From positions 1 to 48,616 of the IMG/VR virus record IMGVR_UViG_3300045977_000055: a DNA stretch of 48,616 bases; one strand, 5' to 3'. Source of the DNA: a virus. The notes under the pieces were generated by a model that saw only the letters and a program-made list of their open reading frames with translations, was not told the DNA's origin and made no database searches. The translations under genes were made by a program, and so were the position numbers. Positions 1 to 48,616 of this stretch are shown here, piece after piece (positions within the stretch are counted from its first letter, which is position 1; each line of letters begins with the position of its first letter).

Positions 1-87
1 CGCTGCAGGTGGCCAGGCTCGAGGTCATGGCTGCTGACGCCAGAGCCGAAGCCGATCGCCTGACGGCTCTCGTTGAGGCCGAACGGG
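1..87. repeat. Direct terminal repeat, left copy
   Basis: These 87 bases are identical to the last 87 bases of the window. Because the portal reading frame is continuous when the two copies are superimposed, I read this as overlap of a circular assembly rather than a biological terminal redundancy. The sequence also lies inside a 147-bp tandem repeat, so the exact join is not independent of that repeat. Confidence 0.9.
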
Positions 88-274
88 TGACTCATCGGGC
101 AGAATTGGCGCAGCGAGTCGAGGCCGAGGCGAGCGAGAAGGATCTCTCGCTGCAGGTGGCCAGGCTCGAGGTCATGGCTGCTGACGCCAGAGCCGAAGCC
201 GATCGCCTGACGGCTCTCGTTGAGGCCGAACGGGTGACTCATCGGGCAGAATTGGCGCAGCGAGTCGAGGCCGA
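1..274 (+). repeat. 147-bp in-frame tandem repeat in portal gene
   Basis: Bases 1-127 recur identically at 148-274, giving a period of 147 bp, which is 49 codons. A further 22-23 bases of the unit (about 125-147) recur just before the right-hand terminal repeat (about 48507-48529), so the circular gene holds two full units. The unit encodes charged Ala/Glu/Arg-rich coiled-coil sequence. The period is a multiple of three, so gain or loss of a unit keeps the portal frame open. Copy number could be wrong in a short-read assembly. Confidence 0.9.
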
Positions 275-1088
275 CACGGCCGCCCGCTCGGAAGCCGACG
301 CACGGATCGAGGCGCTGCGGGCAGCCTTAGACGTCGCTAACGAAAAGGAGCGGCAGGCTTCAGCCTTGTATACATCGGCTCTGGCCAATCACGCATCACT
401 CGAAGCGGACGTGGCTCACAAACAGGCTGAGTTCACATCTAGACTGGCCGATCTGGACGCCGAGAAGCGCGAGACCGCCGCCGCCATGGAGACCGTCCGC
501 CAAGGACTGGCGCAGATGGAAGCGCAAAACGAGCAGGATCGGGCCGCCCTCGAAGCGATGAGTGCTAAACAGTTGTCATCGTCCACTGAAGCGAGCACAC
601 TCTCCGCCGCGCTGCAGGCCACAGCAACCGAGCTCGAGACCGCGCGAGAGAGCCTGTCTCGGCATGACGCCGATGCGTCCAGCGTCTTGACGGCTCAGCA
701 TGCGTTGATTGCCGACGTTATGCGACGCATGGTGGAACGTGAGACCGATCGGATCCGAAGGGCTCAAGCGTCACCGGAGAAATTGCGTCATGTGATCGAG
801 ACCTTCTACGACGGGCACGAGGATTTGATGGAACGGTCCCTGGTGCCTTCGATCCGCGTCTATCTGGCCTGGTGTGGCAGTGGCGAGGACGCAGGGGCTG
901 TCGCGCGGTCGTATGCGCGACGCCATGTCGATGAGTCGTTGCGGCAATTGCGTCTGGTACTGGACGGGGATGCCGACGCCTTCGCGGTCTCGCTGCCGGC
1001 GCTCCTGGCGCGTTGGGAACGAGACCGAGCGGCCACCATCGCGGATGACATTCTCAAGAAAGGACTCGACCATGCGCGCGGCCACTGA
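3..1088 (+). CDS. Portal protein, C-terminal part (gene begins at 47086)
   Basis: This frame is open from the window edge and has no convincing start of its own. It continues the portal gene that leaves the right edge, and the predicted joined protein is about 840 residues. The first roughly 240 residues here are Ala/Glu/Arg-rich coiled coil, including two 49-residue repeat units. The last roughly 100 residues (from about base 765) form a compact helical domain with a conserved-looking FYDGHEDLMERSL stretch and several Trp and Arg residues. As I recall the family, some HK97-type portals carry this kind of C-terminal domain after the stem and crown. HK97-family portals usually have 400-500 residues, so the coiled-coil insert is the odd part. 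The gene overlaps the protease start by 17 bases, implying translational coupling. An alternative is a separate coiled-coil protein starting at GTG 9, which I consider unlikely. Confidence 0.8.
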   Translation: MQVARLEVMAADARAEADRLTALVEAERVTHRAELAQRVEAEASEKDLSLQVARLEVMAADARAEADRLTALVEAERVTHRAELAQRVEADTAARSEADARIEALRAALDVANEKERQASALYTSALANHASLEADVAHKQAEFTSRLADLDAEKRETAAAMETVRQGLAQMEAQNEQDRAALEAMSAKQLSSSTEASTLSAALQATATELETARESLSRHDADASSVLTAQHALIADVMRRMVERETDRIRRAQASPEKLRHVIETFYDGHEDLMERSLVPSIRVYLAWCGSGEDAGAVARSYARRHVDESLRQLRLVLDGDADAFAVSLPALLARWERDRAATIADDILKKGLDHARGH

Positions 1089-1656
1089 CTCCTATGAGCG
1101 TCGCCGGGCGGCCCGTGACGCGCAACTCGATGCGTTCGATGGGCGGATCATCCGAGGGACGCCGATTGTCTTTGAGGCGCTTTCGCTGGATCTCGGCGGG
1201 TTTCAGGAGCGCATCCTGCCGAGTGCGGTGGACCGCACCTTGCGAGAGGGGCTCGACGTGCGGGCACTAGTGGATCACGATACCTCGAAAATCATCGGAC
1301 GAACCAAAGCCGGGACGCTGTCGCTCCGGAAGGAACGAGACGGACTTTCCGCCAGAATCGAACCGCCGAATACCTCCGTGGCGAGAGACCTGGTTGAGTC
1401 GATTGGCCGCGGCGACATTTCGGGGATGAGTTTTGGCTTTCGCGTACTGGATGACGATTGGCACATGGAGGACGGGATCCCGATTCGTGAGATTTTGGAC
1501 ATGGTGATCAGAGAAATCAGCATCGTGTCTTTTCCGGCGTACGAGGACACCAATGTCGAAATCGCCAAGCGGTCGCTTGAACTGTTCCGCCAGTCGTCAG
1601 GCTGGAAGCCGTCCATCGGGTTTCTGGAGCGGGTTGCGAGAGCCGTCAAGCGATGA
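1072..1656 (+). CDS. HK97-type prohead protease (peptidase S78 family)
   Basis: The 194-residue product matches the length and pattern of HK97 prohead proteases, which trim the capsid N-terminal delta domain and themselves during head maturation. Visible landmarks are the AFDGRIIRGTP start of the domain, the VDHD motif with the likely catalytic His near residue 69, and the ISGMSFGF segment carrying the likely catalytic Ser near residues 117-120. The start at ATG 1072 overlaps the portal stop, and the next gene overlaps this stop in an ATGA. Its place between portal and major capsid is the standard order. The longer open frame upstream of 1072 is out-of-frame portal sequence and was discarded. 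Confidence 0.93.
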   Translation: MRAATDSYERRRAARDAQLDAFDGRIIRGTPIVFEALSLDLGGFQERILPSAVDRTLREGLDVRALVDHDTSKIIGRTKAGTLSLRKERDGLSARIEPPNTSVARDLVESIGRGDISGMSFGFRVLDDDWHMEDGIPIREILDMVIREISIVSFPAYEDTNVEIAKRSLELFRQSSGWKPSIGFLERVARAVKR

Positions 1657-1850
1657 ACAAGAGAGGCCGCCCTCGTCTTGCGCCGGAGATGTCACAGCTC
1701 CCAGCCTGCCGGGTGCCAGCGGCGCTGCACGATGCGGCCATCAACGAAGCGATTGGACGGGATGTGCCCGTGTGCCAGGTGATCCGAGACGCCCTGATTT
1801 TGCACCTACAAAATCGGCTCCAGACGGACAGGCGCGACAATACGCAGTAG
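1653..1850 (+). CDS. Small protein, possible ribbon-helix-helix fold
   Basis: The 65-residue product starts in an ATGA overlap with the protease stop. It has a short basic N-terminus, then a beta-strand-like CRVPAAL segment followed by two predicted helices (HDAAINEAIGRD and VCQVIRDALILHL). This resembles the layout of CopG/Arc-type ribbon-helix-helix DNA-binding proteins. It is unusual between protease and capsid. It could be a small regulator of the late operon or a minor head factor, and the assignment rests on pattern alone. Confidence 0.6.
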   Translation: MNKRGRPRLAPEMSQLPACRVPAALHDAAINEAIGRDVPVCQVIRDALILHLQNRLQTDRRDNTQ

Positions 1851-2059
1851 GTAGAACCACGAAGAGTCGGGCGGTGTGCGTGAGGCGCCCTCCGTGCAGG
1901 CCCGATGACAACGTGATGCCGTAGTCCCTGCCGAGGGCCTATCGCATCAGCGAACACCCGGATTTGAGACAACCCGGTTGATTCGCCTGGTGTGCGAGGG
2001 CCCGCAATCGTCCGGTTCCAGGCCCGTGATCCTCCAGGCGATCGAGAGGACACACGACG
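1851..2059 (+). other. Untranslated leader before the capsid gene
   Basis: About 210 bases contain no plausible gene. A GAGAGG Shine-Dalgarno-like site lies about 12 bases before the capsid ATG. Short inverted repeats are present, including GGGCG pairing with CGCCC near 1870-1893, but no hairpin with a T-tract. I see no convincing sigma70 promoter. A long leader before the most abundant structural gene may help to set its expression level. Confidence 0.4.
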
Positions 2060-3400
2060 ATGGAACTGAACGAGATCCGAGACCAGATCAACAAACTCGG
2101 GACCGACATGATGGCCCTGATGGCCAAGGCCAAGGGCGAACAGCGCGAGCTGACGTCGGACGAGGAGCAGTCGTTCGATCGCATGGACAGTGATCGCGAG
2201 AAGATGATTGCGACCGAGCGGCGCGGCCGACGTCTGGCGGAATTGGAAACGCCCTCGGGTCGCCTGTCCGACCCTCCGACGCCGTCTAGAGAGCGTCACG
2301 CACCGCGCAAGGATGAGTCGAAGTCGATCAATGTGGTCGAAGGTGTGAGGTCATGGTTGCTGTCCGTAGCTGGCGAGGAGCTCTCATCTGAGCGTCGGGA
2401 GGTGCTGTCCCGCATGGGCGTGCATGCAGGCAGCCGTCAGATGACCTTCAGGCTGTCGTCGGAGCCGTTGCCTGGACTCCGCATGGCCGATGCCAGTGCC
2501 TGGGAACAGCGCGCCCTGTCCACGCTGAACACGAGTTCTCCGGTCGATGGGTACTACACCATCGAAAACGAGATGATGCGTCCGTTGGAGGAAGCCCTGC
2601 TCGCGTTCGGCGGAGTGCGTCAGAGGGCGACGGTGATTCGGACTGAGACCGGCGCGGCGCTGCCGATTCCGACCGACAACGACACCGCGAACAAGGGCGA
2701 GATCATCGACGAGAATACTGCCGTCAACGAGAAGGACATCACCTTCGGGCAGTTGGTCCTCAACTCGTTCAAGTACAGCTCGAAGATGATCCGTGTCTCC
2801 GTCGAACTGTTGCAGGATGCCTCGTTCCCGCTGGGCCCCTATCTCGGTCGAAAGCTCGGCACCAGGATCGGACGCATCCAGAACGACCACTTCACGACAG
2901 GAAACGGTAGCACGCAGCCGAACGGCATCGTGACCGCTTCCACGGCATCTGGCACGCAGTTGGCCGCGCAGACGCCGACGTATGCGGAGATGGTGAGCAT
3001 CGAGCATTCGGTTGATCCGGCGTATCGGCAGAGTCCTGGCGTCGGATGGATGTTCCACGACACCATGCTGGCGGAGGTCAAGAAGATCGTGGACGCAAGC
3101 ACGGGCCGCCCGATCTGGCTGCCGAACATGATCGGCGGCGCGCCGGACACCATCCTCGGACATCCGTATACCGTCAATCAGTCGATGGCGGTGGCGGCCG
3201 GGTCCGGTGCCGGCAAGTCGATCCTGTTCGGGGATCTGTCGAAATACATCGTGCGAGACGTGCGAGAAGTCACGCTCGTGGTGGCTGACCAGCTCTACGC
3301 GGCGTATCACCAGGTCGCGTTTCTGGCGTTCGCTCGGGCGGATGGGGATCTGCTTGACGCCGGCACGCATCCGGTCAAGCACGCGCTGAACAAGTCATAA
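2060..3400 (+). CDS. Major capsid protein, HK97 fold
   Basis: The 446-residue product has the two-part build of HK97-family capsid precursors. Residues 1 to about 110 form a charged, helical delta (scaffold) domain starting with NEIRDQINKLGTD. The shell domain follows, with recognisable features: INVVEGVRS, a VRQRATVIRTETGAALPIPTDND strand region (about residues 190-210), the DASFPLGPYLGRKLG spine and loop, and the PTYAEMVSIEHSV helix. No separate scaffold gene is present, which fits delta-domain scaffolding and cleavage by the upstream protease. The gene is followed by a strong hairpin that may terminate or protect its transcript. Confidence 0.95.
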   Translation: MELNEIRDQINKLGTDMMALMAKAKGEQRELTSDEEQSFDRMDSDREKMIATERRGRRLAELETPSGRLSDPPTPSRERHAPRKDESKSINVVEGVRSWLLSVAGEELSSERREVLSRMGVHAGSRQMTFRLSSEPLPGLRMADASAWEQRALSTLNTSSPVDGYYTIENEMMRPLEEALLAFGGVRQRATVIRTETGAALPIPTDNDTANKGEIIDENTAVNEKDITFGQLVLNSFKYSSKMIRVSVELLQDASFPLGPYLGRKLGTRIGRIQNDHFTTGNGSTQPNGIVTASTASGTQLAAQTPTYAEMVSIEHSVDPAYRQSPGVGWMFHDTMLAEVKKIVDASTGRPIWLPNMIGGAPDTILGHPYTVNQSMAVAAGSGAGKSILFGDLSKYIVRDVREVTLVVADQLYAAYHQVAFLAFARADGDLLDAGTHPVKHALNKS

Positions 3401-3410
3401 GGAACCGCTG

Positions 3411-3455
3411 GCGGAGTGGCCGGCAGGTCTCTGGGAGGACCACCGGCCGCTCCGC
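3411..3455 (+). terminator. Strong stem-loop after capsid gene
   Basis: A 13-bp stem is formed by GCGGAGTGGCCGG (3411-3423) and CCGGCCGCTCCGC (3443-3455) with one G-T wobble. The 19-base loop can close further through GGTC and GACC. No run of T follows, so it is more likely a partial terminator, an RNA-processing site or a 3' stabiliser that separates high capsid expression from the downstream genes than a complete intrinsic terminator. Confidence 0.65.
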
Positions 3456-3476
3456 ATCATGACCAGGGGGGTGTTC

Positions 3477-3704
3477 ATGATCCGTATCCGCATCACTGAA
3501 GCCTGCACCGCCCGTCTCACATTTGCTCCAGGCGATCTGCTCTCGCTGACTGACGTGGGGCCTGACGTTGAGGCGTTCTTGAAGTCCACCCGCGTGGACG
3601 GTAAGCACGTCGCTGTGGTCGTTCGTGGCCGAGACGAGCAGGCCATCATGGCGGACGACGAAACGGCCGTCACGGCGAGAACGCGGCGGAGTTCTGCGGC
3701 TTAA
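3477..3704 (+). CDS. Small protein after capsid, unknown function
   Basis: The 75-residue product begins MIRIRITEACTARL. I chose ATG 3477 because an AGGGGGG Shine-Dalgarno run ends five bases before it. The in-frame ATG at 3459 sits at the foot of the capsid stem-loop and lacks a site. The protein looks beta-rich for the first 55 residues and has a disordered basic Thr/Arg tail. I do not recognise a family. The position right after the capsid is compatible with a decoration or head-completion role, but nothing in the sequence proves it. Confidence 0.7.
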   Translation: MIRIRITEACTARLTFAPGDLLSLTDVGPDVEAFLKSTRVDGKHVAVVVRGRDEQAIMADDETAVTARTRRSSAA

Positions 3705-4325
3705 ATGGCTGACGCCGTGCCTCGTCTGTTCCCCGGATCCACGGTGGTCTGTTTGGGCACTGGCCCGAGTCTCCGCGCGGAGGATGTGTCCTACTGTCGA
3801 GGCCGGGCGAAGCTGTTGGCAGTCAAGGACGCCTATCGGCTCGCGCCTGATGCCGACGTGCTCTATTCGGGCGAGATCAGATGGTGGCGTTACTGGGCGC
3901 AGCATGATCCGGATGGTCTCGCGGCCATTCCCTTGCGCTATTCGGTCGATGGCCAGGCGCACCCGTGGGCGACGATTCTGCAGAATTCCGGGATTGATGG
4001 CCTCGAGACCGACCCGTCAGGTCTCAGAACCGGCGAGAACTCCGGGTATCAGGCCGTGGGTCTCGCGGTGCATCTCGGCGCCAGCAAGATCGTGTTACTC
4101 GGCTACGACTTCATGGCGAACAATGGGAAGCTGCACTTTTTCGGGAACCACCCGTATCAGACGGTGCCGACGGGCCAACTGGCTCACGCCTTTCATCGGT
4201 TCATGGCGCATTTTGCGACGCTCGTGGAACCATTAAAGCGGATGAACATCGCGATCGTGAACGCGACTCGAGAGACGGCCTTGACGTGTTTCCCGCAGAT
4301 GTCACTGGCCGAGGCGCTCGCGTGA
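3705..4325 (+). CDS. GPSL-motif Rossmann-like protein, sugar cassette
   Basis: The 206-residue product opens with a Rossmann-type strand-loop, VVCLGTGPSLRAED, and later has SGYQAVGLAVHLGASKIVLLGYDF. This combination is typical of a phage family often labelled norphogenetic protein and related in pattern to DUF115/MptE-like proteins found in glycan and flagellin-modification loci. It is the first gene of a six-gene overlapping run containing glycosyltransferase-like proteins and an FkbM methyltransferase. A role in preparing or transferring a sugar is inferred from this setting. The ATG follows the previous stop directly, and the stop overlaps the next GTG. Confidence 0.75.
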   Translation: MADAVPRLFPGSTVVCLGTGPSLRAEDVSYCRGRAKLLAVKDAYRLAPDADVLYSGEIRWWRYWAQHDPDGLAAIPLRYSVDGQAHPWATILQNSGIDGLETDPSGLRTGENSGYQAVGLAVHLGASKIVLLGYDFMANNGKLHFFGNHPYQTVPTGQLAHAFHRFMAHFATLVEPLKRMNIAIVNATRETALTCFPQMSLAEALA

Positions 4326-5074
4326 CGACTCCGCTCCAAGTGTTTATCGGCTGGGATGCACGCGAACATCGAGCGTGGAACGTCGCGCGGATGAGCATGA
4401 AGTGCCATGCCTCTGTCGATGTGGACACGCGACGGCTGGCGCTGGCCCCACTCCAGACACAGGGACTCTATCGGAGACCGACCGAGGACCGAGGCGACGG
4501 CAAGCTCTGGGACGTGATTTCTGAGGCCCCGATGTCCACTGGCCACGCGATCGCCCGGTTTCTCGTGCCGCATTTATGCGGGTATTTCGGATGGGCGCTG
4601 TTCACCGACGGTGACGTGCTGTTCCGCGACGACGTCGCGAAGCTGTTCGCGCTGGCCGATGACCGTTTCGCCGTGATGATCGTGCAACACGACTACACGC
4701 CAGCCGAGACCGTCAAAAAGGGCGGCCATCTGCAGACGTCGTATCCGCGCAAGAACTGGTCGTCGGTGATGCTGTTCAACTGTGGGCATCAGGCTAACCG
4801 CGCGTTAGACGTAAACCTCATCAATAGCGTCCCAGGACGAGACCTGCACAGGTTTTGCTGGCTCGATGATGACGTGATTGGCGGATTGCCGCCCAGATGG
4901 AATGTCCTGGTTGGCCATTCGCCATATGACGAGATGGCGGCGCTCGTGCATTTTACAGAAGGCGTGCCAGATGTGCCTGGGTACGAGGGCGTGCCGTATG
5001 CAGATGAGTGGTTCGGTCATGCCAAGGCGGCCGGCTACCGGCTGTCCATGCCGTGCGTCCAGGTGCCGGCGTGA
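4322..5074 (+). CDS. Glycosyltransferase-like protein, GT-A fold
   Basis: The 250-residue product starts at GTG 4322 in a GTGA overlap. It opens VFIGWDAREHRA, the usual first strand of GT8-like and related GT-A enzymes, and has a FTDGDVLFRDD segment near residues 97-107 that fits the metal-binding DxD motif. It also has a PRKNWSSVMLFNC region and WLDDDVIGGLPPRWN. I know this arrangement from phage and alphaproteobacterial glycosyltransferase-like proteins. It probably transfers a sugar from a nucleotide-sugar donor. The acceptor is unknown, and location next to the capsid gene suggests a virion protein, as inference only. Confidence 0.8.
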   Translation: MTTPLQVFIGWDAREHRAWNVARMSMKCHASVDVDTRRLALAPLQTQGLYRRPTEDRGDGKLWDVISEAPMSTGHAIARFLVPHLCGYFGWALFTDGDVLFRDDVAKLFALADDRFAVMIVQHDYTPAETVKKGGHLQTSYPRKNWSSVMLFNCGHQANRALDVNLINSVPGRDLHRFCWLDDDVIGGLPPRWNVLVGHSPYDEMAALVHFTEGVPDVPGYEGVPYADEWFGHAKAAGYRLSMPCVQVPA

Positions 5075-5898
5075 CCGGATGGCTGATTGCGATGGTCGTT
5101 GAATTCTTGCTGTTCGATCCGGTCTCGTCTCGCGGCTCCACCATGTTTGAGGCGCTCACAGACACGGCGCAAGGCCACACGTGCGTCACGACGCGGGCCT
5201 ATAGCGGGACGTCCGATCTTCTGATGCTGTGGGGGCCTGGGGCTCCGAATCGTTTCCACGCCATGCGCGCGCACCTGGACAGAGGCAAGCATCTCGTCGC
5301 ATGGGACTTGGCGTATTGGCAGCGTGATAACAAGGTCCGCTGCTCGATTGACGGCGCGCATCCCAGCGCGTGGGTCATGCGGCGTGAGTGGCCACAGGAT
5401 CGGCTACTGCACGATGGAGTCTCTGTCTACGACAGATGGCAGCCAGACGGGCCGATCCTGGTGGCCGGCTTAGGCCAGAAGGCGCGCGTCCAGTATGGGG
5501 CTTCAATCGTGGACGCCTGGGAGGCCTCGATGATTGCCGCGTGCCGAGCCCGCTACAGCAACCGAGTCCTGTATCGGAGCAAGAACGGCGGGGCCGTTCC
5601 CGCTGGTGTGGATCGAGCTCAGTCAGGTCAGATTGACGATGCGCTGTCTGGCGCGTCGCTCGTGGTGACGTGGCATAGCAACGTCGCCGTGGATGCGATG
5701 AGGCTCGGTATTCCCGTGATCTGTCGCGACGGCGCCGCGGCGGCCGTGTATCCGTCAGAGCTTCCATCGACTGGCCGTCCTGCGCCGCTCGACCATGGCC
5801 TGCGGGCTAAATTTCTCGCGAATCTGGCGTGGTTTCAATGGGCACCTGACGAAGCCGAGACGTGCTGGGGTTTTCTCAACGGACTGTTGACGAGCTGA
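5071..5898 (+). CDS. Glycosyltransferase-like protein, probable GT-B fold
   Basis: The product has 275 residues from GTG 5071, which overlaps the previous stop. ATG 5092 is a slightly shorter alternative. The C-terminal half carries ASLVVTWHSNVAVDAMRLGIPVICRDG, which looks like the nucleotide-sugar-binding C-terminal Rossmann lobe of GT-B enzymes and capsular-polysaccharide transferases. The N-terminal half has the LLMLWGPG and HLVAWDLAYWQRD segments of the acceptor-side lobe. The next gene starts within the stop codon. Function is inferred from this pattern and from neighbours. No donor or acceptor can be named. Confidence 0.7.
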   Translation: MTGWLIAMVVEFLLFDPVSSRGSTMFEALTDTAQGHTCVTTRAYSGTSDLLMLWGPGAPNRFHAMRAHLDRGKHLVAWDLAYWQRDNKVRCSIDGAHPSAWVMRREWPQDRLLHDGVSVYDRWQPDGPILVAGLGQKARVQYGASIVDAWEASMIAACRARYSNRVLYRSKNGGAVPAGVDRAQSGQIDDALSGASLVVTWHSNVAVDAMRLGIPVICRDGAAAAVYPSELPSTGRPAPLDHGLRAKFLANLAWFQWAPDEAETCWGFLNGLLTS

Positions 5899-6644
5899 TG
5901 CGCGTGGTTTGCCCGTATCGCCCCTATCCGCCAGAGACGCTGCCGCATGCGGAGGGGATCGGCCCGTTCGATTGGCTGGATGCGATCCGCATGATGAGTG
6001 CCAGTGTGGCGGTCACGAATCGCTGTAAGACGCACGTTATCACAGACGCGAAGACGGCCTTGCCGATGCCGGCGCTCAGGTTCAAAACGACCGAGCAGGC
6101 GTTGATGTTGTGGGTTCTGGATGTCTCTCGTGCCTACCTGGAATCGAGGCACTTCAACACAGACACGGTCATGGTCTGTCCGGATCTGTTGGTCTACCGC
6201 GATCTGCGCGGCAGGTTCAACGGTGATTTGGGCCTCGTGATTCGTCAGGAAGAGAAACATCTGGCGTCTGGGCGCCCGCTGATCAATGGCGTGCAGTGGT
6301 GGGCGGTTCGGGCGAAGGATCGGCTGGTCGCTGCCTTCAGAGACGCCTTGCGTATCGCGAAGACCTTACCAGACGAGATCATCGCGTGGGGGGCCGACAC
6401 GGAGCCATTGCGGATGATGGCCGAACCGCTCCAGCCTGGCGTCCACGTCAGGGGCGGGCTCTCCGTCAATATGATCCCGTGCGAGGGCGTGCTCGAGGCG
6501 CTGGCCTCTCGGACGATTGACAGGTTGGAGTCAGGGGAACAAATAGGATGGCCTCAAGCGGCCCTGATTGACTTCAGAAGCACGCGGAAGCGATACATGC
6601 GGGCGTTCTTTGAAGCGACATACGGGCAAGCGGTGCTGGCGTGA
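5898..6644 (+). CDS. Sugar-cassette protein, function unknown
   Basis: The 248-residue product starts at ATG 5898, overlapping the previous stop by one base. The sequence begins MRVVCPYRPYPPETLPHAEG and continues through VAVTNRCKTHVITDAKT and FNTDTVMVCPDLLVYRDL, an alpha/beta pattern similar to GT-A nucleotide-diphospho-sugar transferases but without a clear DxD motif. CPDLLV occupies about the place where such a motif would fall. It is locked into the glycosyltransferase/FkbM operon by overlaps on both sides. I regard it as a divergent glycosyltransferase or an acceptor-recognition partner. Confidence 0.65.
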   Translation: MRVVCPYRPYPPETLPHAEGIGPFDWLDAIRMMSASVAVTNRCKTHVITDAKTALPMPALRFKTTEQALMLWVLDVSRAYLESRHFNTDTVMVCPDLLVYRDLRGRFNGDLGLVIRQEEKHLASGRPLINGVQWWAVRAKDRLVAAFRDALRIAKTLPDEIIAWGADTEPLRMMAEPLQPGVHVRGGLSVNMIPCEGVLEALASRTIDRLESGEQIGWPQAALIDFRSTRKRYMRAFFEATYGQAVLA

Positions 6645-7288
6645 AGTGGGCGCGAGGCTGGGCGTTCCCAGACGCTGATGAGTTCATGGTTAACGAGCTC
6701 GGGTATGACGGGACGTATCAGATGGGGCATTTGGAAGCGGCACTCTCGTATGTGACCGACTGGGGATGTGCGATTGACGGCGGCGCGCACATCGGCACGT
6801 GGTCGAGGGCGATGAGTGCCAAGTTCGGATCGGTCGTCTCGTTCGAGCCGAGCCCTGATACGTACGAATGTCTGGTGCAGAACATGTCTGCCTTCGGGTG
6901 TGCCAATGTGGCCTGCCATCACGCCGCGCTGGGAGGTGTCGCCGGGTCTGTCTCCGTGATGTGGGATGCCGTGAATGAGGCCCGCGCGAACACCGGGGCT
7001 CGATACGTTACGAAGATCGGGAACATCCCGATGGTGACGGTCGATAGCTTCAATCTGGATCACATAGGGTTTCTCAAGCTGGACGTGGAAGGCTCAGAGC
7101 CGGACGCCTTGCGGGGGGCTGTGACCACGATCCACAGGTGCAGGCCGATCGTGCTGTTCGAGGACAAAGGGCTCTGGAAGCGCCATTACGGCCTCCCGAG
7201 AGATACCGTGCAGCGATTCCTGACCGGCATCGGCTATCAGCGTCTCGAGCGTGTGTCGATGGATGAAATCTGGGGGCCGCCATCGTGA
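6641..7288 (+). CDS. FkbM-family SAM-dependent methyltransferase
   Basis: The 215-residue product starts at GTG 6641 in a GTGA overlap. It has motif I AIDGGAHIGTWS (about residues 44-55), the acidic VSFEPSPDTYE after strand 2 (about 66-76), and the FkbM signature FLKLDVEGSEPDAL (about 144-157), followed by PIVLFEDK. FkbM enzymes use S-adenosylmethionine to O-methylate sugars or polyketides. Next to glycosyltransferase-like genes it most likely caps a transferred sugar. The acceptor is not identifiable here. Confidence 0.9.
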   Translation: MKWARGWAFPDADEFMVNELGYDGTYQMGHLEAALSYVTDWGCAIDGGAHIGTWSRAMSAKFGSVVSFEPSPDTYECLVQNMSAFGCANVACHHAALGGVAGSVSVMWDAVNEARANTGARYVTKIGNIPMVTVDSFNLDHIGFLKLDVEGSEPDALRGAVTTIHRCRPIVLFEDKGLWKRHYGLPRDTVQRFLTGIGYQRLERVSMDEIWGPPS

Positions 7289-8133
7289 ACGTCTTGATCT
7301 GCGGACGCGGCAAGGGTTCCTGGGAGATGCGAGGCGTCCAGGTCGGAGACGCGATCGGCGCACGGGTGGTCTCGGTGCCGTCTTATGGCGATCTGAAGTG
7401 GGCGGACATCGTGGTACTCATCAAGCGAGCTGGCATGGAGCACGCGAAGCGTGTGCACAGGTCCGGCAAGCCAATCGTCTGGGATGCGCTCGATTATTGG
7501 TCTCAGCCCGCGCACAACCGTTTGACGAGAGAAGAAGCGAGGCATGAGTTCGCCGGCCAGATCCGTGCGATCTCTCCGCACTTGGTGATCGGCGCGACGA
7601 AGGCGCAGGCCGATGACGCGAAGGGCGAATACATTCCCCATCACTCATGGTCAGGCCTGTCGCCGGCTCCATGCCGAGACGAGATGCGCGTGGTCGGCTA
7701 TGAGGGCAACCCGATTTACCTCGGGGCCTGGGCCACTGCGCTCGAAGACATCTGCCTGTCTCGCGGCTGGTCGTTCGTGGTCAATCCGCCGTCCCTGAGT
7801 GACTGCGACCTGCTCGTGTCGCTCCGCGATGGTGTTTGGGATGGCTGGATGTGCCGGGAATGGAAGAGCGGGGTGAAGGTCGTGAACGCGATCGCTGCGG
7901 GGCGCCCGATTATTGCTCAGCCGAGTGCCGCGATGCGAGACATTCAACCTCCAGGGTCGGTCGTGGAGAACGTCGTGGAGTTACGACAGGCCCTTGAGCG
8001 ATGGGCGGCTCGCGACTGGCGGACCACCTGCGTGGAAGTGTGCCGACAAAAGGCCGTGAGATACACGCTTAATGCCGTCGCGCGGCATTACAAGCTCATG
8101 CTGTCGCGTGTGGCGGAGTCTGTAGGTGTTTGA
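7285..8133 (+). CDS. Glycosyltransferase-like protein, GT-B type
   Basis: The 282-residue product overlaps the FkbM gene by four bases. It opens MNVLICGRGKGSWEMRG and has ADIVVLIKRA, then a C-terminal lobe with DCDLLVSLRDG and GVKVVNAIAAGRPIIAQPS. In that lobe the conserved A-AGRPII turn resembles the donor-binding region of GT-B glycosyltransferases. It closes the sugar cassette and overlaps the connector gene by eight bases, so the cassette is co-transcribed and translationally coupled with head-tail genes. Exact activity is unknown. Confidence 0.7.
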   Translation: MNVLICGRGKGSWEMRGVQVGDAIGARVVSVPSYGDLKWADIVVLIKRAGMEHAKRVHRSGKPIVWDALDYWSQPAHNRLTREEARHEFAGQIRAISPHLVIGATKAQADDAKGEYIPHHSWSGLSPAPCRDEMRVVGYEGNPIYLGAWATALEDICLSRGWSFVVNPPSLSDCDLLVSLRDGVWDGWMCREWKSGVKVVNAIAAGRPIIAQPSAAMRDIQPPGSVVENVVELRQALERWAARDWRTTCVEVCRQKAVRYTLNAVARHYKLMLSRVAESVGV

Positions 8134-8767
8134 TCTGATTGATACGGCGGAATCGCTCGTGACTGGTCCGGTCAGGGAGCCGTTGGACTTGGAAGAAGTT
8201 AAAAAGGCCCTCCGGATCACTTCGGAGACTGAGCATACGCTCCTGGTCACGTGGATGGCAGCCGCGCGACAGTATTTCGAGGTCGAGACCGGGCGCCAAG
8301 TCATGCTCGCCACCTGGGAGTACCACTTGGACGAGTTCCCCGTGTACCCAGCCATCGAAGTGCCTCGACCACCGCTCGTGAGCGTCGAAAGCATCTCGTA
8401 TCTCGATGAGGCAGGCGTTACGCAAACGATGGATCCGGCGGATTACACGGTGCATACCGCGGCTGGCCCGCTGTGTCCTCGTGGGCGGATCTCAATTCCT
8501 CATGCGAGCGTCTGGCCGACTTCTGGGGAGCACCAGAAGGCCGTCACGATTCGGTATCAGGCGGGGTACGGGGAGGTGTACGACAGCGTGCCTGAACTCA
8601 TTAAGGGGACTCTGCTCCTGATTGTGGGCGTCTATTACCAGTTTCGGGCGAACGTCTACGCGCACCGCGGGGGGGGTCTGGAAACGCTCCCGATGGGCGT
8701 GGAGCCAATCGTGCGGGCGTTCCGTGAAACCGCCATTCAGACGCTGGCCCCGAGGCGGGCATGCTGA
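8126..8767 (+). CDS. Head-tail connector, HK97 gp6-like adaptor
   Basis: The 213-residue product starts at GTG 8126. Features of the gp6/phiE125 gp8-like adaptor family are visible: an N-terminal LDLEEVKKALRI segment, WMAAARQYFEVETGRQ helix, the PRPPLVSVESISYLDEAG hairpin, a VTIRYQAGYG strand and a C-terminal long helix of hydrophobic residues. In HK97 this protein forms a ring under the portal that links the head to the tail. Position just before the head-closure gene agrees. The poly-G run near 8671-8677 (GGGGGG) is in frame and may be prone to sequencing error. Confidence 0.88.
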   Translation: MFDLIDTAESLVTGPVREPLDLEEVKKALRITSETEHTLLVTWMAAARQYFEVETGRQVMLATWEYHLDEFPVYPAIEVPRPPLVSVESISYLDEAGVTQTMDPADYTVHTAAGPLCPRGRISIPHASVWPTSGEHQKAVTIRYQAGYGEVYDSVPELIKGTLLLIVGVYYQFRANVYAHRGGGLETLPMGVEPIVRAFRETAIQTLAPRRAC

Positions 8768-9102
8768 ACGCGGGCGATATGGACCGGGAGATTGTGCTCG
8801 AAACAGCCGTCCTGGCGCAGAACCAGGACACCGGCGAAGCGGCGCCGGATTGGGCCACGGCGACACAGGCCACCGTGTGGGCCCAGTGGCTGCCGGCTGG
8901 ATCGCGCGAAGCCTGGCAGGCGCAGCAGCGTCTCGGGGCCTATGTGGACGGGGTGTTTAGAATCTACGACCTGGAGTCTAGGCCGTCTCCGACCTTAACC
9001 CGCGTGCTGTTTCAGGGTCGGACGTTCGACGTGAAACCGTGGGTGGAGATTGGGCGTGGGGAGGGGCTGGAACTTCCCGTGGTGGCGCGCGCTGATGATT
9101 GA
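8761..9102 (+). CDS. Head closure / head-tail joining protein
   Basis: The 113-residue beta-rich product starts MLNAGDMDREIVLET, overlapping the adaptor gene. It contains the VWAQWLPAGSREAWQAQQ segment characteristic of the SPP1 gp16 / HK97 gp7-like head-closure family (Phage_H_T_join), followed by FRIYDLESRPSPTLTRVLFQGRTFDVKPWVEIGR cut here into the recognisable elements FRIYDL, RVLFQGRTFDVK and VEIGR. The protein plugs the connector and provides the docking face for the tail. The size and gene order are standard. Confidence 0.88.
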   Translation: MLNAGDMDREIVLETAVLAQNQDTGEAAPDWATATQATVWAQWLPAGSREAWQAQQRLGAYVDGVFRIYDLESRPSPTLTRVLFQGRTFDVKPWVEIGRGEGLELPVVARADD

Positions 9103-9541
9103 GTTCAAGGTCTCTGGATTCAAGGAACTTGAGCGCAACCTTCGGAAGCTCCCGCAGGAGATCGCCGGGAAGGTGTTGCGTGAATCGCTCAGAAAGGCCG
9201 CGCAGCCAGTCGTGGAGCAGGCCAAGACGGCGGCGCCACGCTCAACGGACCCAGGATCGCAAGGGCATTTGGCTGACAGCATTGCACTGCGGTCGTTCAA
9301 AACCGAGGGTCTGGATGACCTCGAAGTCAATCTGTGGTTGGGGCCAAGTCCGAAGCACTTTTACGGCATGTTCCATGAGTTCGGCACGCGCAAGATGCCG
9401 GCACGGCCGTTTCTCCGACCGGCCTGGGATGCTCAGGGTAACGAGGTACTGGATGCGTTTGGGCGACTGCTCGGTGCCGCGATTGAGAAGGCAGCCAGGA
9501 AACTGCACAAGGCAGCCAGGAAACTGCACAAGTCGAAATGA
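9095..9541 (+). CDS. HK97 gp10-like tail completion protein
   Basis: The 148-residue product starts at ATG 9095 within the previous gene. The MIEFKVSGFKELERNLRKLP opening, AAPRSTDPGS, HLADSI and the FHEFGTRKMPARPFLRPA block are the hallmark of HK97-gp10-type proteins, which complete the tail end that joins the head. The C-terminus carries an exact duplication of a seven-residue KAARKLH block, encoded by a 21-bp tandem repeat. The stop codon overlaps the next ATG. Confidence 0.93.
   Translation: MIEFKVSGFKELERNLRKLPQEIAGKVLRESLRKAAQPVVEQAKTAAPRSTDPGSQGHLADSIALRSFKTEGLDDLEVNLWLGPSPKHFYGMFHEFGTRKMPARPFLRPAWDAQGNEVLDAFGRLLGAAIEKAARKLHKAARKLHKSK
9488..9529 (+). repeat. 21-bp exact tandem duplication in gp10-like gene
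   Basis: Two identical 21-base units, 9488-9508 and 9509-9529, each encode KAARKLH. The duplication adds one basic heptad to the C-terminal helix without changing frame. Exact identity suggests recent slippage or an assembly artefact. Confidence 0.95.
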
Positions 9542-9966
9542 ACGTGCTGTCCGGACTGCGAACGTATCTCTTGGGGGATGCCGCGATCGTGGCTCTCGTG
9601 GCGGCCAGGGTGTATCCGGTCACGGCTCCACAGGGGGAGACACGGGCCAGGCTGGTGTTAACGCCGATCACGGGGTTTCGGCAGCCGATTTTGCACGGAC
9701 CTGCGTCTGTCGGGCGTCCACGGTATCAGGTGGACGCCTGGGATGTGACGTATGAGGGGGCGCAGTCGCTGGGCAATCTCGTTCGCCAGAGACTCGAAGG
9801 GCAGAACGCGACATGGACGGATACGAGTAGCCCGCCGGTGTCCATCGGTGTGCAAATCGAGTTCGTGGATGATCGCGTGCTGTTCGAGACAGACGTGAGC
9901 GGAGGGCACTATCGGCACTCGGCCGATTACTACATCTGGCACGGGACGAACGGAGGGACGGTCTGA
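9538..9966 (+). CDS. Tail terminator-like protein (DUF3168 type)
   Basis: The 142-residue product begins MNVLSGLRTYLLGDAAIVAL and has the VAARVYPVTAPQG, RPRYQVDAWDVTYEGAQSL and C-terminal RHSADYYIWHG elements typical of DUF3168 proteins, related to lambda gpU / SPP1 gp17. They cap the finished tail tube and meet the head connector. The start overlaps the gp10-like stop in an ATGA. This is the last gene before the strong 10063-10116 terminator, so it closes the connector transcription unit. Confidence 0.88.
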   Translation: MNVLSGLRTYLLGDAAIVALVAARVYPVTAPQGETRARLVLTPITGFRQPILHGPASVGRPRYQVDAWDVTYEGAQSLGNLVRQRLEGQNATWTDTSSPPVSIGVQIEFVDDRVLFETDVSGGHYRHSADYYIWHGTNGGTV

Positions 9967-10062
9967 CCCGAACGATCTAAATCAGTCTTTGACGCTGCGC
10001 TAGGGCGTGCAACCCGAACAGGCCGTACCCCTCCGGCTCGCGCAGTGACAAGGGGGACACGG

Positions 10063-10116
10063 AAAAAGGGGCCGTGTTGACGCTGCTACAGAGCAGTGCC
10101 AATGCGGCCCCTTTTT
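10063..10116. terminator. Strong, probably bidirectional intrinsic terminator
   Basis: The arms AAAAAGGGGCCG (10063-10074) and CGGCCCCTTTTT (10105-10116) pair perfectly. An inner stem of TTGACGCTGCT and AGCAGTGCCAA closes on the tetraloop ACAG with one mismatch and one wobble. The 5' A-tract and 3' T-tract make it able to terminate on both strands. It separates the head-connector unit from the tail-tube unit, so a promoter or antitermination must feed the genes downstream. The rest of the roughly 200-base gap holds no gene. Confidence 0.9.
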
Positions 10117-10166
10117 CTGTTGTTCCAGATGCTTAACCGAGGGCATGTGACAGGAGACGACGAACG

Positions 10167-10583
10167 ATGTCCGACGCCATTTCAACCCAGGGAACCAAGT
10201 TCTACCGTGCGCCGGCGAGCTCGCCGGCTTCGTTCTCGCTGGTGCCGGAGTGCCGGGTGATTCCTGGTCCGGTCCAGACGTCCGAAGAAATCGAGGTGAC
10301 GCATCTTGACAGCACGGGTGGACGACGTGAGTACATCCAGTCGTTCAAGGACGCGGATGATCTCAACGTCGAAAGCAACTACATCACGGGCGATGCCGTC
10401 CAGGCGCTGATCCGCGGCGATTACTCGAGCGGCGCGATCAACACCTGGAAAGTCGAGAACCCTGATGCGACCACGCAGACCTTTGAGGGATTCGTCAAGA
10501 CGCTAGGGGAGACCTCGGCGGTTGGCGAAGCGAAGCCGTTCAACTTCACCGTCAGGATCACAGGAGCCGTCACGTTCTCGTAA
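10167..10583 (+). CDS. Major tail tube protein
   Basis: The 138-residue product begins MSDAISTQGTKFYRAPASS, followed by FSLVPECRVIPGPVQTSEEIEVTHLDST in pieces that match the tail-tube fold (lambda gpV N-domain / TTP families): a strand, a proline loop, then the EVTHLDSTGGRREYIQSFKD element. The C-terminus FNFTVRITGAVTFS is a typical final strand. It polymerises as stacked hexameric rings forming the tail tube. A GACAGGAGACG Shine-Dalgarno site precedes the ATG. The gene lies after a terminator and before the chaperone and tape-measure genes, as expected. Confidence 0.9.
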   Translation: MSDAISTQGTKFYRAPASSPASFSLVPECRVIPGPVQTSEEIEVTHLDSTGGRREYIQSFKDADDLNVESNYITGDAVQALIRGDYSSGAINTWKVENPDATTQTFEGFVKTLGETSAVGEAKPFNFTVRITGAVTFS

Positions 10584-10615
10584 GCAGCGTGGGCGGTGAC
10601 TAGAGGGGGTGACTC

Positions 10616-10972
10616 GTGAGCAATAAGCGTCATGTTGTCGAATTGTCCGACAGCACAGGGCAGACGTATACCCTGCGGTTCGGGACCAATGCCATATGTG
10701 CGGTGCAGGACGAATTGAATCTCTCGCTGGGGGAGATTCTGAAGCAATTCGATCACGACAAGCTCGACATGCGGACCATCCGTACGATGGTGAAGTGTGC
10801 CGTGGTGGAACCGAAAGGCGTCACGGCGGAGCAGGTCGGAGACTTCATTGACGATGTCGGATTTGAAGCAGTCACGAAGGTGATCGGGACCGTCTTCGGG
10901 AGCGGCGAAGCGGGCCCTCCTGGCGGGCCGAGTGGCGGCGATTCCAAGTCGAATGCGCCTCACTCGGCATAA
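10616..10972 (+). CDS. Tail assembly chaperone, GTA gp10/gpG-like
   Basis: The 118-residue product starts at GTG 10616. YTLRFGTNAICAVQDELNLS and LDMRTIRTMVKCAVV resemble the short chaperone family found in gene transfer agents (GTA gp10-like) and play the role of lambda gpG, holding the tape measure during tail assembly. The C-terminus after residue 100 is a low-complexity Gly/Pro/Ser tail, and a GGGCCCT heptamer in the right phase lies there. A -1 slip would fuse residues 1-101 to the downstream open frame, giving about 210 residues. Confidence 0.85.
   Translation: MSNKRHVVELSDSTGQTYTLRFGTNAICAVQDELNLSLGEILKQFDHDKLDMRTIRTMVKCAVVEPKGVTAEQVGDFIDDVGFEAVTKVIGTVFGSGEAGPPGGPSGGDSKSNAPHSA
10912..10918 (+). 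promoter_or_regulatory. Probable -1 frameshift site GGGCCCT
   Basis: GGGCCCT fits the X-XXY-YYZ form with zero-frame codons GGC and CCT. A -1 slip re-reads GGG CCC and enters the frame that stays open to 11247. Lambda and many siphophages use -1 slippage at this exact genome position to make gpG and gpGT. GGGCCC is a less usual slippery sequence than GGGAAAG, so the exact heptamer is a prediction. Confidence 0.55.
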
Positions 10973-11247
10973 CCACCGATCGATTTGATGACCTCTCGAT
11001 TCAGGATCTGCACATTGAGCGGGAAGCCGCCCGGAAGCGGTGGGAGGACTGGTATGCCCTCGGACTGTTCGTGGCGTGGCATGTCGCCGCGATCGGGCGC
11101 GCGAAGCGTCTGCCGAGCCTGAGTTCGCTGATCAAACGGCTGCGGCAGGCTGGCGACGACCAGACGCCAGAGCCGCAGGACTGGCAATCGGTGCGTGACT
11201 GGATGATGGCGAGGGAAGCCGTGCAGAGCAAGAAGAAAAAGCGCTGA
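10912..11247 (+). CDS. Tail chaperone second half, made by -1 frameshift
   Basis: This frame is open from 10867 to the TGA at 11245 and lacks any ATG or early GTG/TTG start, so it was probably missed by start-based gene finding. Its product includes LGITTDRFDDLSIQDL, a pattern like the short tail-chaperone family of GTA-type phages, then RKRWEDWYALGLFVAWHVAAIGRA cut here as WEDWYALGLF and AWHVAAIG, and ends in a basic KKKKR tail. It sits between gpG-like and tape-measure genes, the position of lambda gpT. Start shown is the slip site. In the fusion it would add about 109 residues. Confidence 0.75.
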   Translation, partial: GPSWRAEWRRFQVECASLGITTDRFDDLSIQDLHIEREAARKRWEDWYALGLFVAWHVAAIGRAKRLPSLSSLIKRLRQAGDDQTPEPQDWQSVRDWMMAREAVQSKKKKR

Positions 11248-11250
11248 CAC

Positions 11251-14200
11251 ATGGCTGCGGTCATTGGGTCTCTGCGAGCGGAACTCTCGGCGACTGTTGC
11301 CAAGTTCGAAAAGGATCTTGGTAAAGCGGCCGATGCCGTCCGCGATGCGAGTAAGCGCCTCACGGTTGTTGGCAACGACTGGCGGAAAGTCGGCGCCCAG
11401 ATGCAAGCGGTCGGCTCTGGTCTGACCAAGACACTCACGGTGCCCTTGGCAGGCCTCGGCGTGGCTGCCGCTCGCGTGGCGGTCAACTTCGATGAGGCGA
11501 TGGACGAGATCCGCGCCGGCACCGGGGCCACAGGCGAGGAGCTTGACCGGCTCGGACATTCCTTCCGGAATGTCTTCGCGAAGGTGCCCAATGAGATCCA
11601 AGACGTCTCCAGGGCCATTGCGGATCTGAGCACGCGCACCGGACTGTCCGGCCAACCGCTCGAAACACTGGCGACACAAATGCTCAATGTGTCGCGCCTG
11701 ACGAAAACCTCCATTGGAGACGCGATTGCCGCGACGACGCGAGTCTTCGGGGATTGGTCGGTCGCGACGAATCAACAGTCACAGTCGCTCGATTATCTCT
11801 TCCGTGTCTCTCAAAACACCGGGATCGGCTTTAACCGTCTGAGCGAATTGGTCGTGCAGTTCGGGGCGCCGATGCGTGCCCTCGGGTTCAGCTTCGAGCA
11901 GACCGCCGCCCTGATGGGCAAGTTTGAGAAGGAGGGCGTCAACCTCGAGACGGTGATGTCAGGGCTCCGGTTCGCGCTCGGGAAGTTCGCAGCGTCAGGA
12001 CGTGAACCCGCGCAAGCCTTCGCCCATGTCACGAGAGCCATTCAGCAGGCGAAAACAGAGAGCGAAGCGACACAGATTGCCTTTGAGAATTTCGGTAGGC
12101 GTGCGGCGGTGGATATCAGTCGGGCGGTGATTGAGGGTCGGTTCAACATTGAGGATCTCGTCCGCACGCTGCAAACCTCTAAGGACACTATCAACGATGC
12201 GGCGCGCGATACGCTGAGTTTTGGTGAGCGGTGGAGACTCGCGAGTCACCAGATCCAGGCCGCCATCGAACCGCTCGGGACTCGGCTCCTCGACGTACTT
12301 GAGGGGCTCCAGCCCGCGATTGAAACCGGCGCCAAGGTGCTCGCCTCGCTGGTCGAGGGCTTCTCGAATCTGCCACGCGGCACGCAAGTGGCCATCATTG
12401 GGATTGCGGGTTTCGCGGCGGCGCTCGGGCCCATCGTCTTTATCGGCGGGCAAGTCGTGTCGAGCGTGTCCGCGATTGTGCTGGCGTTCGGCAAGGCAGG
12501 ATTTGCCGCGCGGGCGCTAGTGGGCCTCTTGACCGGTGCGAGTGGTCTGGTCGGTGGACTCAAGGCCACGACTGTAGCGATCGAAGGCGCGTCGCTGGCG
12601 TCGAAAGGACTCCTGCTTGGTCTCGGTGGAGTCGTCTCGATCCTGGCTGGTGGTGCGTTGCTGGTCGGACTGAAGCAATACCTGGATCTCAAAAATAAGC
12701 TGGACACGCCGAGCAAATCCGGCCAGTTCCTCCCCGGGCTCACCGATGGACTCGGCAACGCCAAAGCGGCCGCTGAGGATCTCAAGAAGGGCCTAGTGGA
12801 CATCACACAGACGGTGCAACAGATTGGCCCGAAGGTCTCGGTCTCCGCGAAGACGTTGGGGGAATTCGGGAAGTCTGCGGAGTCCGCCGCGGCGGCATTG
12901 GGAGAAGGACTTGGCGAGGCAGCCTACGTCAGCGAAGAGGCCCTGAAGAAAGCCAAGAAGTCGGCGGAGGAGTTCAAGGAAGCCCTCGCAGACGTGACCT
13001 CTCATGGGGGGAGTTTCCACGACATCCTCAAGACGATCAACGCCGAGACGGTGGAGGCGATCGCCTTCTACCTCAGGCATGGCGCAGCCGTCAACAAGCT
13101 GGCCGTGGTGTATGGCCTGACGGAAGCGCAGATCGAAGCGGTCGCCGATCAGTTGCGGTTTCAGGAGTCGGTCATCAAGCAGAGCAGCAAGTCCTTCGTG
13201 CAGCTTGGCGTGGATGTCAGCGCTGCGGCTCGGCACGCGGAGCAGTTCCGTGAGCAATTCCGAGGGCTCACGCGAGACAACATCATCGCGGCTGAGTCTG
13301 TGGATTACGTCTCTCAGGTGTTCGACCAGAACAGGCGAGCGGTGGGCGCGTCCACCAATGTTTTACAGGACGTCGGAGAAGCCGCGCAACGTGCCGGAGA
13401 GAAGTTTCACGAACTGCGTCAAGAAGTCGAGGATGCGTCGAACTTCTCGTTTGCCAAACTCGCCTCGGCGTTCTCTGACGCCCTCGGAGACCTCAATAGA
13501 GTCTTCGAGGCGGCCTTTGAGGGCGGCGGCGGCTTACTGGGCGCGATCCAATCGATCGGCACGCGCATCACCGCCGATGTGCTGGGACTGATCCCGGTCG
13601 TCGGGGGCGCGCTGTCCAAGTTTGCTGGCGCGATTGTCTCCGGACTCAAGAAGATCGGCGATCTGTTCTCGACGAGTCCAGGCGAAGACGTCGTCAAGAG
13701 CGTGAGGACGTGGGGCATCAAGATTTCCGAGGAACTCGGGAACTCCATCGCTGAAACCGCCAAGACGATCTTTCGCGGCAACCGGCGTGTCGCCGAAGTG
13801 TTCAGGCTGGGAGACATCATCGACGCCGCGGGCGGCATCGATGACAAGAACGTCAAGCAATTGCTGGCGCGTTTCCGCGACGTGTTCGTATTCGTCTCTG
13901 GCGGGATGATGACGTCCGCGCAGGGCGCGAAGGTGCTGGATGACAACTTCCAGGCGTTCGCCAATCACTTCCTGGCCAACAGCAAGCTGATCTCAAAGGA
14001 ACTCGTTGAAATCATTCGGCTGAACGATGAATGGGGGACGAAGTCGAAGGCGATTCAGGACTTTGTCTCTGGACAGCTGACCACGACTGTTATTCCAGGC
14101 TTGCAAGCCTTCACGGGTGCGACGAGGACCGCGTCAGGCGCGATTGCCGAGAACGAGGGCACGCTCAAGGGGCTGACACAAGAACTGAGGGAGACCGAAA

Positions 14201-15396
14201 AGCGCCTGATCGATCTCGCGCTCGCGCAGGACAAGGCTGCCGAGAAAGGCGATACCGACGAAGTCGAGCGGCTGTCGGGGGAAATCGCGAGGCTGACGCA
14301 GGAACAGGCCACGCTCAACCAAGAAATCCTGACAGTCAATAGCACCATCGCGACGCAACGCGGGCTCCTCGATACGCTGAAGATTAGTTCGCAGGGCGCG
14401 GCCGATGCGCTCTCCGCGTCCGTCGGCGCGGCGTTCAGCAAGCTCGTCGATGCCGGAGTCCCGGTGCTCGATGTCGTTGACCAGCTCGAGCCGGTGGTGT
14501 CAGAACTCGGCGCGAGCTTCCAGTCCGCCGGGTTCGAGGGCAGTACGGCCTTCCAGCAATTGCAAGCCACTATGGCGCTCGCGAAGGACGAGATTGCCGG
14601 TCCTGCTATTACGGCCGTGACTGGATTAGGGAACGTCCTGGCCGGGCTGAGCAATACCGGGCTGCTCACGCAGGACATGTTCTCCGGACTCACTGGTCAG
14701 ATTACGTCCACGTTCGGCACGTTGATTGCCGGCGGGGCCGACGGCGAGACCGCGCTTCGGCTCATGCAGGATCCGTTGCAGACGGTGTATGAGCTCTCGC
14801 AGGAGTTCGGGTTTGCAGTGGATGAGAGCACGCAGGCCCTCGTGGAGCAGGCGAAGGAACAGGGCATCGTCGGGGAGAAGTTCAAGTCCGTCCAGAAGCA
14901 GATGCTGGATGCGACTAACAAACTCGTCTCGGCGATCGAACGGCTCGCGAATAGCTTCACCGGATCGTTGGCTCGCCAGGCCGAGGCTGGCGCACGCTCC
15001 GTGCAGCGGTCCCTGGATGGCATCGAGGCCCCGTCGCTGACGATTGAGATTGACTATAGCGACCCAGGGTTTACGCCGAATGTCTCCGGCGGGGAATATC
15101 CGGAGTTCCAGCACGGATCGGGAGGCATCCGGAACTTCGGCACGGGCACGCTCGCGATGCTGCACGGTCGAGAAGCCGTGTTGACCGAGCATCAACTCAA
15201 TCGAGTCGGAGGGCGGAACAGCAAGGCCGTCGTCGTCAATCTGTCCGTGGAGCCGCACTTCCACGGGGTGTTCACCAACGATCCGGTTGGGTTGCGAACG
15301 GTCTCGCGTGACGTGCTCGCGCCGCAGCTCGTCTCCAGCCTGACGCGCGACGATGCCGGGCTCGTGAAGGCCATCAAGAAGGCGATCGGGCGATGA
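11251..15396 (+). CDS. Tape measure protein
   Basis: The 1381-residue product is the longest gene and sits directly after the tail chaperones. It sets tail length and is ejected or inserted into the host envelope at infection. Residues about 60-330 match the TP901-type tape-measure core (VNFDEAMDEIRAGTGATGEE, then VSRLTKTSIGDAIAATT and EKEGVNLETVMSGL). Residues about 375-475 hold several hydrophobic, glycine-rich membrane-like segments. A strong coiled coil lies around residues 970-1040, and the C-terminus has a GSGGIRNFGTGTLAMLHGREAV block often seen at tape-measure ends. With roughly 1.5 angstrom per residue, as known for the family, a tail near 200 nm is expected. Confidence 0.95.
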   Translation: MAAVIGSLRAELSATVAKFEKDLGKAADAVRDASKRLTVVGNDWRKVGAQMQAVGSGLTKTLTVPLAGLGVAAARVAVNFDEAMDEIRAGTGATGEELDRLGHSFRNVFAKVPNEIQDVSRAIADLSTRTGLSGQPLETLATQMLNVSRLTKTSIGDAIAATTRVFGDWSVATNQQSQSLDYLFRVSQNTGIGFNRLSELVVQFGAPMRALGFSFEQTAALMGKFEKEGVNLETVMSGLRFALGKFAASGREPAQAFAHVTRAIQQAKTESEATQIAFENFGRRAAVDISRAVIEGRFNIEDLVRTLQTSKDTINDAARDTLSFGERWRLASHQIQAAIEPLGTRLLDVLEGLQPAIETGAKVLASLVEGFSNLPRGTQVAIIGIAGFAAALGPIVFIGGQVVSSVSAIVLAFGKAGFAARALVGLLTGASGLVGGLKATTVAIEGASLASKGLLLGLGGVVSILAGGALLVGLKQYLDLKNKLDTPSKSGQFLPGLTDGLGNAKAAAEDLKKGLVDITQTVQQIGPKVSVSAKTLGEFGKSAESAAAALGEGLGEAAYVSEEALKKAKKSAEEFKEALADVTSHGGSFHDILKTINAETVEAIAFYLRHGAAVNKLAVVYGLTEAQIEAVADQLRFQESVIKQSSKSFVQLGVDVSAAARHAEQFREQFRGLTRDNIIAAESVDYVSQVFDQNRRAVGASTNVLQDVGEAAQRAGEKFHELRQEVEDASNFSFAKLASAFSDALGDLNRVFEAAFEGGGGLLGAIQSIGTRITADVLGLIPVVGGALSKFAGAIVSGLKKIGDLFSTSPGEDVVKSVRTWGIKISEELGNSIAETAKTIFRGNRRVAEVFRLGDIIDAAGGIDDKNVKQLLARFRDVFVFVSGGMMTSAQGAKVLDDNFQAFANHFLANSKLISKELVEIIRLNDEWGTKSKAIQDFVSGQLTTTVIPGLQAFTGATRTASGAIAENEGTLKGLTQELRETEKRLIDLALAQDKAAEKGDTDEVERLSGEIARLTQEQATLNQEILTVNSTIATQRGLLDTLKISSQGAADALSASVGAAFSKLVDAGVPVLDVVDQLEPVVSELGASFQSAGFEGSTAFQQLQATMALAKDEIAGPAITAVTGLGNVLAGLSNTGLLTQDMFSGLTGQITSTFGTLIAGGADGETALRLMQDPLQTVYELSQEFGFAVDESTQALVEQAKEQGIVGEKFKSVQKQMLDATNKLVSAIERLANSFTGSLARQAEAGARSVQRSLDGIEAPSLTIEIDYSDPGFTPNVSGGEYPEFQHGSGGIRNFGTGTLAMLHGREAVLTEHQLNRVGGRNSKAVVVNLSVEPHFHGVFTNDPVGLRTVSRDVLAPQLVSSLTRDDAGLVKAIKKAIGR

Positions 15397-16235
15397 GGTT
15401 TTCGCGGCCGAGTGACCGGCTCTCGCCGACCTGGACGCTGGCGACTGGCACTGCCCAGACTGGCTACGACGTCGGCAACCTCAACACGACGCTCGCCACG
15501 ATCGATCCGAGCCTGCCCTGCTGGATTACTGGCACGCAGATCCGTGTCACGGCAGACCTTGGATCCGCCTTCGAAGTCACAGCCGTGGCGCTCGTCAATC
15601 ACACGTTCGACGCCGGCCTGCAAGTGCTGTTTCAGATGAACAGCTCGAACAGCTTCGGCTCCCCCCCGGTCAGCGAGGCGTTTACGGTGCCCACGCACTA
15701 CGAGAACGGCTACGCCTGCAACGCGTTTGTGGACCTGGAAGCCGCGATCCCTGTCGCTGGCAATCGGACGTATCGGTGGATCTCCGTCGCGAATCCGTCA
15801 CAAGCGAACAGCGCAGAAGTGGCCATCGGGGAGATCTGGGTCTGCGGATCTGGCGGATGGCGTCGTCTGACGCCCTACGATATCAGGCACGAATACACGA
15901 TCCGCAACGGTCATCTGGTGGTCTCCCATCGGAGCGTCAAGGGGGTGCATACCCGCTATGACGTGGGCGCCAGAGACAATCGATCGTGGGCGGTCGCCGT
16001 GGGCACGGACCAGACCGGGCTTGAGCAATTGCTCGAGTGGGAAGATGACGCGCGACATCCTGCCTACCCGAGTCTGGTGTCGCTGGACGAGGCGAGCAGC
16101 AACCAGCGGGATGCCGAACCACGGATCGTGATCGTGACGGAAGCGCTCGAGTCACGGTCACTGCATCACGGCGTGTTCTATACGGTCGAGTTCGCTCTGC
16201 AGGAATTGGGCTTTGGGGAGCCCATCCCGGTATGA
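15393..16235 (+). CDS. Tail-tip protein, distal-tail-like
   Basis: The 280-residue product overlaps the tape-measure stop in an ATGA. It is beta-rich: a DLGSAFEVTAVALVNHTF segment reminiscent of galactose-binding/discoidin-like folds, then WISVANPSQANSAEVAIGEIWV, and a C-terminal half with EPRIVIVTEALESRSLHHGVFYTVEFALQEL elements. Genes at this place normally encode distal tail proteins that cap the tube and anchor the tip. I infer that role from position and fold type. A direct family match is not certain. Confidence 0.72.
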   Translation: MRFSRPSDRLSPTWTLATGTAQTGYDVGNLNTTLATIDPSLPCWITGTQIRVTADLGSAFEVTAVALVNHTFDAGLQVLFQMNSSNSFGSPPVSEAFTVPTHYENGYACNAFVDLEAAIPVAGNRTYRWISVANPSQANSAEVAIGEIWVCGSGGWRRLTPYDIRHEYTIRNGHLVVSHRSVKGVHTRYDVGARDNRSWAVAVGTDQTGLEQLLEWEDDARHPAYPSLVSLDEASSNQRDAEPRIVIVTEALESRSLHHGVFYTVEFALQELGFGEPIPV

Positions 16236-16251
16236 GGACTAGACCGACTCC

Positions 16252-19200
16252 ATGACGCAACAATTCATCGCGGGCCGGTCGTATGCGGCGGCGGGCAACG
16301 ACGGCACGGTGAACGGGTTTACGTGCCCGTTTGCGGGCGGGCTTCAGTCCTGGCTCTCGACCGAGGGGCCGGCCACTGTCCGCGTGATGCGCGATACCGT
16401 CTGGGACGGCTTCACGTTTGCGCGGAGTGTGGCGCCAGGATCTGGGATCTCCGTCGCCTATTACGTGCGCGTCAACGCGAGCACGGACACGCTCATCGTC
16501 ACGCTGGATGACACGAACTACACCGGGGCCGCGTCCTCGGTCTCTGTCTCGTTGACGGAAGGCGATACCGTCTGCGTGAAGCGTGTCGCGACTGGAGGGA
16601 CTCCAGCGGCCGGCGATACGCTCTGGTCGTTCATGCAAACCGTCAACAGCGTTGACGAAAGCTGGTACGGGTGGCAGGAAAATACCGCACGGAGCACGAC
16701 TCGTAGTTGCGGCCCGTTCAATGCTCAAGAGGATGGCTGGAACATCGTGGTCGGAAATTTCCTCAGCCTGATTCCCGTGGCTGGCGATTTGACCGAATAC
16801 TACATCGGGGATCTCTCGGCGGCGCCGGGTGTTGGGAAAAGCTGGGAGATCGCGGTCTACATGGGCGGCGGAGGACTGCCGACGAAACAGGACGGAACCG
16901 GCGGCACGGTGGACACGGTCGAAACTATCGCGGACGCGGCCGTCAATGTTCATTGGACCGGCACGCTCCCGCTTGTGGCGACTGACCTGCTGGCGATTCG
17001 CACGACGCCCTCTGGGTCTCCAACCTCAACCACGATGCCGGGGGCCGTGGTGTTCAAGGCCTCGATTCCCGGCCAGTCTATTTTCTGCGGCGGTCGGAAC
17101 AGCGCGAACAGCGGATCCTCGGTCACCTACAGCGGGAAGGTTGGTTCGTCGGTCGGCGTCTGGGACACCACGGAAAGCGACGTCGAGCATCTCGGCCCGC
17201 AGACGCCCTACACGCTATCCGGCCTGATGGTGTATTTGAATGCCGCACCAGGTGCTGGCACGAGTCACACCATCAGCGGGCGAATCAACGCGCTCGATCC
17301 GTCGAACGGGCCGAGCGTCACGATTGCAGACACCAGTCAGGGGCCGACGTCCGATACCCGCAGCATGCAATTGCAGCCTGGCTTGCGCTGGGCGCTCAAA
17401 TCGACGCCGGCCAATTCACCAAATGCCAGGAACGTCTATTGGGGCATCGGGGCGACGGTCGGATCGTGTTCTGGAGGCGGGCAAATCGTTGTCGAGGCCG
17501 ATCCGCCAGATGGCGAAGAGTTCACGGGCACCCTGATTGATTATCGGGCCTGGGTGGAACTCTCATTCGATGACCAGATTCGACAATTGGGGATCGATGC
17601 CCTGAACGTGCTCGCCGGTCGGACGCTCCCGTTGGTGATTGAATACGGTGACATCGAGCGTCATCTCTCCGGTCGCAAATCGGCCTATCAGATGGGCTCC
17701 TGTGTCTTGCGTGTGGACGATTCATCACGACTGCTCTCGACGCTCGAAGCGGCACAGGCCACGCAGTATTGGTACAACCGTGAAGTCACGATCTACCTCG
17801 CATCGAAGGCCACCATTGAGGCCAACGGAACACCGCACGTCTTGATGCGTGGATTGTGGCGCGGGTTTTCGACCTCTGGTTTATCGGCCAGCATCACCGT
17901 CAGTGACATTCTCGGATCCGAGTTCTCCCCGTTCAATCTGGAACGCGAGATTCCGGATCGGGTCATCGACGTGACGACGTTCGGCACGACCTGTCCAGAA
18001 GCCTCCCGCGGATTGCCGGTGCCGATCATCTACGGTCACCATTCCGACCGAGCCTTGACGAGCGGCAATGCGGTCTCGAGTGTCGTCGCCGGACAGCCCG
18101 TGGCGCCGCTGTCGGCGCCGACCGGCGTCTCGGTCAGTCTCGTCTCTGGCACCCCCACGAACGGACACAATGGGCGGCAGTATTCCTATGCCGTCTCGTT
18201 TACCGTGAACGGGCTCCACACGGAATGGTCTGTCGTGGTGGCGCAGCCGAATACGCCGACGACGGTGAATCAACTGAGCTGGAACACCCCTCCGGCCGGG
18301 ACGTCAGAGATCCACATCGCGCGTGGCTGGTCCCCCAATTTCCGGCACACATTCGCGTACGTCTCCACGAACGAACACAACCCGTCATACACTGGGATCT
18401 TCAGTCTTCCAGCCAACTCGACCTCGTTTATAGATTATTGGCCTGACATTGAGGAGCGTTCGGCTGATTCCTCTGATGGCGTCTGGACGCTGTCCGGTGC
18501 GCTGCAGAATTTTGTGGTCTACGTCTACGCTGAGCGCGCGGACGGGACATTCAGTGCGCCTGGCATCTCGAATTCAATCTCGATCGCGCCGATTCTCGAG
18601 GGCCCATCGTCCAGTCGCGTCAACCCACAACGCGATATCACGTTGACGTGGTCTGCCTATACCGGAGCGGTCAACTATCACCTCCTGGTGTATATGGACT
18701 GGTGGGCGAACACGAGCGGGACGTATTCGGCGTATCACATCGTCCCTGGCACCTCGACGTCCTACACGGTCCCCGTACCTCCGAGGGGCACGGTTGTCTC
18801 GGTGTCACTGCCCGTGGTCACGGCGATTCCAGCGGGACGGATCCCCACCATTCATGTCGGCGAAGAGGACATCGGTGGCACGCTGTATCAGCGGTTGCTG
18901 GTGTGCGGTCATGCGATCCAGCACATTGAGACGATCTATGAGGAGGTGCCGTCCCAGACGCCGCAACTGCCAGGGACTCCACCGCTCCCTCCAGTCTGGC
19001 AGCCGATACCAGTCAGCGTGTTTGGGGCAACATGGCTCGCGCCGGGGTTCGCTGGCTGGCCGTTTGCCACGACGTATCGTGATCTAGCCGGCCAGTGGTT
19101 CACCATCATCTATACGACACTGAATCCCCCGCCGCCGACGCGCGTGGATCTGTGTGCGATCGAGGATGTGGGCGATTCGAGCGGGAACACCATCAAGGCG

Positions 19201-20130
19201 TCCACGCGGGTTGTGAATCATCTGTTCAAGAATTGGTTCCTTCCAGACGCGAATACCAGTTACCGGTCTGGATCCTGGCTCTCCCCGAAGACCTTTGACA
19301 ATGGGGATCCTGTCGTCAATACGCAAAGCCTCTCTGACGTGGAGACGATCCAGGTGGCTCGGATTGGTGGCGAAGGCTATGAGTTAGCCGTCTACATCGG
19401 GGCGTTTATCTCGCTGCGTGACGTGCTCGGGCGGGTCTACGAAAACGCCAACATTCGGATCGGACAGAACCAACACGGGCAGGTATTCTTCTGGGATCTG
19501 GATGAGTGGCAGGACACCTCATCGGCTCGAGTGGTCACTGACGTCCGCGATATCGTCGCCGAAACTGACATCGACCGGCGCCTCGATGAGATGGCGAATC
19601 GCTGGATCTTCAGTTGGGGCTATCGGCCGTCAGATGGCAGTTTCGACACGCCGACCGACATTCTCGATGACACGACCGCTATCGCGAACAATCGCGACGT
19701 GGTGGCCAAGGGGCAGCGTGAGTTCTTTTACGTGAATCATCAGGCGTCAGCCTATGACGTGATTCTGCGTGAGCTCATCTGGGGCAGTGAACCGCCGCGC
19801 TACGTCCGAGTGACCTGCACACTCCGTCAGGTAGCGGTGAAGATCGGTGACGTGATTGTCGTCACGGATTATCAAGGGGTTGGGGCGGCCGGCTGGAACG
19901 GGCGGCGCCTGGCCGTGTTGGGGATGATCGTGCGGTTAGGCAGTTTGGACGAGGCTCCGTCGGTCGTGCTCGAGTGCGTGGATATCGAGCGGATTCTGAC
20001 GGATCTCGTGGTCCGCGTGCCGGCTGGCCAGCTGTCGTTCACCGGACAGACGCCGTCGAGCCTGGCGATTGCGAGTATCGCCGGGACGCTGTCGTTTACC
20101 GGACTGGCGCCAACCGTCATTCGGACGTAA
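16252..20130 (+). CDS. Large tail-tip / host-recognition protein
   Basis: The 1292-residue product is the second largest and ends the tail block. The first 430 residues are beta-rich. Residues about 440-600 look like the start of a tail-hub domain (LGIDALNVLAGRTLPLVIEYGDIE). Residues about 615-830 contain two fibronectin-III-like segments (PLSAPTGVSVSLVSGTPTNG and INPQRDITLTWSAYTGAVNY-like). A long region resembling tail-associated hub proteins follows. The last 40 residues hold two copies of the V-PAG-L-SFTGQ-P repeat that builds the whole protein at 42368-43300. It likely forms the central tip and receptor-contact structure. Confidence 0.8.
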   Translation: MTQQFIAGRSYAAAGNDGTVNGFTCPFAGGLQSWLSTEGPATVRVMRDTVWDGFTFARSVAPGSGISVAYYVRVNASTDTLIVTLDDTNYTGAASSVSVSLTEGDTVCVKRVATGGTPAAGDTLWSFMQTVNSVDESWYGWQENTARSTTRSCGPFNAQEDGWNIVVGNFLSLIPVAGDLTEYYIGDLSAAPGVGKSWEIAVYMGGGGLPTKQDGTGGTVDTVETIADAAVNVHWTGTLPLVATDLLAIRTTPSGSPTSTTMPGAVVFKASIPGQSIFCGGRNSANSGSSVTYSGKVGSSVGVWDTTESDVEHLGPQTPYTLSGLMVYLNAAPGAGTSHTISGRINALDPSNGPSVTIADTSQGPTSDTRSMQLQPGLRWALKSTPANSPNARNVYWGIGATVGSCSGGGQIVVEADPPDGEEFTGTLIDYRAWVELSFDDQIRQLGIDALNVLAGRTLPLVIEYGDIERHLSGRKSAYQMGSCVLRVDDSSRLLSTLEAAQATQYWYNREVTIYLASKATIEANGTPHVLMRGLWRGFSTSGLSASITVSDILGSEFSPFNLEREIPDRVIDVTTFGTTCPEASRGLPVPIIYGHHSDRALTSGNAVSSVVAGQPVAPLSAPTGVSVSLVSGTPTNGHNGRQYSYAVSFTVNGLHTEWSVVVAQPNTPTTVNQLSWNTPPAGTSEIHIARGWSPNFRHTFAYVSTNEHNPSYTGIFSLPANSTSFIDYWPDIEERSADSSDGVWTLSGALQNFVVYVYAERADGTFSAPGISNSISIAPILEGPSSSRVNPQRDITLTWSAYTGAVNYHLLVYMDWWANTSGTYSAYHIVPGTSTSYTVPVPPRGTVVSVSLPVVTAIPAGRIPTIHVGEEDIGGTLYQRLLVCGHAIQHIETIYEEVPSQTPQLPGTPPLPPVWQPIPVSVFGATWLAPGFAGWPFATTYRDLAGQWFTIIYTTLNPPPPTRVDLCAIEDVGDSSGNTIKASTRVVNHLFKNWFLPDANTSYRSGSWLSPKTFDNGDPVVNTQSLSDVETIQVARIGGEGYELAVYIGAFISLRDVLGRVYENANIRIGQNQHGQVFFWDLDEWQDTSSARVVTDVRDIVAETDIDRRLDEMANRWIFSWGYRPSDGSFDTPTDILDDTTAIANNRDVVAKGQREFFYVNHQASAYDVILRELIWGSEPPRYVRVTCTLRQVAVKIGDVIVVTDYQGVGAAGWNGRRLAVLGMIVRLGSLDEAPSVVLECVDIERILTDLVVRVPAGQLSFTGQTPSSLAIASIAGTLSFTGLAPTVIRT

Positions 20131-20133
20131 ACC

Positions 20134-20427
20134 ATGGCGCGGAAAGGCGATGAGATGGCCGAGGAGAATGGCTACGGTGTCAGGTTCGGGCCACCGTGGA
20201 TTCAGGCGTTACTCCGCTGGGGCCCGACAGCGGCGATCGCGGGATTTCTCGTCTGGTTTCTGGCTGGGACGATGGATACCAGAATGTCCGCGATGGAGCG
20301 CGCGATCCAACAGCACATGATCGAGTCGGCACACGATCGGGCGGAACTGCGCTACATCATGCAGCAAATTTGCTGGAACACGGCGAAGACGGAAACGGAG
20401 GCCCGGTCATGCGGTCTAAAGCCCTGA
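20134..20427 (+). CDS. Single-pass membrane protein, possible holin
   Basis: The 97-residue product has one transmembrane segment (about residues 29-45, WGPTAAIAGFLVWFLAG) followed by a charged helix, MDTRMSAMERAIQQHM. ATG 20155 (MAEENGYG) is an alternative start. One-pass proteins with a soluble helical tail after tail genes are sometimes class III holins or envelope-spanning accessory proteins. The lysin is 13 kb away, so the lysis role is only a possibility. The next gene overlaps it by 19 bases. Confidence 0.7.
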   Translation: MARKGDEMAEENGYGVRFGPPWIQALLRWGPTAAIAGFLVWFLAGTMDTRMSAMERAIQQHMIESAHDRAELRYIMQQICWNTAKTETEARSCGLKP

Positions 20428-20798
20428 AGATCGTCGCCTTGCCATTCGTGCTCGCCGCGGGCCTCTCGGCGGTGCAGACCTCCCCGCCAACCGTGGCCGG
20501 GATGTATACCTGCGCCGGCACCGACGCACACGGGCGCGCCTATCGGAGCACGCTGGAGATTGCCGCGCATGTCGAAGGCTACGCCATGCAATGGGGGCCT
20601 GCGAGACCGCCAGTCGTCTTTGGTTTCGGGATTGTCCATCGCGCGGTATTAGCGGCGTGGATCGTGGACACCGGTAATGCCGTGGTGGGCGTGGTGGTCT
20701 ACACGATCGCTCCGGACACCTTGGAGGGCACCTGGACGGCTGGGGACGGGCGCACGCACCCGGAATCCTGCCAGCGCGACTGGTTGCAAGCCGTATGA
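20409..20798 (+). CDS. Exported protein of unknown function
   Basis: The product has 129 residues from ATG 20409. Residues 1-23 form a signal peptide (MRSKALKIVALPFVLAAGLS), and a mature beta-rich domain follows with two Cys (YTCAGTD and ESCQRDW) that could form a disulfide in the periplasm. The VAGMYTCAGTDAHGRAYRSTLEI start resembles small phage exported proteins whose role is unknown. It follows a membrane protein gene, so the pair may act at the cell envelope. Confidence 0.7.
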   Translation: MRSKALKIVALPFVLAAGLSAVQTSPPTVAGMYTCAGTDAHGRAYRSTLEIAAHVEGYAMQWGPARPPVVFGFGIVHRAVLAAWIVDTGNAVVGVVVYTIAPDTLEGTWTAGDGRTHPESCQRDWLQAV

Positions 20799-20950
20799 CG
20801 CCTGACGAACGTCTGCGAGAGATTCAACGGCTCGAAATCCGCCTGATCCAATTACTGGGCGACGCGCGTCAAGTGGTGGGTCAATTGGACGAGGCGATCC
20901 ACAAGCTGGCCGACGAATTGCGGCGGATGCTCGAACCAACGGAGAAGTAG
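20795..20950 (+). CDS. 51-residue coiled-coil protein
   Basis: The small gene starts in an ATGA overlap with the exported-protein stop. The product is almost entirely one amphipathic helix (MTPDERLREIQRLEIRLIQL, then LDEAIHKLADELRRML), suitable for a short coiled coil. I do not recognise a family. The tight overlap and clean frame support it as a real gene. Confidence 0.6.
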   Translation: MTPDERLREIQRLEIRLIQLLGDARQVVGQLDEAIHKLADELRRMLEPTEK

Positions 20951-20952
20951 CG

Positions 20953-21120
20953 ATGCACGACGAGACGCAATGGCAGCCCGCCTCAAACTGGCGGCAGTGG
21001 TGCCAGTTCTGTTGCGCGGTGGGCTGTGTCGAGTTTCAGGCCGGGGTGTTCTGCTGCAGGAAGTGCGGGCGAACCTGGAAGCCTGATCCTCCGCGCGAGG
21101 AAGACGACCACTCGGTATGA
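20953..21120 (+). CDS. 55-residue cysteine-rich zinc-ribbon-like protein
   Basis: The product begins MHDETQWQPASNWRQW and has two Cys clusters, CQFCC with a further Cys five residues on, and CCRKCGRTW, the layout of a small zinc ribbon. The start lies two bases after the previous stop. It is the first of about nine tiny cysteine-pair proteins spread over the genome. The function is unknown. Confidence 0.6.
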   Translation: MHDETQWQPASNWRQWCQFCCAVGCVEFQAGVFCCRKCGRTWKPDPPREEDDHSV

Positions 21121-21123
21121 GGG

Positions 21124-21306
21124 ATGCCGCCGCCTCTCATTCTGGTCTGCCAGCATTGCGCGGCGTCCGTCCTGGTGCGCCGTGGGGCGCTCCCGACGAC
21201 CTGTGCCATTTGTCTCAAGGAGGCCAACTGGCGCGTGACGGAACCGGCGGAACTCACCCGCTGGGACCGGTGGATGTTGCGCTGCTTGGGAATCAATCCT
21301 GACTAG
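21124..21306 (+). CDS. 60-residue zinc-finger-like protein
   Basis: The product begins MPPPLILVCQHCAASVLVRR and has a second pair CAICLKEANW, giving a CxxC-x(15-20)-CxxC zinc-binding layout. A basic/aromatic C-terminus follows. It overlaps nothing but starts three bases after the previous stop. The function is unknown. Similar mini-ribbons in phages are often thought to bind nucleic acid or host polymerase, without evidence here. Confidence 0.6.
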   Translation: MPPPLILVCQHCAASVLVRRGALPTTCAICLKEANWRVTEPAELTRWDRWMLRCLGINPD

Positions 21307-21319
21307 TAACAATCTGGTC

Positions 21320-22132
21320 GTGATTTCAGACACGCATTGCGGTTGCCGGCTGGGGCTCTGCCCGCCCGATCCGATACGCTTGGACGACGGCGGTTTCTAT
21401 CGCGCTTCTGAACTCCAGACCGAAGTGTGGGCGTGCTGGCGTGACTTTTGGGATGTGTGGGTGCCGATGGTGACCGAGGGGGAAGTCTACGACCTCGTGC
21501 ACAACGGCGACGCGATCGACGGTGTGCCACATCAAGCCAAGACGCCCATCAGCCACAACATGGAAGACCAACTTCGCATTGCGGAGGCCGCGCTCCGTCC
21601 AGTCGTGGAGCACTGTCAATCGCGTGGAGGGCGCTACTACCATATCCGAGGCACCGAGGCGCACGTCGGGAAGTCGCAGGAATACGAGGAGCGGCTTGCG
21701 CGGACGCTCGGGGCGATTCCCAACAGAGTCTCTCAATACGCGCGTCCGGATCTGTGGATCCGCGTGGGGCAGTCGCTCGTCCATCTGCTTCATCACATTG
21801 GCACGACCTCGAGCGCCGCGCACGAAGCGTCAGCCGTCAATGCTGAACTGACGGCAGAATACGTCGAAGCGGCACGCTGGCGCCGGGAGCCGCCGGACTT
21901 TGTCGTCCGGTCGCATCGTCATCGGTCCATTGCGGTGGATATTGACTCCAAGAAAGGCACGGCGGCCGGGATCGTCACGCCAGCCTGGCAGGGCAAAACG
22001 CCCTTCGCGTGGAAGGTGGCCGGGGCGAGACTGGCCGAGCCGCAATTCGGCGGGCTGCTCATCCGGCAGAGCAAGAAGACCCACTACTACATGCGGAAGG
22101 TGTATACCGTGGGCCGGAGCGAAGAGGAATAG
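21320..22132 (+). CDS. Metallophosphoesterase-like protein
   Basis: The 270-residue product contains the calcineurin-like metallophosphoesterase motifs: VISDTHCG (DxH, residues 2-8), HNGDAIDG (61-68), RGTEAHVG in place of the usual GNHE/D (110-117), LLHHIGT (156-162) and RSHRHRS (197-203). The enzyme would use two metals to hydrolyse a phosphodiester or phosphomonoester. The GTG at 21320 leaves almost no residues before the first motif, so the true start may be a rarer codon just upstream, such as CTG 21314 or 21299. The GNH to GTE change is also found in phage relatives as I remember them. The substrate is unknown. Confidence 0.82.
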   Translation: MISDTHCGCRLGLCPPDPIRLDDGGFYRASELQTEVWACWRDFWDVWVPMVTEGEVYDLVHNGDAIDGVPHQAKTPISHNMEDQLRIAEAALRPVVEHCQSRGGRYYHIRGTEAHVGKSQEYEERLARTLGAIPNRVSQYARPDLWIRVGQSLVHLLHHIGTTSSAAHEASAVNAELTAEYVEAARWRREPPDFVVRSHRHRSIAVDIDSKKGTAAGIVTPAWQGKTPFAWKVAGARLAEPQFGGLLIRQSKKTHYYMRKVYTVGRSEEE

Positions 22133-22408
22133 ATGGAGGTCAGCCGGGAGCGGTGGCTGAAGGCCCTGAACGAACTGGACGATCCAGAGGAGCCAGGCGC
22201 CCTCACGATGAAGGAACTGCAAATCGTCTTCGGCTCAGAGGAGCATCCGTTAGGAACAACCCGGACGAAGCATCGCATCAAGAGGCTCGTGGCTGCCGGC
22301 CGGTGTCGCGTGACGACGAAGCGTATCGTTGGAATGACAGGGCGCTATGTCGTCGTGCCCGCCTATGTCCTGCTCTCCGCTCCTCGACATCACGGGGATG
22401 CCGCGTAA
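22133..22408 (+). CDS. Small protein with HTH-like segment
   Basis: The 91-residue product starts directly at the previous stop. ALTMKELQIVFGSEEHPLG followed by TRTKHRIKRLVAAGRCRVTT looks like a winged helix in which the second helix reads DNA. The C-terminal GRYVVVPAYVLL would be the final strand. Similar proteins occur near metallophosphoesterases in other phages. A regulatory role is inferred only from this pattern. Confidence 0.65.
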   Translation: MEVSRERWLKALNELDDPEEPGALTMKELQIVFGSEEHPLGTTRTKHRIKRLVAAGRCRVTTKRIVGMTGRYVVVPAYVLLSAPRHHGDAA

Positions 22409-22739
22409 GCCAACCGGCGCGGCGTTGCTCGCGGAAGTGCTCATTGCGCTTGGCGGCCGGAGCGTCGTCGAGCGGTTCATCCCAGGAGACCATCGCGGCG
22501 AGCTCGTCTCAGGCTGTTGGGAGGGCGGGAAGACGATCCACGTCAACCCAGCCGTTGATGTGGTCGATACGGTGATTCACGAGACGCTCCATTCCGTCCG
22601 TCCGCAGTGGTCGGAATCCTACGTGCGGAACCGAACCTCCTGGCTCATGAAGCAGTTAAGCGACGCACAGATCCAACAGGTCTACCAGGATTACACGAAG
22701 CGAAAGAAGACCCGCCGTGGACGAGACGCTACGGCGTGA
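22398..22739 (+). CDS. Zincin-like protein with HExxH motif
   Basis: The 113-residue product starts at ATG 22398, overlapping the previous gene. It contains VIHETLHSVRPQW, an HExxH metalloprotease-type motif near residues 57-61, in a domain of minimal size with a preceding beta hairpin (WEGGKTIHVNP). The C-terminus is basic. Family members of this size are known as SprT-like or small metallopeptidase-like domains, but I cannot place it more precisely, and the third zinc ligand is not obvious. Confidence 0.65.
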   Translation: MPRKPTGAALLAEVLIALGGRSVVERFIPGDHRGELVSGCWEGGKTIHVNPAVDVVDTVIHETLHSVRPQWSESYVRNRTSWLMKQLSDAQIQQVYQDYTKRKKTRRGRDATA

Positions 22740-23031
22740 TTTCGTGTTGCGGAAAACCTGCCCCGTGTGTTATCACGGCTGCGGTGATCATGCGAGTTGG
22801 TGCCAGCGAATGACGCCCGAGCAGGAATCCCACCTCGAGCGCGTCCGCGTGCAGGTTCTTGCTGACATTGACGCGAAGTATCGGCAGGGCCAGGCCGAGC
22901 ACGGCGGCAACCTGTGGGAGAAACCTGGGCTGCTCGACGAAGCGATCAAGGAAGCGATCGATCTGGTGGTCTACCTGTATTCCTTGCGGGAACAACGCGC
23001 GGCACCGAAGCTTGGGGAGTTCCACGATTGA
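22717..23031 (+). CDS. MazG-like / NTP-pyrophosphohydrolase-like protein
   Basis: The 104-residue product from GTG 22717 has an N-terminal Cys cluster (CPVCYHGCGDHASWC) and a helical domain, VLADIDAKYRQGQAEHGGN then LLDEAIKEAIDLVVYLYSL. The E-xxx-E-x(2)-D arrangement in the second helix pair is that of all-alpha MazG-type pyrophosphohydrolases, which cleave NTPs to NMP and pyrophosphate. A start at ATG 22812 would remove the Cys cluster. A clearer MazG protein is encoded at 30579. Confidence 0.65.
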   Translation: MDETLRRDFVLRKTCPVCYHGCGDHASWCQRMTPEQESHLERVRVQVLADIDAKYRQGQAEHGGNLWEKPGLLDEAIKEAIDLVVYLYSLREQRAAPKLGEFHD

Positions 23032-23210
23032 CGCCAAACGCCCCGATCCTGCTCCGTCAGGGCCGCCCGGTCTGTCCGACCTGTGGAGTCGGCTTCTCTC
23101 GGCTCGTGGTGTGGCCGGCTGACCTGACCGAGATCCCCTGCCCGCGCTGCGGCACGGCCGTTCCCTTGAGCGGGCCCGCCCAGCCAGAACCAGCCGGAGG
23201 GCCAGCGTAA
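23028..23210 (+). CDS. 60-residue zinc-ribbon protein
   Basis: The product starts at TTG 23028 in a TTGA overlap. It has CPTCGVGFSRLVVWPADLTE followed by CPRCGTAVPL, a clean CxxC-x(20)-CxxC zinc ribbon, and a Pro-rich tail. Its stop codon lies inside the operator-like palindrome of the next gene, so the end of this transcription unit and the repressor promoter are physically fused. Confidence 0.65.
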   Translation: MTPNAPILLRQGRPVCPTCGVGFSRLVVWPADLTEIPCPRCGTAVPLSGPAQPEPAGGPA

Positions 23211-23248
23211 GATTACGCTTGACAGCCCGTGGCGGCGTGGCGTAAGCT
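23205..23248 (+). promoter_or_regulatory. Sigma70 promoter with operator-like palindrome
   Basis: A -35 box TTGACA (23219-23224, consensus) and a -10 box TAAGCT (23243-23248) are separated by 18 bases. Touching the -35 box is a perfect 14-base palindrome, GCGTAA-GA-TTACGC (23205-23218), and its half-site GCGTAAG recurs at 23240-23246 over the -10 box. This is the layout expected for autoregulation by the XRE protein encoded immediately downstream. The expected start point is near 23255, only about four bases before the ATG, so the transcript would be nearly leaderless, as for several phage repressors. Confidence 0.7.
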
Positions 23249-23258
23249 TCCGGCCGTC

Positions 23259-23471
23259 ATGCAGCACACACAGACCCCGCTGGTCCGGCTCCGGCGCTCA
23301 CGGACCCTGAATCAGCAACAACTGGCCGAGCTCGTCGGCATCAGCCAACAGACCCTCAGCAAGATCGAGCGCGGGCAGATCCGGCCGGATGTGGGCGTGC
23401 AGGCGCGGCTCGCGGCGATCTTGGGGGCGGCGGTCGAGCACGTCTTTCCGGCCGACACGGTGACCCGCTGA
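23259..23471 (+). CDS. Compact XRE-family transcriptional regulator
   Basis: The 70-residue product is a single Cro/CI-type helix-turn-helix domain. The motif reads QQQLAELVGISQQTLSKIER (about residues 19-38), followed by GQIRPDVGVQARLAAILGAAV. There is no C-terminal dimerisation or cleavage domain, so it resembles Cro-like or SinR-like minimal regulators rather than a LexA-cleavable CI. The in-frame start at 23259 lies right behind its own promoter with no Shine-Dalgarno site. It may repress itself and the next gene through the GCGTAA palindrome. Confidence 0.88.
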   Translation: MQHTQTPLVRLRRSRTLNQQQLAELVGISQQTLSKIERGQIRPDVGVQARLAAILGAAVEHVFPADTVTR

Positions 23472-23779
23472 TGGCGGCACGCCGATTCTTCGTGGCCGGC
23501 CGTCTCCGAAAGCGATCCCTGCTCGGTCTAGGCGTGGCTCCGCTCATGACCACGCGGGAAGCCGCCCACTACTTGCACGTCTATGGTATTCAAGCGGTCT
23601 ATGGCCTGATCAAGACGCGGGATCTGCCGTTCCGGTTGGTGGGGAAGGGCTACCGCTTCGCGCAACACGAACTCGACGCATGGAGCACTCGGCACCGACA
23701 AGTCCGTGAGTCTGGATCCCACGATACAAAAGTCGCCACAAAAGCAGACTCTGCCACGGCTACGGCTCTAAATCCTTAG
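23471..23779 (+). CDS. Excisionase-type helix-turn-helix protein
   Basis: The 102-residue product starts at ATG 23471, overlapping the XRE stop by one base. ATG 23546 is an alternative that begins exactly at the domain. MTTREAAHYLHV, VYGLIKTRDLPFRLVGKGYRFAQHELDAW is the MerR/AlpA-like excisionase domain (HTH_17) split here as MTTREAAHYL, IKTRDLPFRLVGKG and YRFAQHELDAW. In other elements these proteins are Xis factors or transcription regulators. No integrase is present in the window, so regulation is the more likely role. Confidence 0.8.
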   Translation: MAARRFFVAGRLRKRSLLGLGVAPLMTTREAAHYLHVYGIQAVYGLIKTRDLPFRLVGKGYRFAQHELDAWSTRHRQVRESGSHDTKVATKADSATATALNP

Positions 23780-23871
23780 TGTTTCCGATGATCTGCTCTG
23801 GCATGGGCTCTGCACTGTTATAGGGGCATGGAGAGCAGCGAGATGACATTCGAAGAGTTCGAGGAGGCGCG

Positions 23872-24105
23872 ATGACGCAACCAACCTTCGGAAACCGACT
23901 GACGCCACTGTTCCGCAACGCAGCCGCAGAGGCCCAGGACTTGGCAGACCGGAACGGCACTCCGGTCATGATCTGGCGGCGCGACGGCTGGTATACCGTG
24001 TGCGAGACACCGCCGGAATTGCTCGATCCAGATCCGGCCCTCGACGGCTGGCAAGAGCACGCGCTGGTTGACCCACACGAACCGAGCGAGTCATGCGGAT
24101 TCTAG
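23872..24105 (+). CDS. 77-residue protein of unknown function
   Basis: The product begins MTQPTFGNRLTPLFRNAAAE and contains PVMIWRRDGWYTVCETPPE, a short beta hairpin with aromatic residues. Upstream, 92 bases lack a clear gene. They contain a 15-codon frame (23827-23874) ending in the ATGA start of this gene, which may be a leader peptide providing coupling through its GAGGAGG site. No family recognised. Confidence 0.6.
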   Translation: MTQPTFGNRLTPLFRNAAAEAQDLADRNGTPVMIWRRDGWYTVCETPPELLDPDPALDGWQEHALVDPHEPSESCGF

Positions 24106-24173
24106 GCACGCTGATTCGGCGGTATCGTGTGCGGCGGCGGTTGTTCAGGCTCTGCAAGGACTACGCGCAATGA
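24093..24173 (+). CDS. 26-residue basic peptide
   Basis: The frame from ATG 24093 encodes an Arg-rich peptide (MRILGTLIRRYRVRRRLF...), overlapping the upstream gene by 13 bases and the next gene by four. Its only support is the perfect ATGA spacing in an otherwise tightly packed operon. It could also be a translation relay without a functional product. Confidence 0.4.
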   Translation: MRILGTLIRRYRVRRRLFRLCKDYAQ

Positions 24174-24361
24174 CTCCGCTTCTGTCCTGGCTCCTGATTC
24201 TCGTGGCCGCGCTGATTGCCTTCGGCGTCGTCTACCTCAGCATGACGCTGATCGATTGGCTGATTGACATGGCCGCACGGCTGCGACGCCAGCGTCCTCG
24301 GGCTCCAGGCTTCGATCTGGACCGCAAGCGGCTGGATGTGATTGCGAGGTATCGGCGATGA
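24170..24361 (+). CDS. 63-residue membrane protein
   Basis: The product from ATG 24170 has one long hydrophobic segment, LLSWLLILVAALIAFGVVYL then SMTLIDWLIDMAA, followed by a basic cytoplasmic tail (RLRRQRPRAPG). A short second membrane pass is possible. Size and topology are compatible with a small holin or an accessory inner-membrane protein, but it lies in an early-gene context rather than next to the lysin. Confidence 0.6.
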   Translation: MTPLLSWLLILVAALIAFGVVYLSMTLIDWLIDMAARLRRQRPRAPGFDLDRKRLDVIARYRR

Positions 24362-24459
24362 ATGGTGCTTTGGTAGCGATGCTGATTGTCGCTCTCGTCG
24401 CTATTTGCTTATTGCTAGGCCGAGTGGAGCGTCTCGAACGAGAAAAGGACAAGCCATGA
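24358..24459 (+). CDS. 33-residue transmembrane peptide
   Basis: The ATG overlaps the previous stop and the TGA overlaps the next ATG. The peptide has one membrane segment (MNGALVAMLIVALVAICLLL) and a charged tail GRVERLEREKDKP. The paired overlaps and strong hydrophobic character support a real micro-protein. The function is unknown. Confidence 0.55.
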   Translation: MNGALVAMLIVALVAICLLLGRVERLEREKDKP

Positions 24460-24734
24460 GACTGCACCTTGTCACCGACGAATCGACCTTCACCGAGCAG
24501 GCTGAAGATTCGCTCTACGTGCAGGCACTCATGGTGGCCTTGGTAGGCGCGGCGCGTCCTGGCGTCATGGACCCGCCACTCCGCAACAAGCTGGGTGACT
24601 TCGCGATGGAGTTCGGCGCGGCGCTGCGCTTGGAACCTGGCATGACGGATCCCGTGCTGCACGGCGCGATCAGGGTGATTGCCGAGATTGCGGTTAAAGA
24701 TGCGCTGGCGGTGATGAAGCGGAGGGTGTCATGA
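24456..24734 (+). CDS. 92-residue helical protein, unknown function
   Basis: The product begins MRLHLVTDESTFTEQAEDSL and is mostly helical (LYVQALMVALVGAARPGVMD, then IRVIAEIAVKDALAVMKRR). No motif is recognised. It overlaps the first of the three alanine-rich paralogues in an ATGA, so the four genes are probably translated together. Confidence 0.65.
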   Translation: MRLHLVTDESTFTEQAEDSLYVQALMVALVGAARPGVMDPPLRNKLGDFAMEFGAALRLEPGMTDPVLHGAIRVIAEIAVKDALAVMKRRVS

Positions 24735-25378
24735 CGGTCGAAGAACTGCACGCGAAGCTCGTGGAGTTGAACAAGGGCGCGTTGTATGGCGGCGCGCACA
24801 AGCCTGGCGCTCGTGAGTTCTGCGCGCTGGAGTTCGACCATGCGGTAAGAGGCCAGCCGCACAGCGACTCGCCGGACAACCTGCCAGACATCCGTCCGCT
24901 GAACGACGCCGAGTGGTCTTCCGACGCAGTGAGAACAACCCACCTGCTCCGCGTCATGGCGGCGTTGTGGGATTGGCAGGCATGGCCTCTGGCGACGCGG
25001 CAGGCATGGACTGAGCGCGTCACCGTGGAGACCGTTCGCCAGATCATCGCGACGCTACCTGGCTTGCCTGACGCCGAGCGCCAGCGGTGCCGAGCCGCCA
25101 CGACGCCGCTTGCGGCGGCGGCGGCGGCGAGGGCGGCGGAGGCGGAGGCGGCGAGGGCGGCGGCGGAGGCGGCGAGGGCGTCGGCGATGGCGGCGGAGGC
25201 GGCGGCGAGGACGGCGGATGCGGCGGCGGAGGCGGCGGAGGCGGCGAGGGCGGCGGCGAGGGCGGCGGCGGAGGCGACGGCGAGGGCGGCGGCGGAGGCG
25301 GCGGAGGCGGATCGCGTGCTCATCCTGTCCTGCGACATCTGGTGTGAGGCTGCGGACGCTGCGCGGAGGGTGTCATGA
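24731..25378 (+). CDS. Alanine-rich paralogue A
   Basis: The 215-residue product has three parts. Residues 1 to about 127 form a conserved domain (TVEELHAKLVELNKGALYGG, LRVMAALWDWQAWP, VETVRQIIATLPGLPD). A long Ala/Arg/Glu helix follows, made of AARAAAEAA-type runs (DNA 25113-25310). The end is a short conserved tail, DRVLILSCDIWCEAADAARR. I remember phage and plasmid proteins with this build, a WDW-type domain followed by an alanine repeat of variable length, but not their function. Copy A is the diverged member: it begins directly at MTVEEL, while copies B and C carry seven extra N-terminal residues. Confidence 0.75.
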   Translation: MTVEELHAKLVELNKGALYGGAHKPGAREFCALEFDHAVRGQPHSDSPDNLPDIRPLNDAEWSSDAVRTTHLLRVMAALWDWQAWPLATRQAWTERVTVETVRQIIATLPGLPDAERQRCRAATTPLAAAAAARAAEAEAARAAAEAARASAMAAEAAARTADAAAEAAEAARAAARAAAEATARAAAEAAEADRVLILSCDIWCEAADAARRVS

Positions 25379-26606
25379 GCACAGAACCGGCCACCATGAC
25401 CGTCGAAGAACTGCACGCGAAGCTCGTCGAATTGAACAAGGGCGCGTTGTATCGCGGCGCGCACAAGCCAGGCGCTCGTGAGTTCTGTGCGCTGGAGTTC
25501 GACCACGCCGTGCGCGGGCAAGCCCACAGCGACTCACCTGACAACTTGCCAGACATGCGGTGCCTCAATGATGCGCGGTGGTCCTCGGATGCGGTCAGGA
25601 CGACGCACCTACTCCGCGTCATGGCGGCGTTGTGGGATTGGCGGGCATGGCCTCTGGCGCAGCGGCAGGCGTGGACTGACCGCGTCACCGTGGAGACCGT
25701 TCGCCAGATCATCGCGACGCTACCTGGCTTGCCTGACGCCGAGCGCCAGCGGTGCCGAGCCGCCACGACGCCGCTTGCGGCGGCAGCGGCGGCGAGGGCG
25801 GCGGCGGCGGCGGCGATGGCGGCGGCGGAGGCGGCGGAGGCGGCGTGGGCGGCGGCGAGGACGGCGAGGGCGGCGGCGAGGGCGGCGGCGAGGGCGGCGG
25901 CGAGGGCGGCGGCGGAGGCGACGGCGAGGGCGGCGGCGGTGGCGGCGGAGGCGGCGGCGAGGACGGCGGATGCGGCGGCGGAGGCGGCGAGGGCGGCGGA
26001 GGCGGCGGCGGCGAGGACGGCGGAGGCGGATCGCGTGCTCATCCTGTCCTGCGACATCTGGTGTGAGGCTGCGGACGCTGCGCGGAGGGTGTCATGAGCA
26101 CAGAACCGGCCACCATGACCGTCGAAGAACTGCACGCGAAGCTCGTCGAATTGAACAAGGGCGCGTTGTATCGCGGCGCGCACAAGCCAGGCGCTCGTGA
26201 GTTCTGTGCGCTGGAGTTCGACCACGCCGTGCGCGGGCAAGCCCACAGCGACTCACCTGACAACTTGCCAGACATGCGGTGCCTCAATGATGCGCGGTGG
26301 TCCTCGGATGCGGTCAGGACGACGCACCTACTCCGCGTCATGGCGGCGTTGTGGGATTGGCGGGCATGGCCTCTGGCGCAGCGGCAGGCGTGGACTGACC
26401 GCGTCACCGTGGAGACCGTTCGCCAGATCATCGCGACGCTACCTGGCTTGCCTGACGCCGAGCGCCAGCGGTGCCGAGCCGCCACGACGCCGCTTGCGGC
26501 GGCGGCGGCGGCGAGGGCGGCGGAGGCGGAGGCGGCGAGGGCGTCGGCGGCGAGGGCGTCGGCGGCGAGGGCGGCGGCGTGGGCGGCGGCGAGGACGGCG
26601 TGGGCG
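25113..26606 (+). repeat. GGCGGCGAG-rich low-complexity tracts in paralogues
   Basis: Three tracts, 25113-25310, 25778-26028 and 26497-26606, consist almost only of GCG, GCG-AGG and GCG-GAG codon strings. The plus strand is strongly G-rich with repeated GGG steps, so G-quadruplex formation in DNA or mRNA is conceivable. Low complexity leaves several frames and the minus strand open, which produces long false ORFs. Tract lengths differ between the copies, consistent with replication slippage. Confidence 0.85.
25375..26097 (+). CDS. Alanine-rich paralogue B
   Basis: The 240-residue product repeats the architecture of copy A with the longest alanine tract of the three (DNA 25778-26028). It starts MSTEPATMTVEEL. 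The first residues copy the MSTE start of the Bet gene at 26672, and the old MTVEEL start remains inside. Its first 415 or so bases are identical, as read, to copy C, showing very recent duplication. The gene overlaps A and C by four bases. Whether all copies are functional is unknown, but all three frames are intact. Confidence 0.75.
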   Translation: MSTEPATMTVEELHAKLVELNKGALYRGAHKPGAREFCALEFDHAVRGQAHSDSPDNLPDMRCLNDARWSSDAVRTTHLLRVMAALWDWRAWPLAQRQAWTDRVTVETVRQIIATLPGLPDAERQRCRAATTPLAAAAAARAAAAAAMAAAEAAEAAWAAARTARAAARAAARAAARAAAEATARAAAVAAEAAARTADAAAEAARAAEAAAARTAEADRVLILSCDIWCEAADAARRVS

Positions 26607-26675
26607 GATCGCGTTCTCATCCTGTCCTGCGACATCTGGTGTGAGGCTGCGGACGCTGCGCGGAGGGTGTCATGA
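26094..26675 (+). CDS. Alanine-rich paralogue C
   Basis: The 193-residue product is the third tandem copy. Its N-terminal domain equals copy B, while the alanine tract is much shorter (DNA 26497-26606), so tract length changes faster than the domain. The conserved tail DRVLILSCDIWCEAADAARR is kept. The stop overlaps the Bet start at 26672. The block lies at the front of the recombination-replication operon, so an accessory role in DNA metabolism is possible but unproven. Confidence 0.75.
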   Translation: MSTEPATMTVEELHAKLVELNKGALYRGAHKPGAREFCALEFDHAVRGQAHSDSPDNLPDMRCLNDARWSSDAVRTTHLLRVMAALWDWRAWPLAQRQAWTDRVTVETVRQIIATLPGLPDAERQRCRAATTPLAAAAAARAAEAEAARASAARASAARAAAWAAARTAWADRVLILSCDIWCEAADAARRVS

Positions 26676-27607
26676 GCACAGAACTCGCGACCACGGCTCC
26701 GACCGTCACCACCGAACAGCTTGAGTTGATCAAGCGCACCGTCGCGACCGGCGCGACAGCCGACGAACTCAAGCTCTACCTCTACGACTGCGCACGGCAG
26801 GGCGTGCACCCCCTGGATAAGCTCCTGCACTTCACGAAGCGCGGCGGGCGGTATACGCCGGTCACGTCGATTGACTTGATGCGCGTCAGAGCTGCCGGGA
26901 GTGGCGAGATGGCCGGGAGCGACGATGCAGCCTTCACCGACGACGGCCATGGCCTCGCGGCCTCGGTCAGCGTCTACCGGATGACGCAGGGCCAGCGGTT
27001 CGCCTACACCGCTACGGCCCGCTGGAGTGAATACTGCCCGCCGTCAGGGCAAGATCACATGTGGCAGAAGATGCCGCACACGATGCTGGCCAAGTGCGCG
27101 GAAGCCTTGGCCTTGCGGAAAGCCTTCCCGCGTCAACTGGCCGGCCTCTACGCCAGCGAAGAAATGGAACAGGCTGGCTTAGAGACGAACGGCAGCGGAG
27201 TGACCGTCGAAGCTCCCGCATCGTTGGCGTCTGCAGACGACGACGGTGTAATTCCCCGTGTTGGCCGAGCGGGGGAGGAATCGGCCACTGCTTCGGTTGA
27301 CACCACCACGGGCGAAGAATTGCCGACCGGATCCGTGCTCATTACGCGCGTGTCCTCCGGTGGAGGCAAGGTCAAGGGCTCCATTGCCCACAGCGGACAA
27401 CGCGGCGGAGACGACACGCTGCCGATCTACGACGAGCGAACTGTCATTCTGGCTGAGCAGTGCTGCCAGGATCGGGTCCCGGTGTTCGTAGAGTTGAAGA
27501 CGGCGGCGAGCGGGCGGGCGTATGTCAAGGCGATCCGGCGAGCGGTCCGAGAAGAGAACCTGGAGCAGCACAGCGAGCCAGTGGACTCGGATTCGATTCC
27601 GTTCTAG
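26672..27607 (+). CDS. Bet/RecT-family ssDNA-annealing protein with SSB-like tail
   Basis: Residues about 20-175 match phage recombination protein Bet (LKLYLYDCARQGVHPLDKLL, VTSIDLMRVRAAGSGEMAGS, VSVYRMTQGQRF, HMWQKMPHTMLAKCAEALAL, RKAFPRQLAGLYASEEM). Such proteins coat single-stranded DNA and anneal complementary strands. A second domain (about residues 215-295) with GSVLITRVSSGGGKVKGS and VPVFVELKTAASGRAYVKAI looks beta-rich and OB-like. The protein ends in DSDSIPF, close to the acidic DxxIPF tip through which bacterial SSB recruits partners. No separate SSB gene is visible. The start MSTELAT is the source of the copied leader of paralogues B and C. Confidence 0.85.
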   Translation: MSTELATTAPTVTTEQLELIKRTVATGATADELKLYLYDCARQGVHPLDKLLHFTKRGGRYTPVTSIDLMRVRAAGSGEMAGSDDAAFTDDGHGLAASVSVYRMTQGQRFAYTATARWSEYCPPSGQDHMWQKMPHTMLAKCAEALALRKAFPRQLAGLYASEEMEQAGLETNGSGVTVEAPASLASADDDGVIPRVGRAGEESATASVDTTTGEELPTGSVLITRVSSGGGKVKGSIAHSGQRGGDDTLPIYDERTVILAEQCCQDRVPVFVELKTAASGRAYVKAIRRAVREENLEQHSEPVDSDSIPF

Positions 27608-27626
27608 GACACAAGGAGAGAGCTTT

Positions 27627-28115
27627 ATGCAGCAGTGGCAAGACCTCCGACAGCAGGCGCAGGACGCCATGCACGCTCGCCTGCGCGAACTCAACGACGC
27701 CATCACGCAGACGCGTGAGGACGCCAAGAAGACCATTGAACACTTTAGCGCCGAAGTCATCGAGCTTCGAAAGGCCCTCGGCGGCTCTGTCGAGCCTGGA
27801 CGGCGGCCGAAGCACCGCGCCAGGAGCGGTCAGAGTCACAGCACAGAGTCAGGGACGCTCCTGCAAGTGCTGGCGTTCGCGGCGGCGAGTCCTGACGGCG
27901 TGCTCGCCAGTGAGGTGAAACAAGCGACCCATCCGATTCAAACAGGCGGCCTAATCTTGTCGGCTTGTCGCCATGTCTACGGCTTCCTGACGGCGAGCCC
28001 AGCGGGCCCACCGCATCACCGTAGGACACTGCGCTATCGCATCACGGAGAAAGGCCGAGATCATCTCGCCGCACATCATGTACCTGTGCCGGAAGAGTTC
28101 AGCCGTGTTCAGTGA
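27627..28115 (+). CDS. Coiled-coil plus winged-helix-like protein
   Basis: The 162-residue product starts at ATG 27627 behind a very good Shine-Dalgarno site (AAGGAGAG). Residues 1 to about 55 form a coiled coil (LREL... to VIELRKAL). The middle is disordered and basic. The last 90 residues (LLQVLAFAAASPDGVLASEV, then LRYRITEKGRDHLAAHH) look like a winged helix with the ITEKGRDHL wing typical of small transcription regulators. A regulatory or replication-accessory role is possible. Confidence 0.68.
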   Translation: MQQWQDLRQQAQDAMHARLRELNDAITQTREDAKKTIEHFSAEVIELRKALGGSVEPGRRPKHRARSGQSHSTESGTLLQVLAFAAASPDGVLASEVKQATHPIQTGGLILSACRHVYGFLTASPAGPPHHRRTLRYRITEKGRDHLAAHHVPVPEEFSRVQ

Positions 28116-28470
28116 CTACTTCAAGGTCGGCGTTGACACAGCGTCAGCGCAGCGGGATCGGCTGATTGCCGACTTAAAGGCCTCCCAAGATCCAGACCGT
28201 CAAGACGAAGGGATCGACGAAGCACGGTGGGCGGAGTTTCAACGAGCATTGCAGCGGCGCGCACCAACCGCTGAGCACTGGTCTGAACTCGCGGCGAAGG
28301 TCACTCGTGTGCATCGTGGTGAGTTTGGGGTGTTCTGGATTGGGGATGACGACATAAAGCGACGGGACAACGTCCTATCAAAAACTGTCCTGACATTCGC
28401 TGATGAATACGGCTGGCCTGCGGTGTATACCGCGCTCGGACGAGCCATGCGAGAAAGTGGGGAGAAATGA
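28105..28470 (+). CDS. 121-residue protein of unknown function
   Basis: The product starts at GTG 28105 (MFSDYFKVGVDT), which lies seven bases behind a GGAAGAG site. ATG 28078 would add nine residues but has no site. The sequence is helical with DDDIKRRDNVLSKTVLTFAD and WPAVYTALGRAMRESGEK. It overlaps genes on both sides. Not recognised. Its place before the initiator-like gene suggests a replication accessory role, by inference. Confidence 0.62.
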   Translation: MFSDYFKVGVDTASAQRDRLIADLKASQDPDRQDEGIDEARWAEFQRALQRRAPTAEHWSELAAKVTRVHRGEFGVFWIGDDDIKRRDNVLSKTVLTFADEYGWPAVYTALGRAMRESGEK

Positions 28471-28760
28471 CCGAATCAGCCGAAAGCGCGCGGCGTGCGT
28501 TCTGGCGCGGGCACTTCCCGCAAGACCATATTGCGGCAGATCGCTGGACGCCCGTCACGCAACATCGCGCATTGTCGGCCCGTGTGCTGGCGGTGGCGAG
28601 GTCTCGTATCGAGGGCGCATGGGCTGCCTACATCGACGCGGTGCCTGGCGTGCGGCACGAGGATGAAGTCGATCTTGTGCTCGACCACGGTGCGAAGCTG
28701 GATGTCGCGATTGCGCGCGAGATGTTCCCATTCTTCGCTGATCTCCCATACGCTGATTGA
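28467..28760 (+). CDS. 97-residue protein of unknown function
   Basis: The product begins MTESAESARRAFWRGHFPQD, overlapping the previous stop in ATGA. It is helical and acidic, ending REMFPFFADLPYAD. I see no catalytic motif. It belongs to the same early operon. Confidence 0.6.
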   Translation: MTESAESARRAFWRGHFPQDHIAADRWTPVTQHRALSARVLAVARSRIEGAWAAYIDAVPGVRHEDEVDLVLDHGAKLDVAIAREMFPFFADLPYAD

Positions 28761-28790
28761 CGAGCCATGCGCTAAGCCGGAGACAAGTAG

Positions 28791-28943
28791 ATGCTGCGTC
28801 GGTTGTGGACTTGGCTCGCGCGGCACGCGGATCTGATCGTCTCGGTGTCATGGCGAAGCGATCAGGAGCGTGTCGAGTGGACCCAAGGGGATACCGGGAT
28901 CTATCGGCGGTGGAACTGGGAGACGTGGGATAAGAGGTGGTAG
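28791..28943 (+). CDS. 50-residue Trp/Arg-rich protein
   Basis: The product begins MLRRLWTWLARHADLIVSVS and has seven or more Trp residues, ending ETWDKRW. An amphipathic N-terminal helix is likely to bind membranes. A GGAGACAAG site precedes the ATG. The function is unknown. Confidence 0.5.
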   Translation: MLRRLWTWLARHADLIVSVSWRSDQERVEWTQGDTGIYRRWNWETWDKRW

Positions 28944-28965
28944 CTCGGCGGTAAAGGCACGGCGA

Positions 28966-29700
28966 ATGGCCTGGGTTCGGATTGATGATCAAGCGCCTCG
29001 ACATGCGAAGTGTCTCAAGGCTGGACCGGCTGCGTGCTGGCTGTGGGTGTGCGGGCTCGCCCATTGCCAGAGTCAGCTTACCGACGGCTTCATCGCAGAC
29101 GAGGTATTGCCCATGATCGGGATCGCCGGCACCGCTAGGGCGAGACGGCTCGCGGACGAACTCGTGACGGCGGGCCTCTTCGATAAGGTGGACGGCGGGT
29201 ATGCCGTTCACGACTATCTCGACTTCAACCAATCCAAGGCGCAAGTGCTCGCCAAACGCGCTGAGGAAACGCAGCGCAAGCGGGCTGGAATCCGGACGGA
29301 ATCCGCTCGGAATCCGGACGGAATCCGCTCGGAATCCGGACCTCCGCGCGCGCGCATCCCATCCCATCCCATCCCATCCGTCAAGAAACTGGCTTCGCCA
29401 GTTGAGCGGCCCAAGGCGCCGTCCGACCCGCGCGTCAAGGAGTTCCTGGCGTGGTTTCAAGCCGAATACCGGCGCAGGCGTGGAGGTGATTACCTCGTGG
29501 ACTGGGCGAAAGACGGAGCGCTGGTAAAAGCTATGCTCGGGGCAACGGAACTCCAGACGTTACAGGAGTGTGCGGCCATTCTGCTCGAGTCGGACGAGCC
29601 GTGGATTTCAGAAACAGATCGCGGCATCGGCGTGCTCAAAGCTCGGTTTAACTGGCTGTCAGATCGCAGGGCGCAATGGCTGAAAACCAACCGAGCGTGA
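28966..29700 (+). CDS. Replication-initiator-like protein with internal iterons
   Basis: I chose ATG 28966 (MAWVRIDDQAPRHAKCLKAG) because that opening is the usual start of phage replisome-organiser-type proteins. The following winged-helix region reads ARARRLADELVTAGLFDKVD with YAVHDYLDFNQSKAQVLAKR. Residues about 105-140 are a Pro/Ser/Arg linker that contains the DNA repeats listed separately. The C-terminal domain (ASDPRVKEFLAWFQAEYRRR-like, then LQTLQECAAILLESDEPWIS) resembles a helicase-loader or DnaD-like helical domain. Lambda O carries its origin iterons inside the gene in the same way. No phage helicase or polymerase is present, so host machinery would be loaded. Confidence 0.78.
   Translation: MAWVRIDDQAPRHAKCLKAGPAACWLWVCGLAHCQSQLTDGFIADEVLPMIGIAGTARARRLADELVTAGLFDKVDGGYAVHDYLDFNQSKAQVLAKRAEETQRKRAGIRTESARNPDGIRSESGPPRARIPSHPIPSVKKLASPVERPKAPSDPRVKEFLAWFQAEYRRRRGGDYLVDWAKDGALVKAMLGATELQTLQECAAILLESDEPWISETDRGIGVLKARFNWLSDRRAQWLKTNRA
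29287..29341. repeat. Five 11-bp iterons, possible replication origin
   Basis: GGAATCCGGAC and GGAATCCGCTC alternate five times without gaps (29287-29297, 29298-29308, 29309-29319, 29320-29330, 29331-29341). GGAATCC is nearly self-complementary to GGATTCC. The 11-bp spacing is about one helical turn, so bound protein would line up on one face of the DNA. The unit is not a multiple of three, and the encoded residues repeat only every 33 bp, which argues for selection on the DNA rather than on the protein. Confidence 0.85.
29355..29379. repeat. CATCC x5 microsatellite next to iterons
   Basis: Five perfect CATCC units follow a short CG-alternating stretch (about 29345-29355) just after the iterons. 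The tract is strand-asymmetric (pyrimidine-rich on the plus strand) and may be an unwinding or primase-related element, or simply a slippage-prone linker encoding IPSHPIPS. Confidence 0.8.
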
Positions 29701-30065
29701 AGCAGTGGGGACCGCTGGCGTGCACCTACACGGAAGCGATGCGGATTTGGACCGTTCAAAAAGCCGAAGGCGTGGCGACTAAAGACCGGTTAGCGGGACT
29801 AGAGAAGACACTCCGTTCAGCATGGCCGGTGAAAGTGCAACCGAGGTATCAGTGTGACAGGTGCGAGGACATTGGCGGGACGTTTCACCACTGCCCAGGA
29901 CTAGGCCGCGCGATCTGCAACCGAGGCGTGGAGCACGACGCACACACCTACCTGGAACGGTGCGTGTGCCAGCGCAGCGAGCGGTTTACGGTGTCACGGC
30001 GGGTCGAGGACGTGACGGCGGCGGGGAAGACGAAGCGGCCGGGGCTGCACCGGATCGGATCGTGA
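29676..30065 (+). CDS. 129-residue cysteine-rich protein
   Basis: The product begins MAENQPSVKQWGPLACTYTE, overlapping the initiator-like gene by 25 bases. A central zinc-finger-like cluster reads CDRCEDIGG with FHHCPGLGRAICNRG and a later RCVCQRS, giving six Cys and two His. The N-terminal helix region resembles the front part of helicase loaders, but no ATPase domain follows. It may be a replication accessory protein. Confidence 0.62.
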   Translation: MAENQPSVKQWGPLACTYTEAMRIWTVQKAEGVATKDRLAGLEKTLRSAWPVKVQPRYQCDRCEDIGGTFHHCPGLGRAICNRGVEHDAHTYLERCVCQRSERFTVSRRVEDVTAAGKTKRPGLHRIGS

Positions 30066-30277
30066 AGTGTCCGACCTGCGGGGATCGCGTGGTCTGCTAC
30101 GGCTGCGGCTCGTATGTCGAGAGCGCGCAAGCCAGGCAGGCCAAACGGCTGTTAGAACTCGGTCGGTGTGTGGCGTGTGGGAAGGACAAGCACGGGGCGG
30201 ATCTGAAGCACCAGCGGTGCCGATCCTGTCGGTTGGTCCATGCGGCACGACAGCGGAACAGGACGAGGGCGCAATGA
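30062..30277 (+). CDS. 71-residue zinc-binding protein
   Basis: The product starts at GTG 30062 in a GTGA overlap. It holds CPTCGDRVVCYGCG at the N-terminus and CVACGKDK with CRSCRLVH near the C-terminus, four CxxC pairs in total, enough for two zinc sites. The C-terminal half is basic. A nucleic-acid-binding role is likely from composition. No named family. Confidence 0.65.
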   Translation: MKCPTCGDRVVCYGCGSYVESAQARQAKRLLELGRCVACGKDKHGADLKHQRCRSCRLVHAARQRNRTRAQ

Positions 30278-30582
30278 AACAGAGATTTGACGTGCTGTCG
30301 GCCCTCTGCGAGGCCCACGGCTTGCCCGTGCCTCAGCGGGAGTTCTGCTTCGCGCCGCCAAGACGCTGGCGCTTTGACTTCTGCTGGCCTGACAAACTCG
30401 TGGCGCTCGAGCAGGAGGGCGGGGCCTGGACCGGCGGCCGGCACACGCGCGGACTCGGCTTCCTGCGCGATATCGAGAAATACAACCGCGCCGTCCTTGA
30501 GGGTTGGTCGCTGTTTCGCTGCACGCCGGAGCAGGTCAGGACCGGAGAGATTTTGCCCTTGCTGAAACAGGTCTTGCAATGA
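30274..30582 (+). CDS. PD-(D/E)XK endonuclease-like protein
   Basis: The 102-residue product starts in an ATGA overlap. RRWRFDFCWPDKLVALEQEG gives the RFDF...ALEQEGG pattern, the D-x(n)-E-x-E/G core of VRR-NUC and Vsr/DUF559-like small nucleases. RHTRGLGFLRDIEKYN and WSLFRCTPEQV complete the fold. Such enzymes in phages resolve branched DNA or nick DNA during recombination and replication. It lies between replication accessory genes and MazG. Confidence 0.8.
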   Translation: MKQRFDVLSALCEAHGLPVPQREFCFAPPRRWRFDFCWPDKLVALEQEGGAWTGGRHTRGLGFLRDIEKYNRAVLEGWSLFRCTPEQVRTGEILPLLKQVLQ

Positions 30583-30896
30583 CGTTTGATGAGTATCAAG
30601 CGGCGGCCGCCAGGACGAGCGCCGCGCCGTTTCCAGAACGTGAGCGTCCGCTCGTGCAATGTCTCGGGCTCTGCGGTGAATCCGGAGAACTCGCGGACCT
30701 CATCAAAAAGGCTGCCTGGCACGGCCAGCCATTGAGCCGAGAGCGATTCATTGACGAGGCCGGCGACGTGCTCTGGTATCTGTCCGATTTGGCCACGCAC
30801 TACCGCGTGAGCCTGGACGAAATCGCGTCCGGGAACATCCACAAGCTCACCGAGCGGTATCCGGACGGCTTTACGGTTGGTGGTGGGAACCGATGA
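30579..30896 (+). CDS. MazG-family nucleotide pyrophosphohydrolase
   Basis: The 105-residue product begins MTFDEYQAAAARTS. The metal-binding helices are clear: LGLCGESGELADLIKKAA (ExxE) and FIDEAGDVLWYLSDLA (ExxD), then the LDEIASGNIHKLTERYPDGF end of the MazG fold. It hydrolyses NTPs or dNTPs to monophosphates. In phages it is thought to adjust nucleotide pools or alarmone signals. It overlaps the nuclease and the helicase genes. Confidence 0.9.
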   Translation: MTFDEYQAAAARTSAAPFPERERPLVQCLGLCGESGELADLIKKAAWHGQPLSRERFIDEAGDVLWYLSDLATHYRVSLDEIASGNIHKLTERYPDGFTVGGGNR

Positions 30897-32182
30897 GCAG
30901 TTACGCCGCATTTTTGGAGACCAAGCGGCGCGTGCATCATGCGGCGTCCGTGCTCGACGCGGATCTGTCATCGGTCGGTCTCTACCCGTGGCAAGAGCGG
31001 ATCGTGCAATGGGCCCTTCGGAAAGGACGGGCCGCCATTTGGGCGGATTGTGGGCTAGGCAAAACGCCCATGCAACTCGCGTGGGCGGCGGCGACCAGCC
31101 AACGGACGCTGATTCTCACCCCGCTCTGCGTGGCTGAACAGACCGTCGCGGAAGGGCAAAAGTTCGGCGTGCCAGTAGTCTACGCCCGTTCCGAGCCGGT
31201 TCAGGCATCCGGCGTCATCGTGACGAATTACGAACGCCTCGATCAATTCGATCCGTCGCGGTATGGCGCCGTGGTGTTGGACGAATCCTCGATTCTGAAG
31301 GCGTTCGACGGCAAGACCAGAACCGCGCTCATCCAAGCCTTCTCTCGGACTCCGTATCGGCTGTGTTGCACGGCGACACCCAGCCCGAACGATATCGCCG
31401 AACTCGCGAATCACTGCGAGTTCCTGGGGCTGATGACGAGAAGCGAATTTCTCGCAACATGGTTCGTGCATGACGATGAGGGGTGGCGGATGAAGGGCCA
31501 CGCGGCCAAACCGTTCTATCGCTGGCTCGCGTCCTGGGCGGTTGCGCTCCGCTCCCCGGCCGACATTGGATTCCCAGATGACCGATTCTCACTCCCGCCC
31601 CTCCGGTTTCACGAGGTCGTGGTCGAAACCAGCGGGCCGTCTCATGCGCTGTTTCCAGAACTCGGCACGTCAGGGATTCACGGCCGCCTCCGCGCCCGCC
31701 GAGATTCGCTGGAGGCAAGAGTGGAAGCCTCCGTGCTCGCGGCCAGACAAGAAGAGTCGGCCTGTCTTATCTGGTGCGGCCTGCATGCGGAGAGCGATGC
31801 CATCGCCGACGTGATGCCGGAAGCCGTCAACGTGAAAGGCGCTGACACCTATGCCGAGAAGGCAGCCGCCGTGCGCGGGTTTGTGTCAGGCACTATTCTG
31901 ACGCTCGTCTCCAAGGTTCGCATCTTGGGATTCGGGCTCAATTTCCAGCACTGCCACCGGATGGTGTTCTGCGGGATAGGGGATTCGTTCGAGCAGTATT
32001 ACCAGGCCATTCGCCGCTGCTGGCGGTTCGGGCAATCGTCTCCGGTGGATGTGTCGATCGTGGTGAGCGAGGCCGAGCGGATTGTGCTGGATAACGTGCG
32101 ACGCAAGGAAGCCTCAGCGACCGGCTTGTCGGCCGCGCTCCTGGCGCAGATGCACGACTTTCAACGAGAGGAACTGTCGTGA
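30893..32182 (+). CDS. SNF2-type DEAD/DEAH-box helicase
   Basis: The 429-residue product shows superfamily 2 motifs in order: Q-like YPWQERIVQWAL, Walker A ADCGLGKTP (about 51-59), motif Ia TLILTPLCV, motif II VVLDESSIL (DESS, about 128-135), motif III CCTATPSPND (about 159-167), motif V FGLNFQHC (347-354) and motif VI QAIRRCWRFGQ (371-381). It uses ATP to move along or remodel duplex DNA. It is coupled by four bases to a DNA methyltransferase, a pairing seen repeatedly in phages and mobile elements and likely to act together on replication or host restriction. Confidence 0.9.
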   Translation: MSSYAAFLETKRRVHHAASVLDADLSSVGLYPWQERIVQWALRKGRAAIWADCGLGKTPMQLAWAAATSQRTLILTPLCVAEQTVAEGQKFGVPVVYARSEPVQASGVIVTNYERLDQFDPSRYGAVVLDESSILKAFDGKTRTALIQAFSRTPYRLCCTATPSPNDIAELANHCEFLGLMTRSEFLATWFVHDDEGWRMKGHAAKPFYRWLASWAVALRSPADIGFPDDRFSLPPLRFHEVVVETSGPSHALFPELGTSGIHGRLRARRDSLEARVEASVLAARQEESACLIWCGLHAESDAIADVMPEAVNVKGADTYAEKAAAVRGFVSGTILTLVSKVRILGFGLNFQHCHRMVFCGIGDSFEQYYQAIRRCWRFGQSSPVDVSIVVSEAERIVLDNVRRKEASATGLSAALLAQMHDFQREELS

Positions 32183-33078
32183 CCGACCAACGAACATGGA
32201 CCGGCGACGGTTGGACGCTGGTCAACGGCGATAGCTGCGAGGCGCTTTCGGCGCTCGAGCCAGAGAGCGTCGACCTCTCGATCTACTCGCCGCCGTTCAT
32301 GAGCCTCTACACCTACACCGCGAGTGAGCGGGACTTGGGGAACTGCGCGTCAGACGCCGAGTTCTTTGAACACTTCCGGTTCATCATCGACGGTCTCCTG
32401 CGCGTCGCCAAGCCTGGGCGTAATACCTGCGTGCATGTGGCCGAGTTGACGAGCACGCTGGCCACACATGGCGTGATCGGCCTGATTGATTTTCCAGGGA
32501 AGGTGATTCGCGCCTATCAAGATGCTGGCTGGACGTATCACGGCCGCGTGACCATCGACAAAGATCCGCAGGCCCAAGCGATCCGGACACACTCCAAGGG
32601 CCTGCTGTTCGTGCAAATGAAAAAGGATTCGACGTGGAGTCGTCCGGCGCTGGCCGATACGATTCTCATCTTTCGCAAGCCTGGCGACAACGCCGTGCCC
32701 GTCACGCACGGGACGCCGGAGAGCGCCTTAACGAATGACGAGTGGATCGAATGGGCGCGCCCGATCTGGTATGGCATTCGAGAATCGGACACGCTCAACG
32801 TGGCGATTGCGAGGGATGACAAGGACGAGCGGCACATCTGCCCCTTGCAGCTTGGCACGATCGAGCGGTGCGTGAGGCTCTGGAGCAATCCTGGCGAACT
32901 CGTGTTGTCGCCGTTCGCTGGCATCGGGTCCGAGGGCTATGAGTCCATCCGGCTCGGTCGCAGATTCTACGGGATCGAACTTAAGCCGCGCTACGCCGAG
33001 GTGGCGGTCAACAATCTCATGGCCGCAGAGTCGTTGAAGCGGCAGGGATCGTTGTGGGCGACAGAGCAGCCAGCATGA
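32179..33078 (+). CDS. Beta-class DNA methyltransferase
   Basis: The 299-residue product has the catalytic SPPF motif (about residues 37-40) before the SAM-binding FAGIGSEGYES motif (about 246-256), the order of beta-class N6-adenine/N4-cytosine methyltransferases. The segments LVNGDSCEALSAL and GIELKPRYAEVAVNNL fit the family's ends. The S in SPPF leaves N4-cytosine or N6-adenine open. No cognate restriction enzyme is visible, so it is an orphan enzyme coupled to the helicase. It may protect phage DNA or mark it. Confidence 0.9.
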   Translation: MTDQRTWTGDGWTLVNGDSCEALSALEPESVDLSIYSPPFMSLYTYTASERDLGNCASDAEFFEHFRFIIDGLLRVAKPGRNTCVHVAELTSTLATHGVIGLIDFPGKVIRAYQDAGWTYHGRVTIDKDPQAQAIRTHSKGLLFVQMKKDSTWSRPALADTILIFRKPGDNAVPVTHGTPESALTNDEWIEWARPIWYGIRESDTLNVAIARDDKDERHICPLQLGTIERCVRLWSNPGELVLSPFAGIGSEGYESIRLGRRFYGIELKPRYAEVAVNNLMAAESLKRQGSLWATEQPA

Positions 33079-33593
33079 CCGCAGAGATTCAGGATCTCAT
33101 CGCCGAGCACGCCAATCGGCACGGCCTGATCACCGCCGCGCTCCTGACAGCATTGATTCAGGTCGAGTCAGGCGGCAATCCGTATGCCTGGAGGCCTGAA
33201 CCTGGGTACCGCTGGCTGTGGGACGTGAAGCTGTGGGCCCCGCTCACGGGCAGCCCGAAAGATGTCTCCCCCCCGACGAGGTTTGCGAGCCTCGCCGGGA
33301 GCGTTGAGCAGGAGTGGTGGGGCCAGCGGTGCAGCTGGGGCCTGATGCAAGTCATGGGAGCCCTGGCCAGAGAGCTCGGCTGCCGCGAACCGTATCTGAC
33401 GTGCTTGGTCGATCCAGCCGTCAACCTGCACTACGGATGCTTGCACTTGGCGAATCTGCTCAAGTGGGCGAAAGGCGACACGGAACAGGCGCTCGCAGCC
33501 TACAACGGTGGGAAAGCGGGGAACAAGACGCGGCCATTTCGGAATGCGAGTTACGCGGCGAAGGTGCTCGCGCACATGGAGGCTCCGGTATGA
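33075..33593 (+). CDS. Lytic transglycosylase-type endolysin
   Basis: The 172-residue product starts at ATG 33075, overlapping the methyltransferase stop. LIQVESGGNPYAW carries the likely catalytic Glu, followed by SWGLMQVMGALARELGC (GLMQ motif), DPAVNLHYGCLHLANLL and LAAYNGGKAG, the complete SLT/lysozyme-like pattern. It cleaves peptidoglycan glycan strands. No signal peptide or cell-wall-binding domain is present, so export needs a holin. Candidates are the membrane proteins at 20134, 24170, 33632 and 43300. Confidence 0.9.
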   Translation: MTAEIQDLIAEHANRHGLITAALLTALIQVESGGNPYAWRPEPGYRWLWDVKLWAPLTGSPKDVSPPTRFASLAGSVEQEWWGQRCSWGLMQVMGALARELGCREPYLTCLVDPAVNLHYGCLHLANLLKWAKGDTEQALAAYNGGKAGNKTRPFRNASYAAKVLAHMEAPV

Positions 33594-33628
33594 AGCTGTT
33601 CACAGTCTCTCACGCTAGGAAGGAATAG
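33590..33628 (+). pseudogene. Copied 5' end of the 34060 gene (12 codons)
   Basis: The frame MKLFTVSHARKE starts in the lysin stop codon and ends at TAG 33626. The first nine residues, MKLFTVSHA, equal the start of the gene at 34060, and 22 of the 27 bases agree. Its tail AGGAAGG now serves as the Shine-Dalgarno site of the gene at 33632. I read it as the stump left when the 33632 gene entered in front of the 34060 gene. Confidence 0.6.
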
Positions 33629-33631
33629 AAC

Positions 33632-34063
33632 ATGAGCATGTATTGGGACGAGAAAGGGCGAGAGCCTAAGGCTTCCAGAATCATCTTGCACTCGCTTGCT
33701 GGGCTGGCCGCCCTCGCCGCGCTCGCTATGTGGGGGTGCCCACGCTATGGAGTGTGGGAACAGGGCCTCGTCGGGGAAGCCGAATTGCGGCGGGCTGAGC
33801 AGAACAGGCGGATCGCGGTGCAGGAGGCGCAAGCCAAGCTCGAATCCGCGTCACTGCTGGCGGAAGCAGAGGTAGCCAGGGCGAAGGGTGTCGCCGCAGC
33901 AAACGAGATCATCGGCGAGGGTCTTAGGGGGCACGAGGAATATCTCCGCTACCTATGGATCATGTCCCTCGAACACGTCGCACAGGCTGAAGGGTCTACG
34001 GTGGTCTACGTGCCCACCGAAGCCGGTTTGCCGATTCTTGAGGCATCAAGGCTACCGCGATGA
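33632..34063 (+). CDS. Membrane-anchored coiled-coil protein (SPFH-like end)
   Basis: The 143-residue product has one membrane segment (SLAGLAALAALAMWGC, about residues 21-36), a long helix AELRRAEQNRRIAVQEAQAK to AEAEVARAKGVAAANEIIGE, and the tail VVYVPTEAGLPILEASR. That helix-plus-PTEAGLPILEA layout recurs in phage proteins resembling the C-terminal part of HflK/prohibitin-type proteins. The GCPRYG after the membrane segment could be a lipid-attachment Cys, although the lipobox is poor. A role at the inner membrane, perhaps lysis control, is inferred from proximity to the lysin. Confidence 0.7.
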   Translation: MSMYWDEKGREPKASRIILHSLAGLAALAALAMWGCPRYGVWEQGLVGEAELRRAEQNRRIAVQEAQAKLESASLLAEAEVARAKGVAAANEIIGEGLRGHEEYLRYLWIMSLEHVAQAEGSTVVYVPTEAGLPILEASRLPR

Positions 34064-34977
34064 AACTCTTTACCGTCTCTCACGCCCCGACACCAGAGGA
34101 AGCCGATCGGATGCGCGAGTTCCTGACTGGCTGCCGAACGGACTTCAAGCGGAGTCTGTCAGACAACGAACTGCGTGGCATGGCGCTCCGGTATGCCGCC
34201 CTGCCGCCGGAGTTCACCTTCTGGATGTCCACGACGAACGCGGGCAGCACGTCGCAGGCCGACTTCGCCAACCATGCCGTCCACTGTTTCCAGTTGGCGC
34301 GGGAGGAAGGCCGGACGCCGGACATCATCGGTCTCGGCAACGAAGACCACTTGCCCTACATGGAGACGTGGTGGCAGTCCGACCCGAAAGGCTACGCGGC
34401 GGCTGGCGCGCTGGCGTGGCGTGGTCTGCGCGATGACGGATTCACCGAGATTGTCGCGTTCGGCAGCATGGGGAACATCAGCACCGGGCCGGTGCTCCGA
34501 GAAGTGCTGGAGAACTGGCCACCGGGTGTGCCCATTCCCCCCGCCGTGACCCGCAAGCTCGCGGGTATGGAGTGGTTGAAGATTGCATGGGACGCGCTCC
34601 CGGCCGAGATGAAGGATGACCCGTTGCTGGCGTGCGATCCGCACCTCTACCCGCCGACGAATCCGCCGCCTGGACACGCGAGTTTCGACGCGGCGTTTGC
34701 GATGTTGAGAGAGGTTGTCGGGCAGGACCGGATCATCCTGATGGGCGAGAGCGGGCGCTACCAGCCACGGAGTGAAGAACAGGCGTGGTCGATAAAGAAC
34801 GACCTCGCCGGCTTTGTACGGAACGCCGTGCGCGCGGCGGCGGTCTACATGTGGACCGCGAAGGCAGGCAGCGAGCACGGCGGGTATGCGCTGGTGGATG
34901 CGGACACGGGAGCGCTGACGGAGGTCGGGGAGGCGGTCAAGGCGTGGGCGCAACAGCAATTAAGCCGGGGGGCATAA
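34060..34977 (+). CDS. TIM-barrel protein, glycoside-hydrolase-like
   Basis: The 305-residue product begins MKLFTVSHAPTPEEADRMRE. Strand-loop segments FTFWMSTTNAGST, IIGLGNEDHLPYME, EIVAFGSMGN, CDPHLYPP, IILMGESGRYQ and VYMWTAKAGSEHGGYAL follow each other as in a (beta/alpha)8 barrel. An Asn-Glu pair (GLGNED) and a later Glu (GES) match the acid/base and nucleophile pattern of clan GH-A hydrolases. It may cut a polysaccharide in the host envelope or biofilm, but it lacks a signal peptide. The assignment is by pattern only. Confidence 0.62.
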   Translation: MKLFTVSHAPTPEEADRMREFLTGCRTDFKRSLSDNELRGMALRYAALPPEFTFWMSTTNAGSTSQADFANHAVHCFQLAREEGRTPDIIGLGNEDHLPYMETWWQSDPKGYAAAGALAWRGLRDDGFTEIVAFGSMGNISTGPVLREVLENWPPGVPIPPAVTRKLAGMEWLKIAWDALPAEMKDDPLLACDPHLYPPTNPPPGHASFDAAFAMLREVVGQDRIILMGESGRYQPRSEEQAWSIKNDLAGFVRNAVRAAAVYMWTAKAGSEHGGYALVDADTGALTEVGEAVKAWAQQQLSRGA

Positions 34978-35210
34978 TGACGCCAGTCGAGTTCCCAGAG
35001 CAGAACAAAACATGGGCGAAAGACCAGCCGGAGTATCGGCCCCTGCCGTCATTCTGCAACGACCGCGAGACGATTAGCTGTTGGCAACTGGATTGGCGAG
35101 AGCGCGTGAGCGTGTTGTTGCGTGGTCGAATCTGGCTGCGTCAGAGCAACTTCGGCCGTGCTCTCCAGCCGCAGCTATTGCAGATTGAGTCGCCGTTCGT
35201 CGCAGAGTAG
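34977..35210 (+). CDS. 77-residue conserved phage protein
   Basis: The product begins MTPVEFPEQNKTWAKDQPEY and has ISCWQLDWRERVSVLLRGRI with a GRALQPQLL end. I recognise this as a widespread small phage protein with a WRERLSVLLFGR-type core, of unknown function. The ATG overlaps the preceding TAA by one base. Confidence 0.75.
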   Translation: MTPVEFPEQNKTWAKDQPEYRPLPSFCNDRETISCWQLDWRERVSVLLRGRIWLRQSNFGRALQPQLLQIESPFVAE

Positions 35211-35234
35211 GGCGTGGGCGCAGGGGAGGACGAC

Positions 35235-35508
35235 ATGAGCCACGCATCCATCCTTCAGCCGCTCGTGGAGCTGGAGCAGAAGTGGCGTGACAATGGACAT
35301 CGTGTGGCGAAACAGCCTGAAGCCATCGCCAATCCAGTACTCCGTTGCTTCTGCGGTTTCTCACGCCGGGTGCGCCGACGACCTCGCCGCCGCCAGGCAG
35401 GCCGAGGAGTGTGCGTCCACGGATACGTTTGTGGCGGGCTGGGAGTCAGGGTCGGTGGACAATTCCAACGCGGATGGTCGCGGCAGACAGCACCAGGAGG
35501 AACCGTGA
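35235..35508 (+). CDS. Small gene with probable frameshift
   Basis: From ATG 35235 the frame reads MSHASILQPLVELEQKWRDN, a typical start of small phage proteins, then turns into an Arg-rich implausible stretch after about residue 37. A different frame supplies HAGCADDLAAARQAEECAST and ends at TGA 35506-35508, exactly overlapping the GTG of the next gene. The expected single protein would need a shift near 35330-35370. This may be a sequencing error, a real inactivating indel or a +1 frameshift. A separate gene starting at GTG 35287 is the alternative. Confidence 0.5.
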
Positions 35509-35810
35509 GCCTGAACAATCGTGATGTCGTGGTCGATTTCAAGGGGCTGGTTATTGTGAATGACTCCGGACTGCCGCCGCTCGGCCGCGTCGTGATGAAC
35601 GCGACTGACCTGGGCGGTGGGTACGTCAGTCTGTCGTACCAGGGCAAGGTGCTTGGTATTGACGAGCACGAGCACGGCTGGTGGCGCGATGCCGTCGCCG
35701 GGCCGCACGAGAAGTTCTCCCTGCGTGACGAGCCAGGGGGGCAGGTCACGACGGTGTGGCCGATTGCCGGCGTCGCGTGGTCATTCGAGTGCGAAGTGAG
35801 GCCAGCATGA
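35505..35810 (+). CDS. 101-residue beta-rich protein, unknown
   Basis: I chose GTG 35505 (MSLNNRDVVVDFKGLVIVND) because CAGGAGG lies five bases before it and the previous stop overlaps. The same frame is open further upstream only by chance through the frameshifted gene. The product has VSLSYQGKVLGIDEHEHGWW and ends FECEVRP. No family is recognised. Confidence 0.6.
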   Translation: MSLNNRDVVVDFKGLVIVNDSGLPPLGRVVMNATDLGGGYVSLSYQGKVLGIDEHEHGWWRDAVAGPHEKFSLRDEPGGQVTTVWPIAGVAWSFECEVRPA

Positions 35811-35929
35811 TCCGTGTCTACCGTCGTTCCTTCGCCAACTGGCCGGTCTCATGGTGTCGGCTCGCCGACGGTGGGTGGCTGTTTCGCTTCTTCGGCTGGA
35901 CGATCATCGGAGACGGGCGTCGTCCATGA
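35807..35929 (+). CDS. 40-residue aromatic peptide
   Basis: The ATG and the TGA both overlap neighbouring genes by four bases. The peptide begins MIRVYRRSFANWPVSWCRLA and contains WLFRFFGWTIIG, an amphipathic, membrane-seeking stretch. Its existence rests on overlap spacing. Confidence 0.45.
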   Translation: MIRVYRRSFANWPVSWCRLADGGWLFRFFGWTIIGDGRRP

Positions 35930-36747
35930 CCCACCATCACCGCACACTCACCGTCTCGGCTCCGGCCGGCCAGCAGCACGACTGGCGCACATCAACCGGC
36001 GCGTGGCTCTATTCGCCGGCTCATCTGTCGTGGTTCTCGCCTGTGCAGTTCATGCACGCGACTCCCGCGCAGCGTCAGGAGTATCTGGACTACCAGCGGA
36101 CGCAGTTCAACGCGACGCACTTCCCGCTGACGGCGTGCTCGGGCGGCTGGGCCTCCGGCTCCGATGTGGTGAAGCCATACGACGGGCGCAAGGAAATCCC
36201 AGCCGTGCGTGAGGCGTGCCGTCAGGTGCTGTCGGCTGGCCTCGATCCGATCGTGAACCTGTGCGACCTGGAATACTACCGAGACGAGCTCGGCTCACCG
36301 CAGAAGCTCTATACGTTCGTCGAAGAGATGACTGAGCAGATTCAGGATCTCGTCGGCTGGCTGATCACGATGGGCGAGATTGGCGAACTGCACCTCCCGA
36401 TCGAAGTGCGTGCGGAGATCAACCGGCGTATTCGGCGCTATACGGACAAGCCAATCGGCATCCACGAGCGCGTGCTCGAGGGCCCGCCCGTGCACGAAGT
36501 CGCTGGCTTTGCCCCGACGATTGCCGCGCTACAATTCGGCTTCGCGGCGGACCTGGACGACTGCAAGTATCTGATCGACCACCGGCTGGAATACCTGACG
36601 CCTCACGGCTGCGTCATTGCCAGTTACGAGCATTCGATCCCGCCTGGGCACGGATATCCAGGCCGGACTCCGACGCGGGCGAAGTCGTTCGGGGCTGACA
36701 TGCTGAAGATGGGGTGCGCGTTCGACATGAGCGGAGGTGCGATGTGA
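35926..36747 (+). CDS. Second probable TIM-barrel protein
   Basis: The 273-residue product starts at ATG 35926. It has strand-loop elements GLDPIVNLCDLEYYRDE, LITMGEIGELHLPIEV, KPIGIHERVLEG, IAALQFGFAADLDD and CVIASYEHSIPPGHGYPG, which follow a beta/alpha barrel rhythm similar to the 34060 product. Acidic residues in CDLEY and MGEIGE could be catalytic. No certain family. With the 34060 gene it suggests a small set of carbohydrate-acting or carbohydrate-binding proteins near the lysin. Confidence 0.55.
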   Translation: MTHHHRTLTVSAPAGQQHDWRTSTGAWLYSPAHLSWFSPVQFMHATPAQRQEYLDYQRTQFNATHFPLTACSGGWASGSDVVKPYDGRKEIPAVREACRQVLSAGLDPIVNLCDLEYYRDELGSPQKLYTFVEEMTEQIQDLVGWLITMGEIGELHLPIEVRAEINRRIRRYTDKPIGIHERVLEGPPVHEVAGFAPTIAALQFGFAADLDDCKYLIDHRLEYLTPHGCVIASYEHSIPPGHGYPGRTPTRAKSFGADMLKMGCAFDMSGGAM

Positions 36748-36935
36748 GTCAATACACTTGCGCATTCTGTTTTGGCGTGTTCGAAAACGGATGGACCGAC
36801 GAACAGGCGAGACAGGAGTTCGCGGACAAGTTTGGACGTCCTGTGAACAAGTCCGATGCCGTGGTGTGCGATGACTGCTATCGGATGATAATGGAGGAAG
36901 AGCCGGCCGAAACACGTGGGAGCGTCCTAGAGTGA
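36744..36935 (+). CDS. 63-residue zinc-finger-like protein
   Basis: The product starts at GTG 36744 in a GTGA overlap, begins MSQYTCAFCFGVFENGWTDE and has a second pair CDDCYRMIM. The CxxC-x(n)-CxxC pattern flanks a helix with EEQARQEFADKFG-like sequence. The fold resembles small treble-clef proteins of phages. The function is unknown. Confidence 0.62.
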   Translation: MSQYTCAFCFGVFENGWTDEQARQEFADKFGRPVNKSDAVVCDDCYRMIMEEEPAETRGSVLE

Positions 36936-37102
36936 GGTGTCCACGGTGCCGTAAAAGCCGCCCGATCGTGGTCGATGTGCGGCAGGACGAAGACCGCAAC
37001 GTGACTCGGCGCAGGCTGGAATGCCGACACTGCGAGCACCGATGGAATACGACCGAGGTTGAAGATGACAGACTCAAGCCTGCCCCTGGGGTGGACCCAT
37101 GA
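36932..37102 (+). CDS. NrdR-like zinc ribbon, 56 residues
   Basis: The product from GTG 36932 begins MRCPRCRKSRPIVVDVRQDE and continues RRRLECRHCEHRWNTTEVE. This matches the N-terminal zinc ribbon of NrdR (CPxC, then CxxC-x(2)-FxTxE), which represses ribonucleotide reductase genes. The ATP-cone domain is absent. It could bind DNA at NrdR-like sites or act as a decoy. No phage ribonucleotide reductase is present. Confidence 0.65.
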   Translation: MRCPRCRKSRPIVVDVRQDEDRNVTRRRLECRHCEHRWNTTEVEDDRLKPAPGVDP

Positions 37103-37338
37103 CGAAAGCGTCTCCGTGGCAGACGGTGTATCCCTATGATAAAGACGACACGCTGTTAGCCGTGCCAATCCCAACGACTCAGTACGATAAGATACAGATA
37201 GGCTGCGGTCCCGCGGCGTGCGAGGTAGTCGTGGACGAACTGCTGGACATGGGACTGCGCGGGTCAATCATGGCAGTTCAGCGGCCGGTCAATGTGCCTG
37301 CAGGCACTAGGTTCGCCTGCCGATACATAGACGACTAG
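37099..37338 (+). CDS. 79-residue protein of unknown function
   Basis: The product begins MTKASPWQTVYPYDKDDTLL and continues IGCGPAACEVVVDELLDMGL and ends FACRYIDD. A mixed alpha/beta small domain is likely. The start overlaps the previous stop. The next 98 bases (37339-37436) hold no gene and no promoter that meets consensus. Confidence 0.6.
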   Translation: MTKASPWQTVYPYDKDDTLLAVPIPTTQYDKIQIGCGPAACEVVVDELLDMGLRGSIMAVQRPVNVPAGTRFACRYIDD

Positions 37339-37436
37339 GCCAGCTTAGGCCACATCTACCAATACAAGCCATTGTGTTGACCCAGTAAACCAGCCCATTC
37401 GGCCGTAGACTCCACGGTGAAGGAGTATCACGGCCT

Positions 37437-37862
37437 ATGCGGTCTCGATTCGGCTGGGCGCTCGTCCTGGTCCTCTTGTCCGGCTCTCCGGCCGCGGCGC
37501 AGAGCGGGATCACCGACTGGACGGCCAGAGCCTACCAGTCGGGATCCTCCACTCCGGTCGCCGCGCTGCCCATTCCGGTCACGGCGGCGATCTGCGACCA
37601 GGCCCCAGATCCCCAGCCGCCTCCCGTCGCTCCGCTGAATCCGTCACATGTCGAGTGGGACGATCCCGACCGTCCGGGCCGGATGTGCTCCTACCACGAT
37701 CCGCAGGGCAACGTCCCTCTGTTTTCTGGCTTGGCACCCGGACTCTACGATTTCACGTTAACCGCGTCGAACATCGGCGGGGAAGGGGCTGAGAGCGCGC
37801 GCGTCCCTTTTCGAGCCGGCTTACCGCCACCTGCGCCGACGGGCGTCGGCCTGAGACCGTAA
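37437..37862 (+). CDS. Secreted protein with fibronectin-like end
   Basis: The 141-residue product has a clear signal peptide, MRSRFGWALVLVLLSGSPAA with probable cleavage after AAA before QSGITDW. The mature part contains Pro-rich segments and GLAPGLYDFTLTASNIGGEG, which looks like a fibronectin-III type strand pair, ending PPPAPTGVGLRP. A GAAGGAG site lies 13 bases before the ATG. It would act in the periplasm or outside the cell. Superinfection or envelope modification is conceivable. Confidence 0.65.
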   Translation: MRSRFGWALVLVLLSGSPAAAQSGITDWTARAYQSGSSTPVAALPIPVTAAICDQAPDPQPPPVAPLNPSHVEWDDPDRPGRMCSYHDPQGNVPLFSGLAPGLYDFTLTASNIGGEGAESARVPFRAGLPPPAPTGVGLRP

Positions 37863-37930
37863 CGATTCTCATTGAAGACCGGCTATGGAAGGGCTCTGTC
37901 TGCGAAATCACGAAACCGGAGTAACGACAC

Positions 37931-37993
37931 ATGCTGACCGCGATCACGCTCGCTATCTGGTTCTGGCGTTACCTCCCGTTCTGGGGCTACTAG
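37931..37993 (+). CDS. 20-residue hydrophobic peptide
   Basis: The frame encodes MLTAITLAIWFWRYLPFWGY behind a CCGGAG site nine bases upstream. It resembles tiny membrane toxin or leader peptides but is too short for certainty. Confidence 0.3.
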   Translation: MLTAITLAIWFWRYLPFWGY

Positions 37994-37997
37994 GCGA

Positions 37998-38261
37998 TTG
38001 CCGGGTAGTTACCCCCGCCTGACGTGCCCGCATTGTCAGCGCAAGTTGCCCCCGCTGACGCTGGGGCGCGCGTGGAATCTTGTCGGGCGGTGCGGGCGGT
38101 GTCACGAGCCGTGGTCTGGTCAGGAAGTGACGTGTCCAGAGTGTCGGGAGTTCTCCACGCTCGCGGCGCAGCGCACACGGGCTCGACAGCGTGCACAGAG
38201 GGTGCCTCTCGTGCGTGCCGAATCGGTGTTCACGATGTCTCCAGATTCGCGCCATCTCTAA
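37998..38261 (+). CDS. 87-residue zinc-binding protein
   Basis: The product starts at TTG 37998. It has CPHCQRKLPP, CGRCHEPWSG and CPECREFSTL, three CxxC pairs in a rubredoxin/zinc-ribbon layout, followed by a basic helix RTRARQRAQRVPL. A DNA- or RNA-binding role is likely from composition. The start codon is uncertain. Confidence 0.58.
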   Translation: MPGSYPRLTCPHCQRKLPPLTLGRAWNLVGRCGRCHEPWSGQEVTCPECREFSTLAAQRTRARQRAQRVPLVRAESVFTMSPDSRHL

Positions 38262-38388
38262 ATGGCCCTGCTCTGGTGGTTCCTGGTGATTGGGTGCAAC
38301 GTGGCCCGCTGAACCTGATGGCCATAGAACCCCAGAGCAGGCCCAGCCGTGGCGTGGGCCGAAAGGCAACCGCCATACTAGTTTATTG
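38262..38388 (+). ncRNA. Structured RNA-like gap, candidate only
   Basis: The 127 bases between genes can fold extensively. GGCCCTGCTCTGG (38264-38276) pairs with CCAGAGCAGGCC (38332-38343) with one bulge. An inner hairpin TGGCC/GGCCA (38302-38306 with 38320-38324) sits inside. A further GGCCCA/TGGGCC stem (38340-38345 with 38355-38360) overlaps the foot of the long stem and would compete with it. A 16-codon frame (MALLWWFLVIGCNVAR, 38262-38312) also lies here. It could be a leader that switches between two folds, a small RNA, or chance. Confidence 0.35.
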
Positions 38389-38862
38389 ATGGGTTTCATC
38401 TGGCGCCCCGATACCTGCCGACCGCCTGGGTGCATTCTGGAGTACGCCGGCCAGAACACGCCGGAGAAGATCATCAATGAAATACGGCTCTGCCCGATCC
38501 ACGCGAACCATCAGGAGGCATTTGACGACAACGTCAAGCACACCAGAGCCCTAGGCGCCGTCGCCGCAGCGCTGCCAGGGCTGGTGTTCACGTCGGCTGA
38601 GGCGAGAGCATCAAACGAAGCCAAGCTCGCGGCGTACAACGTGCCAGACCTGGGCGACTTCACCGACGATCAACTAATTGAGATCCTGAACGGCGAAAGC
38701 CTCCGGCCGGCCGTCGAGGGGACATTCAAGCCTGGGTGCAAGCCTGTGGCTTCGTACACCGAGGCCCGGGTTCTGGAGATCACGGCGCGCGTCGCCACTC
38801 GGGATCGCTCCAGTGTGGAGGCCGAACTCGCCAAGATCGACCCCACCATCCGGCTCAAGTAG
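38389..38862 (+). CDS. 157-residue conserved phage protein
   Basis: The product begins MGFIWRPDTCRPPGCILEYA and has RLCPIHANHQ near residue 40, a CxxxxC...CPIH pattern known from small structural-region phage proteins of unknown function. The C-terminal half is helical with ASYTEARVLEITARVATRDR. The ATG follows the structured gap, and the stop directly abuts the next ATG. Confidence 0.65.
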   Translation: MGFIWRPDTCRPPGCILEYAGQNTPEKIINEIRLCPIHANHQEAFDDNVKHTRALGAVAAALPGLVFTSAEARASNEAKLAAYNVPDLGDFTDDQLIEILNGESLRPAVEGTFKPGCKPVASYTEARVLEITARVATRDRSSVEAELAKIDPTIRLK

Positions 38863-40125
38863 ATGTCGGCCGCCCTCCTAGCCATCCAGCGCGATACGCA
38901 GTCGATCGGAGCGTCGATTACCAGGACCTTCGCGGCGGCGCAGGGCCCACTTCGACAGGAGGCCACAGAAGTCATCCTGAACACGACGTGGCACAAGGCC
39001 GGGGTGATGTCGAATCTCTATGTTCGTATCTTGACGAACAACCGGCCGAACAACTCGACCCTGATCGGTCGGCACAACACCGCGGACGGAAACCTCACGG
39101 CCACGATCACCGCCAGTACGACTGGCGAGTTTGAGGATACGACGAATAGCGACACGCTCGCCGACGGAGACGAGTACAACCTGCAACTGACGACTGGGGC
39201 GGGAGGATCGCAGTTCACGCTGTCGATCATGAGCGTCCTGTTCAACGCGACGAGCGATACATACAGTCGGCACATCGCGATCGGATCGGCCTCGACGGCG
39301 AGCACGACGCACTTTGTCCCGCTGTCTACCTCCTACACGGCCACCACCACTGAGGCGGACGCGCAGGCCCTCATGAAGTCGTCGGGGACGATGAAACACC
39401 TGTGGGCGTATGTCACGACGAACGGGCGAGGTACCACGTCCACGATCGGGAGCCGCAAGAACGCCGGAGCTGGCAATCTGACAGCGAGCATCAGCGCAGG
39501 CACCACCGGCGTCTTCGAGGACACGAGCAACAGCGACAGCTACGTCTCCGACGACCTCCTGAACTGGTACATAACGCTCGGGACAGGCACCGGCACCCTG
39601 GAAGTCTGGATGTCGGCAGGCATGGAGACGACCAACGGGACCGTCGAAATGCTGGCGCATGAGGCGACATCGGGTCAAGCCGTCCTGGCTGGGGCCACAG
39701 GGTACTTCCCGATCTCTGGGAGAACTGACGAACTGGCTTCCGAGTCGGCCTACCGTTGCGAGGTGAACTACGCACCCACCGCCTCCAAGGCCCGCGTCTA
39801 CATCTCGGCCAACACGATTGTGGAGACGAGCACGCTGGCGTTTCGGATCGACGGCGGGAGCGGAAATCAAGCGGTATCGGTGACCGGCCTGACGACCGGC
39901 TGGTTCTCTGATGGCTCCAACAGTGACGTCCTGTCTGCGACGAATGAGGTGAACTGGCAACTCGTCGTTGGGGCGACCGGGACGAGCCTGACTCTTCAGG
40001 CGTTGGCGGTGTTGATGACAGTGGCGACAGGCGTCACGATCAATCCAGGCGTCGGCGAGGCGATCTTTGATGGATTGCAGAACACATTGGGTTTTGGCGT
40101 GCTGATGCCGCACGAGCCGCTATGA
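38863..40125 (+). CDS. Three-repeat beta-structured protein, possible fibre
   Basis: The 420-residue product has three divergent repeats of about 128 residues. The best landmark is NLTATITASTTGEFEDTTNS at about residue 77, NLTASISAGTTGVFEDTSNS at about 205 and VSVTGLTTGWFSDGSNS at about 339. The composition is rich in Thr, Ser, Gly and Asn, as in virion surface proteins. A short FGVLMPHEPL tail ends it. I infer a trimeric or repeat-built tail-fibre or head-decoration protein. It begins a block of structural-type genes after the lysis region. Confidence 0.68.
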   Translation: MSAALLAIQRDTQSIGASITRTFAAAQGPLRQEATEVILNTTWHKAGVMSNLYVRILTNNRPNNSTLIGRHNTADGNLTATITASTTGEFEDTTNSDTLADGDEYNLQLTTGAGGSQFTLSIMSVLFNATSDTYSRHIAIGSASTASTTHFVPLSTSYTATTTEADAQALMKSSGTMKHLWAYVTTNGRGTTSTIGSRKNAGAGNLTASISAGTTGVFEDTSNSDSYVSDDLLNWYITLGTGTGTLEVWMSAGMETTNGTVEMLAHEATSGQAVLAGATGYFPISGRTDELASESAYRCEVNYAPTASKARVYISANTIVETSTLAFRIDGGSGNQAVSVTGLTTGWFSDGSNSDVLSATNEVNWQLVVGATGTSLTLQALAVLMTVATGVTINPGVGEAIFDGLQNTLGFGVLMPHEPL

Positions 40126-40682
40126 CGACGGCAGCGCTCTACCATGACGTGTGGGCGCTGCCGGCCTATAGCGACTACTCGCCTGGCGAGCAGATGGTGC
40201 CGGTCTTTCTCGACATGATCGGGGCCGAGCGAGGCAGTGTACTGGATGCCGGATGCGGGAGCGGAAAAGGTCTGTTGGCGCTTGGGGCCGCTGGATTTGG
40301 TCGTTTGTGTGGCTTAGATATTACAGGGTCTGGCTGGACTGACGAGGCTGAGAGCATCGGCGCATTCATCCCAGGCGATTTGCGGCAACCACTGCTCTCC
40401 GTCGTCGGGAGGGTGGATTGGGTCTATTGCTGTGACGTACTCGAGCACGTCACGACCGCGTTCACGATGCTGGTGGTGGAGCACCTCAGGCAAGTTGCGC
40501 GGAGAGGTGTCTTTCTGTCGATCTCGTTCGTTCCGGACCACTTCGGGGCGTTCGTAGGGCAACCGCTCCACGAAACAATCCAGCCGTTCACGTGGTGGAA
40601 GAAGCATCTGGGTCAAATCGCCACGATCCGAGAGGCGCGAGACATGATCACGAAGGGAGCGTTTCTGATTGACTCCGCTTGA
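40122..40682 (+). CDS. Class I SAM-dependent methyltransferase
   Basis: The 186-residue product overlaps the fibre-like gene in ATGA. It shows motif I VLDAGCGSGKGLLAL (about residues 40-54), the acidic CGLDITGS at strand 2 and VYCCDVLEHVTTAF, typical of methyltransferase type 11/23 enzymes acting on small molecules or glycans. It is coupled to a GPSL-type protein, mirroring the sugar cassette at 3.7-8.1 kb. The substrate is unknown. Confidence 0.85.
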   Translation: MTTAALYHDVWALPAYSDYSPGEQMVPVFLDMIGAERGSVLDAGCGSGKGLLALGAAGFGRLCGLDITGSGWTDEAESIGAFIPGDLRQPLLSVVGRVDWVYCCDVLEHVTTAFTMLVVEHLRQVARRGVFLSISFVPDHFGAFVGQPLHETIQPFTWWKKHLGQIATIREARDMITKGAFLIDSA

Positions 40683-41541
40683 AGCGGTCATCGGTTACGA
40701 AAGCTCTGCCCTTGGGTCAGTGATGGCGCATGGGCGCGTGAACGTGCCAGAGGAGGAGATCTTCGCAAACATCAAGGCCTCGATCCGACGTGGCCATCCG
40801 CAGATGCAAGCCCAACCAATCCGGGATGATCGTGTCTGTCTGGTCGGTTCTGGGCCCTCGCTCAATGAGACATGTGACGAGCTCCGAGAGGCCCTCTGGG
40901 ACGGCGGCATTCTCGTGACGATGAACGGCTCGTATCACTGGGCGATCGAGCACGGCTTCAAGCCTCAGACACAAATTGTCGTCGATGCGAGGGCCTCAAA
41001 CGCCCGCTTTGTCACGCCAGCGGTGCCGAAGTGTAACTACGTCCTGGCCTCTCAGTGCCACCCGGCCGTCTTCGACGCGGTCGAAGATCGCGATCATGTC
41101 TGGATCTTCCATGCGGTAACGGAGTCGAGCGGCCCGACGAAAGACCTGCTCGACGCCTACTACCAGAAGTCATGGATGCCGGTCAACGGTGGTGTGACCG
41201 TGGCGTCTCGGGCCCTGATGCTGCTCAGGCAATGCGGGTATGTGCGCTTCGACCTGTTCGGGGTGGACAGTTGCTGGCATGGCGACGTGCATCATGCGAT
41301 GGCTCAACCCGAAAATGAGTCAGATAAGAAGTTTCGGCTCTTTGTGCGGGCGCTCGGGAAAGACGTGCCGTTTGTGGTGTCGCCGTGGCACGTCAAGCAG
41401 GCGGAGGACTTTCTCCAGATCGTCAGGGTCTGCGGGAAGCGGTTTAGACTGAATGTTCACGGGAAAGGACTGTTGGCGTATCTCGTGCGGTGTCTGGCTG
41501 AGACGACGCCAGATCAAATCGTCATGGAGCCTCGAGACTAA
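40669..41541 (+). CDS. DUF115/MptE-like GPSL protein
   Basis: The 290-residue product from TTG 40669 overlaps the methyltransferase by 14 bases. CLVGSGPSLNETCDEL (about residues 62-77) is the signature loop of DUF115/MptE-like proteins, followed by ILVTMNGSYHWAIEHG, TQIVVDARASN and the FDLFGVDSCW strand end. Homologues include motility accessory factors that act in flagellin glycosylation and a pterin pyrophosphokinase. A sugar-linked role fits the genome. It is the second GPSL protein here, only distantly like the 3705 product. Confidence 0.72.
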   Translation: MTPLEAVIGYESSALGSVMAHGRVNVPEEEIFANIKASIRRGHPQMQAQPIRDDRVCLVGSGPSLNETCDELREALWDGGILVTMNGSYHWAIEHGFKPQTQIVVDARASNARFVTPAVPKCNYVLASQCHPAVFDAVEDRDHVWIFHAVTESSGPTKDLLDAYYQKSWMPVNGGVTVASRALMLLRQCGYVRFDLFGVDSCWHGDVHHAMAQPENESDKKFRLFVRALGKDVPFVVSPWHVKQAEDFLQIVRVCGKRFRLNVHGKGLLAYLVRCLAETTPDQIVMEPRD

Positions 41542-41558
41542 ACAAGGAGAATGACACG

Positions 41559-42011
41559 ATGGCGGCTCAAGCATGGACACTGTATGACCGGGCGATTCAC
41601 AAGATCGGTGCCGGAACGATCAGCTTCCCAGGGGCAATCCGAATGGTGCTCGTGGGATCGGCGAGCAACTTTGCGACTGGTTCGCTGATTCTGCTCGGTT
41701 CACTCACCGACCAGGTGACAGAAGCGAACGGCTACAGCTCGAGCGGCAAGGCGTTGACGGGTGAAGCCTGGACGGCCGGCGCGTCGTCTGGACAAATCAA
41801 ACTGGACGCGAACGATCCAACGTGGACCGCTACGGGCGGCGCGATCAACTCGATTAAGGCGGCGGTCCTCGTGATGTCAGGGGCCTCCGCCAACGCGATG
41901 CACCTGCTCGCCTACGCGTCGCTGACGAGCAATGCGTTCAATCTGTCGTCGGGCAACACGCTGACGGTGCAGTTCAACGCGAGCGGGATCTTCACCGCGG
42001 CCAACGGATAA
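41559..42011 (+). CDS. Minor structural protein, beta-rich
   Basis: The 150-residue product begins MAAQAWTLYDRAIHKIGAGT behind a strong AAGGAG site. It is Ala/Ser/Gly/Thr-rich with alternating strands (ALTGEAWTAGASSGQIKLDA and GNTLTVQFNASGIFTAANG). I recognise it as a common phage structural-region protein resembling tail or head fibre parts. Exact location in the virion is unknown. Confidence 0.7.
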   Translation: MAAQAWTLYDRAIHKIGAGTISFPGAIRMVLVGSASNFATGSLILLGSLTDQVTEANGYSSSGKALTGEAWTAGASSGQIKLDANDPTWTATGGAINSIKAAVLVMSGASANAMHLLAYASLTSNAFNLSSGNTLTVQFNASGIFTAANG

Positions 42012-42012
42012 G

Positions 42013-42366
42013 ATGATCACGCGTGTCGTCGCGCGGCTGCTCGACAGCTCCAATCGCCTGTTAGCATGGGCGGATATCCAGGCCTACGCCAAAGGCGACG
42101 GGAAGTTATGGGCGCGCCGTGAGATCTCGGCTCCTGTCGTGCTGGACGGCACGCCTGCGTATCTCTCGCTGCATTGGGCTGATCTGAACGTGGAGTCTAG
42201 GCGGGCGCTCTCGATTGGGCAGGTTCATGTCGGGCAAGCGGTGATGCTATGTGAGAAAGGTCCGATCTGGACGTTCGGGGCGCCGCCGGCTGGCCTACCG
42301 GCGGTCACCGTGGGCCATCAGGTGATCCACGTGCCAGTCGGGCAAATGGGCGCGGCGAGTCGGTAG
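42013..42366 (+). CDS. 117-residue structural-region protein
   Basis: The product begins MITRVVARLLDSSNRLLAWA and has ISAPVVLDGTPAYLSLHWAD, beta-rich throughout. It lies between the structural proteins at 41559 and 42368 with one- or two-base spacing. No family name is known to me. Confidence 0.65.
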   Translation: MITRVVARLLDSSNRLLAWADIQAYAKGDGKLWARREISAPVVLDGTPAYLSLHWADLNVESRRALSIGQVHVGQAVMLCEKGPIWTFGAPPAGLPAVTVGHQVIHVPVGQMGAASR

Positions 42367-42367
42367 T

Positions 42368-43300
42368 ATGCCAACCATTCGAGTTTGGGATGGGCTGTTG
42401 ATCTTCCGTGGTCCGCAGAATCCTGCGGTTCAGGAAGAACGACCTCGCGTCGGCACATTGGCCCTGACGGGCCTCGCGGTCACACTGGCGCTGTCGGCGG
42501 CGACGCCTGCCGGCTCGGTGTCCTTCGCCGGCCAGGCACCAGTTTCTACCGTCGCGGTGACGGCCACTCCAGGCGCAGGAAGCTTGGATCTCGCCGGCCA
42601 GGCTCCAACGCTACTCGTGGCGTCGATCCACCAGCCAGGGGCCGGAGAACTCGTCTTTTCTGGCCAGTCGCCCACGATTGGGACCGGCATTGCGACGCCT
42701 GTTGGCTCGCTTGAATATTCAGGACTCGCGCCAGCGGTCTCGATGGGCGGGATCTCCATTCCGGTGCCAGCCGGAGAGCTGCTTTTCACCGGCCAGGCTC
42801 CAACGCTGGCGGTCTCGCTCGGCACGTTGGCCGGCGTGCTGGAGTTCTCGGGCCAGACACCGACGGTGTTATCCGGGGCCGTTATTAGTGTCCCGTCTGG
42901 CGCGCTGGAGTTCAGCGGGCATGCTTCAGCGGTTCTACTGTTGATCGCGGTCCCCGCTGGATCTCTTGAATTTACTGGTCAGACTCCAGCGATTGGGGCA
43001 GGCGCGGCGATTCCCGTTCCGGCCGGGGCGCTGGACTTCACGGGCCAGGCGCCGTCGATCAGCGCTGGCGTGGCTATCGCGGTGCCGGCTGGCGCGTTGG
43101 AATGGGTGGGGGCTGCTCCAGCGGTGCCACTCCAGGTGTTCATCAGTCCTGGGGCCGGGGAACTGGTGTTTACGGGGCTGGCTGTCGTGCCACCGAATCA
43201 AGTGCTGTCGATCCACGTCGTGGGCTTTGACGATACCGGGCCTAATGCCCATAACTTTGGACATCAAGGCCCGTCGGTGAATAACTTCGGGTCGATTTGA
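42368..43300 (+). CDS. PAG-L-F-GQAP repeat protein, possible tail appendage
   Basis: The 310-residue product consists of about eleven repeats of 20-24 residues after a 30-residue lead. The consensus is PAGxLxFxGQAPTxxxxxxx, for example VPAGELLFTGQAPTLAVSL and VPAGALDFTGQAPSISAG. Short beta strands linked by Pro-Gly turns suggest a beta solenoid or stacked sheet, as in adhesins and fibres. The C-terminus changes to a His/Asn/Gly segment (AHNFGHQGPSVNNFGSI). The same repeat ends the large tail protein at 16252-20130, so both may share a fold or interact. Confidence 0.75.
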   Translation: MPTIRVWDGLLIFRGPQNPAVQEERPRVGTLALTGLAVTLALSAATPAGSVSFAGQAPVSTVAVTATPGAGSLDLAGQAPTLLVASIHQPGAGELVFSGQSPTIGTGIATPVGSLEYSGLAPAVSMGGISIPVPAGELLFTGQAPTLAVSLGTLAGVLEFSGQTPTVLSGAVISVPSGALEFSGHASAVLLLIAVPAGSLEFTGQTPAIGAGAAIPVPAGALDFTGQAPSISAGVAIAVPAGALEWVGAAPAVPLQVFISPGAGELVFTGLAVVPPNQVLSIHVVGFDDTGPNAHNFGHQGPSVNNFGSI

Positions 43301-43539
43301 TGCAGAGCTTGGTGATCACCATCGGAATTCTTGCGCTGATGTTGTGGCTCCAGCCGTCATACCCACTGATCGCCGCTGGATTGGCGGTGCTTCCCATCAA
43401 GACGATCTCTGCCGTCTCGATGGCGTGGGAGCGTGGGGGGAAGGACTCGGCACTCCTGACGTTACAGGCGATCGCGTGCTGGCAGGTGCTCTGGCTGTGC
43501 GTCGCCGTCGTCCTCTATGCCTATTGGGTGATGGCCTGA
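43300..43539 (+). CDS. 79-residue membrane protein, holin candidate
   Basis: The product begins MQSLVITIGILALMLWLQPS, with a second segment (LIAAGLAVLPIKTISAVS) and a third (LLTLQAIACWQVLWLCVAVV). Two to three membrane passes in 79 residues, with a short charged loop RGGKDSA, match class I or II holins. The ATG overlaps the previous stop. Its distance from the lysin is about 10 kb, so the role remains open. Confidence 0.65.
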   Translation: MQSLVITIGILALMLWLQPSYPLIAAGLAVLPIKTISAVSMAWERGGKDSALLTLQAIACWQVLWLCVAVVLYAYWVMA

Positions 43540-43932
43540 ATGGCGATCGACATCGTCAGGGTGAACGAGAGAAGCACGCGCGTCGTTGATTTCGACCTCT
43601 ACGACCACCAGGACTCCGCACTGGCAGAAGCCGATATCCTGACCGCGACGCTAACGCTGTTCGACCTTGGCACGTTCCACACGACGAGCTCCCCGATGGG
43701 CGGGATCATCAACAATCGCAACGCGCAGAACGTCTTGAACGCCAACGATGTGACGGTGAGCGACGGCACGTCCAAACTGGTGACCTGGACGATGCAATCG
43801 GCGGACAATCCGATCGTGGATTCACGGAAGGATGTCGAGCGTCACAGAGCGACGTTCGTCTTTACGACCTCGGCCGGTGAACTGCGCTACATGATCGAAA
43901 TAGAAGTCAAGAACCTTGGGGGCACGAGTTAG
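43540..43932 (+). CDS. Beta-rich structural-region protein
   Basis: The 130-residue product begins MAIDIVRVNERSTRVVDFDL. Alternating strands (ILTATLTLFDLGTFHT, KLVTWTMQSADNPIVD, ATFVFTTSAGELRYMIEIEV) indicate an immunoglobulin-like or jelly-roll fold. Similar small proteins near tail genes in other phages are of the BppU/decoration type. I cannot confirm it. Confidence 0.65.
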   Translation: MAIDIVRVNERSTRVVDFDLYDHQDSALAEADILTATLTLFDLGTFHTTSSPMGGIINNRNAQNVLNANDVTVSDGTSKLVTWTMQSADNPIVDSRKDVERHRATFVFTTSAGELRYMIEIEVKNLGGTS

Positions 43933-43935
43933 GGC

Positions 43936-44124
43936 GTGGCCAGGTCATTAAGGCGTGAGTATCAAGCGGACTGGGAGCGCGCCAGACGGGCGCGCTGGCG
44001 TCAGCACGGCTGCTGCCCTCAGTGCGGGTGTCCAACGGCGAAATATGTCTATTGCCTGCCCTGCCGGGCCCAGCGGGCTCGAGTAGCTCTGGCGTGGTGG
44101 CGTGGGCGTCGGTCTGTGGCCTAG
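43936..44124 (+). CDS. 62-residue zinc-binding basic protein
   Basis: The product from GTG 43936 begins MARSLRREYQADWERARRAR and holds CCPQCGCPTAKYVYCLPC, a compact zinc ribbon between two basic helices. Next to HNH and terminase genes it may bind DNA near the packaging site, by inference. Confidence 0.55.
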   Translation: MARSLRREYQADWERARRARWRQHGCCPQCGCPTAKYVYCLPCRAQRARVALAWWRGRRSVA

Positions 44125-44133
44125 GTGTTCAGG

Positions 44134-44676
44134 ATGCCGCAGTCTCCCAAAAGGCCCTGCTCGGGTGGATGTGGGCGGTTGGTACAACGTGGCAGCTGTC
44201 CTCGCTGTTCACGATCCACCGAGCAGGCCAGAGGGTCAGCATCTGCTAGGGGGTACGGCCGAGCGTGGCGACGGTTTCGTGAGACTTGGGTGCAGGCCTT
44301 GGTATATCAGGGCATTCTGCCGGTGTGCGGGGCCGTGCTCCCCAAGGGGCCACAGACCAAGGACAGCCAATGTCGAGAGACCGGGCGCCTGAACGCCTCC
44401 GATCTGCACCTGGATCACGAGCCACCACTGAGCGATCACGAGCGGTCCGACGCGCACGCCGTGTGCGATCCGACGCGCGTGCAGCTGCTGTGCTTCTCGT
44501 GTCACACCAGGAAGACGTTGAGGGACAGCCATCGCTTGCACTTAGGGCCAAACGACGGGCGTATGCGATCTGGCTCAGGATCCTGGACAGCCTCCCTCTC
44601 GCACGAATCTGACAGTGGAGGGGGGGATCGCATCTCCAGTGGGCCAATCGCTGTAGACCGGGGGGCGCTCGTTTAG
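44134..44676 (+). CDS. HNH endonuclease-like protein near terminase
   Basis: The product has 180 residues from ATG 44134; GTG 44125 is an alternative. Two Cys pairs at the start (CSGGCG and CPRC) are followed by YGRAWRRFRETWV, LHLDHEPPLSD and RVQLLCFSCHTRKT. This is the HNH/beta-beta-alpha-metal pattern with the DH and the final HTRKT. The middle Asn of the usual NLQ is Arg-Val-Gln here, so catalysis may be altered. HNH proteins beside HK97-type terminases help cos cleavage and packaging. The C-terminal 40 residues are Ser/Gly-rich and may be disordered. Confidence 0.82.
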   Translation: MPQSPKRPCSGGCGRLVQRGSCPRCSRSTEQARGSASARGYGRAWRRFRETWVQALVYQGILPVCGAVLPKGPQTKDSQCRETGRLNASDLHLDHEPPLSDHERSDAHAVCDPTRVQLLCFSCHTRKTLRDSHRLHLGPNDGRMRSGSGSWTASLSHESDSGGGDRISSGPIAVDRGALV

Positions 44677-44725
44677 ACACAAACTGGGTTTCAAGTTGTT
44701 CAAGGAAAGGCTTCAAGGAAAGCCA

Positions 44726-45199
44726 ATGAACGCAACGGGTTGGGGCGGAAAGCGGCCAGGAACAGGATCGAAACCTCGCATGATCGTGAGGCGTGAAGAA
44801 CCAGATCCGGCCATGTCTCCATTGCCTCCAGAGGACTTGCCGGCCGAACACCGTGATTTCTGGCACCGCTACGCTGGTCTGGCGATTGAGAAGCGCACCC
44901 TGACTCGCCACACCGTCGCAGCATTCCGCCTGCTCTGTGACCGTGAGGCTCGATATCGGTTGCTCGGGAAGACGATCGAGGACCAAGGCTTGGTCTACGA
45001 AAAGTGCTGGGTTGACAGCTCTGGCCAGGAGCATACGGAGCTGAAGAAACACCCGCTCTCGACCGAATACACGTCGGCCTACAAGGACGTCATGGCCGGG
45101 TTAGCGCGGTTCGGTCTGGCCCCGTTCGGGAAGCCCGAGGCCCCGATGCCGAAGCCGCAAGCCGCGAACCCGTTCGCGGCGCTCGCCGAGCATGGCTGA
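44726..45199 (+). CDS. Terminase small subunit, P27 family
   Basis: The product has 157 residues from ATG 44726. I prefer this to TTG 44696 because a CAAGGAAAG site, present twice (44700-44708 and 44714-44722), precedes it. A GKRPGTGSKPR start, LPPEDLPAEHRDFWHRYAGL, FRLLCDREARYRLLGKTI and EYTSAYKDVMAGLARFGL match the P27/phage terminase small subunit, which recognises the packaging site and recruits the large subunit. It overlaps the large-subunit gene by eight bases. Confidence 0.9.
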   Translation: MNATGWGGKRPGTGSKPRMIVRREEPDPAMSPLPPEDLPAEHRDFWHRYAGLAIEKRTLTRHTVAAFRLLCDREARYRLLGKTIEDQGLVYEKCWVDSSGQEHTELKKHPLSTEYTSAYKDVMAGLARFGLAPFGKPEAPMPKPQAANPFAALAEHG

Positions 45200-46949
45200 T
45201 CGCGACTACATCCAGTTGGCCGCGTCGTATCAAGCCGACGTCTTGGACGGCACGATCCAGGCCTGCCGGTGGGTCCGGTTGGCGTGCGAGCGGAACCGCA
45301 AAGATCTCGACCGGCAAGAGACGGCGGACTTTCCCTATCGGTTTGATCCGAAAGCCGCGCGACGGATTTGTAGATTCGCTGAACAGCTCCCGCATATCAA
45401 GGGCCCAAAGTCCTTCGTCGTGGGCCAAGACTCTGAAGGGAGACAGAGTTGGAACACGATCCGTCTTGAGCCGTGGCAGTGCTGGATACTCACCACCTTG
45501 TTCGGGTGGGTTCATACCCAGTCAGGGTTGCGGCGTTTCAGGCGGGGGATCGTGCTTGTCCCGCGCAAGAACGCCAAGTCGACAGTCGGTGCGATTATTG
45601 CGCTCTACATGCTGACCGAGGAGCGTGAGCCAGGAGCGGAGGTCTACTCGGCGGCGACCACGCGAGACCAGGCCAAGATCGTTGCCGAAATCGCCTGGGA
45701 GATGGCGCGACGTTCTCCGGCGTTGCGCGACTACTACGGGGTCAGGGTCGGAGCCAAGACAACGCGCGTGTTGGAGGTGCCAGGCACGGCGAGCCGGTTT
45801 ATGCCGCTGTCGTCAGATGCCCACTCGCTCGATGGACTGAACATTCAATGTGCCATCGTGGATGAACTCCACGCCCACGAGACGCGCGATGTCTGGGATG
45901 TGCTCGACACAGGAACCGGGGCCAGACGCCAGCCGTTGCTCCTCGCCATCACCACGGCCGGCGTGGAGATTGGCGGAATCTGCCACGAAAAGCTTGGCTA
46001 CCTGGAAAAGATTCTCGACGGCATCGCCACAGACGACAGCTTTTTCGGCATCAACTACACCATCGACCAGGGAGACGACTACTGGACGGAGGCTGTTGCG
46101 AGAAAGGCGAATCCCAACGCTGGCGTGAGCGTGGATCTGGACGATATCGCGCTCAAGATGCGAGAGGCTCGGCACTCTCCGTCAACGCTTAACAGCATGT
46201 TGACGAAGCATTTCAACATCTGGATCCGGAGCGAGGCCGGCTGGATGACGCCTGAGACCTGGGACGGGTGTGCCGTTGCTGGCCTGAACGTGGAGCAGCT
46301 CAGAGAGTTCCCGTGCTGGATCGGCGTCGATCTCGGGGAAGTCCGAGACACATCAGCCGTCGTGCTGGTGTTCAAGCGCGGTCCATCGGACTACGCCATA
46401 GTCCCGAACCTGTATCTCCCGGCCGATGCCGTGCGGCACTCCCCGATTGCCGCCATGTCAGGATGGGTTCGGAGTGGGCATCTCATTGAGACGAGCGGGT
46501 CAGAAGCCGATTACAGCCTCATTCGGAATCATCTTGGACAGTGGGCAGCGACACTGAACGTGCAAGAGATTGACTTCGATCGGCACTCGGCCAGGATGAT
46601 GATGCAGGACTTGCGTGCGGACTTCGAGTCCAGTATGGGCCGGGACCGGGCCGAGTTGTTCGTGGTGGACGTGCCGCAGAGCATCGAGACGATGGATCCG
46701 GCGATGAAGCTCACGGATCGGCTGTGCGTCGCGAGGCAATTTCAGCACGACGGGAACCCGTGCTTCTCGTGGATGATCGGTAATATCGTCGTGGAAAGGA
46801 ATTACAAGGACGAGATTTATCCTCGAAAGGCGGGCGGGAAGGATTCGGCGAACAAGATCGACGGGCCCGTGGCCATGTTCACGGCGCTGTCACGGGCTCG
46901 TCAGCACGTTGAGGAGCCGCGCTGGACTGGAGAGGTGGTGTCCGCGTAA
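45192..46949 (+). CDS. Terminase large subunit, HK97-like
   Basis: The 585-residue product carries the packaging ATPase and nuclease. Walker A is VPRKNAKST (about residues 123-131), Walker B CAIVDELHAH (220-229), the coupling ITTAG lies at 253-257, and the RNase-H-like nuclease acids appear at GVDLG (378-382), IDFDRH (460-465) and KIDGPVAM (555-562). The length and VPRKNAKST motif are those of Terminase_1 proteins in HK97-like, cos-type phages. The small subunit upstream and the portal downstream complete the packaging motor. Confidence 0.95.
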   Translation: MADRDYIQLAASYQADVLDGTIQACRWVRLACERNRKDLDRQETADFPYRFDPKAARRICRFAEQLPHIKGPKSFVVGQDSEGRQSWNTIRLEPWQCWILTTLFGWVHTQSGLRRFRRGIVLVPRKNAKSTVGAIIALYMLTEEREPGAEVYSAATTRDQAKIVAEIAWEMARRSPALRDYYGVRVGAKTTRVLEVPGTASRFMPLSSDAHSLDGLNIQCAIVDELHAHETRDVWDVLDTGTGARRQPLLLAITTAGVEIGGICHEKLGYLEKILDGIATDDSFFGINYTIDQGDDYWTEAVARKANPNAGVSVDLDDIALKMREARHSPSTLNSMLTKHFNIWIRSEAGWMTPETWDGCAVAGLNVEQLREFPCWIGVDLGEVRDTSAVVLVFKRGPSDYAIVPNLYLPADAVRHSPIAAMSGWVRSGHLIETSGSEADYSLIRNHLGQWAATLNVQEIDFDRHSARMMMQDLRADFESSMGRDRAELFVVDVPQSIETMDPAMKLTDRLCVARQFQHDGNPCFSWMIGNIVVERNYKDEIYPRKAGGKDSANKIDGPVAMFTALSRARQHVEEPRWTGEVVSA

Positions 46950-47089
46950 TGGCTGTCGGATTCGTGATTGCCGGGTTTCTGTTGACGGTGATCGGGATCG
47001 GACTGTGGTCCGTGCCGGCGGCGTTCGTCGTGGCTGGACTCGTGCTCTTCCTGGCTGGCGGTCTCGAAGCCGCCAAGGGGCGATCGTGA
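46949..47089 (+). CDS. 46-residue two-pass membrane peptide
   Basis: The ATG overlaps the large-terminase TAA by one base, and the TGA overlaps the portal GTG. Two hydrophobic helices (VGFVIAGFLLTVIGIGLW and AAFVVAGLVLFLAGGLEA) are separated by a SVP turn. Tiny membrane proteins of this kind recur between terminase and portal in phages. The role is unknown. Confidence 0.65.
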   Translation: MAVGFVIAGFLLTVIGIGLWSVPAAFVVAGLVLFLAGGLEAAKGRS

Positions 47090-48616
47090 GACTTCCATTG
47101 CTCGCATTGTTCGAGAAGCGCTCCTGGCTCGTGAGCCCGATGCTGCTGACCAGCCTGGCCTCTCAGCACACGGCGACGGGCCTGACCATCAACGACCAAG
47201 CGGCACTGACGTATGCGGCGTTCTGGTCTGCGGTGTCCCGTATCAGCGCGGACGTCGCGTCGCTGCCGCTGTTTCTATGGAAGCGAGACAAAACGACGGG
47301 GGGCCGAGTCAAGTTCGTGGACCACCCGCTGTATCGGCTCTTGCATGACGAGCCGAATCCGGAAATGACGGCGCTCATTTTCCGAGAGACCATGCAGGCC
47401 CATGTGCTGACGTGGGGGAATGGCTACGCGGAGATCCAGCGCAATCAAGCGGGGCAACCGGTGGCGCTCTGGCCAGTGACGCCCGATCGAGTCACGCCGG
47501 AACGCCCGATCGAGGATCCGACGGGGCCGATTCGGTATCGTGTTTTCAACCAGGGCGGGCGCGAAGCGCTCGTGCCGGCGAGCGACATGCTGCATGTGCC
47601 AGGGCTCGGATGGGATGGCACGAAGGGGTACTCGGTCGTGGGCAAGGCCCGCGAGTCTATTTCGCTCGGGCTGGCGACGCAGAACTTTGGCGCCACGTTC
47701 TTTTCAAACGGCGCCTCGTTTGGTGGGATCTTCACGCACCCGAAGACGTTTGCGCCTGGGGCTAAGGAGACATTCGAGAAATCCATCCGTGACGCGACAC
47801 AGGGCGTGGGCCGCGCACACAATTTCATCACCTTACAGGAAGGCGTCACGTATACGCAGCTCGGGATCCCGCCAGACGATGCACAGTTTCTCGAAACGCG
47901 CAAGTTTCAAATCACCGAAATCGCGCGGTGGTTCAATATTCCCCCGCATAAGCTCGGTGACCTCGAGCGGGCGACCTTCTCAAACATCGAGCATCTGGCG
48001 ATTGAGTATGTGACGGATACCTTGCGCCCGTGGCTCGTGCGCTGGGAGCAGGAGATCAATCGAAAACTCATCGCCAAACAGGAGCGCGGCATCCAATATG
48101 TCGAACACCAGATGGACGCGCTGCTCCGCGGCGACCTCAAGAGCCGTTTTGACGCCTACGCCGTGGGCCGGCAGTGGGGATTCCTCACGCTGAATCAGAT
48201 CGCGGAAAAAGAAAACTGGAATCCCGAGACCGGCGAGTATGGCGATACCTACCTCGTCCCGGCGAATTACACCACTGCCGAGAAGCTGTTGCAGGATCCG
48301 CCTCCGGCCGAACCGGCTCCGACCCAGCCGAGTTCGAGGCCCGATGATGATGAAGACATGCGAGAGATCCTGAACCGGCTTCAACAGGTGCTGATCCGCG
48401 CCGAACGGGCCGAACAGGCGACCGAACAGGCGCGCGAGTCGTTGAATACTCTCCACACGTCTCTGAATCAGGCTCATGACGACAACGACGCCGAGAGGGC
48501 GGCACTCGAGGCGAGCGAGAAGGATCTCTCGCTGCAGGTGGCCAGGCTCGAGGTCATGGCTGCTGACGCCAGAGCCGAAGCCGATCGCCTGACGGCTCTC
48601 GTTGAGGCCGAACGGG
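47086..48616 (+). CDS. Portal protein, N-terminal part (continues at base 3)
   Basis: The gene starts at GTG 47086 in a GTGA overlap and is open to the window end. Position 48530 equals position 1, and the frame then continues at base 3 to TGA 1088. HK97-type portal features are present: LTYAAFWSAVSRISADVASL near residues 42-61, HPLYRLLHDEPNPEMTALIF, AHVLTWGNGYAEIQRN, then IARWFNIPPHKLGDLERATF and ATFSNIEHLAIEYVTDTLRP (clip and stem). From about residue 425 the sequence turns into coiled coil. The dodecameric ring at one head vertex conducts DNA and holds the terminase and connector. Confidence 0.93.
   Translation, partial: MRLPLLALFEKRSWLVSPMLLTSLASQHTATGLTINDQAALTYAAFWSAVSRISADVASLPLFLWKRDKTTGGRVKFVDHPLYRLLHDEPNPEMTALIFRETMQAHVLTWGNGYAEIQRNQAGQPVALWPVTPDRVTPERPIEDPTGPIRYRVFNQGGREALVPASDMLHVPGLGWDGTKGYSVVGKARESISLGLATQNFGATFFSNGASFGGIFTHPKTFAPGAKETFEKSIRDATQGVGRAHNFITLQEGVTYTQLGIPPDDAQFLETRKFQITEIARWFNIPPHKLGDLERATFSNIEHLAIEYVTDTLRPWLVRWEQEINRKLIAKQERGIQYVEHQMDALLRGDLKSRFDAYAVGRQWGFLTLNQIAEKENWNPETGEYGDTYLVPANYTTAEKLLQDPPPAEPAPTQPSSRPDDDEDMREILNRLQQVLIRAERAEQATEQARESLNTLHTSLNQAHDDNDAERAALEASEKDLSLQVARLEVMAADARAEADRLTALVEAER
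48530..48616. repeat. Direct terminal repeat, right copy
   Basis: Identical to bases 1-87. It marks the point where the circular map was opened. The preceding 22-23 bases also match the end of the 147-bp repeat unit, so the overlap lies inside the tandem repeat. Confidence 0.9.

Follow-up and report, generated by a model that had tools for sequence, protein, structure and literature searches.

Why should a gene for a replication-initiator-like protein carry an array of short tandem DNA repeats in its middle, and could this array be part of the origin at which the phage replicates? The gene occupies positions 28966–29700 on the plus strand of the window (the whole stretch of DNA analyzed, 48,616 nucleotides) and encodes a protein of 244 residues beginning MAWVRIDD, whose assignment draws on PHROG matches, an AlphaFold2 model and the gene order of relatives. 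In profile searches residues 1–117 matched phrog_2447 (E=1.3e-29) and phrog_3926 (E=3.6e-20), both of which PHROG annotates as "replication initiation protein," and all 70 of the 70 aligned relatives also matched both families; Pfam and NCBIfam gave zero matches to the window protein. A tblastn search with the initiator returned 252 phage records, nearly all of them actinophages and many labeled replication initiation protein. The cultured relatives are phages of Gordonia, Microbacterium and Arthrobacter in which the gene carries the same annotation, and in some of them a helicase gene lies just downstream (DnaB-like in 1191A and Appa, annotated simply as "helicase" in Schmidt), with an SSB gene also downstream of the initiator in Appa and Schmidt. 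Based on the PHROG annotation and these neighboring helicase and SSB genes in cultured relatives, we refer to the product as initiator-like.

The AlphaFold2 model and 70 homologs indicate a winged-helix N-domain (residues ~1–110, pLDDT ~97), a linker (~120–150) modeled at low confidence, which we read as disordered, and a helical C-domain (155–243). The C-domains differ among relatives: two of the 70 have a DnaD/DnaB_2 domain (DnaD_dom) and others match primosomal families. The DnaD/DnaB_2 profile had no match in the C-terminal part of the window protein, and an AAA+ domain was not found in the window initiator. Since the type of C-domain varies between relatives, the linker is also a joint between domains. 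Two relatives carry an HNH-like domain at this locus: in one (L058:2822-3322) a short ORF combines the N-domain with the HNH-like domain and is followed immediately by a second initiator ORF, and in the other (L023:5001-6164) the HNH-like domain sits inside the initiator linker, fused to the N-domain. Possibly these fusions represent invasion of the origin gene by homing endonucleases.

The initial annotation described five gap-free 11-bp iterons in the linker of an initiator-like protein, and both parts of that description held. Direct reading places the array, on the plus strand, exactly at 29287–29341, where three copies of GGAATCCGGAC alternate with two of GGAATCCGCTC, and Tandem Repeats Finder reports it with a period of 11 (5.0 copies, 81%) or 22 (2.5 copies, 100%). 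Identity at a lag of 22 is 33/33 within the array, compared to a best value of 24/33 among 300 shuffled 48.6-kb windows, and single near-matches to the iteron in the rest of the window do not exceed chance. Each unit consists of an odd dyad, GGA-N-TCC (7 bp; GGAATCC as the core in the window), and a 4-bp spacer, and is a putative binding site for the initiator. The array corresponds to codons 108–126 of the 244-residue ORF, in the disordered linker.

To compare this region across relatives we drew on viral and genome collections and kept 103 loci with less than 90% identity in the N-domain. Exact 5-mers were counted in the 110 bp upstream of the C-run ladder described below in 92 loci, with codon shuffles providing the expectation. 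Recurrences at 11 bp numbered 404 versus a codon-shuffle mean of 14.5, and those at 12 bp numbered 303 versus 21.6; lags of 22, 24, and 33 bp were likewise enriched, and control regions from the N-terminal part gave 17 and 27 recurrences at lags 11 and 12. The iteron words differ by clade (GGANTCC, GTNAC, GAANTTC, CCAGCAG, AAGCAA, and others). The clade of the window keeps just GGANTCC, with 67 units at 11 loci, two of which (L008 and L091) are from one contig; the center base is nearly random and the spacer varies. Mismatches in the core of this clade number 5, 9, and 7 of 102 at codon positions 1, 2, and 3, respectively, an even spread that is expected of constraint on DNA rather than on protein. 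Mutual information between iteron class and N-domain residues was weak (best column 71, z 4; columns 57–58, z ~2.5) for the 36 classified loci with phylogeny not removed, and a comparison of shared 6-mers with N-domain identity was uninformative.

Downstream of the array in the window are an alternating (CG)5 tract, CGCGCGCGCG (29345–29354), and a C-run ladder on the plus strand (29355–29379) in which CATCC is repeated five times, so that the coding strand has a CCC at each 5-nt step and the minus strand has GGGAT repeats. The CG tract is a feature of only some relatives, occurring near the module in 13 of 98 versus 4.7% of control segments. The ladder is far more widespread: defined as at least two repeats of CCCN2-3 followed by CCC, it was found on the coding strand of 92 of the 103 relatives and on the opposite strand of six, the rate in 1681 control segments taken from these loci being 5.4%. 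Successive CCC runs start 5 nt apart in 161 cases and 6 nt apart in 173, all three codon frames are used (37/32/27), and other loci have ladder words such as CCCGTA, CCCGT, CCCGAT, CCCCGT, CCCGGT, and CCCATA; the encoded peptides vary (PVPV, SRSR, RPVPS, PDPD, PIPSH). Two other candidate words were tried and rejected. (CCCGTA)3 is not diagnostic of an origin because its matches listed from viral contigs include initiators but also many long minisatellites elsewhere; among the matches listed, L157, L173, L192, L197, and others have long (CCCGTA)n or GTGTGT-type hexanucleotide minisatellites outside initiator genes. A purine 5-mer ladder (AGAGT), guessed for low-GC phages, had no initiator-like matches except possibly one (L285) and was dropped.

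Directly 3′ of the ladder in the window is a perfect 7-bp stem-loop on the plus strand (AACTGGC-TTC-GCCAGTT, 29387–29403), and the DNA fold of 29380–29420 has a z of −3.1. Perfect stems of at least 8 bp occur right after the ladder in 22% of 98 loci, compared to 2.3% elsewhere and 0% at 150 bp downstream; most of the loops read C(TAC)G, C(TTC)G, or C(TRAC)G, and the stem-loop is clear in about one third to one half of loci. Averaged over the relatives, the 20 bp past the ladder have an AT content 16 points above that of their own locus. The window has no lambda-like AT-rich tract, with AT contents of 36% in the iterons, 40% in the ladder and 37.5% in the next 40 bp, the window mean being 38%. 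Scans with Rfam and for tRNAs found nothing, and promoter and terminator scans gave no promoter-like match near the iterons and no terminator-like T-run.

Two lines of evidence bear on whether the module is conserved as DNA. In the first, each linker was re-coded with random synonymous codons at the usage of its own locus. This reduced the ladder from 91 of 100 loci to 22 ± 3.8, phased recurrences from 2359 to 703 ± 30, and stems of at least 7 bp from 32 of 94 loci to 3.2; the array of the window scored 48, and the maximum in 5000 synonymous randomizations was 28. The initial annotation had reasoned that relatives with the same linker protein and randomized codons would refute its reading; the relatives examined keep the DNA pattern, not the linker protein, and the codon-position mismatches, synonymous randomization and clade comparison all uphold constraint at the DNA level. 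The second line comes from six loci (five distinct) in whose assembled sequences the stop codon of the initiator precedes or interrupts the module and the repeats nevertheless persist. In L008/L091 (one contig), L027, L031, and L042 the ORF ends ahead of the module or within it. L093 has its iterons, CG tract and ladder ~250 bp past the initiator stop, behind another small ORF, which indicates that the parts travel together. We consider these occurrences outside the ORF the strongest single argument for what appears to be a function of the DNA itself. What the loci have in common is an anatomy, a position and a conservation as DNA and not as protein, with the parts linked even where they are non-coding.

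Our reading, held with good confidence on the strength of these sequence comparisons, is that 29287–29403 is probably a phage replication origin situated within the initiator gene itself, where the linker is encoded. We propose that the winged-helix N-domain would bind the 11-bp GGANTCC iterons, which are spaced by one helical turn and all face the same side of the DNA, and that this binding would build a nucleoprotein array. This array could then strain or capture the adjoining C-ladder and the short AT-enriched stem-loop DNA, leading to strand-specific opening, and the ladder and stem-loop DNA would be the melting or priming part. The variable C-domain, which is DnaD/DnaB_2-like in a few relatives, may recruit or load the replicative helicase or primase. 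We infer that binding, melting or priming, loading and the start of replication all take place at this site. GC skew, which the initial annotation had put forward as a check, has no inflexion near 29.3 kb and is uninformative as to an origin.

More broadly, we suggest tentatively, as a possibility somewhat short of an even chance, that a modular in-initiator origin is common to a large group of phages and has up to three parts: clade-specific 11/12-bp iterons, a near-universal strand-specific CCC ladder with 5–6-nt steps, and an adjacent stem-loop in one third to one half of loci. On this view the ladder would take the place of the usual AT-rich unwinding tract as an origin element not described before, be it an ssDNA lattice captured by the initiator, a G4/i-motif or a priming site. 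Its role in the module may be that of an ssDNA lattice, a G-quadruplex, a priming site or an RNA element.

Of the alternatives to this mechanism, the one that fares best is that the minus strand of the ladder forms a G-quadruplex by which the origin is opened or paused; this is a variety of the origin reading and compatible with it. Four or more CCC runs separated by short loops are present in 75 of 98 loci, and the spacing of 5–6 fits GGG with loops of 2–3 nt; the minus strand of the window has four GGG and one GG. However, 23 of the 98 loci have only three CCC runs and a close relative (L019) has two, so that a canonical quadruplex is not universal, and the loop length is tighter than a quadruplex requires. 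On balance we think a quadruplex rather unlikely. Also unlikely, in our estimation, is that the ladder and stem-loop act in RNA, as a C-rich element, either rut-like or bound by protein, which together with a stable hairpin controls the initiator mRNA, leaving only the iterons as replication elements. The orientation of the ladder is indeed strand-specific relative to transcription (92 versus 6 of 103), and the loops C(TAC)G and C(TTC)G presumably resemble stable RNA tetraloops. Transcription has a known role in origin activation in lambda (PMC5043065). Against this, the ladder remains tied to the iterons even where it is non-coding (L093, L042, L027, and L031), and the module is without a terminator-like T-run.

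The remaining alternatives question whether the repeats are replication elements at all. A winged-helix protein with dyad sites could use the iterons as an operator for autorepression, and iteron autoregulation is known in plasmids, but the sites are ~320 bp into the gene, have no promoter-like match in their vicinity and are joined to a ladder and a stem-loop, and we judge an operator in place of an origin very unlikely. Still less probable is that the repeats are neutral minisatellites, formed with periods of 5, 6, and 11 bp by replication slippage in a linker that tolerates them. Exact (CCCGTA)n does also occur, among the matches listed, in long low-complexity arrays unrelated to initiators, and the perfect 22-bp units of the window array make a recent duplication likely; however, the class of word, the strand, the place and the order are constant across ~100 diverged loci, degenerate repeats hold GGA/TCC and CCC as other positions vary, and the module survives outside the ORF. 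Finally, it is scarcely credible that the repeats exist for the sake of the protein, with selection on the repeated peptide of a flexible or proline-rich linker and the DNA repeats as its by-product, for although the region is truly a disordered linker, often with PVPVPV, PIPSH, PSPS, or PDPD, the peptide changes freely (PVPV, SRSR, RPVPS, PDPD) as the DNA word stays constant, the ladder is found equally in three frames, core mismatches have no third-position excess, the signals are lost on synonymous randomization and the repeats continue past stop codons.

Returning to the origin reading, its arrangement has known precedents, as an origin inside the initiator gene is found in lambda, the classical case, and in some staphylococcal plasmids. 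The iterons of oriLambda sit in the middle of the O gene between the parts for DNA binding and helicase loading (PMC5043065, PMC7466680), and the window array, at codons 108–126, likewise sits between the winged helix and the C-domain. The proposal in the initial annotation of a lambda-O-like origin is borne out for this layout and not for membership, since lambda has four ~19-bp inverted repeats and a 40-bp AT-rich tract, neither of which is present at this site, where there are instead five 11-bp direct repeats with a 7-bp odd dyad and a GC-rich ladder, and Pfam and NCBIfam profile searches gave the window protein no family match to lambda O. The module likely works as oriLambda does.

The closest counterpart in fold and layout, and a closer structural and positional parallel than lambda, appears to be the staphylococcal RepA_N (pSK41) initiator. 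A fold search with the N-domain (VIA) gave 4pql, 4pt7, 5kbj, and 4pta among the best matches (Z 7.4–7.9 over 82–83 residues), tied with generic or unrelated winged helices; one of the RepA-initiator matches is DNA-bound, and the entry titles include "initiator," "Rep-DNA complex," and "MDR initiator." We take these four to be staphylococcal RepA entries (pSK41/pTZ2162 type). Foldseek alone gave nothing below E 0.29, a search by sequence among solved structures yielded one match, at the level of chance, and RepA_N (PF06970) had no match in 70 of 70 members at E≤0.01. In pSK41, a precedent that has been tested, RepA has a winged-helix N-domain and a DnaD-like C-domain that contacts DnaG, and the origin is central in rep, the linker that it encodes being dispensable (PMC5703833). 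The window family similarly has an origin-like array central in the initiator gene and a variable linker, but its iterons are 11 bp and GC-rich, whereas pSK41 has Rep boxes with A+T tracts, and a C-ladder and stem-loop were not found in the passages describing its origin.

Two further systems offer partial parallels. In the basal unwinding system (BUS) of bacterial oriC, the DnaA-box and DnaA-trio, double-strand sites also lie beside a short-period strand-specific ladder (PMC10721633), but the CCC of the window family has a period of 5–6 nt in place of 3-nt trios, and the window initiator has no detected AAA+ domain. In the mycobacteriophages Miko, Rachaly, and Jeeves the initiator RepA is necessary and sufficient for replication, and its origin was placed only within or beside repA, with no repeated motifs in the regions searched (PMC7157519). 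That RepA is of another type (320–350 residues), although it too is an actinophage initiator with an origin in or next to its gene.

No description of an origin for the phrog_2447 and phrog_3926 families was found in the open-access PubMed Central literature, nor, in a limited survey of the same literature, one of a CCC ladder with 5–6-nt steps or of the stem-loop. About 100 related viruses have in common a succession of repeats, C-run ladder and, often, hairpin, of which the ladder and the hairpin appear to be new. Experimentally mapped origins of actinophages and related prophages are few (e.g., PMC7157519), and the layout allows a putative origin to be assigned from the sequence of roughly 100 phages and prophages, with phased iterons and a CCC ladder as the DNA signature for annotation. 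It also raises the testable question of how a GC-rich ladder could open in place of an AT-rich tract, and the natural cases in which the module lies outside the gene separate DNA function from coding function.

Several minor features were observed in the window and in the set of relatives. In the Bacillota MAG Bu92, a relative of the initiator locus is found on two contigs (L097 and L098) with equally good matches; these may be two related prophages or a duplicate that arose in binning. In the window, the initiator region is adjoined by a SNF2-like helicase gene, after which comes an overlapping N6/N4 DNA methyltransferase gene (30893–33078). Just upstream of a RecT gene are three tandem paralogous ORFs (24731–26675; 215, 240, and 193 residues) whose N-terminal halves are near-identical and whose alanine-rich tails, encoded by GCG/GAG repeats, are unequal in length. 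A perfect 147-bp tandem repeat (1–274, 1.9 copies) opens the contig, and the last 87 bases of the contig (48530–48616) are identical to its first 87, which suggests either a complete genome, terminally redundant or circular, or an artifact of assembly.
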